NCBI GenBank assembly: GCA_009838965.1
Contig: VXQP01000083.1
Location: 1-37,922 of the forward strand
DNA length: 37,922 bases
Reading direction: 5' to 3'
Source: Chloroflexota bacterium
GTDB taxonomy: Bacteria > Chloroflexota > Dehalococcoidia > Lucifugimonadales > Australimonadaceae
The position numbers were made by a program, and so were the translations under genes. A model generated the notes under the pieces. That model had not been told where the DNA came from and did not search any database. It was given only the letters and a program-made list of their open reading frames with translations. Within the stretch, counting starts at the first letter, position 1. Every line of letters starts with the position of its first letter. Below are positions 1-37,922 of the stretch, piece by piece.

Positions 1-72
1 TTAATCATCCGGCGACCACCTACACCTACACCTCTCTATTCGGCGGCAGCGTCAGATGTGTATACCCGACAG
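1..72. other. Illumina Nextera adapter artefact at contig end
   Basis: Positions 3-31 match the 29-nt Illumina P5 sequence with a few substitutions. Positions 32-39 read CTCTCTAT, which is the Nextera i5 index N502. Positions 40-72 match the 33-nt Nextera read-1/transposon-end oligonucleotide, with one mismatch in the first part and three near the mosaic end. All three parts are in the correct order with no insertion or deletion. This is library sequence retained at the contig end, so biological sequence starts at about 73. The adapter sequences are from memory; the alignment is direct. Confidence 0.93.
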
Positions 73-275
73 GTGAGGGTATGCGCGGGTTCAGGGTGCT
101 GGCGTTCGCCAAGGATGCGCCGGCAGACGGTGTGCTGGGAGTGAGTCTGCCGCAGTCTGCGCCCGCGCCGCTCGCGGGAGCACGGCACATGCCGTTCGGG
201 GCGGCCCCTCTCCGGTGATGGAATGCCGACTCCGCTGCGCTCCGCTCAACATGACAAGGTCCGCTTCGCTCAGCA
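73..275. other. Contig-end spacer with a short repeat module
   Basis: No convincing complete gene is seen between the adapter and the trmI stop codon. Positions 225-275 hold two degenerate copies of a module reading roughly GCTYCGCTCARCATKACA. A similar module occurs at 34950-34970, so it is probably an interspersed intergenic repeat that overlaps the 3' end of trmI. Confidence 0.5.
81..218 (+). CDS. Possible 45-residue ORF or 3' tail of a truncated gene
   Basis: An open frame runs from ATG 81 (open upstream to the adapter junction) to TGA 216-218. A weak GGTGAGGG lies just before the ATG. The product is Ala/Pro/Gly-rich and I do not recognise it. It converges on trmI. It could be the tail of a gene cut by the contig end, or chance coding in GC-rich DNA; the second is at least as likely. 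Confidence 0.2.
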   Translation: MRGFRVLAFAKDAPADGVLGVSLPQSAPAPLAGARHMPFGAAPLR

Positions 276-1100
276 TTACATGTTGCGGGGAGGCGGTTCG
301 CAGCGGCGGGCGGTGGCGATGAAGCCGGTGTGGCCGACCATGCGGTGGTCGGGGCGGGCGCTGGTCTCGGAGAAGTGCCACGGGCGCTCCAGCAGTTCGA
401 ACGCCTCGGCCATGTGCCAGCGGTCGTCGCGGGTCAGGTGCATCATCAGTTCGTGCACTTGCAGGACGGTCGGCAGGTAGGCGGCGAAGACCCCACCCGT
501 TCTCAGAACTCCGGCTGCGGCATCGAGCAACCGCGATGGCTCGGGCACGTCGGCGACGATGCGGTCGGCCTCATCTGTGCCGAGGCCGTCGGCATAGGCG
601 TCGCCGAGGACGATGCGGTGGTTCGCTGCGCCGGGCGCGAGGTGCGCGACGTTCCGCCGCGCCGCTTCGACGACCTCCTCACGGACCTCGTGCGAGACGA
701 CCGAGCCGTCCGGGCCGACCGCGCGGAGGAGGGCCGCTGAAGCGGCGCCCGAGCCGAGCCCGACCTCGATGACGCGCGCGCCGGGATAGACGTCGGCGTG
801 CATCAGGAGTGCGGCGAGGTCCTTTGGGTAGATGACCTGGCTTTGGCGCGGCAGCTCCCTGACTGCGTCGGCGAACGGGGGGCGGAGGATGAAGAGCCGG
901 TGGCCCTTGTTGGTGACGAGGAAGAAGCCCTCGTGCCGCCCGATGATCTCGTCGTGCGTGACGTAGCCGAGGTGCGTCTCGACAAGCGCGCCGCTCTTCA
1001 ACTCGACGCGGTAGCGACGCTTGCGCTGGTCATAGACCATGGCCACGTCGCCCTCGGTGAACGGGGCGCGCTTGAGGTCTGCTTCGCTGGGGGATGTCAC
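276..1100 (-). CDS. trmI: tRNA (adenine-58-N1)-methyltransferase
   Basis: The product transfers a methyl group from S-adenosylmethionine to N1 of A58 in the tRNA T-loop; the enzyme is a cytoplasmic tetramer in this family. The N-terminal small beta domain reads FTEGDVAMVYDQRKRRYRV and includes the family's H-D-E-I-I-G segment. The Rossmann SAM-binding motif I (VIEVGLGSGAASAALL) sits near residues 110-125, the IVADVPEP motif near 182-189, and the tail RPDHRMVGHTGF is typical of TrmI. I chose GTG 1100 (274 residues). The alternative ATG at 1151 adds 17 residues that read through the hairpin proposed as terminator of the upstream peroxiredoxin gene. Neither start has a strong ribosome-binding site. 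The function call is firm; the start is uncertain. Confidence 0.88.
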   Translation of the reverse strand: MTSPSEADLKRAPFTEGDVAMVYDQRKRRYRVELKSGALVETHLGYVTHDEIIGRHEGFFLVTNKGHRLFILRPPFADAVRELPRQSQVIYPKDLAALLMHADVYPGARVIEVGLGSGAASAALLRAVGPDGSVVSHEVREEVVEAARRNVAHLAPGAANHRIVLGDAYADGLGTDEADRIVADVPEPSRLLDAAAGVLRTGGVFAAYLPTVLQVHELMMHLTRDDRWHMAEAFELLERPWHFSETSARPDHRMVGHTGFIATARRCEPPPRNM

Positions 1101-1124
1101 GGTGTGCCGTTCGGGAAACGAGAA

Positions 1125-1146
1125 GGGGCTGCGCCGCCGCAGCCCC
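1125..1146 (-). terminator. Hairpin after the peroxiredoxin gene
   Basis: A perfect 9-bp stem (1125-1133 with 1138-1146) has a 4-nt loop. On the minus strand it is followed by the T-rich stretch TTCTCGTTT. It lies 25 nt past the peroxiredoxin stop, so it is a probable intrinsic or partial terminator, and it argues against the upstream ATG of trmI. Confidence 0.6.
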
Positions 1147-1171
1147 TCCACCTCGTTCGTTGCTGCTGCGC

Positions 1172-1633
1172 CTATCCCTGGAGCTTTGCCAGCTCTTCAC
1201 GGATGGCGTTGGGGTCGGGGAGGACGCCCTGGTAGGTCTCCCTGTAGCGAACGAGGCCATCCGGGTCGATTATGAAGATGGACCTGGCGCACATGCCGGA
1301 GTCCTCGTTGAAGATGCCGTATGCACGGGCGACTTCGCCGTGGGGCCAGAAATCGGACAGGAGCGAGTGGTTCAACCCGCCCAGGTTGGTCCCCCACGCC
1401 CTGAGGGCGGGGCGGGCGTCGGCGCCGAGGCCGAGGACACGTGCCCCCATCTCTTCGAACGACTTCAACGCACGGTTGAAGGTTGCGGTCTGGGTCGTTC
1501 AGCCGCCGGTGAATGCGGCGGGAAAGGAGTGGATGACGACCCACTTCTCGCCCTTGAAGCCGGCGAGGGAGACGTCCTCTCCGTTCTGGTCCTTGAGTGT
1601 GAAGTCCGGGGCTTGCTGGCCTACGTCGACCAT
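1172..1633 (-). CDS. Selenocysteine-containing peroxiredoxin (AhpC/TSA, AhpE-like)
   Basis: This 153-residue thiol/selenol peroxidase should reduce hydroperoxides in the cytoplasm. The start is ATG 1633, with AGGAGG 7 nt upstream. The N-terminus (VGQQAPDFTLKDQNGEDVSL) is classic AhpC/TSA. The active-site loop is FPAAFTGG-U-TTQ, where codon 45 is TGA (1501-1499). This matches the family motif P-x3-T-x2-C exactly, with P38, T42 and U45 in place of the peroxidatic Cys. Arg117 in MCARSIFIIDPDG is the conserved active-site Arg, and Cys115 beside it is the only Cys and could act as resolving residue. The frame is open on both sides of the TGA and stops at TAG 1174-1172. A SECIS-like hairpin follows at once, and tRNA-Sec is encoded at 24247-24344. 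A TGA sequencing error or pseudogene is possible but far less likely. Confidence 0.92.
1457..1501 (-). promoter_or_regulatory. Bacterial SECIS-like hairpin with Sec UGA codon
   Basis: The TGA occupies 1501-1499. An upper stem of seven perfect pairs (CTTCAAC 1481-1475 with GTTGAAG 1469-1463) closes the 5-nt loop CGTGC, with G as its second base. The loop begins 25 nt after the TGA. A lower stem pairs GAACGA (starting inside the TGA) with TCGTTC 1462-1457. This agrees with the general bacterial SECIS description: a short stem, a G in the first two loop positions, and about 16-37 nt from UGA to loop. SelB binding is inferred. Confidence 0.82.
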
Positions 1634-1698
1634 CTTCGGGCCTCCTGGGAGTATGAGGTACGGCGGCTAGGATAGCAGAACGGCCGGGAAGGGATGGG

Positions 1699-3387
1699 TC
1701 AGGGTTGGATGAGCCCCTCCTGAGGCTGCGTCCATGCTACCTTCGGCAGCATGGCGTGCTGCCTGGCACGTGCGAAGGATATGTCGTGGACGGGCACATC
1801 GATGATCACCGGCGCCTGGCGTTCCAGTGCGAGCGGGAGCAGTCGTTCCAGGTCCAGAGGGTCGTCCGCCTGCATGCCGACCGCGCCGAAGGACTCGGCG
1901 AACCTGATGAAGTCCGGGTTGTGCAGGTCGGTCTCATAGGTGCCGGAGAAGAAGTCATCCAGGTCGCGTGCGACGTTGCCGTAAGCGTCGTCCCTGAAGA
2001 CGATGGTGACCACGTTGATGCCGTACTTGACCGCGGTTGAGAGCTCGGCGGCGTTGAACATGAAACCACCGTCTCCGTTGATGCAGACGACGGCACGGTC
2101 CGGCTGAGCCACTTTCACGCCCAGCGCCGTGGGGAACGCACCGCCGAGATTGTAAGAGTAACCGGAGTCGACGTATGTCTTCGGGTGGTTCACCTTGTAG
2201 TGCGTGCGGGAGTAGTAGCCGAGCTGGGTGATGTCCCAGACGGTGAAGGCATCGTCGGGGACACCGTGTTGGATCGCTTCGATGATGGGGAACTGTGGCT
2301 CGTGGAGGTGGATGTCGTAGTAGGCGATGAGGCGTCGGGCGGCGGCGACCGCCGGTTCGGGCGACGGACGGTCCCCTGCTCCGGCCTCGGCGAGGTGAGG
2401 AAGGAGCGCTTCGATGGTTGCCTTTGCGTCGCCGTGCAGAGGGATAGTGTTTGCCTGGACCCGGGTGAGTTCGGAGTCGTCTATGTTGATGTTGATCAGG
2501 GTAGAGGCTTCGCCGGCGGGGTTGCCCATCGAGAACCGCGTCCCGATGCCTATCACGACATCGGCGGACTGCATCACGTCGACGAGTTCGTTCATCTCCT
2601 GGACGTCCGCACGGGGGCTGAGGCATGAGCCGTAGCACAGGGGGTGGCGGTCCGGGATGGCGCCCTTGCCGCCGCCGGAGGTGATGACGGGGATGCGGGT
2701 TGCTTCGGCGAGTGCAACGAGGGCATCTTCCGCGCCCGACTGCGCCACGCCGCCTCCGGCGAGTATGACCGGGCGCTGAGACGCGGCGATGACGCGGGCG
2801 GCTTCCTGCAACTGCTCCGGGCTCGGCACGATGCGCGAGGTAGGGGCAGGATTCCGCAGCTGGATCTCGTCGCGCTCCAAGCCGGTCTCCGGAGGCATCT
2901 CGATATAGACGGGACGGGGCCGTCCGGTGCGCATCTGCCGGAAGGCCTCGGACACAGCGGCCGGAACGTCGCGCGGCGTGAGCACCTGCCGCCGCCACTT
3001 GGTGACCGGGGCAAGTGTGGCCCCCTGGTCCATGATCTCGTGGACGGCTCCGAGGTTCTTACCGAGCTGGCCTCGAGGGATCTGGCCGGCGATGAGGAGC
3101 ACAGGTGAGGAGCGGGCGTATGCGGTGGCGATGCCCGCGGCGGCGTTGTAGACGCCCGTGCCGGGCACGACCATGACGACTCCCGGCTTCCCTGATGCGC
3201 GGGCGTAACCGTCGGCCATGTGCGCAGCGCCCTGCTCGTGGCGGGTGGTGATCATGCGCATGCCGGGTTCGTCCCGCATTGCGGCGACGATCCCGTTCAT
3301 GTGTATGCCGGGAATGCCGAATACGGTGTCGACGCCTTCGCGCAGCAGGGACTGCACGAGGGCCTCGCCTCCGCTCATTCTGGGCAC
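1699..3387 (-). CDS. Thiamine-diphosphate-dependent enzyme, acetolactate synthase-like
   Basis: This 562-residue protein has the three-domain layout of the ThDP decarboxylase/acetolactate synthase superfamily. The N-terminal pyrimidine-binding domain contains the catalytic Glu51 in TTRHEQGAAHMADGYAR. The central domain spans roughly residues 190-340. The C-terminal diphosphate-binding domain contains GDG at 438-440. Where most relatives have an N-N pair after GDG, this one reads FRDDAYGN. The true substrate (2-oxo acid decarboxylation, carboligation or oxalyl-CoA-type chemistry) cannot be read from sequence. The start is GTG 3387, because GGAGG lies 9 nt upstream; ATG 3378 would be 18 nt away. 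It follows the DUF1330 gene by 22 bp and is probably in the same operon. No regulatory subunit gene is adjacent, which argues against biosynthetic IlvB. Confidence 0.85.
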   Translation of the reverse strand: MPRMSGGEALVQSLLREGVDTVFGIPGIHMNGIVAAMRDEPGMRMITTRHEQGAAHMADGYARASGKPGVVMVVPGTGVYNAAAGIATAYARSSPVLLIAGQIPRGQLGKNLGAVHEIMDQGATLAPVTKWRRQVLTPRDVPAAVSEAFRQMRTGRPRPVYIEMPPETGLERDEIQLRNPAPTSRIVPSPEQLQEAARVIAASQRPVILAGGGVAQSGAEDALVALAEATRIPVITSGGGKGAIPDRHPLCYGSCLSPRADVQEMNELVDVMQSADVVIGIGTRFSMGNPAGEASTLININIDDSELTRVQANTIPLHGDAKATIEALLPHLAEAGAGDRPSPEPAVAAARRLIAYYDIHLHEPQFPIIEAIQHGVPDDAFTVWDITQLGYYSRTHYKVNHPKTYVDSGYSYNLGGAFPTALGVKVAQPDRAVVCINGDGGFMFNAAELSTAVKYGINVVTIVFRDDAYGNVARDLDDFFSGTYETDLHNPDFIRFAESFGAVGMQADDPLDLERLLPLALERQAPVIIDVPVHDISFARARQHAMLPKVAWTQPQEGLIQP

Positions 3388-3409
3388 GGTTCACTTCCTC
3401 CTACGCAGG

Positions 3410-3697
3410 CTATAAACCTTCGGTAACCACCATGTTGATGTTGGCCGCCCTCGAGAGAAGGTCGCCAAGCTCGGTGTACTCCGGGGAGGCCAGCCAGGCG
3501 CGAGCCTGCTCCATGCTGCCGAACTCGAGGATCGAGAGGCGCCTGGGCGTCCAGGAGCCCAGTCGGACTTCGATCTCGCCACCACGGGCCACGAACCTGC
3601 CGCCGTGAGCTTCCACAGTACCCGTTACGCGCTCGAAGAACTGTCTGAATAGCTCAGGGTCCTTTATCTCAAGATCGGTTATCACGTATGCAGACAT
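3410..3697 (-). CDS. DUF1330 family small protein
   Basis: This is a 95-residue ferredoxin-fold-type protein. The start MSAYVITDLEIKDPELFRQF and the Gly-rich turn HGGRFVARGGEIEV, followed by SILEFGSMEQARAWLASPEY, are characteristic of DUF1330 (dimeric alpha-beta barrel) proteins. No biochemical function is established for most members. The start is ATG 3697, with CAGGAG 8 nt upstream; a longer open frame to 3826 has no such site and runs into degenerate sequence. It probably heads an operon with the thiamine-diphosphate enzyme. A degenerate copy of its 3' end lies at 4041-4126. Confidence 0.85.
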   Translation of the reverse strand: MSAYVITDLEIKDPELFRQFFERVTGTVEAHGGRFVARGGEIEVRLGSWTPRRLSILEFGSMEQARAWLASPEYTELGDLLSRAANINMVVTEGL

Positions 3698-3740
3698 GCT
3701 GGCATCTCCTGAGTCTGGATTCCTGTTGGTGCGGGAATGA

Positions 3741-3795
3741 CAGGGCCTTACTCGTCGAAGGGCATCGGAGTCCGGGACGGCGGGCGGCGCGGGCC
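3741..3795 (-). pseudogene. Degenerate copy of the gcvPB 3' end
   Basis: About 55 bp resembles the last codons of gcvPB (4127-4186): the same GGGCCTTACTC at the stop end and the same run encoding A-R-A-A-R-R-P. Small indels shift the frame near the end. It lies just upstream of the intact DUF1330 gene and is a remnant without function. Confidence 0.7.
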
Positions 3796-4040
3796 GCCGC
3801 TCATTCCGGGCATGATGCTGGACCAACTCCGCTTAAAACCGGGTGTGTGTCGACTGAAGTCAGCACCGCAGTAGCCTGCGGGCCGCCCGCCATGCTATCC
3901 ATGGCCATAGCCTAACCGATACATCCTCCGGATGTCTGTACATACGCAGTTGCGGACTCTTCCACTCCTGCGATGTTCGCGGAATCCATGCCCGCACCGG
4001 GGTGTTTTGCACAGCCCACTGGGACTATGTGCACGGTCGC
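3796..4040. other. Spacer without recognised gene
   Basis: No credible open frame or RNA is seen. It lies between the gcvPB-tail remnant and the DUF1330-tail remnant. Only a small CATCC/GGATG hairpin near 3921-3933 stands out. It may hold the promoter of the DUF1330 operon, but I could not point to a convincing -35/-10 pair. Confidence 0.4.
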
Positions 4041-4126
4041 CTAGGCAGGCTATAAGCCCTCGGTAACGACCCATGTTGATGTTGGCTGCCCTCGAGCGAA
4101 GGTCGTCAAGCGCCGTGTACTCCGGG
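4041..4126 (-). pseudogene. Degenerate copy of the DUF1330 gene 3' end
   Basis: The sequence is closely similar to 3401-3485, which covers the last ~25 codons and the stop of the intact DUF1330 gene. A 1-nt insertion near 4070 breaks the frame. It directly follows gcvPB, 8 bp from its stop codon. Together with 3741-3795 it marks a local duplication that was later partly deleted. Confidence 0.75.
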
Positions 4127-4133
4127 CAGGGCC

Positions 4134-5615
4134 TTACTCCTCGGCGGGGCGCCAGCGGAGCTCGGGACGGCGGGCGGCGCGGGCCTCGTCGAGGCGGGAG
4201 ATGGGGGTCTCGTACGGCGCGCCGCGCAGGAACTCCTCGTCCGCGGCGGCCTCGGCGTCGATGCGTTCGAGCGTCTCGATGAAGGCGTCGAGCGTCTCCT
4301 TCGACTCCGTCTCGGTGGGCTCGATCATGAGCGCTTCGGGCACGACGAGCGGGAAGTACATGGTGGGCGCGTGGAAGCCGTGGTCCAGCAGGCGCTTGGA
4401 GACGTTGAGCGCGGTCGCCCCGGCGCGTTTGCGGGCGGCGAAGACGACCTCGTGCATGACGGAGCGGTCGTACGGGAGTTCGAAGAGGGAGCGGAGCTTC
4501 GCGAGCAGGTAGTTGGCGTTGAGCACGGCATTGCCGCTGATGTTCAGCATCCCCTCGCCGCCGAGGAGCGAGATGTAGGTGAGGGCGCGAATCAGCACGC
4601 CGAAGTTGCCCTGGGACGCGCCGCAGCGCCCGATGCTCTGTGCTGGCATCTCGCTGCCGTAGGAGCCGTCATCGCGCCGTACGACGATGGGACCGGGGAG
4701 GAAGGGGGCGAGCACCTCGGTGACGCAGATGGGCCCTGCACCGGGTCCGCCGCCGCCGTGAGGCGTGCTGAACGTCTTGTGCAGGTTCATGTGGACGACG
4801 TCGAAGCCGAAGTGGCCGAGCTTGGCGCGCCCGAGCAGCGCGTTCATGTTGGCGCCGTCTCCGTAGACGAGGCCGCCCGCCTCGTGGACGACGCGGCACA
4901 TCTCGATGGCGTTGCGGTCGAAGAGGCCGAGGGTTGTGGGCTGGGTGAACATGACGCCTGCGAGGTCGTCGCCGGCTTCAGCGCGGACGGCGTCGAGGTC
5001 GATGTCGCCGCCGGACGTGGAAGGGATGGAGATGACCTGGAATCCGGCCATGGCGGCTGACGCAGGATTCGTGCCGTGGGCGGTGTCCGGGATGAGCATC
5101 TTGCGCCGGTGCCCATCGCCACGGGCGTCGAGCGCCGCGCGGAGGGTGAGGATGCCCGCGAGTTCGCCCTGCGCGCCCGCGAGGGGGGCGAGGCTCGCGC
5201 TCGGGAGGCCGCTCACCTCCTGCAGGTAGGTCTGCAGGGTGAATATGGCCTCCAAGCACCCCTGGACCTGCGCCTCTGGCTGGGCAGGATGCGCGAGTGC
5301 GAAGCCGGGTGTCGCGGCGACGGCCTCGTTCAGCTTAGGGTTGTACTTCATCGTGCAGCTGCCGAGGGGGTAGAAGTTGGTGTCGATGGAGAAGTTCAGC
5401 TGGCTGAGGTGGGTGAAGTAGCGGACCACCTCGCCCTCGGTCACCTCCGGCAGTTGCAGGTCGTCGCGAAGCATCGCCTGCTCCGGCATGAGCTGCGGCG
5501 GCACGTCGGACGCGGGGAGTGTCACACCGGTTCGTCCCGGGCGGCTGCGCTCCATGAGCAGCCTGCGGCGGTCATGCGCTTCCTCGCGGAAGGGAGTGTC
5601 CGGCATGGAGGTCAT
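4134..5615 (-). CDS. gcvPB: Glycine dehydrogenase (decarboxylating) subunit 2
   Basis: This is the C-terminal half of the two-subunit P-protein (493 residues). With GcvPA it decarboxylates glycine using pyridoxal phosphate and passes the aminomethyl group to the lipoyl arm of GcvH. The PLP lysine is Lys280 in MNLHKTFSTPHGGGGPG. Other family signatures are YPLGSCTMKYNPK, PDTAHGTNPASAAMAGF and YGDGANMNALLG. The start ATG 5615 overlaps the gcvPA stop as ATGA, indicating translational coupling. The frame stays open far upstream of this ATG, but only as a shadow of gcvPA. It is the last gene of gcvT-gcvH-gcvPA-gcvPB. Confidence 0.97.
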   Translation of the reverse strand: MTSMPDTPFREEAHDRRRLLMERSRPGRTGVTLPASDVPPQLMPEQAMLRDDLQLPEVTEGEVVRYFTHLSQLNFSIDTNFYPLGSCTMKYNPKLNEAVAATPGFALAHPAQPEAQVQGCLEAIFTLQTYLQEVSGLPSASLAPLAGAQGELAGILTLRAALDARGDGHRRKMLIPDTAHGTNPASAAMAGFQVISIPSTSGGDIDLDAVRAEAGDDLAGVMFTQPTTLGLFDRNAIEMCRVVHEAGGLVYGDGANMNALLGRAKLGHFGFDVVHMNLHKTFSTPHGGGGPGAGPICVTEVLAPFLPGPIVVRRDDGSYGSEMPAQSIGRCGASQGNFGVLIRALTYISLLGGEGMLNISGNAVLNANYLLAKLRSLFELPYDRSVMHEVVFAARKRAGATALNVSKRLLDHGFHAPTMYFPLVVPEALMIEPTETESKETLDAFIETLERIDAEAAADEEFLRGAPYETPISRLDEARAARRPELRWRPAEE

Positions 5616-6937
5616 CGGCCTATCTCCGCGAGCGCGTCCACGAGGCGGTCGATCTGGTCGCGGGTGTTGACCTCGGTGACGCAGAGCAGCATGCCGTTCG
5701 GGTAGCGGTCGCTCACGTCCAGTCCGCCAACGATGCCGCGCTGCTGCAGCGCCGCGCTGACCTCGGCGGGAGACTTCGGGCAGGCGACGACGAACTCCTG
5801 GAAGAATGGGTCGTCGTTGGGGAGGCTGTAGCCGGGAAGTTCGGCGATGCGGGACGCGGCGTAGTGGGCCTTCTGGTGGCAGAGCTCGGCGACGTGGCGG
5901 AGTCCCTGCTTGCCCATGAGCGAGAGGTAGATGGTGGCCCAGAGCCCGATGAGCGCGGTGCTGGTGCAGATGTTGGAGGTGGCGTGCTCGCGGCGGATGT
6001 GCTGCTCCCGGGGTTGGAGCGTCAGCACGTAGCCGGTGCGTCCCTCCGTGTCCACCGTCCGTCCCGCGATGCGTCCAGGCAACTGGCGGACGTACTCCTG
6101 GCGGCAGGTGAAGATGCCGACGTACGGGCCGCCGAAACTCGGGGGTATGCCGAGCGCCTGACCCTCGCCGGTGGCGATGTCCGCGCCGAACGCGCCGGGC
6201 GGTTTGTACATGGCGAGTGCCGTGGGGTCGCACGACATGACGGCGAGCGCGCCGTGTTCGTGGGCGAGGTCTACGAGCGCCTGCGAGTCCTCGAACGCGC
6301 CGAAGAAGTTGGGGTACTGGGAGATGAGGCAGGCGGTGTCGGGCTGGAGCTCCGGTGACGTGGGCGACGTCTGGTAGACCTCGATGCCCTGGGGCTGCGC
6401 GTAGAAGCGGATCGTCTCGACGTAGCGCGGGTTGACGGTATCGAGCACCGCGACACGGGAGTGTTTCGTGACGCGGCAAGCCATGAGCGCGCCCTCTGCG
6501 AGGCTGCTTGCGCCGTCGTACATGCCCGCGTTGGAGACCTCCATGCCGAACAGTTGGGCGGTGAGGGTCTGGAACTCGAACGTGCCCTGGAGCGTTCCCT
6601 GCGACACCTCCGGCTGATAGGGGGTGTAAGAGGTGAGGAACTCGCCGCGGGTGACGAGCGGCGCGACGACGGCGGGGCAGAAGTGGTGGTAGACGCCGGC
6701 GCCGAGGAAACTCGGGTGCTCGCCCGCGTGGAAGTTGCGCTGCGCCAGCGCCGTCATCTCCGCGCGGAGCTCCATCTCCGGAATCGGCGCAGGCAGCGCG
6801 AGCCCGGGATGGCGGTACTGCTCAGGGATGTCGCCGAACAGGTCCTCTACGGCCGACGTGCCTACCTCCGCGAGCATGACGGCGCGGTCGTCGTCGGTGT
6901 TGGGGATGAAGGGCGAGGTGAGCGGCGAATCAGACAT
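5612..6937 (-). CDS. gcvPA: Glycine dehydrogenase (decarboxylating) subunit 1
   Basis: This is the N-terminal half of the split glycine decarboxylase (441 residues, normal length for this subunit). Signatures include FLGAGVYHHFCPAVV, TPYQPEVSQGTLQGTFEFQT and GMYDGASSLAEGALMACR. It forms an alpha2-beta2 tetramer with GcvPB in family members; the PLP lysine is on the partner. It starts 19 bp after gcvH and overlaps gcvPB by 4 bp, consistent with one polycistronic mRNA for all four genes. Confidence 0.97.
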   Translation of the reverse strand: MSDSPLTSPFIPNTDDDRAVMLAEVGTSAVEDLFGDIPEQYRHPGLALPAPIPEMELRAEMTALAQRNFHAGEHPSFLGAGVYHHFCPAVVAPLVTRGEFLTSYTPYQPEVSQGTLQGTFEFQTLTAQLFGMEVSNAGMYDGASSLAEGALMACRVTKHSRVAVLDTVNPRYVETIRFYAQPQGIEVYQTSPTSPELQPDTACLISQYPNFFGAFEDSQALVDLAHEHGALAVMSCDPTALAMYKPPGAFGADIATGEGQALGIPPSFGGPYVGIFTCRQEYVRQLPGRIAGRTVDTEGRTGYVLTLQPREQHIRREHATSNICTSTALIGLWATIYLSLMGKQGLRHVAELCHQKAHYAASRIAELPGYSLPNDDPFFQEFVVACPKSPAEVSAALQQRGIVGGLDVSDRYPNGMLLCVTEVNTRDQIDRLVDALAEIGR

Positions 6938-6956
6938 ACGGGCCGTGTTCAGCGCC

Positions 6957-7337
6957 TCATTCGATCAGCGCCGCGTAGGCGGGGGCGTCCAGTAGCGAGT
7001 CGAGTTCGGCAGGGTCGTCGGGCTTGACGCGGATCAGCCAGCCCTTCTCGTGCGGGCTCTCGTTCAGCAGTTCGGGCGCGTTCTTCACGTCGTCGTTGAC
7101 TGCGGTCACCTCGCCGGAGACGGGGGAGAAGAGCTCGGAGACGGCCTTGACCGACTCGACCTCGCCCATCTGGGCGTTCTGGGTCACGCGATCGCCGGGC
7201 TTCGGGAGCTCGACGTAGACGACGTCGCCCAATTCGTGCTGCGCGAAATCGGTGATGCCGACGAGGACGAGGCCGTCCCGTTCGGCCAACGCCCACTCGT
7301 GCTCTTTGGAGTAGCGGCGGTCTTCCGGAACAGACAT
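6957..7337 (-). CDS. gcvH: Glycine cleavage system H protein
   Basis: This is the lipoyl carrier protein (126 residues) that shuttles the aminomethyl group from the P-protein to the T-protein and is reoxidised by dihydrolipoamide dehydrogenase (not in this window). The lipoylated residue is Lys64 in GEVESVKAVSELFSPVSG. The start RRYSKEHEWA and the GITDFAQHELGDVVYVELP segment are typical. It follows gcvT with a 2-bp gap, so translation is probably coupled. Confidence 0.97.
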   Translation of the reverse strand: MSVPEDRRYSKEHEWALAERDGLVLVGITDFAQHELGDVVYVELPKPGDRVTQNAQMGEVESVKAVSELFSPVSGEVTAVNDDVKNAPELLNESPHEKGWLIRVKPDDPAELDSLLDAPAYAALIE

Positions 7338-7339
7338 AG

Positions 7340-8440
7340 CTATCGCGACCTCTTGTAGAAGGGAAGGGCCACGATCTGCGCCGGAATCTGCCGTCCACGA
7401 ACGTCTACGGCGATGGGGGTTCCGGGCTCGCTGGCCTCTCTCGGAAGATAGCCGAGGCCTATATTGGTGTCAAGGTAAGGCGAGTAGCTGCCACTCGTGA
7501 CTTCGCCCACGTCGGCGCCGTCGATGAGGATGCGGTGATGTGCCCTCGGCGCGGGGCCTCGCTCGGCCGTGCGGAAGCCCGCGAGCACGCGCGCCGTGCC
7601 ATTCTCCGCGGCTGCCCGCACCGCGTCCGCGCCGCAGAAGTCCCGCTCCAGCCGGACGAAGCGCTCCAGCCCGGCCTCGATGGGGTTGACGGTCTCATCC
7701 ATGTCGGAGCCGTGCAGCAGCAGAGCGGCTTCCAGGCGGAGCGTGTCTCGCGCGCCGAGGCCGCACGGGGCTGCGCCGGCGTCCATGAGGGCGCGCCAGA
7801 GGGCGGACGCGACTTCCGAGGCCGGCATGATCTCGATTCCGTCCTCGCCGGTGTAGCCGGTGCGGGCTATGAGGGCGGACGCGCCCATGACCTCGGTCTC
7901 GACGACGTTGAACGGTCGCACAGCATCGGGATCGAAGCCTGCGACCTGTCCGGCGATGTAGGTGGCGTCCGGCCCCTGCAGCGCAATCATCGCGATCTCG
8001 GCGGTGCGGTCGGTAAGCGTTGTGCCGGGGAAGCGCTCGTCCCGCCAACGCTCCAGCCACGCGAAGACCTTCGGGGCGTTCGCGGCGTTGGCGACGATGA
8101 TGAACCGCTCCTCGCCGAGCCGGTAGACGATTGCATCGTCGATGATGCCGCCGGACTCGTTGCAGAGGAGGCCGTAGCGCGCGCGGCCCATCGGCATCGC
8201 CTCGCCGACGTCGGCGGTGTGCACCCAGTCCAGGAGGGCGCGGGCGTCCGGCCCGTCAACGGCGAAGCGCCCCATGTGGGAGACGTCGAAGATGCCGGCT
8301 GCGGTGCGGACGGCTCGCGCCTCGGCGAGGACGCCCGCGTACTGCACGGGCATGTCGTATCCGGCGAATGGCACCATGCGGGCGCCGAGGGAGACGTGGT
8401 CGTCGTGCAGGACAGTGGTGCGGAGAGGGGCGTCTGCCAT
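7340..8440 (-). CDS. gcvT: Aminomethyltransferase (glycine cleavage T protein)
   Basis: This 366-residue folate-dependent enzyme releases ammonia from aminomethylated GcvH and forms 5,10-methylene-tetrahydrofolate. It has the family signatures FDVSHMGRF, the catalytic Asp101 in ESGGIIDDAIVY, RTGYTGEDGIEI and the C-terminal barrel with TSGSYSPYLDTNIGLGYL. It is the first gene of the gcv operon. The start ATG 8440 has no Shine-Dalgarno; instead a TACGCT hexamer ends 6 nt before it, suggesting a leaderless mRNA. Only 48 bp separate it from the divergent luciferase-like gene, which leaves no room for a glycine riboswitch. Confidence 0.96.
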   Translation of the reverse strand: MADAPLRTTVLHDDHVSLGARMVPFAGYDMPVQYAGVLAEARAVRTAAGIFDVSHMGRFAVDGPDARALLDWVHTADVGEAMPMGRARYGLLCNESGGIIDDAIVYRLGEERFIIVANAANAPKVFAWLERWRDERFPGTTLTDRTAEIAMIALQGPDATYIAGQVAGFDPDAVRPFNVVETEVMGASALIARTGYTGEDGIEIMPASEVASALWRALMDAGAAPCGLGARDTLRLEAALLLHGSDMDETVNPIEAGLERFVRLERDFCGADAVRAAAENGTARVLAGFRTAERGPAPRAHHRILIDGADVGEVTSGSYSPYLDTNIGLGYLPREASEPGTPIAVDVRGRQIPAQIVALPFYKRSR

Positions 8441-8446
8441 GTATTA

Positions 8447-8452
8447 AGCGTA
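8447..8452 (-). promoter_or_regulatory. -10 element of gcvT (leaderless start)
   Basis: On the minus strand TACGCT occupies -12 to -7 relative to the gcvT ATG. With a normal 6-7 nt discriminator, transcription would begin at or next to the A of the ATG. The same spacing occurs before the EVE gene and tatD. No clear -35 is seen. Confidence 0.45.
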
Positions 8453-8488
8453 GCATAGGGGGGCTTTCGCCAGAGGAGGTTTCCGTCC

Positions 8489-9580
8489 ATGGACCGTCTC
8501 GAATTCGGGGTATGGGACCAGATGCAGACGTACGAGGTCATGAACGCCACGACCGCGGCAGAGGTGTACGAGGCACACATCCGGCAGGCGCAGCTGATGG
8601 AGCGCGTGGGGTTCGGCTACTACTGGACGCTGGAGCACCAGGGCTCCTACGTGGGAGCAATCACGTCGCCGCAGATGTTCCTGACGGCGGTGGCGCGGCA
8701 CACGGAGTCGCTGCGGCTCGGGACGATGATCTGGCAATTGCCGTTCCACCATCCGATCCGGCTGGCGCAGGACGTGGCGATGCTGGACCACCTGTCCGGC
8801 GGGCGGGCCGAGTTCGGCACCGGCATCGGCGTGCACGAGCACGAGTTCACACGCTGGGGGCTGGACTTCTACTCTCGGCAGGAGATGGGCGAGGAGGCGC
8901 TGGACATCATCGAGATGGCGTGGGGCGGCGACGGCACGGTGACATACGAGGGGAAGTACTGGCAGATAGACGAGGCGCTGATACAGCCGGTGCCGCTGCA
9001 GAAGCCGCACCCGCCGATATGGGCGGCGGTGCACAGCCCGCGCGCGATAGACTTCGCGGCGAAACGCGGCTACGACATGGCGCAGAACATCGACACCGAC
9101 GAGTCGATGATCCAGAAGTTCTCGGAATGGCGCGAAGCGTGGAAGGGGTACGGGCACGATGGCCCGATGCCGCACCAGTTCCTCATGCGCGTGGTGCACG
9201 TGGCGGAGACGGACGCAAAGGCGCACGAGCAGGCGCGGCAGTACCTGCTGGAGGCGAACACGCTGGGGCGCGACCTGGTCTCGTCCAGCCGCATCGGGTT
9301 CGGCTCCAACCCGCGCGGGATGGGGCACGAAGACAGTGAGGACATCCGTGAGCGGGGGCGCATCTTCCGCGAGTGCGCGCGCTCGTACGAGTTCTGGCTC
9401 GACAACGGGCTGGCGCTCGTGGGCAGCCCGGAGTCGGTCGCCCGCCAGATAGCGGAGGGCCGGGAGAAAATCGGGTACGACCACTTCGCGGGGAAATTCC
9501 ACATCGGGCGGATGCCACACGACATGGTGGAGTCGTCGCTGACGCTGTTTGGGCAGGAAGTCATTCCCGCCTTCTCATAA
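8489..9580 (+). CDS. Luciferase-like flavin monooxygenase (first of tandem pair)
   Basis: This 363-residue protein belongs to the bacterial luciferase-like TIM-barrel family, which uses reduced FMN or F420 to oxidise organic substrates. The N-terminal beta strand reads LEFGVWD; the core has YYWTLEHQGSYVGAITSP, the LRLGTMIWQLPFHHPIRLAQ strand, and LDHLSGGRAEFGTGIG, which is the typical flavin-binding region. The C-terminus has the helix signature VGSPESVARQIAEG. The start ATG 8489 has AGAGGAGG 9 nt upstream. The cofactor and substrate cannot be told. It is followed 10 bp later by a close paralogue, so the pair is co-transcribed and arose by tandem duplication. Confidence 0.9.
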   Translation: MDRLEFGVWDQMQTYEVMNATTAAEVYEAHIRQAQLMERVGFGYYWTLEHQGSYVGAITSPQMFLTAVARHTESLRLGTMIWQLPFHHPIRLAQDVAMLDHLSGGRAEFGTGIGVHEHEFTRWGLDFYSRQEMGEEALDIIEMAWGGDGTVTYEGKYWQIDEALIQPVPLQKPHPPIWAAVHSPRAIDFAAKRGYDMAQNIDTDESMIQKFSEWREAWKGYGHDGPMPHQFLMRVVHVAETDAKAHEQARQYLLEANTLGRDLVSSSRIGFGSNPRGMGHEDSEDIRERGRIFRECARSYEFWLDNGLALVGSPESVARQIAEGREKIGYDHFAGKFHIGRMPHDMVESSLTLFGQEVIPAFS

Positions 9581-9590
9581 GGAGAGCAAT

Positions 9591-10763
9591 ATGCCCCATC
9601 TGGAATTCGGCGCGTGGGGCGCGGTCAAGATCAACGACATCAAGCGGCTTGGCTCCGCGGCCGCGGCCTACGACGAGCATATCCGCCAGGCCCGCATGAT
9701 GGACGAGCTCGGCTACCGCTACTACTGGATCATCGAGCACCAGGCCTCGTACATCGGGGCAATCACGGCACCGACGGTCTTCCTCACGGCGGTTGCGGCG
9801 GCCACGGAGCGCATCCACGTCGGCGCGATGATCTGGCAGTTGCCGTTCCACAACCCGATGAGGCTGGCGCAGGAAGTGGCGACGCTCGACCACCTGTCGA
9901 AGGGAAGGGTCGAGTTCGGCTCCGGGCTGGGGACGCACGAGCACGAGTTCATCCGCTGGGGCATCAACTACTACGACCGTCATATCGCGAGCGAAGAAGC
10001 GATGAAGGTTATCGAGGACGCGTGGACGAAGGACGAGGTCACGCATCGTGGGCGGTTCTGGCAGTACGACGAGATGCTGCCGATGCCGAAGCCGTACCAG
10101 CAGCCGCACCCGCCTGTCTGGATCGCGTGCCACAGCCTGCGTGCGTTCGAGTGGGCGGCGGAGCGCAACTACGACGTTGCCACGAACATCTCCACCGACG
10201 ACGAGCTGGTCGACAAGTTCGAGCACTTCCGCAGCATCTGGCATGAGTGCGAGCACCCCGGCCCGATGCCGCGGCAGATGCTGGTGCGCGTCGTCCATGT
10301 CGCGGAGACCGACGAGCAGGCCCGCGCCGAGGCGGAGCCGCACCTGCTGGAGTACTACGGCATCGACCGCGAGCACGTGGTGAACACACGCATCGGCTTC
10401 GGGAGCGACCCGCGCGGCAAAGGGACCGACAACACACGCCACACTCGGGCGAACGGGAGGATATTCGCGCAAGCGCGGCAGTCCTACGACTTCTGGATCG
10501 AGAACGGGCTGGCCATCATCGGCAGCCCGGAGACGGTTGCGCGGCGCATAGCGGAGACGCAGGAGCGGCTTGGGTTCACAGTGTGGGCCGGCAGCCACCA
10601 CATCGGGCGGATGCCGACCGAACACGTCGACAAATCCATCCGGTTGTTCGGCGAGGAGGTCATCCCCGCGTTCGACGCGCCATCCGAGCCGGTCGTGCCG
10701 GTGAGCACGGTGCTGCAGCGACAGGGCCCGTCCGGTCAGCAGGGGCCGTGGGCGGGGAGCTAG
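9591..10763 (+). CDS. Luciferase-like flavin monooxygenase (second of tandem pair)
   Basis: This 390-residue paralogue of the preceding gene is colinear with it over the whole barrel: LEFGAWG, YYWIIEHQASYIGAITAP, IHVGAMIWQLPFHNPMRLAQ, LDHLSKGRVEFGSGLG and IIGSPETVARRIAE. It differs by a ~25-residue Pro/Gln-rich C-terminal tail. The start is ATG 9591, with AAGGAG 6 nt upstream; an in-frame upstream start at 9549 lies inside the previous gene. The two barrels could form a heterodimer, as LuxA/LuxB do, but this is inference; both keep apparently complete active-site regions. Confidence 0.9.
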   Translation: MPHLEFGAWGAVKINDIKRLGSAAAAYDEHIRQARMMDELGYRYYWIIEHQASYIGAITAPTVFLTAVAAATERIHVGAMIWQLPFHNPMRLAQEVATLDHLSKGRVEFGSGLGTHEHEFIRWGINYYDRHIASEEAMKVIEDAWTKDEVTHRGRFWQYDEMLPMPKPYQQPHPPVWIACHSLRAFEWAAERNYDVATNISTDDELVDKFEHFRSIWHECEHPGPMPRQMLVRVVHVAETDEQARAEAEPHLLEYYGIDREHVVNTRIGFGSDPRGKGTDNTRHTRANGRIFAQARQSYDFWIENGLAIIGSPETVARRIAETQERLGFTVWAGSHHIGRMPTEHVDKSIRLFGEEVIPAFDAPSEPVVPVSTVLQRQGPSGQQGPWAGS

Positions 10764-10770
10764 GGGCATC

Positions 10771-11238
10771 ATGGAGGGCGTCACGCTGCGCGCGGCACAG
10801 GCGTCGGACGTAGATGGAATCAGGGACCTGGTGGCGGAGCTCGCCGACGAGCGCGGCGGGAAGAGTGATGCAGAGGCTGCTGCTGCTGCGGCAGAGGAGT
10901 GCATCGGCCAACCCGGCCACGAGATCATCGTTGCCGTAGCAGAGGACCAGGTCGTCGCCTACGTCGCGGTGCATTGGGTCCCCTTTCCGATGCTGGGTGG
11001 GAGAGAAGGGTACGTGTCCGACCTGATCGTCGGAGCTGACTGGCGTGGGCACGGATTGGGCAACCGGCTGATGGAGGCGGTGGAGGCGCGAGCCGGCGAG
11101 ATGGGATGCGAGCGGTTGATGCTGAACAACCGCATCGCGGCGGAGTCGTTTGAGCGGGGATTCTTCGCGAAAGCCGGTTTCCGCCAGCGCACGGACTTCG
11201 CGAACTTCGTGAAGCCGTTGGGGACGGGGCAGGCGTAG
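10771..11238 (+). CDS. GNAT family N-acetyltransferase
   Basis: This 155-residue protein has the GNAT fold. The acetyl-CoA pyrophosphate loop is GADWRGHGLGNRLMEAVE (R/Q-x-x-G-x-G/A), preceded by strand 4 (VSDLIVG) and followed by the strand-5 segment GCERLMLNN and the FYxKxGF-like element FFAKAGFRQ. The acceptor is unknown. It starts 7 bp after the second monooxygenase gene, so it is probably in the same operon. It converges on the MDMPI-like gene with a 6-bp gap. Confidence 0.87.
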   Translation: MEGVTLRAAQASDVDGIRDLVAELADERGGKSDAEAAAAAAEECIGQPGHEIIVAVAEDQVVAYVAVHWVPFPMLGGREGYVSDLIVGADWRGHGLGNRLMEAVEARAGEMGCERLMLNNRIAAESFERGFFAKAGFRQRTDFANFVKPLGTGQA

Positions 11239-11244
11239 TGGCAG

Positions 11245-11850
11245 CTACCCCAGCACAGAGTAGCCCTGCGGGAGGGGGCCGCGGCCTGTGCCGGAGAGGG
11301 CAAGCGACGCTCCCCTGCCGGACTCGAGCGCGAGGGAGGCGAGCAGCCGCAGCGTGACACCCATCGCCTCGCGCGACGGCTCGACCTCGGCGCTGATGGC
11401 GTTCGCGAGGTCCAGCGTGTGGACGGTGAGCTCGAAGACGCGCGTCTCCAAGTAGTCGCCGAAGCGGATGCCGCCGTTGTCGTAGGCGATGATAGTGTCC
11501 TCATCGGTCGCATCGAGGACCTGCTCGGAACGCGCCCAGTCGGCGTTCATCGTGGCGAGCGGGTCGTCGCCGAGTTCGCGGCCGGCGATGCGCCCTCGCT
11601 CGGCGACGCGCTCATCGTCGCTCGGCTGTCGGAGAGAACGGCGGTAGTGGTGGGTGGCGGACGTGATGTCCACTGACGGCGCGCGTTGTGTGCCGAACTC
11701 TTCGACACGCGTTATGGATCGGCTGGCATGGCCGACGAGGTCGCGGACGGTCCAGACACCGAGCCCTGGTGCGTCCCACTGCTCCGACCGCACCTTCGCT
11801 GCTGTCTCCAGGAAGCAGGTGATGGCCTTCCGGTAGGCGGTTCGGCTCAC
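11245..11850 (-). CDS. DinB/MDMPI-like protein (maleylpyruvate isomerase N-terminal fold)
   Basis: This 201-residue protein resembles the mycothiol-dependent maleylpyruvate isomerase/DinB-like four-helix family. It has WTVRDLVGHASRSITRVEEF near residues 33-52, with the family's D-L-V-x-H, and the later FELTVHTLDLANAI. Such proteins bind a divalent metal through three His residues and act in thiol-dependent reactions, but most are uncharacterised. The start GTG 11850 overlaps the metE stop as GTGA, so translation is coupled to metE; a longer in-frame reading is a metE shadow. Its role next to methionine synthesis is unknown. Confidence 0.8.
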   Translation of the reverse strand: MSRTAYRKAITCFLETAAKVRSEQWDAPGLGVWTVRDLVGHASRSITRVEEFGTQRAPSVDITSATHHYRRSLRQPSDDERVAERGRIAGRELGDDPLATMNADWARSEQVLDATDEDTIIAYDNGGIRFGDYLETRVFELTVHTLDLANAISAEVEPSREAMGVTLRLLASLALESGRGASLALSGTGRGPLPQGYSVLG

Positions 11851-14141
11851 GACTGGCCCCGCAGCTCCTTCGCGGCATCCACCATGTTGAGGAGCGAGGG
11901 CTTCACCTCTTCCCAGCGGCGGGTCTTGAGACCGCAGTCCGGGTTCACCCAGAGCCGCTCCGGCGGGATGACGGCAACCGCCCTGCGAAGCAGATCGCTC
12001 ATCTCTTCGGTCTCTGCGACACGCGGCGAGTGGATGTCGTAGACGCCGGGGCCTACCTCGTTGGGGTAAGGGTGTACACGGAACGTGTCGAGCAGGGTGC
12101 CGTCCGAGCGGGAGTTCTCCATGGATATGACGTCCGCGTCCATGGCGGCGACAGCGTCGATGATGTCGTCGTAGGCGGCATAGCACATGTGCGTGTGCAT
12201 CTGGGTGCGGTCCTCCACGCCACTGGTGGCGATGCGGAAGCAGTCGACGGCCCACTCGAGGTAGGCGTCCCAGTCCTCGTGGCGGAGGGGAAGCCCCTCG
12301 CGGATAGCGGGTTCGTCAACCTGGATGACGCGTATGCCGGCGCGTTCCAGGTCGCAGACCTCGTCGCGGATGACGAGCGCGAGCTGGCGGCACGTCTCGC
12401 TGCGGGGCTGGTCGTCGCGGACGAACGACCACTGCAGCATGGTCACGGGGCCCGTGAGCATCCCTTTAACGGGTTGGCGTGTGAGCGACTGTGCGTAAGA
12501 GATCCATTCGACGGTCATGGGAGCGGGGCGGTGGAGGTCGCCGAAGATGATGGGCGGCTTGACGGCGCGGGAGCCGTAGCTCTGCACCCAGCCGTTGGCA
12601 GTGGAGACGTAGCCATCCAGCTGTTCGCCGAAATACTCAACCATGTCGTTGCGCTCCGGCTCGCCATGGACGAGTACGTCCAGACCTGTCTGCTCCTGGA
12701 AGCGGACGGAGCGCTCGATCTCCTCACGGATGAACTGCTCGTACTCTTCGGTGGTGAGTTCGCCGCGGTTGCGGCTCGCCCGTGCCCTGCGAATCTCCGG
12801 CGTCTGCGGGAACGAGCCGATGGTCGTAGTGGGGTAGGTGGGGAGGCGCAGCACCTGCTGCTGCGCCTTGCGGCGCTCCGGATAGGGGCTCGTGCGCTGC
12901 GCCATGGCCGGCGTCACGGCGGCGCTGCGCTCCTTCACGTCGGGATTGTGGATGCGGGTGGACGTCCTGCGCGACGCCATCGCGGCGGCGTTGGCGGACA
13001 ATGCGTTAGTGATGCGGGCGGACTCGCCGTTGACAGCCCTCGTGATGATGGCGACCTCTTCGACCTTCTGCTTCGCGAAGGCGAGCCAGGACTTCATCTC
13101 ATCGTCGAGGTTCGTCTCGTTGTCCAGGTCGACCGGCGAGTGCAGCAGCGAGCATGAGGGGGCGATAAGGATGCGGTCGTTGCCGAGCACGGAAGAGGCG
13201 CGCCGCGCGGTCGCGATGGCGTCCTCGAGGTCTGTCTTCCAGATGTTGCGTCCGTCGACGAGACCCAACGAGAGGGAGACGCCCTCGCCGAGCTTGGCGA
13301 GGATGTTCTCGAGATCTGCGCGTCCGCGGGCGAGGTCGACATGCAGGGCGTGCACCGGCATCGCGAGCGCGGCTTTCGTGTTCTGGCGCAGGTCGCCGAA
13401 GTAGACGGCGACGAGGAGGTTGAGCCCGGGCACTGCCGCAACGAGCCGGGCGTAAGCTCGTCCGAATGCGGAGCGCTGCTTGTCACTGAGCGTGAGGCTG
13501 AGGGCGGGTTCGTCCATCTGCACCCAGTCCGCACCCGCCTCCGCCAGCCGCTTGAGGATGTTCTCGTAGACGTCCACGAGTCCTTCGAGCAGCACGAGCG
13601 GGTCGAACGAAGGGTCGTCCGACTTGGAGAGCAGCAGGTAGGTCACCGGCCCGACAAGGACTGGGCGGGTGTGTAAGCCGAGCTCCTTCGCCTCCAGGAA
13701 CTCGGCGACCGGCTTGGTGGAGCGCAGGGAGAAGATCTGACTCCGGTTGATCTCAGGGACGATGTAGTGGTAGTTCGTGTCGAACCATTTGGTCATCTCC
13801 ATGGCGGAGACGCCGGGGCGCTCTTCGGTGGCGGTGCGACCACGCCCCATGGCGAAGTAGGTGTCGAGGCTGACTTCACCCTCAGGGGCTTCATAGCGTT
13901 CGGGTATCGCGCCGACCATGACGCTCGTGTCGAGGATCTGGTCGTAGAACGAGAAGTCGTTGGAGGGGATGTGCGCGATGCCAGCCTTGCGCTGGAGGGT
14001 CCAGTGCGTCCGGCGTATGGCAGCGGCGCGTTGCTGTAGTTCCTGTTCGTCTATCTTCCCGGCCCAGTACGCCTCGACTGCCCATTTGAGTTCGCGTTTC
14101 GCGCCGATCCGAGGGAATCCGAGATTGGTTGACGTAGCCAA
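11847..14141 (-). CDS. metE: Cobalamin-independent methionine synthase
   Basis: The product methylates homocysteine from 5-methyltetrahydropteroyl-tri-glutamate in the last step of methionine synthesis. At 764 residues it is full length, with the duplicated barrel of MetE: N-terminal LGFPRIGAKRELKWAVEAYW and C-terminal catalytic barrel. The zinc ligands are His651 and Cys653 in THMCYAAYDD, Glu675 in SMENSRSDG and Cys736 in NPDCGLKTR, each 10 above the E. coli numbering. The start is TTG 14141: AGAGGAGAG lies just upstream and the reading matches the family N-terminus. A promoter at 14246-14275 and a hairpin leader precede it. Confidence 0.97.
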   Translation of the reverse strand: MATSTNLGFPRIGAKRELKWAVEAYWAGKIDEQELQQRAAAIRRTHWTLQRKAGIAHIPSNDFSFYDQILDTSVMVGAIPERYEAPEGEVSLDTYFAMGRGRTATEERPGVSAMEMTKWFDTNYHYIVPEINRSQIFSLRSTKPVAEFLEAKELGLHTRPVLVGPVTYLLLSKSDDPSFDPLVLLEGLVDVYENILKRLAEAGADWVQMDEPALSLTLSDKQRSAFGRAYARLVAAVPGLNLLVAVYFGDLRQNTKAALAMPVHALHVDLARGRADLENILAKLGEGVSLSLGLVDGRNIWKTDLEDAIATARRASSVLGNDRILIAPSCSLLHSPVDLDNETNLDDEMKSWLAFAKQKVEEVAIITRAVNGESARITNALSANAAAMASRRTSTRIHNPDVKERSAAVTPAMAQRTSPYPERRKAQQQVLRLPTYPTTTIGSFPQTPEIRRARASRNRGELTTEEYEQFIREEIERSVRFQEQTGLDVLVHGEPERNDMVEYFGEQLDGYVSTANGWVQSYGSRAVKPPIIFGDLHRPAPMTVEWISYAQSLTRQPVKGMLTGPVTMLQWSFVRDDQPRSETCRQLALVIRDEVCDLERAGIRVIQVDEPAIREGLPLRHEDWDAYLEWAVDCFRIATSGVEDRTQMHTHMCYAAYDDIIDAVAAMDADVISMENSRSDGTLLDTFRVHPYPNEVGPGVYDIHSPRVAETEEMSDLLRRAVAVIPPERLWVNPDCGLKTRRWEEVKPSLLNMVDAAKELRGQS

Positions 14142-14162
14142 GTCGCTCTCCTCTGCCGAAAA

Positions 14163-14212
14163 CAGGAAGACTCAAACCCACAATGGAAGCGGAACCGGTG
14201 GGAAGATTCCTG
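14163..14212 (-). promoter_or_regulatory. Attenuator-like hairpin in the metE leader
   Basis: On the minus strand CAGGAA (14212-14207) pairs with TTCCTG (14168-14163), and inside it CCCAC (14202-14198) pairs with GTGGG (14181-14177). The outer stem is followed immediately by TTTT, then the metE ribosome-binding site. It lies within a ~100-nt leader downstream of a good promoter. It does not match a riboswitch class I know; transcription attenuation is inferred. Confidence 0.45.
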
Positions 14213-14245
14213 CGATGTAGTCGCCCGGGGGATGACGCGAGTGTC

Positions 14246-14275
14246 ATTGTACCGTGCGCGGGAGCGCGGACTCAA
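14246..14275 (-). promoter_or_regulatory. metE promoter
   Basis: On the minus strand a -35 TTGAGT (14275-14270), an 18-bp spacer and a -10 TACAAT (14251-14246) match sigma-70 consensus well. Predicted transcription starts near 14239, giving a leader of about 100 nt before the TTG start. Confidence 0.7.
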
Positions 14276-14291
14276 TGTCGAATGGGGCCGG

Positions 14292-14309
14292 AGCAGGCCG
14301 TGGCCTGCT
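14292..14309 (-). terminator. Hairpin after the amidohydrolase gene
   Basis: AGCAGGCC and GGCCTGCT form a near-perfect GC-rich stem, 12 nt past the amidohydrolase stop. There is no T-tract after it on the minus strand, so it may be a weak terminator or a 3'-end stabiliser. Confidence 0.4.
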
Positions 14310-14321
14310 GGAAGCGCATTC

Positions 14322-15506
14322 CTAGTTCGCGTCGAGTCTGAAGAACTCTATCGCGTTGCCGCAGGTCATCTTGTAGCGCACCTCCTCGGGGGCGCCCTCG
14401 AACGCCTGGTCGAGGATCTTCAACGAGTCAGGCCAGTCCGATTCCTGGTGCGGGAAGTCGGAGCCCCAGATGAGGTTGTCCACGTTCAATTGGTCGCGCG
14501 CCAGCACGCCCACGCGGTCGTACTGGAACCCCCAGAGCGTGTGCTCCAGCAGATACTCGCTCGGCGGACGCGACAGCGGCTTGAAGCCCAACTGGTTCTC
14601 CGCCCAGTAGCGGTTCCGCTCGTAGCGTATGTCGGCGCTCTGCAGGAAGAACGGTATCCATCCGATCTGGTTCTCCGCGAACAGTATCTTGAGGCTGGGA
14701 AAGCGGTCGAAGAGGCCGGAGAGCGTCCACTGCACGGCTGGCATCGCGCCGCTGCCCTTGATAGGGCTGAATCGCGCCATCTGCTCCGGGAAACTGCGCC
14801 CCGGGGCCTCGAGTTCTTTCAGCAGTTCGGGCGTGGCCCTGGGGTAGTCCAGGAAGGGGCCCTTGCCGGTGCGTTCGATGTCTACGTGGACGGTCACCGG
14901 CATGTCAAGGTCGAGCGCCGTCTCCCAGAACCGGTCGTCCTCGATGGACGGATACTGCTTGCCGGATGGGAAATCCATGAGCATCACGGCCTTCGCCCCG
15001 ATCGCCTTGCAGTGCTTCAGCTCATCGATATGGGCGTCCAGGTCCTCGATGATGGGCATGATGGTCACGCCGATGAGACGGTCCGGGTCCTCGGCGCAGT
15101 AGTCCTGGATGAGCCAGTCGTTGTACGCCCGGACGATGCTCAGGTAGGCCTCGTTGTCGTCCACCATCCGCCACATCCTCGGGCCGGTGGCCTGCGCGGG
15201 GAAGAGCACCTCGGCGTCCACGCCGTCGATGTCCTGTTCCTGCATGCGCTGCTCAGGCGTACCCGTTCCGGGTGTGCCCTCGTACTTCACTCCGGACGGC
15301 AGGTAGTGCTCGCGTCCCCTGCCGCCGTAGAGGTCGGCCGGGTTCGCCTTGCGCGTCTGCTTGCCGTCGATGAACCAGGCGTCAGTGTCGTCGTCGAGGC
15401 GCACGAGCTTCGGCGCACGGTCGCGGTGCTGCTCGGGGACGCGGGGCGTCCAGTTCGCGGTGTCGACCTCCATGTGAGAGTCGCCGGAGATGTAGTGATA
15501 GTTCAT
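14322..15506 (-). CDS. Amidohydrolase-2 family metal-dependent hydrolase
   Basis: This 394-residue protein has the amidohydrolase-2 (ACMSD-like) TIM-barrel layout. The N-terminal metal motif is SGDSHMEV (D-x-H variant), a barrel strand carries VTVHVD, the segment IVRAYNDWLIQDYC is typical of the family, and LIWGSDFPHQESDWP near residue 360 carries the C-terminal metal Asp. Relatives hydrolyse or decarboxylate cyclic and aromatic acids; the substrate here is unknown. The start ATG 15506 has CAGGAGG 8 nt upstream. A second, more distant member lies at 33269-34369. Confidence 0.88.
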   Translation of the reverse strand: MNYHYISGDSHMEVDTANWTPRVPEQHRDRAPKLVRLDDDTDAWFIDGKQTRKANPADLYGGRGREHYLPSGVKYEGTPGTGTPEQRMQEQDIDGVDAEVLFPAQATGPRMWRMVDDNEAYLSIVRAYNDWLIQDYCAEDPDRLIGVTIMPIIEDLDAHIDELKHCKAIGAKAVMLMDFPSGKQYPSIEDDRFWETALDLDMPVTVHVDIERTGKGPFLDYPRATPELLKELEAPGRSFPEQMARFSPIKGSGAMPAVQWTLSGLFDRFPSLKILFAENQIGWIPFFLQSADIRYERNRYWAENQLGFKPLSRPPSEYLLEHTLWGFQYDRVGVLARDQLNVDNLIWGSDFPHQESDWPDSLKILDQAFEGAPEEVRYKMTCGNAIEFFRLDAN

Positions 15507-15582
15507 TCGTCCGCCTCCTGAGTGGCGTTCCTTGTACCGTCCGTCATTCTAGCGGTTCGCACGACCTCCGTACTGTTGCGCG

Positions 15583-16866
15583 TTACTGCTGTCGGCGGTG
15601 CTGCCGTCGTGGGTCGCCTGTGGCAGCCACGTAGAACGTCCAGGTACCCGCCAGAAGCACGGCTGCTACGAGGAATCCCCCGTTGAACCCGATCCTGTCC
15701 GCGATCAGGAATCCCGCGAACGGGCCCAACGCCGCTCCCAGGTCCAGCCAGGTTGAGTATCTGCCCAGCACGGCGGCGCGAGTCGAGGTGGTCGACGTTT
15801 CGCCTATGGCCGCATCCAGGGCCGTGTTCACTCCCACGGCTGCGACGAACAGCACCGGTATGGCAACAACCACGGCGACCACGGAGTCGAATGCAACCAT
15901 CATGGCCAGAGAGGCAACCATCACGGCCATCCCGCAGGCGATGAACATCCGCCTGCCGACGCGGTCTGACAGATACCCCATCGCCACGCCAAGGCTGATC
16001 TCAGAGAGCCATCTGAAACCGACCAGCAGGCCTGCGAGTGTCACCACAGCGAACGCCCCATCGAGCACCCTGTCGCTATCGTCAGCGAACCCGGCGAGGT
16101 AGGGCGCTAGGGTAGCGATAGCCAGTCCGTTCGCCCCGAACGCAGTGGCGAAACGCATCAGGCTGATGGAAAGGAGCGGGAGCCGTAGTTTCCGACCGTA
16201 TCCGGGCAGCCGGGATATCGCGAGGTCCCAGGCGTTGAGGCGGTCGCGAAAGCCTTCCACGGAGGAGCGGACACGCTCAGGCCTGAGGTTGGGTATCCGG
16301 GTGGCGATGAGTACGCCGAGCAGTCCGACGACAGCCAGGGCGGTGAACGTCACCTCCCTGGAAGTGAGATGGAACAGCATCGCGCCCGCAGTGACCGCGA
16401 CGAAGCTGCCGAACCGTTGCCCGGAGTTGAACAGACCCATCATCCTGCCACGCATGTCGGACGTGCCGACTCCGAACGCTGTGAGGTGCGCGGCAAGCCT
16501 CATGAACGAGTACGAGACCCCCCAAACGGCGCGAGCCAACAGCAGGGCTGCAACTCCGCTTCCCAAGCCGTATGCGAGCGTCGACAAAGCCCCTGCAGCG
16601 ATGGAAACGACGAACGGCCAGCGCACGCCGAGGCGCTGGCAGACGAAGGCAGCGAAGGAGTTGCTCACCAGGCGGATGAAGCGGTTGATGCTGAGCGCAA
16701 GACCGATCCAGAACGATGCCGCGAGACCAAGCTGCTCGTGGACGCCGAACTCGATCGCTGCCACCGGCAGCACGACGTACATGAGCGAGTCGCCCATGAT
16801 GACCACGCCGGTTGGGGAGACGGCATACACCATCTGAATAGGGACGATGCGTCTCGAACGCATCAT
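15583..16866 (-). CDS. Major facilitator superfamily transporter
   Basis: This 427-residue membrane protein has about 12 hydrophobic segments in two halves, separated by a charged loop near residues 195-225 (IPNLRPERVRSSVEGFRDRL). The loop GYLSDRVGRRMFIACG in the second half is the classic MFS loop motif between helices 8 and 9; RLGVRWPFV is its counterpart after helix 2. It is probably a proton-coupled transporter of a small molecule. A weak AGGAAGG lies 10 nt before ATG 16866. It lies downstream of no clear partner, with the amidohydrolase following 76 bp later on the same strand. Confidence 0.87.
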   Translation of the reverse strand: MMRSRRIVPIQMVYAVSPTGVVIMGDSLMYVVLPVAAIEFGVHEQLGLAASFWIGLALSINRFIRLVSNSFAAFVCQRLGVRWPFVVSIAAGALSTLAYGLGSGVAALLLARAVWGVSYSFMRLAAHLTAFGVGTSDMRGRMMGLFNSGQRFGSFVAVTAGAMLFHLTSREVTFTALAVVGLLGVLIATRIPNLRPERVRSSVEGFRDRLNAWDLAISRLPGYGRKLRLPLLSISLMRFATAFGANGLAIATLAPYLAGFADDSDRVLDGAFAVVTLAGLLVGFRWLSEISLGVAMGYLSDRVGRRMFIACGMAVMVASLAMMVAFDSVVAVVVAIPVLFVAAVGVNTALDAAIGETSTTSTRAAVLGRYSTWLDLGAALGPFAGFLIADRIGFNGGFLVAAVLLAGTWTFYVAATGDPRRQHRRQQ

Positions 16867-16970
16867 GGGGACGCGACCTTCCTATCGTCCATAGGGAGTG
16901 GCGGAACTTCTTGTTCTTCGTGCGATTGCATCAACGAGTCAACCTGCCTGGAGGCGCAGCAGGCGCATGG

Positions 16971-16976
16971 TAGTAT
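16971..16976 (+). promoter_or_regulatory. -10 element of the EVE gene (leaderless start)
   Basis: TAGTAT lies at -12 to -7 before GTG 16983, with no convincing Shine-Dalgarno. The spacing is identical to that before gcvT and tatD. No clear -35 is seen in the 116-bp divergent spacer shared with the MFS gene. Confidence 0.45.
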
Positions 16977-16982
16977 GAGAGC

Positions 16983-17525
16983 GTGGCGAACGCACCGCGC
17001 AACTACTGGATGGTCTCCGTCTGGCCGGAGTATTTCGACGCGTGCGCCGAGAAGGACTTCTCGGTGTTGGCGATGGGCCGTCAGCAGCGGCGGCGCGTGC
17101 AGCGGATGGAGATAGGCGACCGCGTGCTATTCTACGTGACGCACCGGCTGGTGTTCGGCGCGATCGCGTCCATATCCGGCACGCACTACGAGGACAAGAC
17201 GCCGCTCTGGACCGGTTTCGAGGGCCATGACCCGCTGGCCTGGCGGGTGAAGACGAAGCCCGACGTCGTGCCGGATGCAGACCACGTACTGGACGCGCGG
17301 CTCATCGCGCCGCGGATGGAGTACGTGAAGCGCTGGCCGCCGGAGGACTGGCCGCTGGCCTTTCAAGGACTGCTGCACCTCATCCCCAAGCGTGACTTCC
17401 AGCTGATCGAGCACGAGATGCGGCGGGGCCGCCGCCGTCCGGAAGTTTCCTTCATCCCCGATCCGCGGCACGGTCCTGCCGCCCGCGAGGCGCAGTACGC
17501 CGGCAGGCCGGGAGAGACCGTCTGA
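16983..17525 (+). CDS. EVE domain (PUA-like) protein
   Basis: This 180-residue protein begins NYWMVSVWPEYFDAC and continues with GDRVLFYVTHRLVFGAI, both typical of the EVE domain, a PUA-like fold related to YTH that binds modified bases in DNA or RNA. A basic Arg-rich tail (MRRGRRRPEVSF) follows. No restriction or methylase gene is adjacent, so a defence role is not supported; RNA binding is equally possible. The start GTG 16983 is supported by the immediate start of the domain. fabI begins 1 bp after its stop. Confidence 0.8.
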   Translation: MANAPRNYWMVSVWPEYFDACAEKDFSVLAMGRQQRRRVQRMEIGDRVLFYVTHRLVFGAIASISGTHYEDKTPLWTGFEGHDPLAWRVKTKPDVVPDADHVLDARLIAPRMEYVKRWPPEDWPLAFQGLLHLIPKRDFQLIEHEMRRGRRRPEVSFIPDPRHGPAAREAQYAGRPGETV

Positions 17526-17526
17526 G

Positions 17527-18300
<774 letters not shown>

Positions 18301-18379
18301 CCCACCTGCCTTTCACTCGGTCTGCATCTTCCCGAGGGACTACAATCCCGCTGCCTTGCCGTCTCACAGGAGGTGTGCC

Positions 18380-19585
18380 ATGCCCGGCCCGCTCGAAGGG
18401 ATACGCGTCGTCGACCTCACCCGCATCCTCGCGGGTCCCTACTGCACGATGATCTTCGCCGATCTCGGCGCGGACGTGGTGAAGGTGGAGCAGCCGGGCG
18501 GCGACCAGGCGCGCCGCAACGGGCCGTTCTTCGCGGGCAGGGACGGGCGTGAGCGCAGCACGTACTTCACGAGCGTGAACCGGGGCAAGCGCAGCATCGT
18601 CATCGACCTCAAGAACCCGGATGGCAGGGAAACCTTCCTTCGGCTGGTGGACGGTGCGGACGTGGTGACGGAGAACTTCAGACCGGGGACGATGGCCAAC
18701 CTGGGCGTGGACTACGCGACGCTGAGCGCCCGGAACCCGTGGCTGATCATGGCGTCCGTGTCCGGCTTCGGGCAGACCGGGCCCTACGCCAGACGCGCGG
18801 CGCTGGACGTGATCGTGCAGGCGATGGGCGGGATACTGAGCATCACCGGTGAAGAAGGAGGCGGGCCGGTGCGCCCCGGCGTAAGCATGGGCGACATTAC
18901 CGCCGCGCTGTTCACGACGATCGGCGTGCTATCCGCCATCGTGGAGCGCGACCGTTCCGGCCTCGGCCAGCACATCGACATGTCGATGCTGGACTGCCAG
19001 GTGGCGATACTGGAGAACCCGCTGATGCGCTACTTCGCCGTTGGCGAGATGCCGGAGCGCATCGGCACGCGGCACCCGGTCAATGCGCCGGTGCAGGCGC
19101 TGCCGACGAGGGACGGCTACGTGGCGGTCTCGGCGTCGGACGGTCCCACCGGCCACTGGGGGCGGTTCGCCGCGCTGATCGGCAAACCCGAACTGGCCGA
19201 AGACGAGCGCTTCACGTCCGGCTGGCTGCGGCGGGTGAACTACGACGAGTTGCGCCCCCACCTCGAGTCGGCTTTCGCCCAGCGCACGACCCACGAGTGG
19301 GTGGACCTGTTGGCCCAGGCGGGCATCGCGGTCGGCCCGGTGCAGGACGTCTCGCAGGTCGCGGTCGACCCGCAGCTGAACTTCCGTGGGATGTTCGTTG
19401 AAGCAGAGGCGCCACAGGTGGGGCCGGTGACGTTCACGAACACGCCGGTGAAGCACTCGCGCACGCCGGGTGGAGTGCGGCGGGGCGCGCCGGAGCTGGG
19501 CGAGCATACCGATGCAGTACTTGCCGAGGCGGGGGTCAGCGCGGAACAGGCCGCAGCGCTCCGCGCATCCGGCGCGGTGGCGTAG
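18380..19585 (+). CDS. CaiB/BaiF family CoA-transferase (class III)
   Basis: This 401-residue class III CoA-transferase moves CoA between carboxylic acids through an aspartyl-CoA thioester. It begins GIRVVDLTRILAGPYCTMI and has LGADVVKVEQPGGD near 29-42, NRGKRSIVIDLKNPDGR, and ASVSGFGQTGPYARRAALD; the catalytic Asp172 is in VSMGDITAALF (family Asp169). The start ATG 18380 has AGGAGG 8 nt upstream; the frame is open a little further without a better start. A possible -10 (TACAAT 18341-18346) lies upstream with no good -35. The NUDIX gene follows 14 bp later. Confidence 0.93.
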   Translation: MPGPLEGIRVVDLTRILAGPYCTMIFADLGADVVKVEQPGGDQARRNGPFFAGRDGRERSTYFTSVNRGKRSIVIDLKNPDGRETFLRLVDGADVVTENFRPGTMANLGVDYATLSARNPWLIMASVSGFGQTGPYARRAALDVIVQAMGGILSITGEEGGGPVRPGVSMGDITAALFTTIGVLSAIVERDRSGLGQHIDMSMLDCQVAILENPLMRYFAVGEMPERIGTRHPVNAPVQALPTRDGYVAVSASDGPTGHWGRFAALIGKPELAEDERFTSGWLRRVNYDELRPHLESAFAQRTTHEWVDLLAQAGIAVGPVQDVSQVAVDPQLNFRGMFVEAEAPQVGPVTFTNTPVKHSRTPGGVRRGAPELGEHTDAVLAEAGVSAEQAAALRASGAVA

Positions 19586-19599
19586 GGAGGAGGTGCATC

Positions 19600-20199
19600 A
19601 TGACTCCACCTGTCTACTGCCCGCGTTGCGGATCGGTGTTGGGCGCGAAGTTCGATGGGGGCCGTGAGCGGCCCGCGTGCCTGACGGACGACTGCGGGTT
19701 CCTGCACTTCGGAGATTCGTCCATCGGGTGCGGAGGCGTCGTCATCCGGGACGGCAAGGCTCTCCTCATCCAGCGCGGGCTCAACCCCGGCCGGGGGACG
19801 TGGCAGATACCGGGCGGCTACGTCGAGGCCGACGAGGCCATCCCGGCAGCGGCGGAGCGCGAGGTGCGCGAGGAGGCAGGGGTCATCGCAAAAGTGCGGG
19901 AGGTGATCGGCTTCCGGCACTCGGCGAGCCTTCCCGACCGTCCGGTGGCCAATCTCTACGTCGTCTTCTGGTTGGAATGGGTATCGGGTGAGCCACGCGG
20001 GGATGGAGTGGAGACGCTCGATGCAGGTTTCTTCACCCTGCCGGAGCTCGAAGAGAAGATGGGAATGCAGGCGATGTCGCTGTGGGCGATCAAGCTTGCG
20101 CTCGCCAGGGACTACGGGAGCGGGTTCGTCTCACACCAGGAGTCGTTCGAACTGCGACCGGGCTGGTCGGTGTTCGGGCTTCCGCCAGCAGGCGTCTAG
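19600..20199 (+). CDS. NUDIX hydrolase with N-terminal zinc ribbon
   Basis: This 199-residue protein has a zinc ribbon with Cys7, Cys10, Cys27 and Cys32 (CPRCG ... DDCG), then a NUDIX domain. The NUDIX box spans residues 73-95 and fits G-x5-E-x7-R-E-U-x-E-E-x-G-U (G73, E79, R87, E88, E91, E92, G94). Zinc-ribbon NUDIX enzymes include NADH pyrophosphatases and ADP-ribose type hydrolases, but the NudC SQPWPFPxS motif is absent, so the substrate is open. It has a strong GGAGGAGG site. Its stop codon overlaps that of tatD: CTAG at 20196-20199 serves both. Confidence 0.9.
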   Translation: MTPPVYCPRCGSVLGAKFDGGRERPACLTDDCGFLHFGDSSIGCGGVVIRDGKALLIQRGLNPGRGTWQIPGGYVEADEAIPAAAEREVREEAGVIAKVREVIGFRHSASLPDRPVANLYVVFWLEWVSGEPRGDGVETLDAGFFTLPELEEKMGMQAMSLWAIKLALARDYGSGFVSHQESFELRPGWSVFGLPPAGV

Positions 20200-21026
20200 C
20201 CGGCGTTCTGCAGCACGCTCTCGTCGATGCGACCACGCAACATCCGCAGGTAGTTGGCGGTCGTGACCTCGGCGACGGTCTCGACGTCGGTGCGTTGGAG
20301 CTCGGCGAGCTTCCCCGCGACCTGTGGGAGATGCCACGGCTCCGTGCGGCGGATGGGGTTCTTCTTGAACGGCTGCGGGTAGGAGTCGGTCTCGATGACG
20401 ATGCGGTCCAGTGGGATGTGCTCCGCGGCGGCCTGCAGCTCCGGTATGCGGAGCAACGGCTTGGCGAGGGAGATGTAGAAACCGAGGTCGATGACGCGTT
20501 CGGCCAACTGCAGGTCCCCCTGGAAGTAGTGCCACGCGCCGCCTACCTCGCCCGCGCCCTCCTCCCGGAGCAGGCGGACGGTGTCGTCGTCGGCCTCGCG
20601 GGAGTGGGTCACGAGGGGCAGACCGAATTCCCGTGCGAGGCGTATCTGCTGGCGGAACGCATCCTGTTGCACGTCGTAGGCTGGCGAGTGCGGCATGTAG
20701 TCGAGCCCTGTCTCGCTCCACTCGACGACCCTCGGATGGCTGGCGAGACGCCGCAGTTCGGCGATGGTGCGGTCGTCCACCCAGCCCGCGAGGTCGGCGG
20801 GGTGCAGGCCCACGCCCGCGTAGACGATGGGGTGGGTATCGGCGAGCGTCTGCACGCGCCGACAGGAGTCCAGGGTGACCCCCGCTGCTATAATCAGCCC
20901 CACGTTGGCCTCTCGTGCCCTGTCGAGCAGCGGGCCGATATCTTCGGAAGCGAACTGGTCTATGTGCGTGTGCCCGTCGATCAGCGGGCGGTCGCTCCGG
21001 GAATCCTGGGTTGCGGGTGCCTGCAT
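20196..21026 (-). CDS. TatD family metal-dependent hydrolase
   Basis: This 276-residue TIM-barrel nuclease/hydrolase has the TatD metal sites: DGHTHID at 17-23, the Glu of SETGLDY, the His of VTHSREAD, the His of AWHYFQGD, and the Asp of IVIETDSYPQP. Family members are 3'-5' DNases/RNases or D-aminoacyl-tRNA-type deacylases; the exact substrate is unknown. The start ATG 21026 has no Shine-Dalgarno but a TACAAT hexamer 6 nt upstream. It converges with the NUDIX gene. Confidence 0.9.
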   Translation of the reverse strand: MQAPATQDSRSDRPLIDGHTHIDQFASEDIGPLLDRAREANVGLIIAAGVTLDSCRRVQTLADTHPIVYAGVGLHPADLAGWVDDRTIAELRRLASHPRVVEWSETGLDYMPHSPAYDVQQDAFRQQIRLAREFGLPLVTHSREADDDTVRLLREEGAGEVGGAWHYFQGDLQLAERVIDLGFYISLAKPLLRIPELQAAAEHIPLDRIVIETDSYPQPFKKNPIRRTEPWHLPQVAGKLAELQRTDVETVAEVTTANYLRMLRGRIDESVLQNAG

Positions 21027-21032
21027 GGACGG

Positions 21033-21038
21033 ATTGTA
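21033..21038 (-). promoter_or_regulatory. -10 element of tatD (leaderless start)
   Basis: On the minus strand TACAAT, one base off the TATAAT consensus, occupies -12 to -7 before the tatD ATG. This places the expected transcription start on the ATG itself. No -35 is recognisable. Confidence 0.55.
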
Positions 21039-21071
21039 GACGATGAAGGCTGAGGGAGGAGAACGGTCTTC

Positions 21072-22067
21072 ATGCCTTCGTGGGCACAGGCAGCGTTACG
21101 ACTTTCCAGGAACAGGTGGGCACAGGCCGCGTTCGGCGTCGTCGCGAGCGGCTCGCTTGCGTACCTCGTTGCCCACAACATCGTCTGGAAGGAAGTAGCC
21201 GAGGCTTTCCTGGAGTTCCCTCCTGAGCTTGCACTCCTCGCCCTCGCTCCCCTTGCCGTTGCTATCGCGCTCCGTGCGTCGCGTTGGCACGTGCTACTGC
21301 ACCGGCAGCGCGTCTCGTTCTGGCAGGTGCTGCTGACACAGAATACCGGCCTCGGCTTCAACAACCTGTCGCCCGTGCGCATGGTGAGCGAGCCGGTGCA
21401 GCTGGCGATGATAAACCGCCGCTACGGCGTGCCGTTCCCACAGGCGTTCGCAACGCTGGTAGGCGAGAACGTGCTCGACATATTCGCGACCGCCCTGATG
21501 ATGGGGCTTGGCGTCCTCCTGAGCCCGGGCATCCGCGCAAGCAATGCGAACATCCAGCTCATCGGCGCGATCATCATGTTCATCGTCAGCGCGCTGATAC
21601 TCACCGCCGTCGTGCGCGGGGCGGTGCCATGGCAGGACAGGTTCGCTTTCCTGCAACGGATCATCCAGGGCTTCACTGAGCTCAAGGAAGAGCCCCTCCG
21701 ACTATGGCTGTCGCTGGGTGTGAATATCGCGCACTGGCTGCTGCTGGGTATCGCCGGGTGGGTGTTGGGACTCGGACTCGGGATGGACGTGCACCCCGTG
21801 ACGATGGCGACCATTCTCGTCGCCGCGACATTCTTCACATCCGCCGTGCCGTCCGTACCGTCCGGCCTCGGGACGTACCATTTCGCCGTGATAACGATGC
21901 TCACCGAATCAGGGACGGAGCAGGTCGCCGCGCTGAACTTCGCGCTGATGATGCACTTGCTGATCGTGCTGCCACCGACGGCTATCGCTCTGTTCATGAC
22001 CGGCAGGATGAGCCTGGGCACGCTGCGCAACCCGTCCGGCTCACCCCGTGGCGCATCAGGCGATTAG
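21072..22067 (+). CDS. Flippase-like integral membrane protein (LPG synthase TM family)
   Basis: This 331-residue membrane protein has about eight hydrophobic helices. Family signatures are RASRWHVLLHRQRVSFWQVL, the motif GFNNLSPVRMVSEPVQ near residues 95-110, and AVPSVPSGLGTYHFA near 258-272. These place it in the lysylphosphatidylglycerol-synthase TM / UPF0104 group. Without the C-terminal aminoacyltransferase domain such proteins are thought to move lipids or lipid-linked sugars across the membrane. GGAGGAG lies 10 nt before ATG 21072. The downstream lipoprotein gene overlaps its end. Confidence 0.85.
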   Translation: MPSWAQAALRLSRNRWAQAAFGVVASGSLAYLVAHNIVWKEVAEAFLEFPPELALLALAPLAVAIALRASRWHVLLHRQRVSFWQVLLTQNTGLGFNNLSPVRMVSEPVQLAMINRRYGVPFPQAFATLVGENVLDIFATALMMGLGVLLSPGIRASNANIQLIGAIIMFIVSALILTAVVRGAVPWQDRFAFLQRIIQGFTELKEEPLRLWLSLGVNIAHWLLLGIAGWVLGLGLGMDVHPVTMATILVAATFFTSAVPSVPSGLGTYHFAVITMLTESGTEQVAALNFALMMHLLIVLPPTAIALFMTGRMSLGTLRNPSGSPRGASGD

Positions 22068-23688
22068 GTTGCGTACCCCTCTCCGCATACGAAGTACAAC
22101 GTTCGTTGTCACGGCAGTGCTGTTGGCAGTCTGTGCCGCGTGCAGCAGCGCCACGCCCACGCCAGATCCTGCTGCTACCCCAACGGCACCTCCCATCATT
22201 GACCCTACCCCGCTCCCGCCGCCCGAGGGTACGTTGCGCGTGGGGGTCACCGGCGCGGCGCCGCACAAGGACATGCACGCGATGCTCTCCGAGTGGGCGG
22301 CGCTGTTCGGCCCCGGCCCCAGCCACGGACGGCTCATGCAGTTCGCGCTCGACGCCAATAGCCCTCCCACGCTGGAGGTGGAGTGCGACCTCTGCGTGTC
22401 GTGGGAGTTCGTGGACGACCTGACCGCCGAGTTCCATCTCGATCCGGATGCGGCGTGGCAGCCTGCCGAAGGGTTCGAGTCGAGGCCGGTAACGTCGCAG
22501 GACGTAGCGTTCAGCATGAACCGACTGCGAACGCCCGGCCTGCCACACGCTTCGTTACTCGACTCTGTCGAGAGCGTCGAGCCGGTGAGCGAGGACGTCG
22601 TCCGATTCAACCTGCGGTACCCGGACCCTGACCTGCCTATCAAGCTGGCGAGTCCCTACACGGTCATACTCGCCCCCGACTCACTGGACGGCGTGGACGT
22701 TCGCACGAGCGGCGCGCCCGGCGCAGGCCCCTGGCTGTACGAACGAGGCGGGACCGGCCAGGTGACGCTCAACGCGTGGGACGGCCACGCCACCGGGACG
22801 AAGGTCGAAAGCATCGTGTTCCATCCAGCATCGAATCCCCAATTGGTGACGCGTCTGCTCAGCCAGGGTCGTGTCGACCTCGCGCAGGTGTCGGAATCCG
22901 AGTGGCCGCGGCTCGAAGCGGAGGGGCTCTCATCGGATGTCGTACACCGTTCAGGCAGAGGCGTGTTGTTCGGTCTGAACGCGGCGCGACCCCCGTTCGA
23001 CGACCGGGACGTGCGCAGCGCAGCGTTCCTGGCGCTCTCTCCCCACGATGCGTTGCGGGAAACGTTCGGCATCGGCTCCGTCTCCACCGGGTTGCCACTT
23101 GCCGACGGCACGTGGGCGATTCCGCCGCAAGAAGTCGACGCCGTCTTCGGCTATCCGGCACGGGCGCGGTCGGCGCTCGATGCTGCCGGGTTGGGGGAGT
23201 CGATCATGCTCATTGTCGCCAACTTCGGCGAGACATACGTGGAGCACGGCCGTCTGCTTGGGGAGCAGCTCGAGGATGCAGGACTCGACGTTGTGGTCGA
23301 GGTCTTGAGCCGTGCGGCGTACCTTCGCCGAGTGTGGGAGGAGCGGGACTTCGACGCATTCGTCGGGCCGATGCCGCCGACGGATACGCCGAATGCCTTC
23401 CTGTTGGGACTCGTGCATTCCGACGGCGCATTCAACGTGACAGGCGGCACAACAGCGCTCGACGTGCTCATCGAGCAGCAGGCGTCGGAACTGGACGATG
23501 CAACCCGGGCGGAGCTCGCACGGGAGATACAGCTGGAGATGCTCAGCGAGGCGCTCTTCTTCATGGCTGCGAGCGCCGCGGAGCGCTGGGCGTTCAGCGA
23601 TCGGGTTACCGGATTCGTGCCGCAAATGCCGATGGGAGCCGGCGACCTGTGGGCCGAGGTCGGTATTGCGGACGGCAGACCGGGCTGA
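22048..23688 (+). CDS. ABC transporter substrate-binding lipoprotein, family 5
   Basis: This 546-residue lipoprotein probably binds peptides or a similar ligand outside the membrane. Its N-terminal signal ends at the lipobox VCAAC (Cys32), followed by a Thr/Pro-rich linker. The body has the family-5 arrangement, including PVTSQDVAFSMNRLR, GAGPWLYERGGTGQVTLNAW and SRAAYLRRVWEERDFDAFVG. GTG 22048 overlaps the upstream gene by 20 bp; TTG 22069 is an alternative and neither has a good ribosome-binding site. No cognate permease or ATPase gene lies nearby. Confidence 0.82.
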   Translation: MAHQAIRLRTPLRIRSTTFVVTAVLLAVCAACSSATPTPDPAATPTAPPIIDPTPLPPPEGTLRVGVTGAAPHKDMHAMLSEWAALFGPGPSHGRLMQFALDANSPPTLEVECDLCVSWEFVDDLTAEFHLDPDAAWQPAEGFESRPVTSQDVAFSMNRLRTPGLPHASLLDSVESVEPVSEDVVRFNLRYPDPDLPIKLASPYTVILAPDSLDGVDVRTSGAPGAGPWLYERGGTGQVTLNAWDGHATGTKVESIVFHPASNPQLVTRLLSQGRVDLAQVSESEWPRLEAEGLSSDVVHRSGRGVLFGLNAARPPFDDRDVRSAAFLALSPHDALRETFGIGSVSTGLPLADGTWAIPPQEVDAVFGYPARARSALDAAGLGESIMLIVANFGETYVEHGRLLGEQLEDAGLDVVVEVLSRAAYLRRVWEERDFDAFVGPMPPTDTPNAFLLGLVHSDGAFNVTGGTTALDVLIEQQASELDDATRAELAREIQLEMLSEALFFMAASAAERWAFSDRVTGFVPQMPMGAGDLWAEVGIADGRPG

Positions 23689-23786
23689 CGGATCGTCGTT
23701 GGGGTATACTGGCAACAGGTGCATGAGAAACCAATCTGGACGTCAGCGGCGCTCACGCCTTGGCGCAAGTGAACGGAGGTTCTGAG

Positions 23787-24116
23787 ATGGCGAAGCCCCA
23801 GCCCGTAACCGATGCCGATTTCGCGACGACCGTGCTCGAGAGCGACCAGCCGGTACTGGTCGACTTCTGGGCTGACTGGTGCGGCCCCTGCAAGATGATC
23901 GCGCCCGTGGTGGACGAACTCGCCGAGGAGTACGAGGGCCGCTTCGCGTTCGCCAAGCTGGACGTGGACTCCAACCCGCAGACGGCGATGCAGTTCGGCA
24001 TCCGCAGTATCCCGGCCCTGCTCCTGTTCAAGGACGGCAAGGTGGCCGAGAACGTCATCGGCGCGGTGCCGAAAGCCGTGCTCAAGAAGAAGATCGACAA
24101 GGTGCTCGAGGAGTAA
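23787..24116 (+). CDS. trxA: Thioredoxin
   Basis: This 109-residue thioredoxin has the active site FWADWCGPCKM (Cys32, Cys35), the cis-Pro loop SIPALLLFKDGK and the normal single-domain length. It is reduced by thioredoxin reductase (not in this window) and reduces ribonucleotide reductase, peroxiredoxins and other targets. I chose ATG 23787, because GGAGG lies 8 nt upstream; the in-frame TTG at 23760 is inferior. A TATACT at 23705-23710 may be its -10. The selC gene follows 130 bp later. It is a plausible reductant for the selenoperoxiredoxin, by inference only. Confidence 0.96.
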   Translation: MAKPQPVTDADFATTVLESDQPVLVDFWADWCGPCKMIAPVVDELAEEYEGRFAFAKLDVDSNPQTAMQFGIRSIPALLLFKDGKVAENVIGAVPKAVLKKKIDKVLEE

Positions 24117-24142
24117 GAACCTCCGCTCTCAAGTCGATAACG

Positions 24143-24176
24143 GGCGGCGCCTCTTCTTGCGTGAGGGGGCGCCGCC
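24143..24176 (+). terminator. Terminator after trxA
   Basis: A perfect 9-bp GC-rich stem (GGCGGCGCC at 24143-24151 with GGCGCCGCC at 24168-24176) closes a 16-nt loop, 26 nt past the trxA stop. The T-tract is weak, so it is an intrinsic-like terminator or 3'-end hairpin. Confidence 0.6.
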
Positions 24177-24222
24177 TGCGCCGTTAACTCTTCCTACACC
24201 AGCCAACGGGTCAGGCAGCCCT

Positions 24223-24228
24223 TATACT
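24223..24228 (+). promoter_or_regulatory. -10 element of selC
   Basis: TATACT lies 18 nt before the mature 5' end of tRNA-Sec, placing transcription start about 12 nt upstream of it. The same hexamer with similar flanks (TATACTGCGC) occurs before the amidohydrolase at 33269-34369. No clear -35 is seen. Confidence 0.45.
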
Positions 24229-24246
24229 GCGCGTCTCGGATCTCGC

Positions 24247-24344
24247 GGGAGTGGATGGGTCCCGGTGGGTCTCGCGGTCTTCAAAACCGTTGCCGGGCCA
24301 GCTTCCTGGTTCGGGGAGGGTTCGACTCCCTCGCACTCCCGCCA
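24247..24344 (+). tRNA. selC: tRNA-Sec (anticodon UCA)
   Basis: This 98-nt tRNA decodes UGA as selenocysteine. The acceptor stem pairs 24247-24253 with 24334-24340; the eighth position is a G-G mismatch by my folding. The anticodon stem GCGGT/ACCGT (24274-24278 and 24286-24290) holds the loop CTTCAAA with anticodon TCA at 24281-24283. A long variable arm of 9 pairs, two of them G-U, spans 24293-24314. The T-arm GAGGG-TTCGACT-CCCTC spans 24316-24332. Discriminator G and an encoded CCA end the gene. Length, anticodon and variable arm together exclude tRNA-Ser, tRNA-Leu and a suppressor tRNA. Confidence 0.96.
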
Positions 24345-24433
24345 CATCGTTCCCAGACATTCCGCTATCCATTACGGATTGCGTCGTCTGCTGAGTGAAT
24401 ATCCGCTGATTACGTTCATATCGCAGCCAGCGC

Positions 24434-24462
24434 TTGACGTTCACTCTGCGTAAAGGTAGTGT
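24434..24462 (+). promoter_or_regulatory. Promoter of ABC importer 1 binding protein
   Basis: A -35 TTGACG (24434-24439), a 17-bp spacer and TAGTGT (24457-24462) form a sigma-70-type promoter. The downstream flank CACGCAACTTTCC is repeated after the promoter at 27714-27742. Confidence 0.75.
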
Positions 24463-24523
24463 GCACGCAACTTTCCTGTGCGGACGTGGCTATTGCCCGG
24501 CCCGGTTCCGAGGGAGGACGGAC

Positions 24524-25759
24524 ATGAGAAAGTTGGCACTCGTGCTTGTGAGCACGCTCGCTCTCCTGATGGTTGTCGCCGCGTGCGGCTCTGACCCCAC
24601 ACCTACTCCGACACCACAACCCACAGCCACTCCCGTACCACCCACACCTACGCCGACCGCCATGGCGATGGCCGACGACCCTACGGCAACGCCAACGCCG
24701 GAGCCTACGGTGGACCCCTTCGAGGCCGAATGGGAAGCGCTTGTCGCCGCCGCGCGGGAAGAGGGCAAGCTCGATGCCTTCATCTGCTGTGCACTGGGCC
24801 GCAGGTTCGAGGCCCACGTCGATGCTTTCCAGGAGAGCTTCGGCATCGAAATCGTCAGCGCCACCGGCTCATCCCGGCAGCAAGCCGACCGAGTGCTCGC
24901 CGAGCGTGCCGCCGGCGTGTACAGCCTCGACGTATGGACGGGAGGCCTCACCACCACCAACACGCGACTCGTTCCCGAGGGCGCGTTGACCGACCTGCGG
25001 CCTTTGCTCATCCACCCCGACGTGCTGGACGGCGACAACTGGTACTTCGGAGATCTCTTCTGGGGTGACCCCGAGATGAAGTACATCGTCGGCTACGGCG
25101 GCAACGCATCCAACGCTCCGATCTCTTACAACACCGACCTGCTGCCAGACCCGACGGCTATCCAGTCCTACGTCGACTTGGTGAAACCCGAGTTCGTCGG
25201 GAAGATTGTCATGCGCGATCCCCGCGAGGCGGGAACCGCGAACAACCACCCGTTCTACTTCGACCAGGGTCTAGACGAAACGTACTTGACCCCGCTGTTC
25301 CGCGACATGGAGGTTGTCATCGCGTCGGACGCCCGTCAGGCCGCCGAATGGCTGGCTCAGGGCAGATTCACCCTCTGCCTGTTCACATGTGGCACTGAAG
25401 TCGAGGAGCTCAAGGAACAGGGGTTGCCCGTGCAGGACCAGTTCCCCCACCCACTGAAGGAGGGAGCGACGATCGGCACCGGCGGCAACAATATCTTCGT
25501 CATGGACCAGGCGCCGCACCCCAACGCCGCCCAGCTTTTCCTCAACTGGATGCTCGGACCCGAGGCCCAGACGCTCTATCAGGAAGCCAATGGCGACAAC
25601 TCGCTGCGTATCGACATCTCCAAGGACAACGTCGTGCCCGGCAACCTTCCCAAGGAAGGCATCGAATACCTCGTGCCGAGCGCCGATCCCGGACACCAGA
25701 GCAAGATTGACGACGCCTTGGACTGGTTCCGTGCCGAACTGCCGAAGTACGGCTACTAG
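24524..25759 (+). CDS. ABC importer 1 substrate-binding lipoprotein (Fe3+/spermidine-type)
   Basis: This 411-residue lipoprotein has a signal ending at VVAAC (Cys21), a Thr/Pro-rich linker (residues ~25-60) and a periplasmic-binding fold of the class used for Fe(III), thiamine or polyamines (FbpA/AfuA-like). It begins after the linker with WEALVAAAREEGKLDAF, followed by a ligand-lobe GSSRQQADRVLAERAAGVYSLDV-type segment, which I give only in part. The ligand is not provable from sequence. The start ATG 24524 has GAGGGAGG upstream. It is first in a three-gene importer with the permease (25833) and ATPase (27810). Confidence 0.87.
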   Translation: MRKLALVLVSTLALLMVVAACGSDPTPTPTPQPTATPVPPTPTPTAMAMADDPTATPTPEPTVDPFEAEWEALVAAAREEGKLDAFICCALGRRFEAHVDAFQESFGIEIVSATGSSRQQADRVLAERAAGVYSLDVWTGGLTTTNTRLVPEGALTDLRPLLIHPDVLDGDNWYFGDLFWGDPEMKYIVGYGGNASNAPISYNTDLLPDPTAIQSYVDLVKPEFVGKIVMRDPREAGTANNHPFYFDQGLDETYLTPLFRDMEVVIASDARQAAEWLAQGRFTLCLFTCGTEVEELKEQGLPVQDQFPHPLKEGATIGTGGNNIFVMDQAPHPNAAQLFLNWMLGPEAQTLYQEANGDNSLRIDISKDNVVPGNLPKEGIEYLVPSADPGHQSKIDDALDWFRAELPKYGY

Positions 25760-25780
25760 TAGTCTGACAGACGAGAACGG

Positions 25781-25806
25781 GGACCGGGGACGCTAGTCTC
25801 CGGTCC
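25781..25806 (+). terminator. Intercistronic hairpin after binding protein 1
   Basis: GGACCGG (25781-25787) pairs with CCGGTCC (25800-25806), between the binding-protein stop and the permease start. There is no T-tract. Such hairpins often protect the upstream mRNA or reduce read-through, so the binding protein is made in excess of the permease; that role is inferred. Confidence 0.5.
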
Positions 25807-25832
25807 TCGGCAGAAGACTAGGTGCCCTCACG

Positions 25833-27677
25833 ATGAGAACGCCGGCGCTCGTGTCTCGCAGCAGAGCCGTCATTCGGGGCCAGTCGCCTACCGGCGCATT
25901 CGTGATGGCCGTGCTCATCATCGTGTTCGGCGTCTACATCGTCTATCCCGTCATCCTCATCTTCATCAACAGCTTCAACGTTGCCGAGCGCGTCCGCGAC
26001 CCCTTTGTCTTCTCCTTCGACAACTGGCGGATGGCGTTCTCCGACGCCTCGCTCTTCGTAGCGCTTCGCAATACCTTCGTCGTCTATTTCCTGTATACGG
26101 GCATCAGCTTTCCCGTGGCCATCGTCATAGCCTGGCTTCTAGCCCGCACCAAGATGAAGTTCAGCTACGGGTTGGAGTTCATGTTCTGGGTGTCGTTCAT
26201 GTTGCCCGGCATCGCGGTCACCATCGGGTGGACGTACCTGCTCGACCCACACATCGGATTCATCAACCAGTTGCTTTGGAAGCTGCCGTTCTTCGAGAGG
26301 AGCTTCGACGGCGGGCCGTTCAACATCTACTCCGTTCCCGGAATCATCTGGGCGCATCTGATGGCTAACGCCATCTCCCAAAAAGTCATGCTGCTCACCC
26401 CTGCCTTCCGCAATATGGACCTTAGTATGGAGGAGGCGGCGAGGGTCTCCGGCGCTTCGAACGTGCGCACCATGATCAGGGTGACCCTGCCGGTGATGGT
26501 CCCTGCCCTCTCCGTGGTGTTCATGCTCAACATCGTCCGCATCTTCCAGTCGTTCGAGACCGAGCAGATCCTGGGCACGCCCATCAACTTCTACGTCTAC
26601 TCCACCAAGATCTTCCAATTCGTCCGCTACTTCGACCCACCGGAGTACGGGCAGGCCACCGCGCTCGCGAGCCTTACGCTTATCATCATCGCCGTGGTCA
26701 TCCCGCTCCAGCGCTGGCTGCTCAACCGGCGCCGCTACACGACCGTCACGGGAAGCTTCCGCCCCGGCCTGATCGACCTCGGCCCTTGGCAATGGGTTTT
26801 CTGGAGCGCGATCGTGTTTCTCGTGGCGCTGCTCACCGTGGTCCCGGTTCTCGTGCTCGTCGGCGGCAGTTTCATGACCCGTGTCGGCTGGTTCAACATC
26901 AATGATGTGTGGACGCTCAGGCACTGGCAGGACGTGCTCGGCGACCGGTTCTTCATGCAGGCCCTCCGCACAACCATCATCCTCAGCATGAGTACAGCCA
27001 TCATCTCCCCGTTACTCTTCTCGATGGTCGCCTACGTGCTCGTGCGCACGAGATGGCGGGGGCGCGCAATCCTGGATTCGCTCTTCTGGATGTCGGCGTC
27101 GATCCCCGGCATGCTCGCCGGATTGGGGCTGCTCTGGGTGTTCCTCGGCACACCCGGCCTGGTTGCCATCTACGGAACGATCTTCGCGCTGCTTCTGGTG
27201 GTCATCCTCCAGGGCAAGCTCACCAGCACACAGCTCATCAAGGGCGCCTATCTGCAGATGGGGTTGGATCTGGAGGAGGCTGCACGCGTTGCCGGCGCGG
27301 GATGGTTCCGCACCTATCTCCGTATCTGGTTGCCGCTCATCATGCCGACGCTGGTGCTCATCGGCACGATCAACTTCGTGCTGTCGGCTCAGGCCACCGC
27401 CAGCATCATCCTGCTGGCGAGCAGAGGCACCACGACTCTGTCGATCCTGGCGTTGGAGAAGATGACCCACGCAGACGGCACGTTGCTCGAACAGGCTGGC
27501 ATCGTGAGCCTGTTCATCGTTGGCATGACGGTTGTCGTTGCCCTGATCGCGCGACGGTTCGGTTTGGTCCTAGGTGTGCGGCACGACGTGCGAAGCACGG
27601 CGACGAGCACTGCACCCGCAGACGCAGGGTCGCAAGGCATCGCGGCAGCGAACCAGGCGACCGGCTTGGGCAGATAG
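25833..27677 (+). CDS. ABC importer 1 fused permease (two BPD domains)
   Basis: This 614-residue membrane protein has about 12 transmembrane helices in two halves, each a binding-protein-dependent permease domain. The EAA loops that contact the ATPase are EEAARVSGASNVRTMIRVTLP-like near residues 200-220 (quoted only as EEAARVSGASN) and EEAARVAGAGWF near 480-492. Fused permeases of this kind are typical of FbpB/AfuB iron(III) importers. The start ATG 25833 has only a weak AGGTG upstream. The Ala/Thr-rich C-terminal tail is unremarkable. It works with the binding protein upstream and the ATPase downstream. Confidence 0.93.
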   Translation: MRTPALVSRSRAVIRGQSPTGAFVMAVLIIVFGVYIVYPVILIFINSFNVAERVRDPFVFSFDNWRMAFSDASLFVALRNTFVVYFLYTGISFPVAIVIAWLLARTKMKFSYGLEFMFWVSFMLPGIAVTIGWTYLLDPHIGFINQLLWKLPFFERSFDGGPFNIYSVPGIIWAHLMANAISQKVMLLTPAFRNMDLSMEEAARVSGASNVRTMIRVTLPVMVPALSVVFMLNIVRIFQSFETEQILGTPINFYVYSTKIFQFVRYFDPPEYGQATALASLTLIIIAVVIPLQRWLLNRRRYTTVTGSFRPGLIDLGPWQWVFWSAIVFLVALLTVVPVLVLVGGSFMTRVGWFNINDVWTLRHWQDVLGDRFFMQALRTTIILSMSTAIISPLLFSMVAYVLVRTRWRGRAILDSLFWMSASIPGMLAGLGLLWVFLGTPGLVAIYGTIFALLLVVILQGKLTSTQLIKGAYLQMGLDLEEAARVAGAGWFRTYLRIWLPLIMPTLVLIGTINFVLSAQATASIILLASRGTTTLSILALEKMTHADGTLLEQAGIVSLFIVGMTVVVALIARRFGLVLGVRHDVRSTATSTAPADAGSQGIAAANQATGLGR

Positions 27678-27689
27678 GGCGCTGGAGGA

Positions 27690-27713
27690 GGCAGGCCAGC
27701 AGGGCGGCCTGCC
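27690..27713 (+). terminator. Terminator after permease 1
   Basis: GGCAGGCC (27690-27697) and GGCCTGCC (27706-27713) form an 8-bp stem with an 8-nt loop, 12 nt past the permease stop. It abuts the -35 of the ATPase promoter, so the ATPase is at least partly a separate transcription unit. Confidence 0.6.
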
Positions 27714-27742
27714 TTGACGTTTGGGCTTCATGGGGTTAGCGT
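27714..27742 (+). promoter_or_regulatory. Promoter of ABC importer 1 ATPase
   Basis: TTGACG (27714-27719), a 17-bp spacer and TAGCGT (27737-27742). The sequence from the -10 on (CACGCAACTTTCC) repeats that after the 24434 promoter almost exactly. Confidence 0.75.
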
Positions 27743-27809
27743 TCACGCAACTTTCCCTGTGTGCACGGGCTTGGCCCGTTCGGATTCCGACGGATGACGG
27801 AGGGGAACA

Positions 27810-28976
27810 ATGACGACAGTAACAACCGAACGGAACGCAGCGGTCAAACTCGAGGGGCTCTCGAAGACGTACCCCGGCGCGCAGATCCCGGCAGTGAACG
27901 AGCTCTCGCTCAACGTTGAAGACGGCGAGGTCTACACGCTCCTCGGCCCATCCGGGTGCGGAAAGACGACAACGCTCCGCATGGTCGCCGGGCTCGAAGT
28001 GCCCGACGAGGGCGACATCTACTTCGGCGACCGTGAGGTCGTTGTGACCAGCAAGCGCTTCCGACTGCCCCCGGACAAGCGCGACCTCGGCATGGTCTTC
28101 CAGTCCTACGCCATCTGGCCGCACATGACCGTGGAAGAGAACGTCGCGTTCCCGCTTGCAACGCGTCACATGCGGCGCGCCGAGATACGCGAGCGCGTGG
28201 CGCACGTGCTCGACCTCGTGAACCTTCCCGGGCTGCAGAAGCGCCCGGCCCCGCTGCTCAGCGGTGGCCAGCAGCAGCGCGTCGCCCTCGCGCGGGCGCT
28301 CGTCATCGAACCCAAGATCCTGCTCCTCGACGAGCCGTTCAGCAACCTGGACGCGAAGCTCCGGGAGCAGATGCGCGTGGAGTTGAAACTGCTGCAGAAG
28401 CGGCTCAACATCGCGGTCCTGTTCGTTACGCACGACCAGATCGAGGCGCTCAGCCTCTCCAACCGCATCGCGCTCATGAACCTCGGCATCATGCAACAGC
28501 AGGGCCCCCCGCAGCTGTTATACGAGGAGCCTGCCAACGAGTTCGTCCGCGACTTCATCGGGAAGACGGTCCTGCTGCGGGGCAAGGTGGAGAGCAGCAA
28601 CCCCTCCGGTCAGGTCTCCGTGGCCATTACCGGAGGCCCCAATTGTGTCATATTCGGACGCTCGTACAACCCGGATGGACTGTCTACAGGTCAGGACGTG
28701 TATACCGCTATCCGCCCCGAGGACATCGATGTCCAGCCTGCAACCAGCAACGACATCCCATCGGGGGCTATCGGCGGGACCGTCAGCGCAGCCCTCTTCA
28801 CTGGCGAGCGCTTCGAGTACCAGGTCGAGGTTGACGGCCAGGGAACGCTGCAGGTCTTCGGCGAACGACACAACCCGGCTGAGGAAGGCAACAAGGTGAA
28901 CCTCGTGCTGCGCCCGGACGGCCACAGCGTCTGGTCGTCGGACTGGACGCACACCGAAACCGCCGACGCCGATTAA
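27810..28976 (+). CDS. ABC importer 1 ATP-binding protein
   Basis: This 388-residue ATPase energises importer 1. Walker A is GPSGCGKT (46-53), the Q-loop Gln98 lies in MVFQSYAIWPHM, the signature LSGGQQQR is near 150-157, Walker B is LLLDEP near 171-176, and the switch His208 is in FVTHDQ. Residues ~235-388 form the MalK/PotA-type regulatory TOBE region (QLLYEEPANEFVRDFIG onwards). It is colinear with the second ATPase at 32095. It has its own promoter and terminator, and AGGGG lies before ATG 27810. Confidence 0.94.
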   Translation: MTTVTTERNAAVKLEGLSKTYPGAQIPAVNELSLNVEDGEVYTLLGPSGCGKTTTLRMVAGLEVPDEGDIYFGDREVVVTSKRFRLPPDKRDLGMVFQSYAIWPHMTVEENVAFPLATRHMRRAEIRERVAHVLDLVNLPGLQKRPAPLLSGGQQQRVALARALVIEPKILLLDEPFSNLDAKLREQMRVELKLLQKRLNIAVLFVTHDQIEALSLSNRIALMNLGIMQQQGPPQLLYEEPANEFVRDFIGKTVLLRGKVESSNPSGQVSVAITGGPNCVIFGRSYNPDGLSTGQDVYTAIRPEDIDVQPATSNDIPSGAIGGTVSAALFTGERFEYQVEVDGQGTLQVFGERHNPAEEGNKVNLVLRPDGHSVWSSDWTHTETADAD

Positions 28977-29002
28977 CGCCTCGCGCAATACAGGACTCGC
29001 AG

Positions 29003-29028
29003 GCAGCGCCCCGGTTCAGGGGCGCTGC
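29003..29028 (+). terminator. Terminator after ATPase 1
   Basis: A perfect 10-bp stem (GCAGCGCCCC with GGGGCGCTGC) has a 6-nt loop and is followed by TTCTT, 26 nt past the ATPase stop. It is a good intrinsic terminator candidate separating the two importers. Confidence 0.7.
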
Positions 29029-29031
29029 TTC

Positions 29032-29060
29032 TTGACGTGTGGACGCTATGCAGATAGCGT
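29032..29060 (+). promoter_or_regulatory. Promoter of ABC importer 2 operon
   Basis: TTGACG (29032-29037), a 17-bp spacer and TAGCGT (29055-29060): the third member of the matched promoter set. It begins just after the terminator hairpin at 29003-29028. Confidence 0.75.
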
Positions 29061-29111
29061 TCGTCAATCACGCGCGGGAGCATTGCGCCCCGCGACCGAG
29101 GGAGGATGGTC

Positions 29112-30230
29112 GTGAGAAAGTTCACGCTCGTATTGAGCACGATGTTGGCGCTGTTGGTGGTGGCTGCCGCGTGCGGTTCCGACCCGACAGCGACTCCGGT
29201 CCCACCGACAGCCACGCCGACAGCGGCCATGGTGGAGAAGACGCTGGAGGAGAAACTCTACGATGAGGCGCTCGCCACGAACAACGGCGAGATCAGCTGG
29301 GTATTCCCGACCCGCGCAGCCCAGGCTGAACAGGTCATCGCGGTGTTCGAGGCGGACTACCCCGGCCTGACCGTCATTCACACGCAGAAGAGCACCAGCG
29401 AGGTCACTGAGGGCCTGCTCCTGGAGCACCAGGCCGGCAAGATCACTGCAGACGTTGCCGACCCGGGACGTGACAGGCGGTTGCTCGACCGTGGCGTCTT
29501 CAGCGACAGCTCGGACATCTTCGCGGACCTCGGCATCGCTGAGGGCGCGATCTACGCCGACGGTCTGGCGACGCTGTACGTGCCGCTGGCGCACGGCGTC
29601 ATGTACAACACCGACCGCGTGAAAGGCGACGACATCCCACAGACGTACGAGGACCTGCTCGACCCGATGTGGAAGGACGACCTCGTGCTGGAAGACCGTC
29701 TGAAGGGCTTCATCTACCTGACCGACCTCGAAGAGTACGGCGGCCGCTACGAGAACCTCTGGCCCGAGGACCAGGTGGCCGACTTCCTGAGCAAACTGGC
29801 CGCACAGGACCCCAAGATCCTCCACGGCAACACCGCGGTCTCCAACGACGTGGCGAGCGGTGAGAGCGCGATCAGCCCGGACGTCAACGTCGCCTCCATC
29901 GGGACTGCTATCTCTCAGGGCCACCCCGTAGAGTTGGCGCCGGTTACCCCGAACGCCATCGAACAGTGGCTCGTTGGCGCCGTTGCCGGCGGGCCGAACC
30001 CGCCCGGCGGGCGGCTCTTCCTTCGCTGGCTCCTGAGTGTCGACGGCGGGATCCCGGTGCGTGTCGAGGTCCAGCCTGGCACGAGCCTCGACGTGGACTC
30101 GGGCGACCCAATCGCCATACGGGCCGACAACCTGGGCCTCAAGATCGGCTACACCGGTATCGAGATGGCGGACCACTTCACGCGGCTGCAGATCAAGTAC
30201 CGCGAGATTCTCGGTATCCCGACCAGTTAG
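29112..30230 (+). CDS. ABC importer 2 substrate-binding lipoprotein
   Basis: This 372-residue lipoprotein has a signal MRKFTLVLSTMLALL ending at VAAAC (Cys21), a short Thr/Pro linker, and a binding fold of the same broad class as importer 1 (VFPTRAAQAEQVIAVFEADYPG, then HGVMYNTDRV). GTG 29112 is preferred: GAGGGAGG stands 7 nt upstream, and the start region aligns base by base with that of binding protein 1. The in-frame ATG 29106 overlaps the ribosome-binding site too closely. The ligand is unknown; Fe(III) is a reasonable guess. Confidence 0.86.
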   Translation: MRKFTLVLSTMLALLVVAAACGSDPTATPVPPTATPTAAMVEKTLEEKLYDEALATNNGEISWVFPTRAAQAEQVIAVFEADYPGLTVIHTQKSTSEVTEGLLLEHQAGKITADVADPGRDRRLLDRGVFSDSSDIFADLGIAEGAIYADGLATLYVPLAHGVMYNTDRVKGDDIPQTYEDLLDPMWKDDLVLEDRLKGFIYLTDLEEYGGRYENLWPEDQVADFLSKLAAQDPKILHGNTAVSNDVASGESAISPDVNVASIGTAISQGHPVELAPVTPNAIEQWLVGAVAGGPNPPGGRLFLRWLLSVDGGIPVRVEVQPGTSLDVDSGDPIAIRADNLGLKIGYTGIEMADHFTRLQIKYREILGIPTS

Positions 30231-30247
30231 TTAAGAGCGGGTGAACG

Positions 30248-30269
30248 GGCCGGGCTTCCAAGCCCGGCC
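30248..30269 (+). terminator. Intercistronic hairpin after binding protein 2
   Basis: A perfect 10-bp inverted repeat (GGCCGGGCTT with AAGCCCGGCC) lies 17 nt past the binding-protein stop. It is the counterpart of the hairpin at 25781-25806 in importer 1. There is no T-tract. Confidence 0.5.
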
Positions 30270-30272
30270 TAT

Positions 30273-30328
30273 GCCCTCTCCCCCTACACATGCCGCGCCC
30301 TTCAGGGCGCAGGTGTGGGGAAGAGGGC
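30273..30328 (+). repeat. Long imperfect stem-loop before permease 2
   Basis: Nested pairs GCCCTCT/AGAGGGC, CCCC/GGGG, ACAC/GTGT and GCGCCC/GGGCGC stack around a TTCA loop, ending 10 nt before the permease start. The outer part overlaps GGGAGG ribosome-binding context. Part of it (CCTCTCCCCCTACAC) resembles the composite repeat at 37640 onwards, so it may be a repeat insertion recruited as an intercistronic element. Confidence 0.6.
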
Positions 30329-30338
30329 GGGAGGCGTC

Positions 30339-32084
30339 ATGGCGATCTCCACACAGGCAGTGCGCAGAGCGCTACCGGGTCGGTTCACGACCGTAGAACC
30401 CCAGTACGTCATACTGGTTGGCGGGCTGGGGCTCATCCTCGCGCTGCTCGTCATCGCTCCGCTGGTCATCCTTCTCTTCTACAGTCTGTGGAGCGTCGGC
30501 CCTGCCGACCCCGGCGGCTCGTTCACGTTGGAGAACTACCGCAAGACGTTCCTCTCCAGCACCACGTACGAGCTCCTGTTCAACACTGCCGCCTTCGGCC
30601 TGGGCTCCGTGGCCATCGGCCTGGTATTCGGGGTCACGCTTGCGTGGATCGTCGAACGCACGAACGCTCCGCTCCGCAACTTCGCGTTCGTCGTCGCCAT
30701 CATCACAGCGGGTATCCCGCCCATCCTCTACGCGATGACATGGGTGTTCCTGCTCAACCCGCGCACCGGGGTGTTCAATATCCCCTTCACGCAGTGGATG
30801 GGCTGGCGCGAGGGCATCTTCGACCCCCACACTTTAGGCACCCTGATCGTTGTGGAGTCGTTCCGTCTGACGCCGACGATCTTCCTGATGACCGTCGGCC
30901 TCTTCCGGAGCATGGACCCCGCGCTGGAGGAAGCTGCCTCCGCCTCGGGCGCAAACACGTTCACGACGATGCGGCGTGTGACGCTCCCCGTGATGCTGCC
31001 CGGCTTGCTCGGCGTCACCATCTTCGTAGGCACCGCGACCATCGGCATCTTCGAGATTCCAGCGATCCTCGGAATGCCGGAAGGCATCCACGTGTTCGCG
31101 ACGCGCATCTATCTCGCGACGAGCCAGGTACCCCGGGACTACGGTCTCGCAACGAGCCTCGGCACTATCGCTGCGGCCATAGGCATCGTCGGCATCTTCT
31201 ACTACCACCGTGTGACGCGTATCCAGCAGAAGTTCGCGACGATCACCGGGAAGGGTTACCGGCCGCGGCGGATAGACCTGGGCGGCTTCCGCAAGTGGGC
31301 GGGAGCCGCCATCATCGGCTACTTCTTCCTCATGGTGGTGCTGCCTGCGGTCGTGCTGATCTACGCGAGCACGCAGCCCTTCTTCCGGCCACCGTCCATC
31401 ATGGCGTTCCAGTCCGCAAACCTAGACGCCTACCGGCTCATCTTCAAGCAGGAAGCCTTTTGGATAGGGCTCAAGAACTCGCTGATACTCATCGGCGTTG
31501 TTCCCGCGTCCACTATCCTGCTGTCCGCCATCGTCTCGTGGATCGTCGTTCGCTCGAAAGCGCGCGGGCGGGGCCTGCTGGACACGCTGGCGTTCGTGCC
31601 GTTCACAGCGCCGAGCATCGTGTTCGGTCTCGCGTTCCTGCTCATCGCGTTCTGGGTGGACTGGATACCCATCTACGGCACGATATGGCTGATAGCGCTG
31701 GTGCATCTGGCGCGGTTCCTCGCCTACGGCACCCGAGCGACGAACGGTGCGATGTTCCAGTTGCATAAAGAGCTGGAGGAGGCGGGCTCTGTGAGCGGTG
31801 TCGGCTGGCTCACGGTATTCCGGCGCATAACGCTGCGCCTGCTCGTCCCGTCGCTGGTGGCGGGCTGGCTCTGGGTAGCCATCCACAGCGGACGTGAGCT
31901 GTCCATGGCGCTGCTGCTCACCACGCGCGACAACCAGATACTCTCCATCGTGACGTGGGGAGCGTGGGAGAACGGGCGCATAGACGAAGCGACAGCGTTC
32001 GGCGTAGTCCTCATGGCGCTCATGACAACCATCGTTATCGTGGCGCGGTTCGTCACGCTGCGCCTTACGAGAGAACACGGCTAG
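30339..32084 (+). CDS. ABC importer 2 fused permease (two BPD domains)
   Basis: This 581-residue paralogue of permease 1 has two six-helix halves and two EAA loops: EEAASASGANTF near residues 196-208 and EEAGSVSGVGWL near 479-490. In the second loop the canonical EAA reads EAG. The start ATG 30339 has GGGAGG 6 nt upstream; upstream in-frame ATG 30315 lies within the stem-loop. The ATPase follows 10 bp later, so this operon is tighter than importer 1, where the ATPase has its own promoter. Confidence 0.93.
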   Translation: MAISTQAVRRALPGRFTTVEPQYVILVGGLGLILALLVIAPLVILLFYSLWSVGPADPGGSFTLENYRKTFLSSTTYELLFNTAAFGLGSVAIGLVFGVTLAWIVERTNAPLRNFAFVVAIITAGIPPILYAMTWVFLLNPRTGVFNIPFTQWMGWREGIFDPHTLGTLIVVESFRLTPTIFLMTVGLFRSMDPALEEAASASGANTFTTMRRVTLPVMLPGLLGVTIFVGTATIGIFEIPAILGMPEGIHVFATRIYLATSQVPRDYGLATSLGTIAAAIGIVGIFYYHRVTRIQQKFATITGKGYRPRRIDLGGFRKWAGAAIIGYFFLMVVLPAVVLIYASTQPFFRPPSIMAFQSANLDAYRLIFKQEAFWIGLKNSLILIGVVPASTILLSAIVSWIVVRSKARGRGLLDTLAFVPFTAPSIVFGLAFLLIAFWVDWIPIYGTIWLIALVHLARFLAYGTRATNGAMFQLHKELEEAGSVSGVGWLTVFRRITLRLLVPSLVAGWLWVAIHSGRELSMALLLTTRDNQILSIVTWGAWENGRIDEATAFGVVLMALMTTIVIVARFVTLRLTREHG

Positions 32085-32094
32085 GGGAGAAGGT

Positions 32095-33267
32095 ATGCCT
32101 GCAACGGTGCGAGTCACGGACCTGGTGAAGCGGTACGCCACGGATGAGGGTGCGGTGAACGCCGTTCGCGGCGTGTCGTTCGAGGTGGAACACGGCGAAT
32201 TCTTCACGCTGCTTGGCCCGTCCGGCTGCGGCAAGTCGACGACGCTCCGGTGCATCGCCGGGCTGGAGAAGGCGGACGGCGGCGAGATCGTGATCGATGA
32301 CCTCGTGGTCATCTCCCGGAGCGGCGCGCACGTCCCGGCGCACCAGCGCCCCATCGGCATGGTGTTCCAGTCGTACGCCATCTGGCCGCACATGGACGTG
32401 TACGACAACGTGGCGTTCCCCATCTCGCAGGGCAAGGGCAAGCTGCCCAAGGCCGAGGTGCGCGAGCGCGTGCTGGAGGCGCTGAGCCTCGTGCGGCTCG
32501 ACGGCCTGGAACGGCGGCCCGCGCCGCAGCTCTCCGGCGGCCAGCAGCAGCGGCTCGCGCTTGCACGAGCGCTCGTGCGGCAGCCGAAGGCGCTCCTGCT
32601 CGACGAGCCGCTCTCGAACCTCGACGCCAAACTCCGCGACGACATGCGCGTCGAGTTGAAGACGCTCACCGAGCGGTTGAACATCACCACGCTGTTCGTG
32701 ACGCACGACCAGTTGGAGGCGCTGACGCTCTCCGACAAGATAGCCGTGATGCGGGACGGCGAGATCGTCCAACTCGGCGGGCCGAAGGACATCTACGACG
32801 ACCCGAACTCGCGGTTCACGGCGGAGTTCATCGGCACGACCAACCTGCTCGAGGGGACGGTCACCAGCCACGAAGGCAATGTGATGCGCGTCGAGACGCC
32901 GCAGGGCACGATCAACTGCGTCGCGGTCGAACTGGTCGAGCCGGGCGACAGCGCGGCGATCGCCATCCGACCCGCGAACATCGGCGTCTCAGCCGAGCGG
33001 CGCGAGGCCGACAACGTCATCGAGGGCGAGGTCGAGACCGTCGTCTTCCTCGGCGACTCGGTGGACTGCCGCGTGGACGTCGGCGGCGCGGTCATCCGTG
33101 CCTTCGTTCACGCGTCTCAGCCGATCGCTCGCGGCGACCGCGTGTTCCTGGCGATGAACGCCGGGGACTGCCGGCTCCTTCCGGCGGAAGCCGCGTTCGT
33201 CGAGGCGGAAGAGGGTGGCGGGCCGTCGATACAGGTATCGGCGGGGGCGCCGCCCTCCGTGGCGTAG
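32095..33267 (+). CDS. ABC importer 2 ATP-binding protein
   Basis: This 390-residue ATPase is colinear with ATPase 1. Walker A is GPSGCGKS (41-48), the Q-loop is in MVFQSYAIWPHM, the signature is LSGGQQQR (146-153), Walker B is LLLDEP near 167-172, and the switch His is His204. The C-terminal TOBE region begins near residue 235. AGGGGAGAAGG precedes ATG 32095. It converges with the amidohydrolase gene, with one base between the stop codons. Confidence 0.94.
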   Translation: MPATVRVTDLVKRYATDEGAVNAVRGVSFEVEHGEFFTLLGPSGCGKSTTLRCIAGLEKADGGEIVIDDLVVISRSGAHVPAHQRPIGMVFQSYAIWPHMDVYDNVAFPISQGKGKLPKAEVRERVLEALSLVRLDGLERRPAPQLSGGQQQRLALARALVRQPKALLLDEPLSNLDAKLRDDMRVELKTLTERLNITTLFVTHDQLEALTLSDKIAVMRDGEIVQLGGPKDIYDDPNSRFTAEFIGTTNLLEGTVTSHEGNVMRVETPQGTINCVAVELVEPGDSAAIAIRPANIGVSAERREADNVIEGEVETVVFLGDSVDCRVDVGGAVIRAFVHASQPIARGDRVFLAMNAGDCRLLPAEAAFVEAEEGGGPSIQVSAGAPPSVA

Positions 33268-33268
33268 C

Positions 33269-34369
33269 CTAAGAGACGTCGCGGGCGCGGAAGCCGTAGA
33301 AGCGCTCCGCGTTCTCGTGGAGCACCATCGCCTTCTCCGCGGCGGTCATCTCGGACTCGAGCACTTCCTCGATCTCGTGGCGGACGCTCTCGCGGTTCAC
33401 CTCGTGCGGGAAGTCGGACGAGTACATGAACGCCTCCGGCCCGGCGACCTTCACGGCGTACGGCAGCGAGAACTCGCCGCCCTCGCAGCCGACGTAGATG
33501 CGGCCCTCGCGCACCTGCCGCACGGTGTAGTCGAAGATGGACTCGCCATCGAGCAGGCGGATGTACTTGGCGTCCGGGTCGAAGGGGATGTGGGTGGCCC
33601 AGGACTCGTCGAGCCGTTCGAGGCAGAGGAGGAACCAGGAGACGCCGCCCTCCAGGAAGCCGATGCGGATGCCGGGGAACTTGTCGTAGATGCCGTTCAT
33701 GAGGATGCCGGCGAACGAGACCATGATGCCGAACGGGTGGCCGAGGCCGTGGACGGCGGGGTAGATGTTCATGTTGTCCAGTCCCATGCCGCTGTGGCAG
33801 CCGCCGTGGACGCCCAGGCAGCAGCCGAGGCGCTCCGCCTCCTCGTAGATGGGCCAGTACTCCGGCGAGCCGACGTGTGCCTTGAGGCCGGTGGACGGCA
33901 GCATCGCGCCGACGAAACCGAGCTCCTCGACGGAGCGGCGCAGCTCGGCGACCGCGGCGGCGGGGTCCTGCATGGGGATGAGGGCCATGCCCTTGAAGCG
34001 GGAGTCGTTCTGCATGTAGGCGTCGTAGACCCAGTCGTTGTAGGCGCGGGAGACGGCGATGGCCCAGTCGATGGAGACGATCTTGCCGTAGGCGAGGGCG
34101 GAGGTGGGGTAGAGGACGGATGCGCTGATGCCGGCTGCGCCCATGAAGCGTTTCCAGCCCTCGGTGCCGGAGCGCTCGAAGGAGCCGGGCGGGAGCTGGA
34201 TGAGGGAGGCCGAGTGGAGGTGGTCGAGCGGCGGGAAGAGCCTCCCCAGGTCGAATGGCCCGCGCTCGCGGTAGCCGGGCGGCATGAGGGCGCTGATGCC
34301 CTCCGGGTCCTCGAAGAGGTGTCCGTCCGCGTCGATGATGGTTTCGAGGTCAACGCTCTTCGTTGCCAT
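33269..34369 (-). CDS. Amidohydrolase-2 family metal-dependent hydrolase
   Basis: This 366-residue member of the same superfamily as 14322-15506 has IIDADGHLFE (13-17) at the N-terminus, VSRAYNDWVYDAY, the GVHGGCHSGMG strand and FMYSSDFPHEVN with the C-terminal Asp. The two proteins share the YNDW and SDFPHE/Q signatures but are otherwise diverged. The substrate is unknown. ATG 34369 has CAGGAGG upstream, and a TATACT (34409-34414, minus strand) may be its -10. Confidence 0.88.
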   Translation of the reverse strand: MATKSVDLETIIDADGHLFEDPEGISALMPPGYRERGPFDLGRLFPPLDHLHSASLIQLPPGSFERSGTEGWKRFMGAAGISASVLYPTSALAYGKIVSIDWAIAVSRAYNDWVYDAYMQNDSRFKGMALIPMQDPAAAVAELRRSVEELGFVGAMLPSTGLKAHVGSPEYWPIYEEAERLGCCLGVHGGCHSGMGLDNMNIYPAVHGLGHPFGIMVSFAGILMNGIYDKFPGIRIGFLEGGVSWFLLCLERLDESWATHIPFDPDAKYIRLLDGESIFDYTVRQVREGRIYVGCEGGEFSLPYAVKVAGPEAFMYSSDFPHEVNRESVRHEIEEVLESEMTAAEKAMVLHENAERFYGFRARDVS

Positions 34370-34457
34370 GGTGGCGTCCTCCTGTGCTCACGCGGTCTGT
34401 TGGGCGCAGTATAGGTCAGGCTGCGTCCCGCCGCGAGGCTTCCCCCGTCGCAGCCCG

Positions 34458-34608
34458 ACCAAGGATGCCAATGGCTTCCGGTTCTGGCATTCTTGGTCGC
34501 CGGTCCACGAGTACCAAGAATGCCAATCCGGCGCCTCCTGGCATCCTTGGTTTGGGGCGTTTGCCAGGTCACGGCCTGCTTCCCGCGACCAAGGATGCAA
34601 GGATGCCA
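34458..34608. repeat. Nested palindrome array of 13-bp arms
   Basis: Four 13-bp arms lie at 34458-34470 (ACCAAGGATGCCA), 34485-34497 (TGGCATTCTTGGT), 34513-34525 (ACCAAGAATGCCA) and 34539-34551 (TGGCATCCTTGGT). Arm 1 is the exact reverse complement of arm 4, and arm 2 of arm 3, so the unit is symmetric about ~34505. Neighbouring arms also pair with one mismatch. A fifth, internally duplicated arm lies at 34588-34608. Function unknown. Confidence 0.85.
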
Positions 34609-34779
34609 ACGAATTCACAACTTCGCGCCGGACCCATAGCCCCTGTTGATAGCTGAGACGCTGAGCCATAAACGGAATCTATGGGTGCTGCCGGTGCGAC
34701 GGTCATACGCCCAGCGTAGCGGCTGCGGGCGCGACCGCGAAAGGGGCGGGTGTCAGGAATCTGGAGGGAATGATAGGAA
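34609..34779. other. Spacer without recognised gene
   Basis: Nothing gene-like or clearly structured is seen here, between the nested palindromes and the composite repeat. The short open frames in it have no ribosome-binding site or family resemblance. Confidence 0.4.
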
Positions 34780-34909
34780 GGGCGCCCAGCGAGGGACGCC
34801 CTGTACCAGACCAAGGGATGCGAGGTTCCTGCCTCCGCAGGAACGACGGAACTGACGTTCCGTCCGGTTCACCCTCACCCTAGCCCTCTCCCCTCAAGGG
34901 GAGGGGATC
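34780..34909. repeat. Divergent copy of the ~138-bp composite repeat
   Basis: The module order is the same as in the tandem copies at 37640-37922: a GGGCGCCC...GACGCCC hairpin, GTTCCTGC-CTCC-GCAGGAAC, GTCCGGTTCACCCTCACCC, then CCTCTCCCC...GGGGAGGGGATC. Arms have changed together (GTTCC/GGAAC against ATTCC/GGAAT), so pairing is kept. Confidence 0.7.
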
Positions 34910-34974
34910 AGCCCAGCCCGAGAGGATACTGCGCGCTGAAGCGCAGGCTTCGCTCCGTTCAGCATGACAAGAAA

Positions 34975-35007
34975 GGGCTGCGCCGCACACCGTATGCGGC
35001 GCAGCCC
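34975..35007 (-). terminator. Terminator of the collagen-like/binding-protein operon
   Basis: A 13-bp perfect stem (34975-34987 with 34995-35007) has a 7-nt loop. On the minus strand it is followed by TTTCTTGT. It lies 52 nt past the binding-protein stop and is the strongest intrinsic terminator in the window. Confidence 0.78.
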
Positions 35008-35018
35008 CCTCGCGTCGA

Positions 35019-35043
35019 GGTTCCGCCCCTGCCGGGCGGAACC
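35019..35043 (-). terminator. Second 3' hairpin of the binding-protein gene
   Basis: GGTTCCGCCC (35019-35028) and GGGCGGAACC (35034-35043) form a perfect 10-bp stem with a 5-nt loop, 16 nt past the stop codon. There is no T-tract. It may act with the next hairpin to protect the mRNA 3' end. Confidence 0.5.
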
Positions 35044-35058
35044 CTCATGCTCTCTCTG

Positions 35059-36849
35059 CTACTTGTCCAGCCAGACCGTCGCGAAGTCGAGGTTGCGGCG
35101 GTAGTTGTCCACGGGCACCTGCATGCCCTTCACGTAATCGCGGATGACCGTGTGCGTGTTCTCCGTGTAGAGCGGCGCCGAGTAGACGTTCTCCACCGCG
35201 AAGTAGACCTCCATCTCCCGTGCGATCTCCACGCGCTCCTCGATGGTGGCCGCCGCAGCCAGGCGGACGAAGAACTCGTCCACTTTCGGGTCGTCGTGCT
35301 TCGGCCCAGCCGCGGCGTTCGTGCTGACGCTCGCGATGGTCGAGTAGTACTGGCTCGGCAGCGCCACCGTCGCTCCGCCGTGCTGCATGTCGAACGAACC
35401 CTCCAATATCCGGGATGCCCGCGTGGCGTCGTCCACGAGCTGGAGGTCGACGCTGATGCCGAGGGCTTCCAGCTGGCCGGCTACCGGCTCGCACATGTGG
35501 ACCCACAGCCTGCGGCACATGTACTCGAGGTCGAAGCCGTCCGGGTAGCCCGCCTCGGCCAGCAGCGCCTTCGCCTGCTCGCGGTCGGCCGCCTTGGTCT
35601 CGGTACTCCAGCCGGGCGTGTCCATGAGGCCGGGGGTCGCCCACAGGGTGTCGGGGTCGAACATGCCGACCCGCTTGGCGAAGCCGCCGAAGGTGACCTG
35701 GATGAGCTCCTCGCGGTCGAGCCAGAGGTGTATGGCGCGCCTGACGCGCACGTCCTTCACCGGGCTCTCACGGATGGAGTTGAAGGCGAGCGGTATGAAG
35801 CTGGACTGGCCCATCTCCACGATCGTGACCTCTCCGGGCGAGAAGCTGGAGAGGATGGCCTCCTCTCGCTCGGGGGTGAGCTGGAACCCACCGCCGCGGG
35901 CGGTGGCGTCCAGCCGTCCCGTTCGGAAGGCGGTGTCCATGCCGGACTGGTCAGGGGTGATGTAGAAGTCGATGCCGTCCAGGTAGGGCAACTGGTTCCC
36001 GTTCTCGTCCGTCATGTAGTACTGGTCGAACCGGCGTACCTCTATGACGCTGCCGGGCCGGTACTCCTGCAGGTAGAACGGGCCGAGCCCGATGAGTCCG
36101 ACGTCCAGCGGGGTGACGTTGACGTTACCCGCGTCGATCTCGGGCTGCATCAGGTGGCGCGGGTGCTGGATGAGCTGGTTGTCGACGGCCAGCAACTGGT
36201 CGAAGTCGAAGACGGCGCTCTTGAGGTTGATGACGACGGTGAGATCGTTCGGGGCTTCGACGCTCTCCACCCACGGGACGAAGTCCCAGTTCGCGGGGCG
36301 CCTGGAGTCCTGTCCGACCGTCACGCCGAAGACCATGAGGTCCAGCCAGAACTTCACGTCGGCCGCGGTGAGCTTGACGCCGTCGTGCCAGTAGACGTTG
36401 TCGCGCAGCGTGAACGTCCAGGACATCCTGTCGTCGCTCGCGGACCACTCTGTTGCGATGCCAGGGCAGATCGCCGCGCCGTCGTCCCAGCACTGGCGGA
36501 TCATGTTCCCCATGCCGAAGATCGAGCCTCCGGGCATGAGGATGCTGATGGTGCCGGAGCGGGATACGTCCCATCCCAGGGGCGGGTCGGCGCGGGTGGA
36601 GAAGTTGGGGATGCCGCCGTAGGGGGCCTCCTCCATCATCATGGCCGCCGTCGGGGTGGGGGCGGGCGCTGCGTCGCCGCCGCCGTCGTCCGAGGGCGCA
36701 GCAGTCGCCGCGGGGGCCTGCGTGTCCGGCGCGCTGGTCGGGGTCGGGTCAGGCTCGTCGTCCGACGTACAGGCGCCCAGCGCCATGGTCAGGGCGAGGA
36801 TGCTCACAAGAAGCGCCAGTGCTTTGAGCACACGATTGTTGGTGGTCAT
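35059..36849 (-). CDS. ABC transporter substrate-binding lipoprotein, family 5
   Basis: This 596-residue lipoprotein of the oligopeptide/nickel-binding type (SBP_bac_5) has a signal ending at MALGAC (Cys27), then an acidic Thr/Pro/Ala linker with DDGGGDAAPAP (residues ~30-72). The body has typical elements: SWTFTLRDNVYWHDGVKLTA, DVRVRRAIHLWLDREELIQ and AKALLAEAGYPDGFDLEY. GGGAGGAA precedes ATG 36849. It is the second gene after the collagen-like lipoprotein, with a 51-bp gap. No permease or ATPase gene is present before the terminator, so the translocator must be elsewhere. Confidence 0.92.
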   Translation of the reverse strand: MTTNNRVLKALALLVSILALTMALGACTSDDEPDPTPTSAPDTQAPAATAAPSDDGGGDAAPAPTPTAAMMMEEAPYGGIPNFSTRADPPLGWDVSRSGTISILMPGGSIFGMGNMIRQCWDDGAAICPGIATEWSASDDRMSWTFTLRDNVYWHDGVKLTAADVKFWLDLMVFGVTVGQDSRRPANWDFVPWVESVEAPNDLTVVINLKSAVFDFDQLLAVDNQLIQHPRHLMQPEIDAGNVNVTPLDVGLIGLGPFYLQEYRPGSVIEVRRFDQYYMTDENGNQLPYLDGIDFYITPDQSGMDTAFRTGRLDATARGGGFQLTPEREEAILSSFSPGEVTIVEMGQSSFIPLAFNSIRESPVKDVRVRRAIHLWLDREELIQVTFGGFAKRVGMFDPDTLWATPGLMDTPGWSTETKAADREQAKALLAEAGYPDGFDLEYMCRRLWVHMCEPVAGQLEALGISVDLQLVDDATRASRILEGSFDMQHGGATVALPSQYYSTIASVSTNAAAGPKHDDPKVDEFFVRLAAAATIEERVEIAREMEVYFAVENVYSAPLYTENTHTVIRDYVKGMQVPVDNYRRNLDFATVWLDK

Positions 36850-36900
36850 GGGGTTCCTCCCTTGTCACTTGCCATTCGCTTACTCCGGCGAACAGGTCAG

Positions 36901-37413
36901 CTACTCGGCCGGAGCAGGCGCCGCGAAGGTGATGGGCGCGGTTGCCAACGAGCCCATGCTGCCTTCGGCTCTCACGGTGTACGTGCCGGGGGCGGAGCGG
37001 ATGCGCTCCATCCTGAACCGTCCGCGCGGCGTTGCTTCGAACGTTCCGTACGGGGATGCGTCGATACCGGCAACGGTGCCGGGGCCGTAGACGTCGGTGT
37101 GGAAGATGATGAGGACGGACTCGCCAGGCTGGAACCCCCAACCAGTGACGGTGAAGGTTCGCTCGGAGCCGAGGGTGTAGACGGCCTTCTCGAGCGAGAT
37201 GCCGGCGGCGGAGGCGGGTGCGGGGTCACCGGGAGGGCCCTGAGCGCCATCGGCGCCGGCAGGTCCAGTGGGGCCTGCCGGTCCTGCGGCCCCCTGTGGC
37301 CCCTGTTGTCCCGCAGGGCCGGCGGGGCCAGTCTGTCCCGCTTCGCCCTGGCATGCCGTGGCAACCAGTGCGAGCGCGAGCATCAGAACGCAGATGGCTG
37401 GAATGGTTCGCAT
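36901..37413 (-). CDS. Collagen-like lipoprotein with C-terminal Ig-like domain
   Basis: This 170-residue secreted protein has a signal ending at the lipobox VATAC (Cys21), then 14 uninterrupted Gly-X-Y triplets (residues 23-64, rich in GPA and GPQ) predicted to form a collagen triple helix. A ~100-residue C-terminal domain (TFTVTGWGFQPGESVLIIFH ... GTYTVRAEG) looks like a beta-sandwich of the IPT/Ig-like kind. The whole is a short stalk holding a small head at the membrane surface, probably trimeric. GGGAGGAA precedes ATG 37413, and a near-consensus promoter lies at 37517-37545. It is co-transcribed with the binding lipoprotein. Its ligand is unknown. Confidence 0.87.
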   Translation of the reverse strand: MRTIPAICVLMLALALVATACQGEAGQTGPAGPAGQQGPQGAAGPAGPTGPAGADGAQGPPGDPAPASAAGISLEKAVYTLGSERTFTVTGWGFQPGESVLIIFHTDVYGPGTVAGIDASPYGTFEATPRGRFRMERIRSAPGTYTVRAEGSMGSLATAPITFAAPAPAE

Positions 37414-37516
37414 CGGAGTTCCTCCCTCTCATGCGCATTCGGGGGTCAGCCGGACAGCCACCGCCGCCGCCATTCACCCACCCGGCATAGCTTCCCGCTA
37501 CGCCGAAGCGCGGCGC

Positions 37517-37545
37517 ATTGTAGATAGGCGTAAAGCACCTGTCAA
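37517..37545 (-). promoter_or_regulatory. Promoter of the collagen-like lipoprotein operon
   Basis: On the minus strand a perfect -35 TTGACA (37545-37540), a 17-bp spacer and -10 TACAAT (37522-37517). The flanking DNA upstream is AT-rich (ATATATA near 37555). Predicted start is near 37510, with a ~97-nt leader. It is the closest match to consensus in the window. Confidence 0.82.
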
Positions 37546-37639
37546 ATGAACAGATATATATAGAATCAGTACGCTAGTACGCTGTTTTTCAGCGGATTCC
37601 AGCAAGCCACAACGGGGCGGTTTATATCCCTCAGGAAGA

Positions 37640-37922
37640 GATCGAACAGGGCATCCACAAGGGATGCCCCTACACCAGGCGAGATTCCTGCCTTCGCAGG
37701 AATGACGGGGGCTGCGCCCCGCGTCCGGTCCACCCTCACCCGCCGCTTTGCGGCTCCCTCTCCCAGGGGGCGAGGGGATCGAACGAGGGCGCCCACAAGG
37801 GACGCCCCTACACCAGGCGAGATTCCTGCCTTCGCAGGAATTACGGAGGCTGCGCCCCGCGTCCGGTCCACCCTCACCCGCCGCTTTGCGGCTCCCTCTC
37901 CCAGGGGGCGAGGGGATCGAAC
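37640..37922. repeat. Tandem ~138-bp composite repeat running off the window
   Basis: Units begin with GATCGAAC at 37640, 37777 and 37915 (spacing 137 and 138 bp). Each unit contains a GGGCATCC/GGATGCCC-type hairpin, ATTCCTGC-CTTC-GCAGGAAT (37684-37703 in unit 1), a CCACCCTCACCCGCCG stretch and CTCTCCC...GGGGCGAGGGGATC. The open frames through it repeat with the unit and are not genes. A divergent copy lies at 34780-34909. Confidence 0.88.

Follow-up and report, generated by a model that had tools for sequence, protein, structure and literature searches.

Peroxiredoxins that carry selenocysteine (Sec) in a TXXU motif (PF00578) have been known since 2001, first as PrxU of Eubacterium acidaminophilum and later from the Sargasso Sea metagenome (PMC1088965; PMC13188914, in excerpt), in whose data only one other known selenoprotein family was more abundant (PMC1088965). 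The consensus bacterial SECIS has a G in the first two bases of its loop, which lies 16-37 nt from the UGA (PMC13188914, Fig 2 legend). According to excerpts of the same 2026 review, some bacterial SECIS elements do not conform to this model (PMC13188914), so that exceptions are anticipated. The literature searched, in which few subscription journals were covered, contained no distal bacterial SECIS and no link between SAR202 bacteria and selenoproteins, and its abstracts, with the same coverage, gave no description of an AhpE with Sec; an earlier description is possible in each case.

The window, a stretch of 37,922 nucleotides from a Chloroflexota bacterium (GCA_009838965.1, contig VXQP01000083.1), contains a gene of the same kind as the TXXU family, sharing the AhpC/TSA fold, the PxxxTxxU motif, a peroxidatic Sec, and a UGA followed by a downstream hairpin. 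The coding sequence (1172..1633, minus strand) consists of 153 codons plus TAG (1174-1172); its ATG (1633-1631) follows an AGGAGG ribosome-binding site (1641..1646, minus strand), and a single in-frame TGA (1499..1501, minus strand) would be read as U45 of P38-x3-T42-x2-U45. An earlier sequence-only reading of this DNA had described the AhpC/TSA frame, the strong ribosome-binding site and the one TGA, all of which are present as described. The Pfam AhpC-TSA match covers residues 4-130 (E 9e-35). The nearest relative of known structure is the one-Cys peroxiredoxin AhpE of M. tuberculosis (1xxu, 1xvw, 4x0x; best solved, 1xxu/4x0x): the top seven PDB matches (E 2e-32 to 3e-31) comprise six entries for Rv2238c/MT2298 and one AhpC/TSA family protein, and the next match stands at 1e-17. 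The two proteins are co-linear over residues 1-141, with U45 on the peroxidatic Cys45, so that Sec takes the place of Cys, R117 on R116, and Thr42 matched. The alignment bears out the claims that the TGA falls exactly on the Cys of P-x3-T-x2-C and that Arg117 is conserved. PrxU, named at that stage as an example of a Sec-peroxiredoxin, is the same kind of protein but not the closest relative of known structure; against the PrxU model (NCBIfam NF040737) the AhpE-like, 153-aa window protein scores 72.9 bits, far below the cut-off of 270.

Among the aligned homologues, the codon at the position of U45 is TGA in 102 distinct genes, Cys in 89, and TAA or TAG in none. A misread TGC or TGT, raised earlier as a possible objection, is countered by the recurrence of TGA at this codon in separately assembled relatives, including two named MAGs with 90-92% identity; close relatives with TGA here are Dehalococcoidia bacterium p16x34bins.71, SAR202 cluster bacterium bin16 and Chloroflexi bacterium B78T1L10. 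Across 98 related genomes, nearly all best matches contain one TGA. Other stops were listed inside some distant relatives; the cases traced, a TAA (L122) and a TAG (L119), lie at alignment positions 149 and 152 and mark the gene end, not a Sec codon. The Sec machinery is also present, as the sequence-only reading had supposed it should be. The window's genome, a draft of 106 contigs, encodes selA (contig C28), selB (C19, a nearly full-length match) and selD (C46, with an in-frame TGA of its own), and the window itself holds selC, a tRNA-Sec gene with anticodon UCA (24247..24344, plus strand; ARAGORN; Rfam RF01852 at 69.9 bits, where the gathering score is 47). As selA, selB and selD lie on contigs other than that of the tRNA, the sel genes are dispersed. 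In the related genomes, selD is above the cut-off in 79 of 98, with one TGA among the matches listed, and the CAGU motif is present in the 30 selD genes read from the window's order.

The exchange of TGA with Cys, aligned exactly at position 45, and the sel machinery support at sequence level the earlier proposal of a selenoenzyme, and the window gene is very probably a translated Sec-peroxiredoxin, a new member of a family already known. It is highly improbable that the TGA is a true stop, leaving a pseudogene or two short products. Under translation table 11 this frame does retain just one ORF, of 98 aa and starting at an internal TTG (1172-1468, residues 56-153), the truncation that had been foreseen for standard annotation, but the read-through frame is conserved past the TGA in all 102 distinct genes, in Chloroflexota and Bacillota, the catalytic codon of these genes is always TGA, and selection on RNA structure after it appears only in Sec genes. 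Reassignment of TGA to another amino acid has a negligible probability: other frames in the genome are open through TGA, but tRNA-Sec (UCA), SelA, SelB and SelD are all present, the in-frame TGA sits on the catalytic Cys position, and TGA still works as an ordinary stop in this DNA, since the upstream neighbour on the same strand (1699-3387) terminates in TGA (1701-1699).

The hairpin downstream of the window's UGA fits the canonical SECIS in having a G in the first two loop bases, a loop of 3-9 nt, a stem of 4-16 bp, and a distance of 16-37 nt. Its apical part, CUUCAAC[CGUGC]GUUGAAG (1463..1481, minus strand), has the 7-bp stem and the 5-nt loop with G as second base that had been noticed from the letters; the loop begins 24 nt after the UGA, so that the distance of 25 nt given then was off by a single base. 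A lower stem, GAACGA (1500-1495) with UCGUUC (1462-1457), begins in the UGA (1457..1500, minus strand) and is kept only in the closest relatives. The minimum-energy fold of the 45-nt region reaches -12.6 kcal/mol (z -2.47; 6 of 200 shuffles are as stable). It contains the lower stem, as predicted for 1501-1457, but encloses another inner hairpin; the predicted combination of lower stem and apical hairpin amounts to -10.6 kcal/mol and is not the minimum. Against the consensus cut-off of at most -7.5 kcal/mol, the hairpin alone has -7.0 and the 45-nt region -12.6, values for which the folding span of the model may differ. In nine genes of the window's family (down to 52% identity), 4 of 5 codons for invariant residues in the hairpin have the same DNA sequence throughout, as against 1 of 35 elsewhere (p = 2.7e-4), so that the hairpin is kept at synonymous sites. 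Covariation of the hairpin within the family is slight, since the protein does not vary at these residues. In a sister genus the corresponding position is taken by a different hairpin, GUCGUUC[GGUC]GAGCGAC, and two other Sec-type AhpC-TSA genes read in the window's genome have proximal G-loop hairpins too.

Selenium incorporation and peroxidase activity are predicted along the following lines. SelD would make selenophosphate and SelA the Sec-tRNA, which SelB, bound to the GU-containing loop of the 1481-1463 hairpin, would bring to the ribosome stalled at UGA 45. With T42 and R117 to activate it, U45 would then reduce peroxides, and an external thiol would probably regenerate it, as a conserved resolving Cys seems to be lacking: C115 occurs in close relatives and is absent from L012, and some distant relatives have a Cys four residues past U.

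Most relatives carry a second type of hairpin, termed H2, farther from the UGA. It is present in 67 of the 102 Sec genes as against 5 of the 89 Cys genes, and typically reads AUACCCAG[GUN]CUGGGUAU, with the loop 60 nt after the UGA, or 59 nt where the loop has 5 nt. Stem and G[G/U] loop agree with the canonical SECIS, as do the window hairpin and the selD hairpins of the order, whereas the distance of 60 nt lies outside the 16-37 nt of the consensus. In the window's genus the hairpin is proximal, and the place of H2 in the window gene, located by comparison with the distal hairpin of other families (1427..1447, minus strand), is degenerate. In a folding scan against synonymous shuffles, structure in the Sec genes peaked twice, once at +12..48, where the mean z is -1.39, and again at +48..84, where it is -1.41; the Cys homologues had no peaks of that size (the t values ignore kinship). 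An Rfam search at the hairpins matched no known RNA family, even at E 5.

The preferred reading, to which a probability of about 0.6 is assigned, is that H2 would be a displaced SECIS in the AhpE-like Sec-peroxiredoxins of Chloroflexota and some Bacillota. On this reading an intervening hairpin, H1, would be looped out to keep the effective spacing at 23 nt, the signal would have switched between distal and proximal places in evolution, and the RNA pairing would couple two positions of the protein, the amino acid at each being tied to the codon at the other. H2 is called a SECIS because it tracks Sec, resembles the selD elements in design, occurs in genes whose proximal G-loop hairpins are near chance, and stands at a suitable spacing if H1 is looped out. 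In the selD genes of the window's order, structure peaks only once, at the position of a canonical SECIS, and in 28 of 30 the strongest hairpin there has a loop that begins G[G/U] or NG[G/U], e.g., CUGGCGCAG[GUG]CUGCGCCAG at 33 nt; H2 shares their stem length and GUN loop. As for spacing, RNAalifold applied to the H2-bearing genes, which were not selected for H1, finds a 7-bp stem that closes the 37-nt H1, beginning 11 nt after the UGA, then a 4-nt linker, then H2. The basal stem of H1 forms 5.34 of 7 pairs in H2-bearing genes, against 3.66 in the synonymous null, and 3.43 against 3.08 in genes lacking H2. Since 60 minus 37 leaves 23 nt, close to the proximal spacing (mostly 17-27 nt), and since this stem clearly exceeds the null only in H2-bearing genes, H1 may be a folded-out spacer. 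In most relatives, SelB would then bind a hairpin at 60 nt instead of 17-33 nt, with H1 folding out 37 nt to leave an effective distance of about 23 nt; both the SelB binding and the spacer role are predictions from sequence.

A possible but less probable account assigns the roles the other way round, with H1 as a SECIS of relaxed loop and H2 as a second element, such as a pause, a recoding stimulator or an mRNA stability hairpin. Of the two hairpins, H1 is the nearer to the canonical position, and selection acts on its basal stem as well (the 5.34 pairs noted above). This account has to explain why H2 has the stem length and GUN loop of the selD elements, and why proximal G[G/U]-loop hairpins in H2-bearing genes are little above the level of synonymous shuffles (0.13 against 0.08), as opposed to 0.66 against 0.16 in genes without H2. 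By plain count, the proximal G-loop hairpin occurs in 9 of 67 H2-bearing genes and 23 of 35 others (p = 2e-7). Mutual exclusion of the two hairpins is nevertheless not relied on, because phylogenetically independent pairs (six, on well-supported branches) fail to support it. By plain count the H1 basal stem and H2 also go together (46 of 67 as against 8 of 35, p = 2e-5); this coupling has the expected direction in the independent-pair test, which is underpowered. A single fixed structure for all Sec genes was rejected: RNAalifold on an unselected, mixed set of 66 gave no common structure, as expected if two architectures are mixed, a result that lends no support to them either.

The remaining explanation of H2, quite unlikely, is that it is a by-product of the codons favoured for the peptide [A/T]-Q-V-L-G. 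The preferred codons GCC CAG GTN CTG GGC are partly palindromic, and the hairpin does occur in the few Cys genes counted above and in four further ones (L266-L269). Codon usage in Sec genes is coupled across the stem, however: Ala (GCC) goes with Gly GGC in a ratio of 44:1 and Thr (ACC) with GGU in a ratio of 26:3, whereas Cys genes with Thr at this place have GGC (5:0). The Gln codon CAG goes mostly with Leu CUN, and CAA with UUG, and the stem is retained by matched changes in the protein variants G-QVL-A and A-QVL-S. Genes with H2 form 7.75 of its 8 pairs as against 5.83 under the synonymous null, while Cys genes form 5.34 against 5.45. The tree shows 13 changes between Ala and Thr at H2; of the 6 independent pairs that lie on well-supported branches, 4.8 go the same way and 0.5 the opposite way, too few pairs for significance. 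In 66 divergent Sec genes, a set chosen for neither hairpin, the two basal helices show a covariation of 0.291, against 0.161 in shuffles that do not remove kinship (0 of 500) and at most 0.142 in slid controls, and 14 of their 15 pairs change on both sides. Judged from these sequence comparisons, selection on the RNA itself is well supported for both arrangements.

H2 as a displaced SECIS, if true, would bear directly on how mRNA-bound SelB reaches the ribosomal A site. The H2 class may be one of the subsets that, according to the review excerpts, fail the consensus model. Annotation pipelines and bSECIS searches, which assume that a hairpin follows the UGA immediately and has its loop at 16-37 nt, would truncate such genes or call most of the family SECIS-less. 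The spacing rule is testable, because one gene occurs naturally in a proximal and a distal version.

Much of the window's order has H2, as do other families and classes of Chloroflexota, Sulfobacillus harzensis and three further genomes from the phylum of that species, in every case at 60 nt; both S. harzensis (L059) and the Anaerolineaceae genome have a selD with TGA. The longer PrxU-like proteins of Bacillota (frames of ~240-260 aa) mostly have their hairpin in the proximal position, 17 nt from the UGA, as in UUUCAGC[AGUU]GCUGAAA. The Cys-type relatives L266-L269, from the Sulfobacillus phylum, have a hairpin resembling H2 at 63 nt past the Cys codon, which in L267 and L268 has 9 bp, GAUGCCCAG[GUG]CUGGGCAUC; it could be either a SECIS fossil left by a Sec-to-Cys change or a chance product of favoured codons. 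By the thresholds used, the Sec genes L239, L240 and L245 (Chloroflexota, FSPGU subfamily) and L147 lack a G[G/U]-loop hairpin at both the proximal and the distal place; in L239 and L245 the proximal place does hold a stem, CACCUC...GAGGUG, but its loop is of a different kind.

Within the window's genome, 7 of 13 PF00578 matches contain one TGA, and it looks like a selenoprotein-rich genome. By gene content, this SAR202-type lineage of Chloroflexota appears to make wide use of selenium for peroxide defence. Two more AhpC/TSA genes of the genome have an in-frame TGA at a redox position (L004, position 1621, and L005, position 1609; contigs C68 and C99; GTKGU, HFUGIC). The tRNA-Sec gene lies ~22.6 kb from the Sec gene of the window, beside an ABC transporter cluster, and glycine cleavage genes (P-protein and T-protein domains; 4134-8440, minus strand) lie upstream of the neighbouring gene 1699-3387, which encodes a thiamine-diphosphate enzyme. 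Sec and Cys paralogues of the window peroxiredoxin stand side by side at two loci (L127, G049 C118:1300-3500; L139, G024 C194).

Follow-up and report, generated by a model that had tools for sequence, protein, structure and literature searches.

Introduction

In bacteria, SerRS charges tRNA-Sec with serine, SelA converts it to selenocysteine (Sec) using the selenophosphate supplied by SelD, and SelB delivers the product to UGA codons. Bacterial tRNA-Sec genes (selC; RF01852) are characterized by a UCA anticodon, a G73 discriminator, a long variable arm, 13 acceptor-plus-T-stem positions, and the companion genes selA, selB, and selD. The published layouts closest to the one reported here, as far as the available parts of the papers describe them, are selABC operons (PMC5330540) and selC genes nested in or overlapping selB (PMC8124441). 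The available parts of PMC5330540 also describe tRNA-Sec with 12 Watson-Crick pairs in the acceptor and T stems and seven residues between the T stem and G73, most of them bulged. Allo-tRNAs and selC-like tRNA-Cys have a long variable arm and an enlarged acceptor domain as well, with 8/4 or 9/3 stems and a non-UCA anticodon or Cys identity (U73), according to the available parts of PMC7609411. In Escherichia coli, the antideterminant box against EF-Tu consists of C7:G66, G49:U65, and C50:G64 (available parts of PMC9976931 and PMC11231383).

The DNA analyzed here comprises positions 1-37,922 of the forward strand of contig VXQP01000083.1 (37,922 nt in total, hereafter the window) from Chloroflexota bacterium GCA_009838965.1, which belongs to Dehalococcoidia; Lucifugimonadales; Australimonadaceae in GTDB. 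The genome is designated G000 and its family f1 of the order. Its tRNA-Sec shares the RF01852 features listed above and differs in having a G.G eighth acceptor position and a linkage to trxA instead of to sel genes. The order-wide trxA-selC pair and a U.U mismatch in the T stem of the order's tRNA-Sec are new. The pair is undescribed in the titles and abstract openings listed for open-licence papers on selC with trxA or thioredoxin, and in the available parts of PMC5330540, PMC1273633, and PMC8124441.

Identification of the tRNA-Sec Gene

ARAGORN calls a single tRNA in the window, tRNA-SeC(tca) (Table 1). RF01852 is the sole RNA family that Rfam finds in the window, matching 24247-24340 over model positions 1-91 with 69.9 bits (E 1.8e-12), above the gathering score of 47 bits. 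The minimum-energy fold contains a 7-bp acceptor stem, a 5-bp T stem, and a 9-bp variable arm (z -1.75). These results bear out the initial annotation, which had described a tRNA-Sec of 98 nt with a TCA anticodon and a 9-bp variable arm and had named ARAGORN and a Sec covariance model as the means of checking it. The discriminator G73 lies at 24341 and is followed by an encoded CCA. By length the geometry is 8+5, with eight residues in each acceptor strand and five T-stem pairs. In the D arm, the Rfam alignment threads a 6-bp stem with a 4-nt loop and three G-U pairs, and the energy fold breaks this stem. Close copies were identified in five congeners (RF01852, E ≤ 4e-14). Matches at E ≤ 1e-9 are present in 167 of the 197 genomes of the order and, taken as its marker, indicate that the Sec trait is common across the order.

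On the 8+5 alignment, which the G.G reading of pair 8 presupposes, G24254 stands opposite G24333, as had been noted initially. The Rfam alignment deletes one acceptor position and pairs G24254 with C24332. This dropped position, and the existence of a 7/5 class that also occurs in Dehalogenimonas (available parts of PMC5330540), would be compatible with a 7/5 or 8/4 variant tRNA-Sec, another UCA-anticodon tRNA, or a pseudogene. Such an assignment is very improbable: the stretch from the T stem to G73 has eight residues rather than seven, the congeners carry the close copies mentioned above, and the tRNA has G73, a long variable arm, and its sel companions in the genome. The window tRNA resembles the published 12-bp forms in having only 12 Watson-Crick pairs, but sets eight residues opposite eight. 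Its 5-bp T stem and G73 also place it outside the 9/3, bulged 8/4, and U73 Cys classes. Judged from its sequence, selC is very probably a working bacterial tRNA-Sec gene with 8+5 geometry and a G.G junction, located in a trxA-selC pair kept across the order.

Table 1. Positions of the features discussed in the text (window coordinates unless a contig is given).
Feature	Position	Strand	Evidence or remark
Selenoperoxiredoxin, in-frame TGA at 1499-1501 (AFTGGU)	1172..1633	-	Sequence comparison
Candidate SECIS hairpin, ~20 nt 3' of the TGA	1463..1481	-	Fold z -0.92, not significant alone
trxA, thioredoxin (WCGPC)	23787..24116	+	Pfam PF00085; synteny; directly upstream of selC
GC-rich terminator-like hairpin, stem 16 (one mismatch allowed), no T run	24140..24179	+	Between trxA and selC
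TATACT, possible -10 box of selC	24223..24228	+	Word recurs in four congeneric genomes, 22-29 nt before selC
selC, tRNA-Sec(UCA), 98 nt including encoded CCA	24247..24344	+	ARAGORN; RF01852; fold
G, 5' half of eighth acceptor position	24254	+	Sequence; opposite G24333
Anticodon TCA	24281..24283	+	ARAGORN position 35
Variable arm, 9 bp with CTTC loop	24293..24314 (24293-24301/24306-24314)	+	Fold
G, 3' half of eighth acceptor position	24333	+	Sequence; opposite G24254
selD with one in-frame TGA	G000:C46:37313-38233 (L314)

Acceptor and T Stems of tRNA-Sec in the Order

The tRNA-Sec sequences of the order were aligned on the acceptor and T stems. A total of 131 were fetched from the 167 genomes with a match and 130 were used, L074 being left out for a T loop without TTC[GA]A. 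Mismatches at pairs 1-13 number 1, 0, 0, 0, 2, 0, 2, 80, 2, 76, 0, 2, and 0, respectively, with no more than two at any pair other than 8 and 10. Pair 8 is G.G in 80 of the 130 tRNAs, from 17 of 34 families, and pair 10, the second pair of the T stem, is U.U in 76 tRNAs from 27 of 34 families (e.g., L027, L028, and L030). All 13 members of family f1 have G.G at pair 8, together with a normal pair 10, either A-U or U-A. The window tRNA has A-U at pair 10 and thus lacks the order's U.U; this pair may have descended from U-A via U.U.

For comparison, a broad named sample covering Actinobacteria, Proteobacteria, Firmicutes, Planctomycetes, Acidobacteria, and others yielded 116 tRNAs from at least 117 loci, with organism names listed for 80 of the 117. 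The counts rest on the 99 tRNAs whose 3' acceptor strand has eight residues and in which six or all of the seven positions pair; the other 17 were dropped. Among the matches listed, 57 of the 99 have a non-canonical pair 8 (U.C 20, G.A 14, G.G 11, others 12), and only one, from the Chloroflexi genome L217, has U.U at pair 10. Mismatches in the remaining classes of the phylum occur at pair 8 in 11 of 28 and at pair 10 in none of 28. The class-level sample has mismatches in 7 of 17 at pair 8 and 0 of 17 at pair 10; its figures for pairs 1-8 are weak, with C.C at pair 7 in 8 of 17, probably because the 5' end is displaced or the tRNAs are of the 12-bp kind.

A Watson-Crick eighth pair is a textbook trait of bacterial tRNA-Sec, not a defining one, and is absent from the window tRNA. 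The initial annotation regarded the G.G pair as unusual, a view that the counts for the order and for the listed broad-sample tRNAs contradict. The same counts rule out G.G as an oddity of one lineage. Because pair 8 is broken broadly and U.U is nearly confined to the order, it is U.U rather than G.G that marks the order in these alignments, and the broken eighth pair is widespread in them. Within this known family the window tRNA is ordinary, and its eighth pair is unremarkable.

Pairs 8, 9, and 10 of the alignment correspond to the E. coli EF-Tu-rejection box, and the window G.G falls inside it. By analogy, mismatches at pairs 8 and 10 may serve EF-Tu rejection in this order too. Position 8 may tolerate, and perhaps favor, non-canonical pairs because tRNA-Sec need not bind EF-Tu.

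Sec Machinery and Selenoperoxiredoxin

Profile searches of the genome's contigs identified selA on contig C28 (523.8 bits), selB on C19 (339 bits), and selD on C46 (386.5 bits, one in-frame TGA), all over the cut-off. With selC on C63, the four genes are all located on separate contigs, in contrast to the selABC operons, which contain the same Sec gene set (available parts of PMC5330540). The tRNA had been put forward as independent support for Sec decoding, with a search for selA, selB, and selD in the bin as the check, and all three are present. Its position apart from selA and selB was likewise described correctly, as trxA lies upstream and an ABC importer downstream. Judged by gene content, the genome decodes Sec. 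From its in-frame TGA, SelD is probably itself a selenoprotein. The window tRNA would receive serine from SerRS, SelA would convert it with SelD selenophosphate, and SelB would deliver it to UGA codons, for example in the peroxiredoxin gene and in selD.

The selenoperoxiredoxin gene is located in the window. The codon corresponding to its in-frame TGA is TGA in each of the 12 best matches examined, and relatives at E ≤ 1e-20 were found in 151 of the 197 order genomes. The position of the candidate SECIS hairpin is kept in relatives, and its stem letters are changed in one genus; these features are suggestive of a SECIS at this TGA. The peroxiredoxin and selC lie on one contig, ~13 to 23 kb apart, in G000, G018, G053, G070, G131, and G139, all of family f1; in G106, also of f1, they are ~270 kb apart. 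The proposal that the peroxiredoxin is the likely client of the tRNA remains plausible, but it is not the sole client, since selD also has a TGA, and its co-location with selC was observed in family f1 only. A chimeric contig is ruled out, since G+C content is even across the window and the five relatives named above keep both genes on one contig.

In G043, a 5'-truncated selC (L394) that runs only from the anticodon arm to CCA lies behind trxA, and the TGA-containing peroxiredoxin is still present. This partial selC reflects either decay or an assembly fault.

Conservation of the trxA-selC Pair

In the window, 130 nt separate the end of trxA from the start of selC. Across the order, trxA is directly upstream of selC on the same strand at 112 of 130 loci, representing 30 of 34 families; families f27 and f32 also show the pair. 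Among the 18 loci without trxA, four have less than 500 nt of upstream sequence. In 14 genomes, selC is preceded by 1.2 kb or more of sequence, and the stretch read contains no trxA. The remaining window neighbors are kept at only 0-12 of the 130 loci. No outer neighbor of trxA is shared by more than 10 families, and no downstream neighbor of selC by more than four; antisense shadow ORFs inflate some of these outer clusters. A neighborhood conserved as a single block is ruled out by these figures. As in the selC genes nested in or overlapping selB (available parts of PMC8124441), selC is tied by short spacing to an upstream protein gene; here, however, the partner is trxA, which is not a Sec-machinery gene, and the reading frame is not overlapped.

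Upstream of trxA, the most common further neighbor is an aminotransferase class V gene (cysteine desulfurase-like), as at L036, L121, and L126, and its ORF cluster occurs in 10 families. Such enzymes can supply SelD with selenium, so a link to Sec supply is conceivable.

The pair is rare outside the order, occurring at 2 of 18 class loci and 1 of 32 phylum loci, and at one of the 116 named loci among the matches listed (L217). The loci L267 (G463), L294 (G317), and L269 (G477) carry it and represent two further families of the class and one family from a different class. Its presence in these three genomes reflects either an old origin or repeated formation.

The linkage of trxA and selC is real, and two explanations were considered. 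The pair could be a selected functional unit, in which co-expression matches tRNA-Sec supply to that of thioredoxin, the reductant for the selenoperoxiredoxin and other selenoenzymes. The single-strand adjacency across 30 families, the poorly kept flanks, and the order-wide presence of the selenoperoxiredoxin are in its favor; the 14 selC genomes without trxA upstream weigh against it. The pair could instead represent old neutral synteny, two short, close genes being seldom split by rearrangement. Controls with other RNA genes bear on this explanation. With a single locus counted for each family, trxA is retained beside selC in 28 of 34 families; the corresponding figures for the best neighbor are 8 of 25 for tmRNA and 13 of 19 for RNase P RNA (26 of 30 loci used). 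By these controls, gene order in the order is not very fluid, and the retention of trxA beside selC is high but not without parallel. RNase P RNA, which likewise keeps one neighbor, agrees with neutral synteny, while the contrast with tmRNA and the shuffled gene order to either side of trxA-selC speak against it.

Genomes without detected selC are also informative. In six of them (G028, G031, G042, G054, G136, and G175), trxA is retained. G116 and G043 were scored as lacking selC and have a partial selC behind trxA, cut by the contig end in G116 and 5'-truncated in G043. In G106 (L404), a 1454-nt insertion separates the two genes, which are adjacent in other congeners. Dependence of trxA on Sec is ruled out by its retention in the genomes without selC; its product is, on this evidence, a general thioredoxin and not a Sec-only partner. 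The persistence of trxA without selC argues against a functional unit; this persistence and the unchanged place of trxA in G106 fit neutral synteny.

Transcription of trxA and selC

The distance from the trxA stop to the tRNA has a median of 73 nt and is at most 50 nt in 43 of 112 loci; the two negative values derive from one N stretch and one weak edge match. Of the 63 gaps that span 60 nt or more, 30 contain a stem with 13 or more pairs, compared with 1.3 expected from plain (not dinucleotide) shuffles. Nearly all of the 12 family f1 gaps examined contain a strong, GC-rich hairpin whose sequence varies; in 11 of the 12 the stem length is at least 11. A consensus scan of the window detected no full sigma-70 promoter and no terminator, and the hairpin behind trxA was not listed by it. 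Across the order, the sequence upstream of selC shows no excess of -10 boxes, with 24 cases (at most one mismatch) against 20.7 expected from the same kind of plain shuffles. No promoter common to all selC genes stood out over the shuffles.

The hairpin behind trxA and the kept TATACT (Table 1) make separate transcription of trxA and selC likely in the window and suggest it for the genus. The terminator-like hairpins, which suggest separate transcripts, thus favor neutral synteny and count against a functional unit. The gap is only 4 nt in three f34 genomes, which is consistent with a functional unit. Since a 4-nt gap leaves no room for a promoter, selC would most likely derive from the trxA transcript there, and in lineages with gaps of 4-20 nt it is probably cut out of that transcript.

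Overall, neutral synteny is the probable explanation and is more likely than a functional link between thioredoxin and Sec supply; a selected functional unit appears unlikely. Because trxA is kept without selC and is often separated from it by a hairpin, thioredoxin can only be proposed as a possible electron donor to the selenoperoxiredoxin. Still more doubtful is an order-wide redox-Sec unit, in which RNase P would cut tRNA-Sec from the 3' end of the trxA mRNA at short gaps, reductant and Sec-tRNA for the selenoperoxiredoxin would be made in step, and the EF-Tu box would have been rebuilt with G.G at pair 8 and U.U at pair 10.

Biological Significance

With these results, an uncultured clade gains a confirmed Sec gene set. 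They also correct the view of the eighth acceptor pair: a broken pair is no sign of an odd tRNA-Sec, being more frequent than an intact one among the broad-sample matches listed. Its location inside the EF-Tu-rejection box leads to a testable prediction on the means by which tRNA-Sec escapes EF-Tu in bacteria other than E. coli. For the selB-selC overlap, a link between SelB and tRNA-Sec has been proposed, which would be a parallel for trxA-selC if the pair is functional. In that case, gene order would tie the supply of thiol redox power to the supply of selenocysteine.
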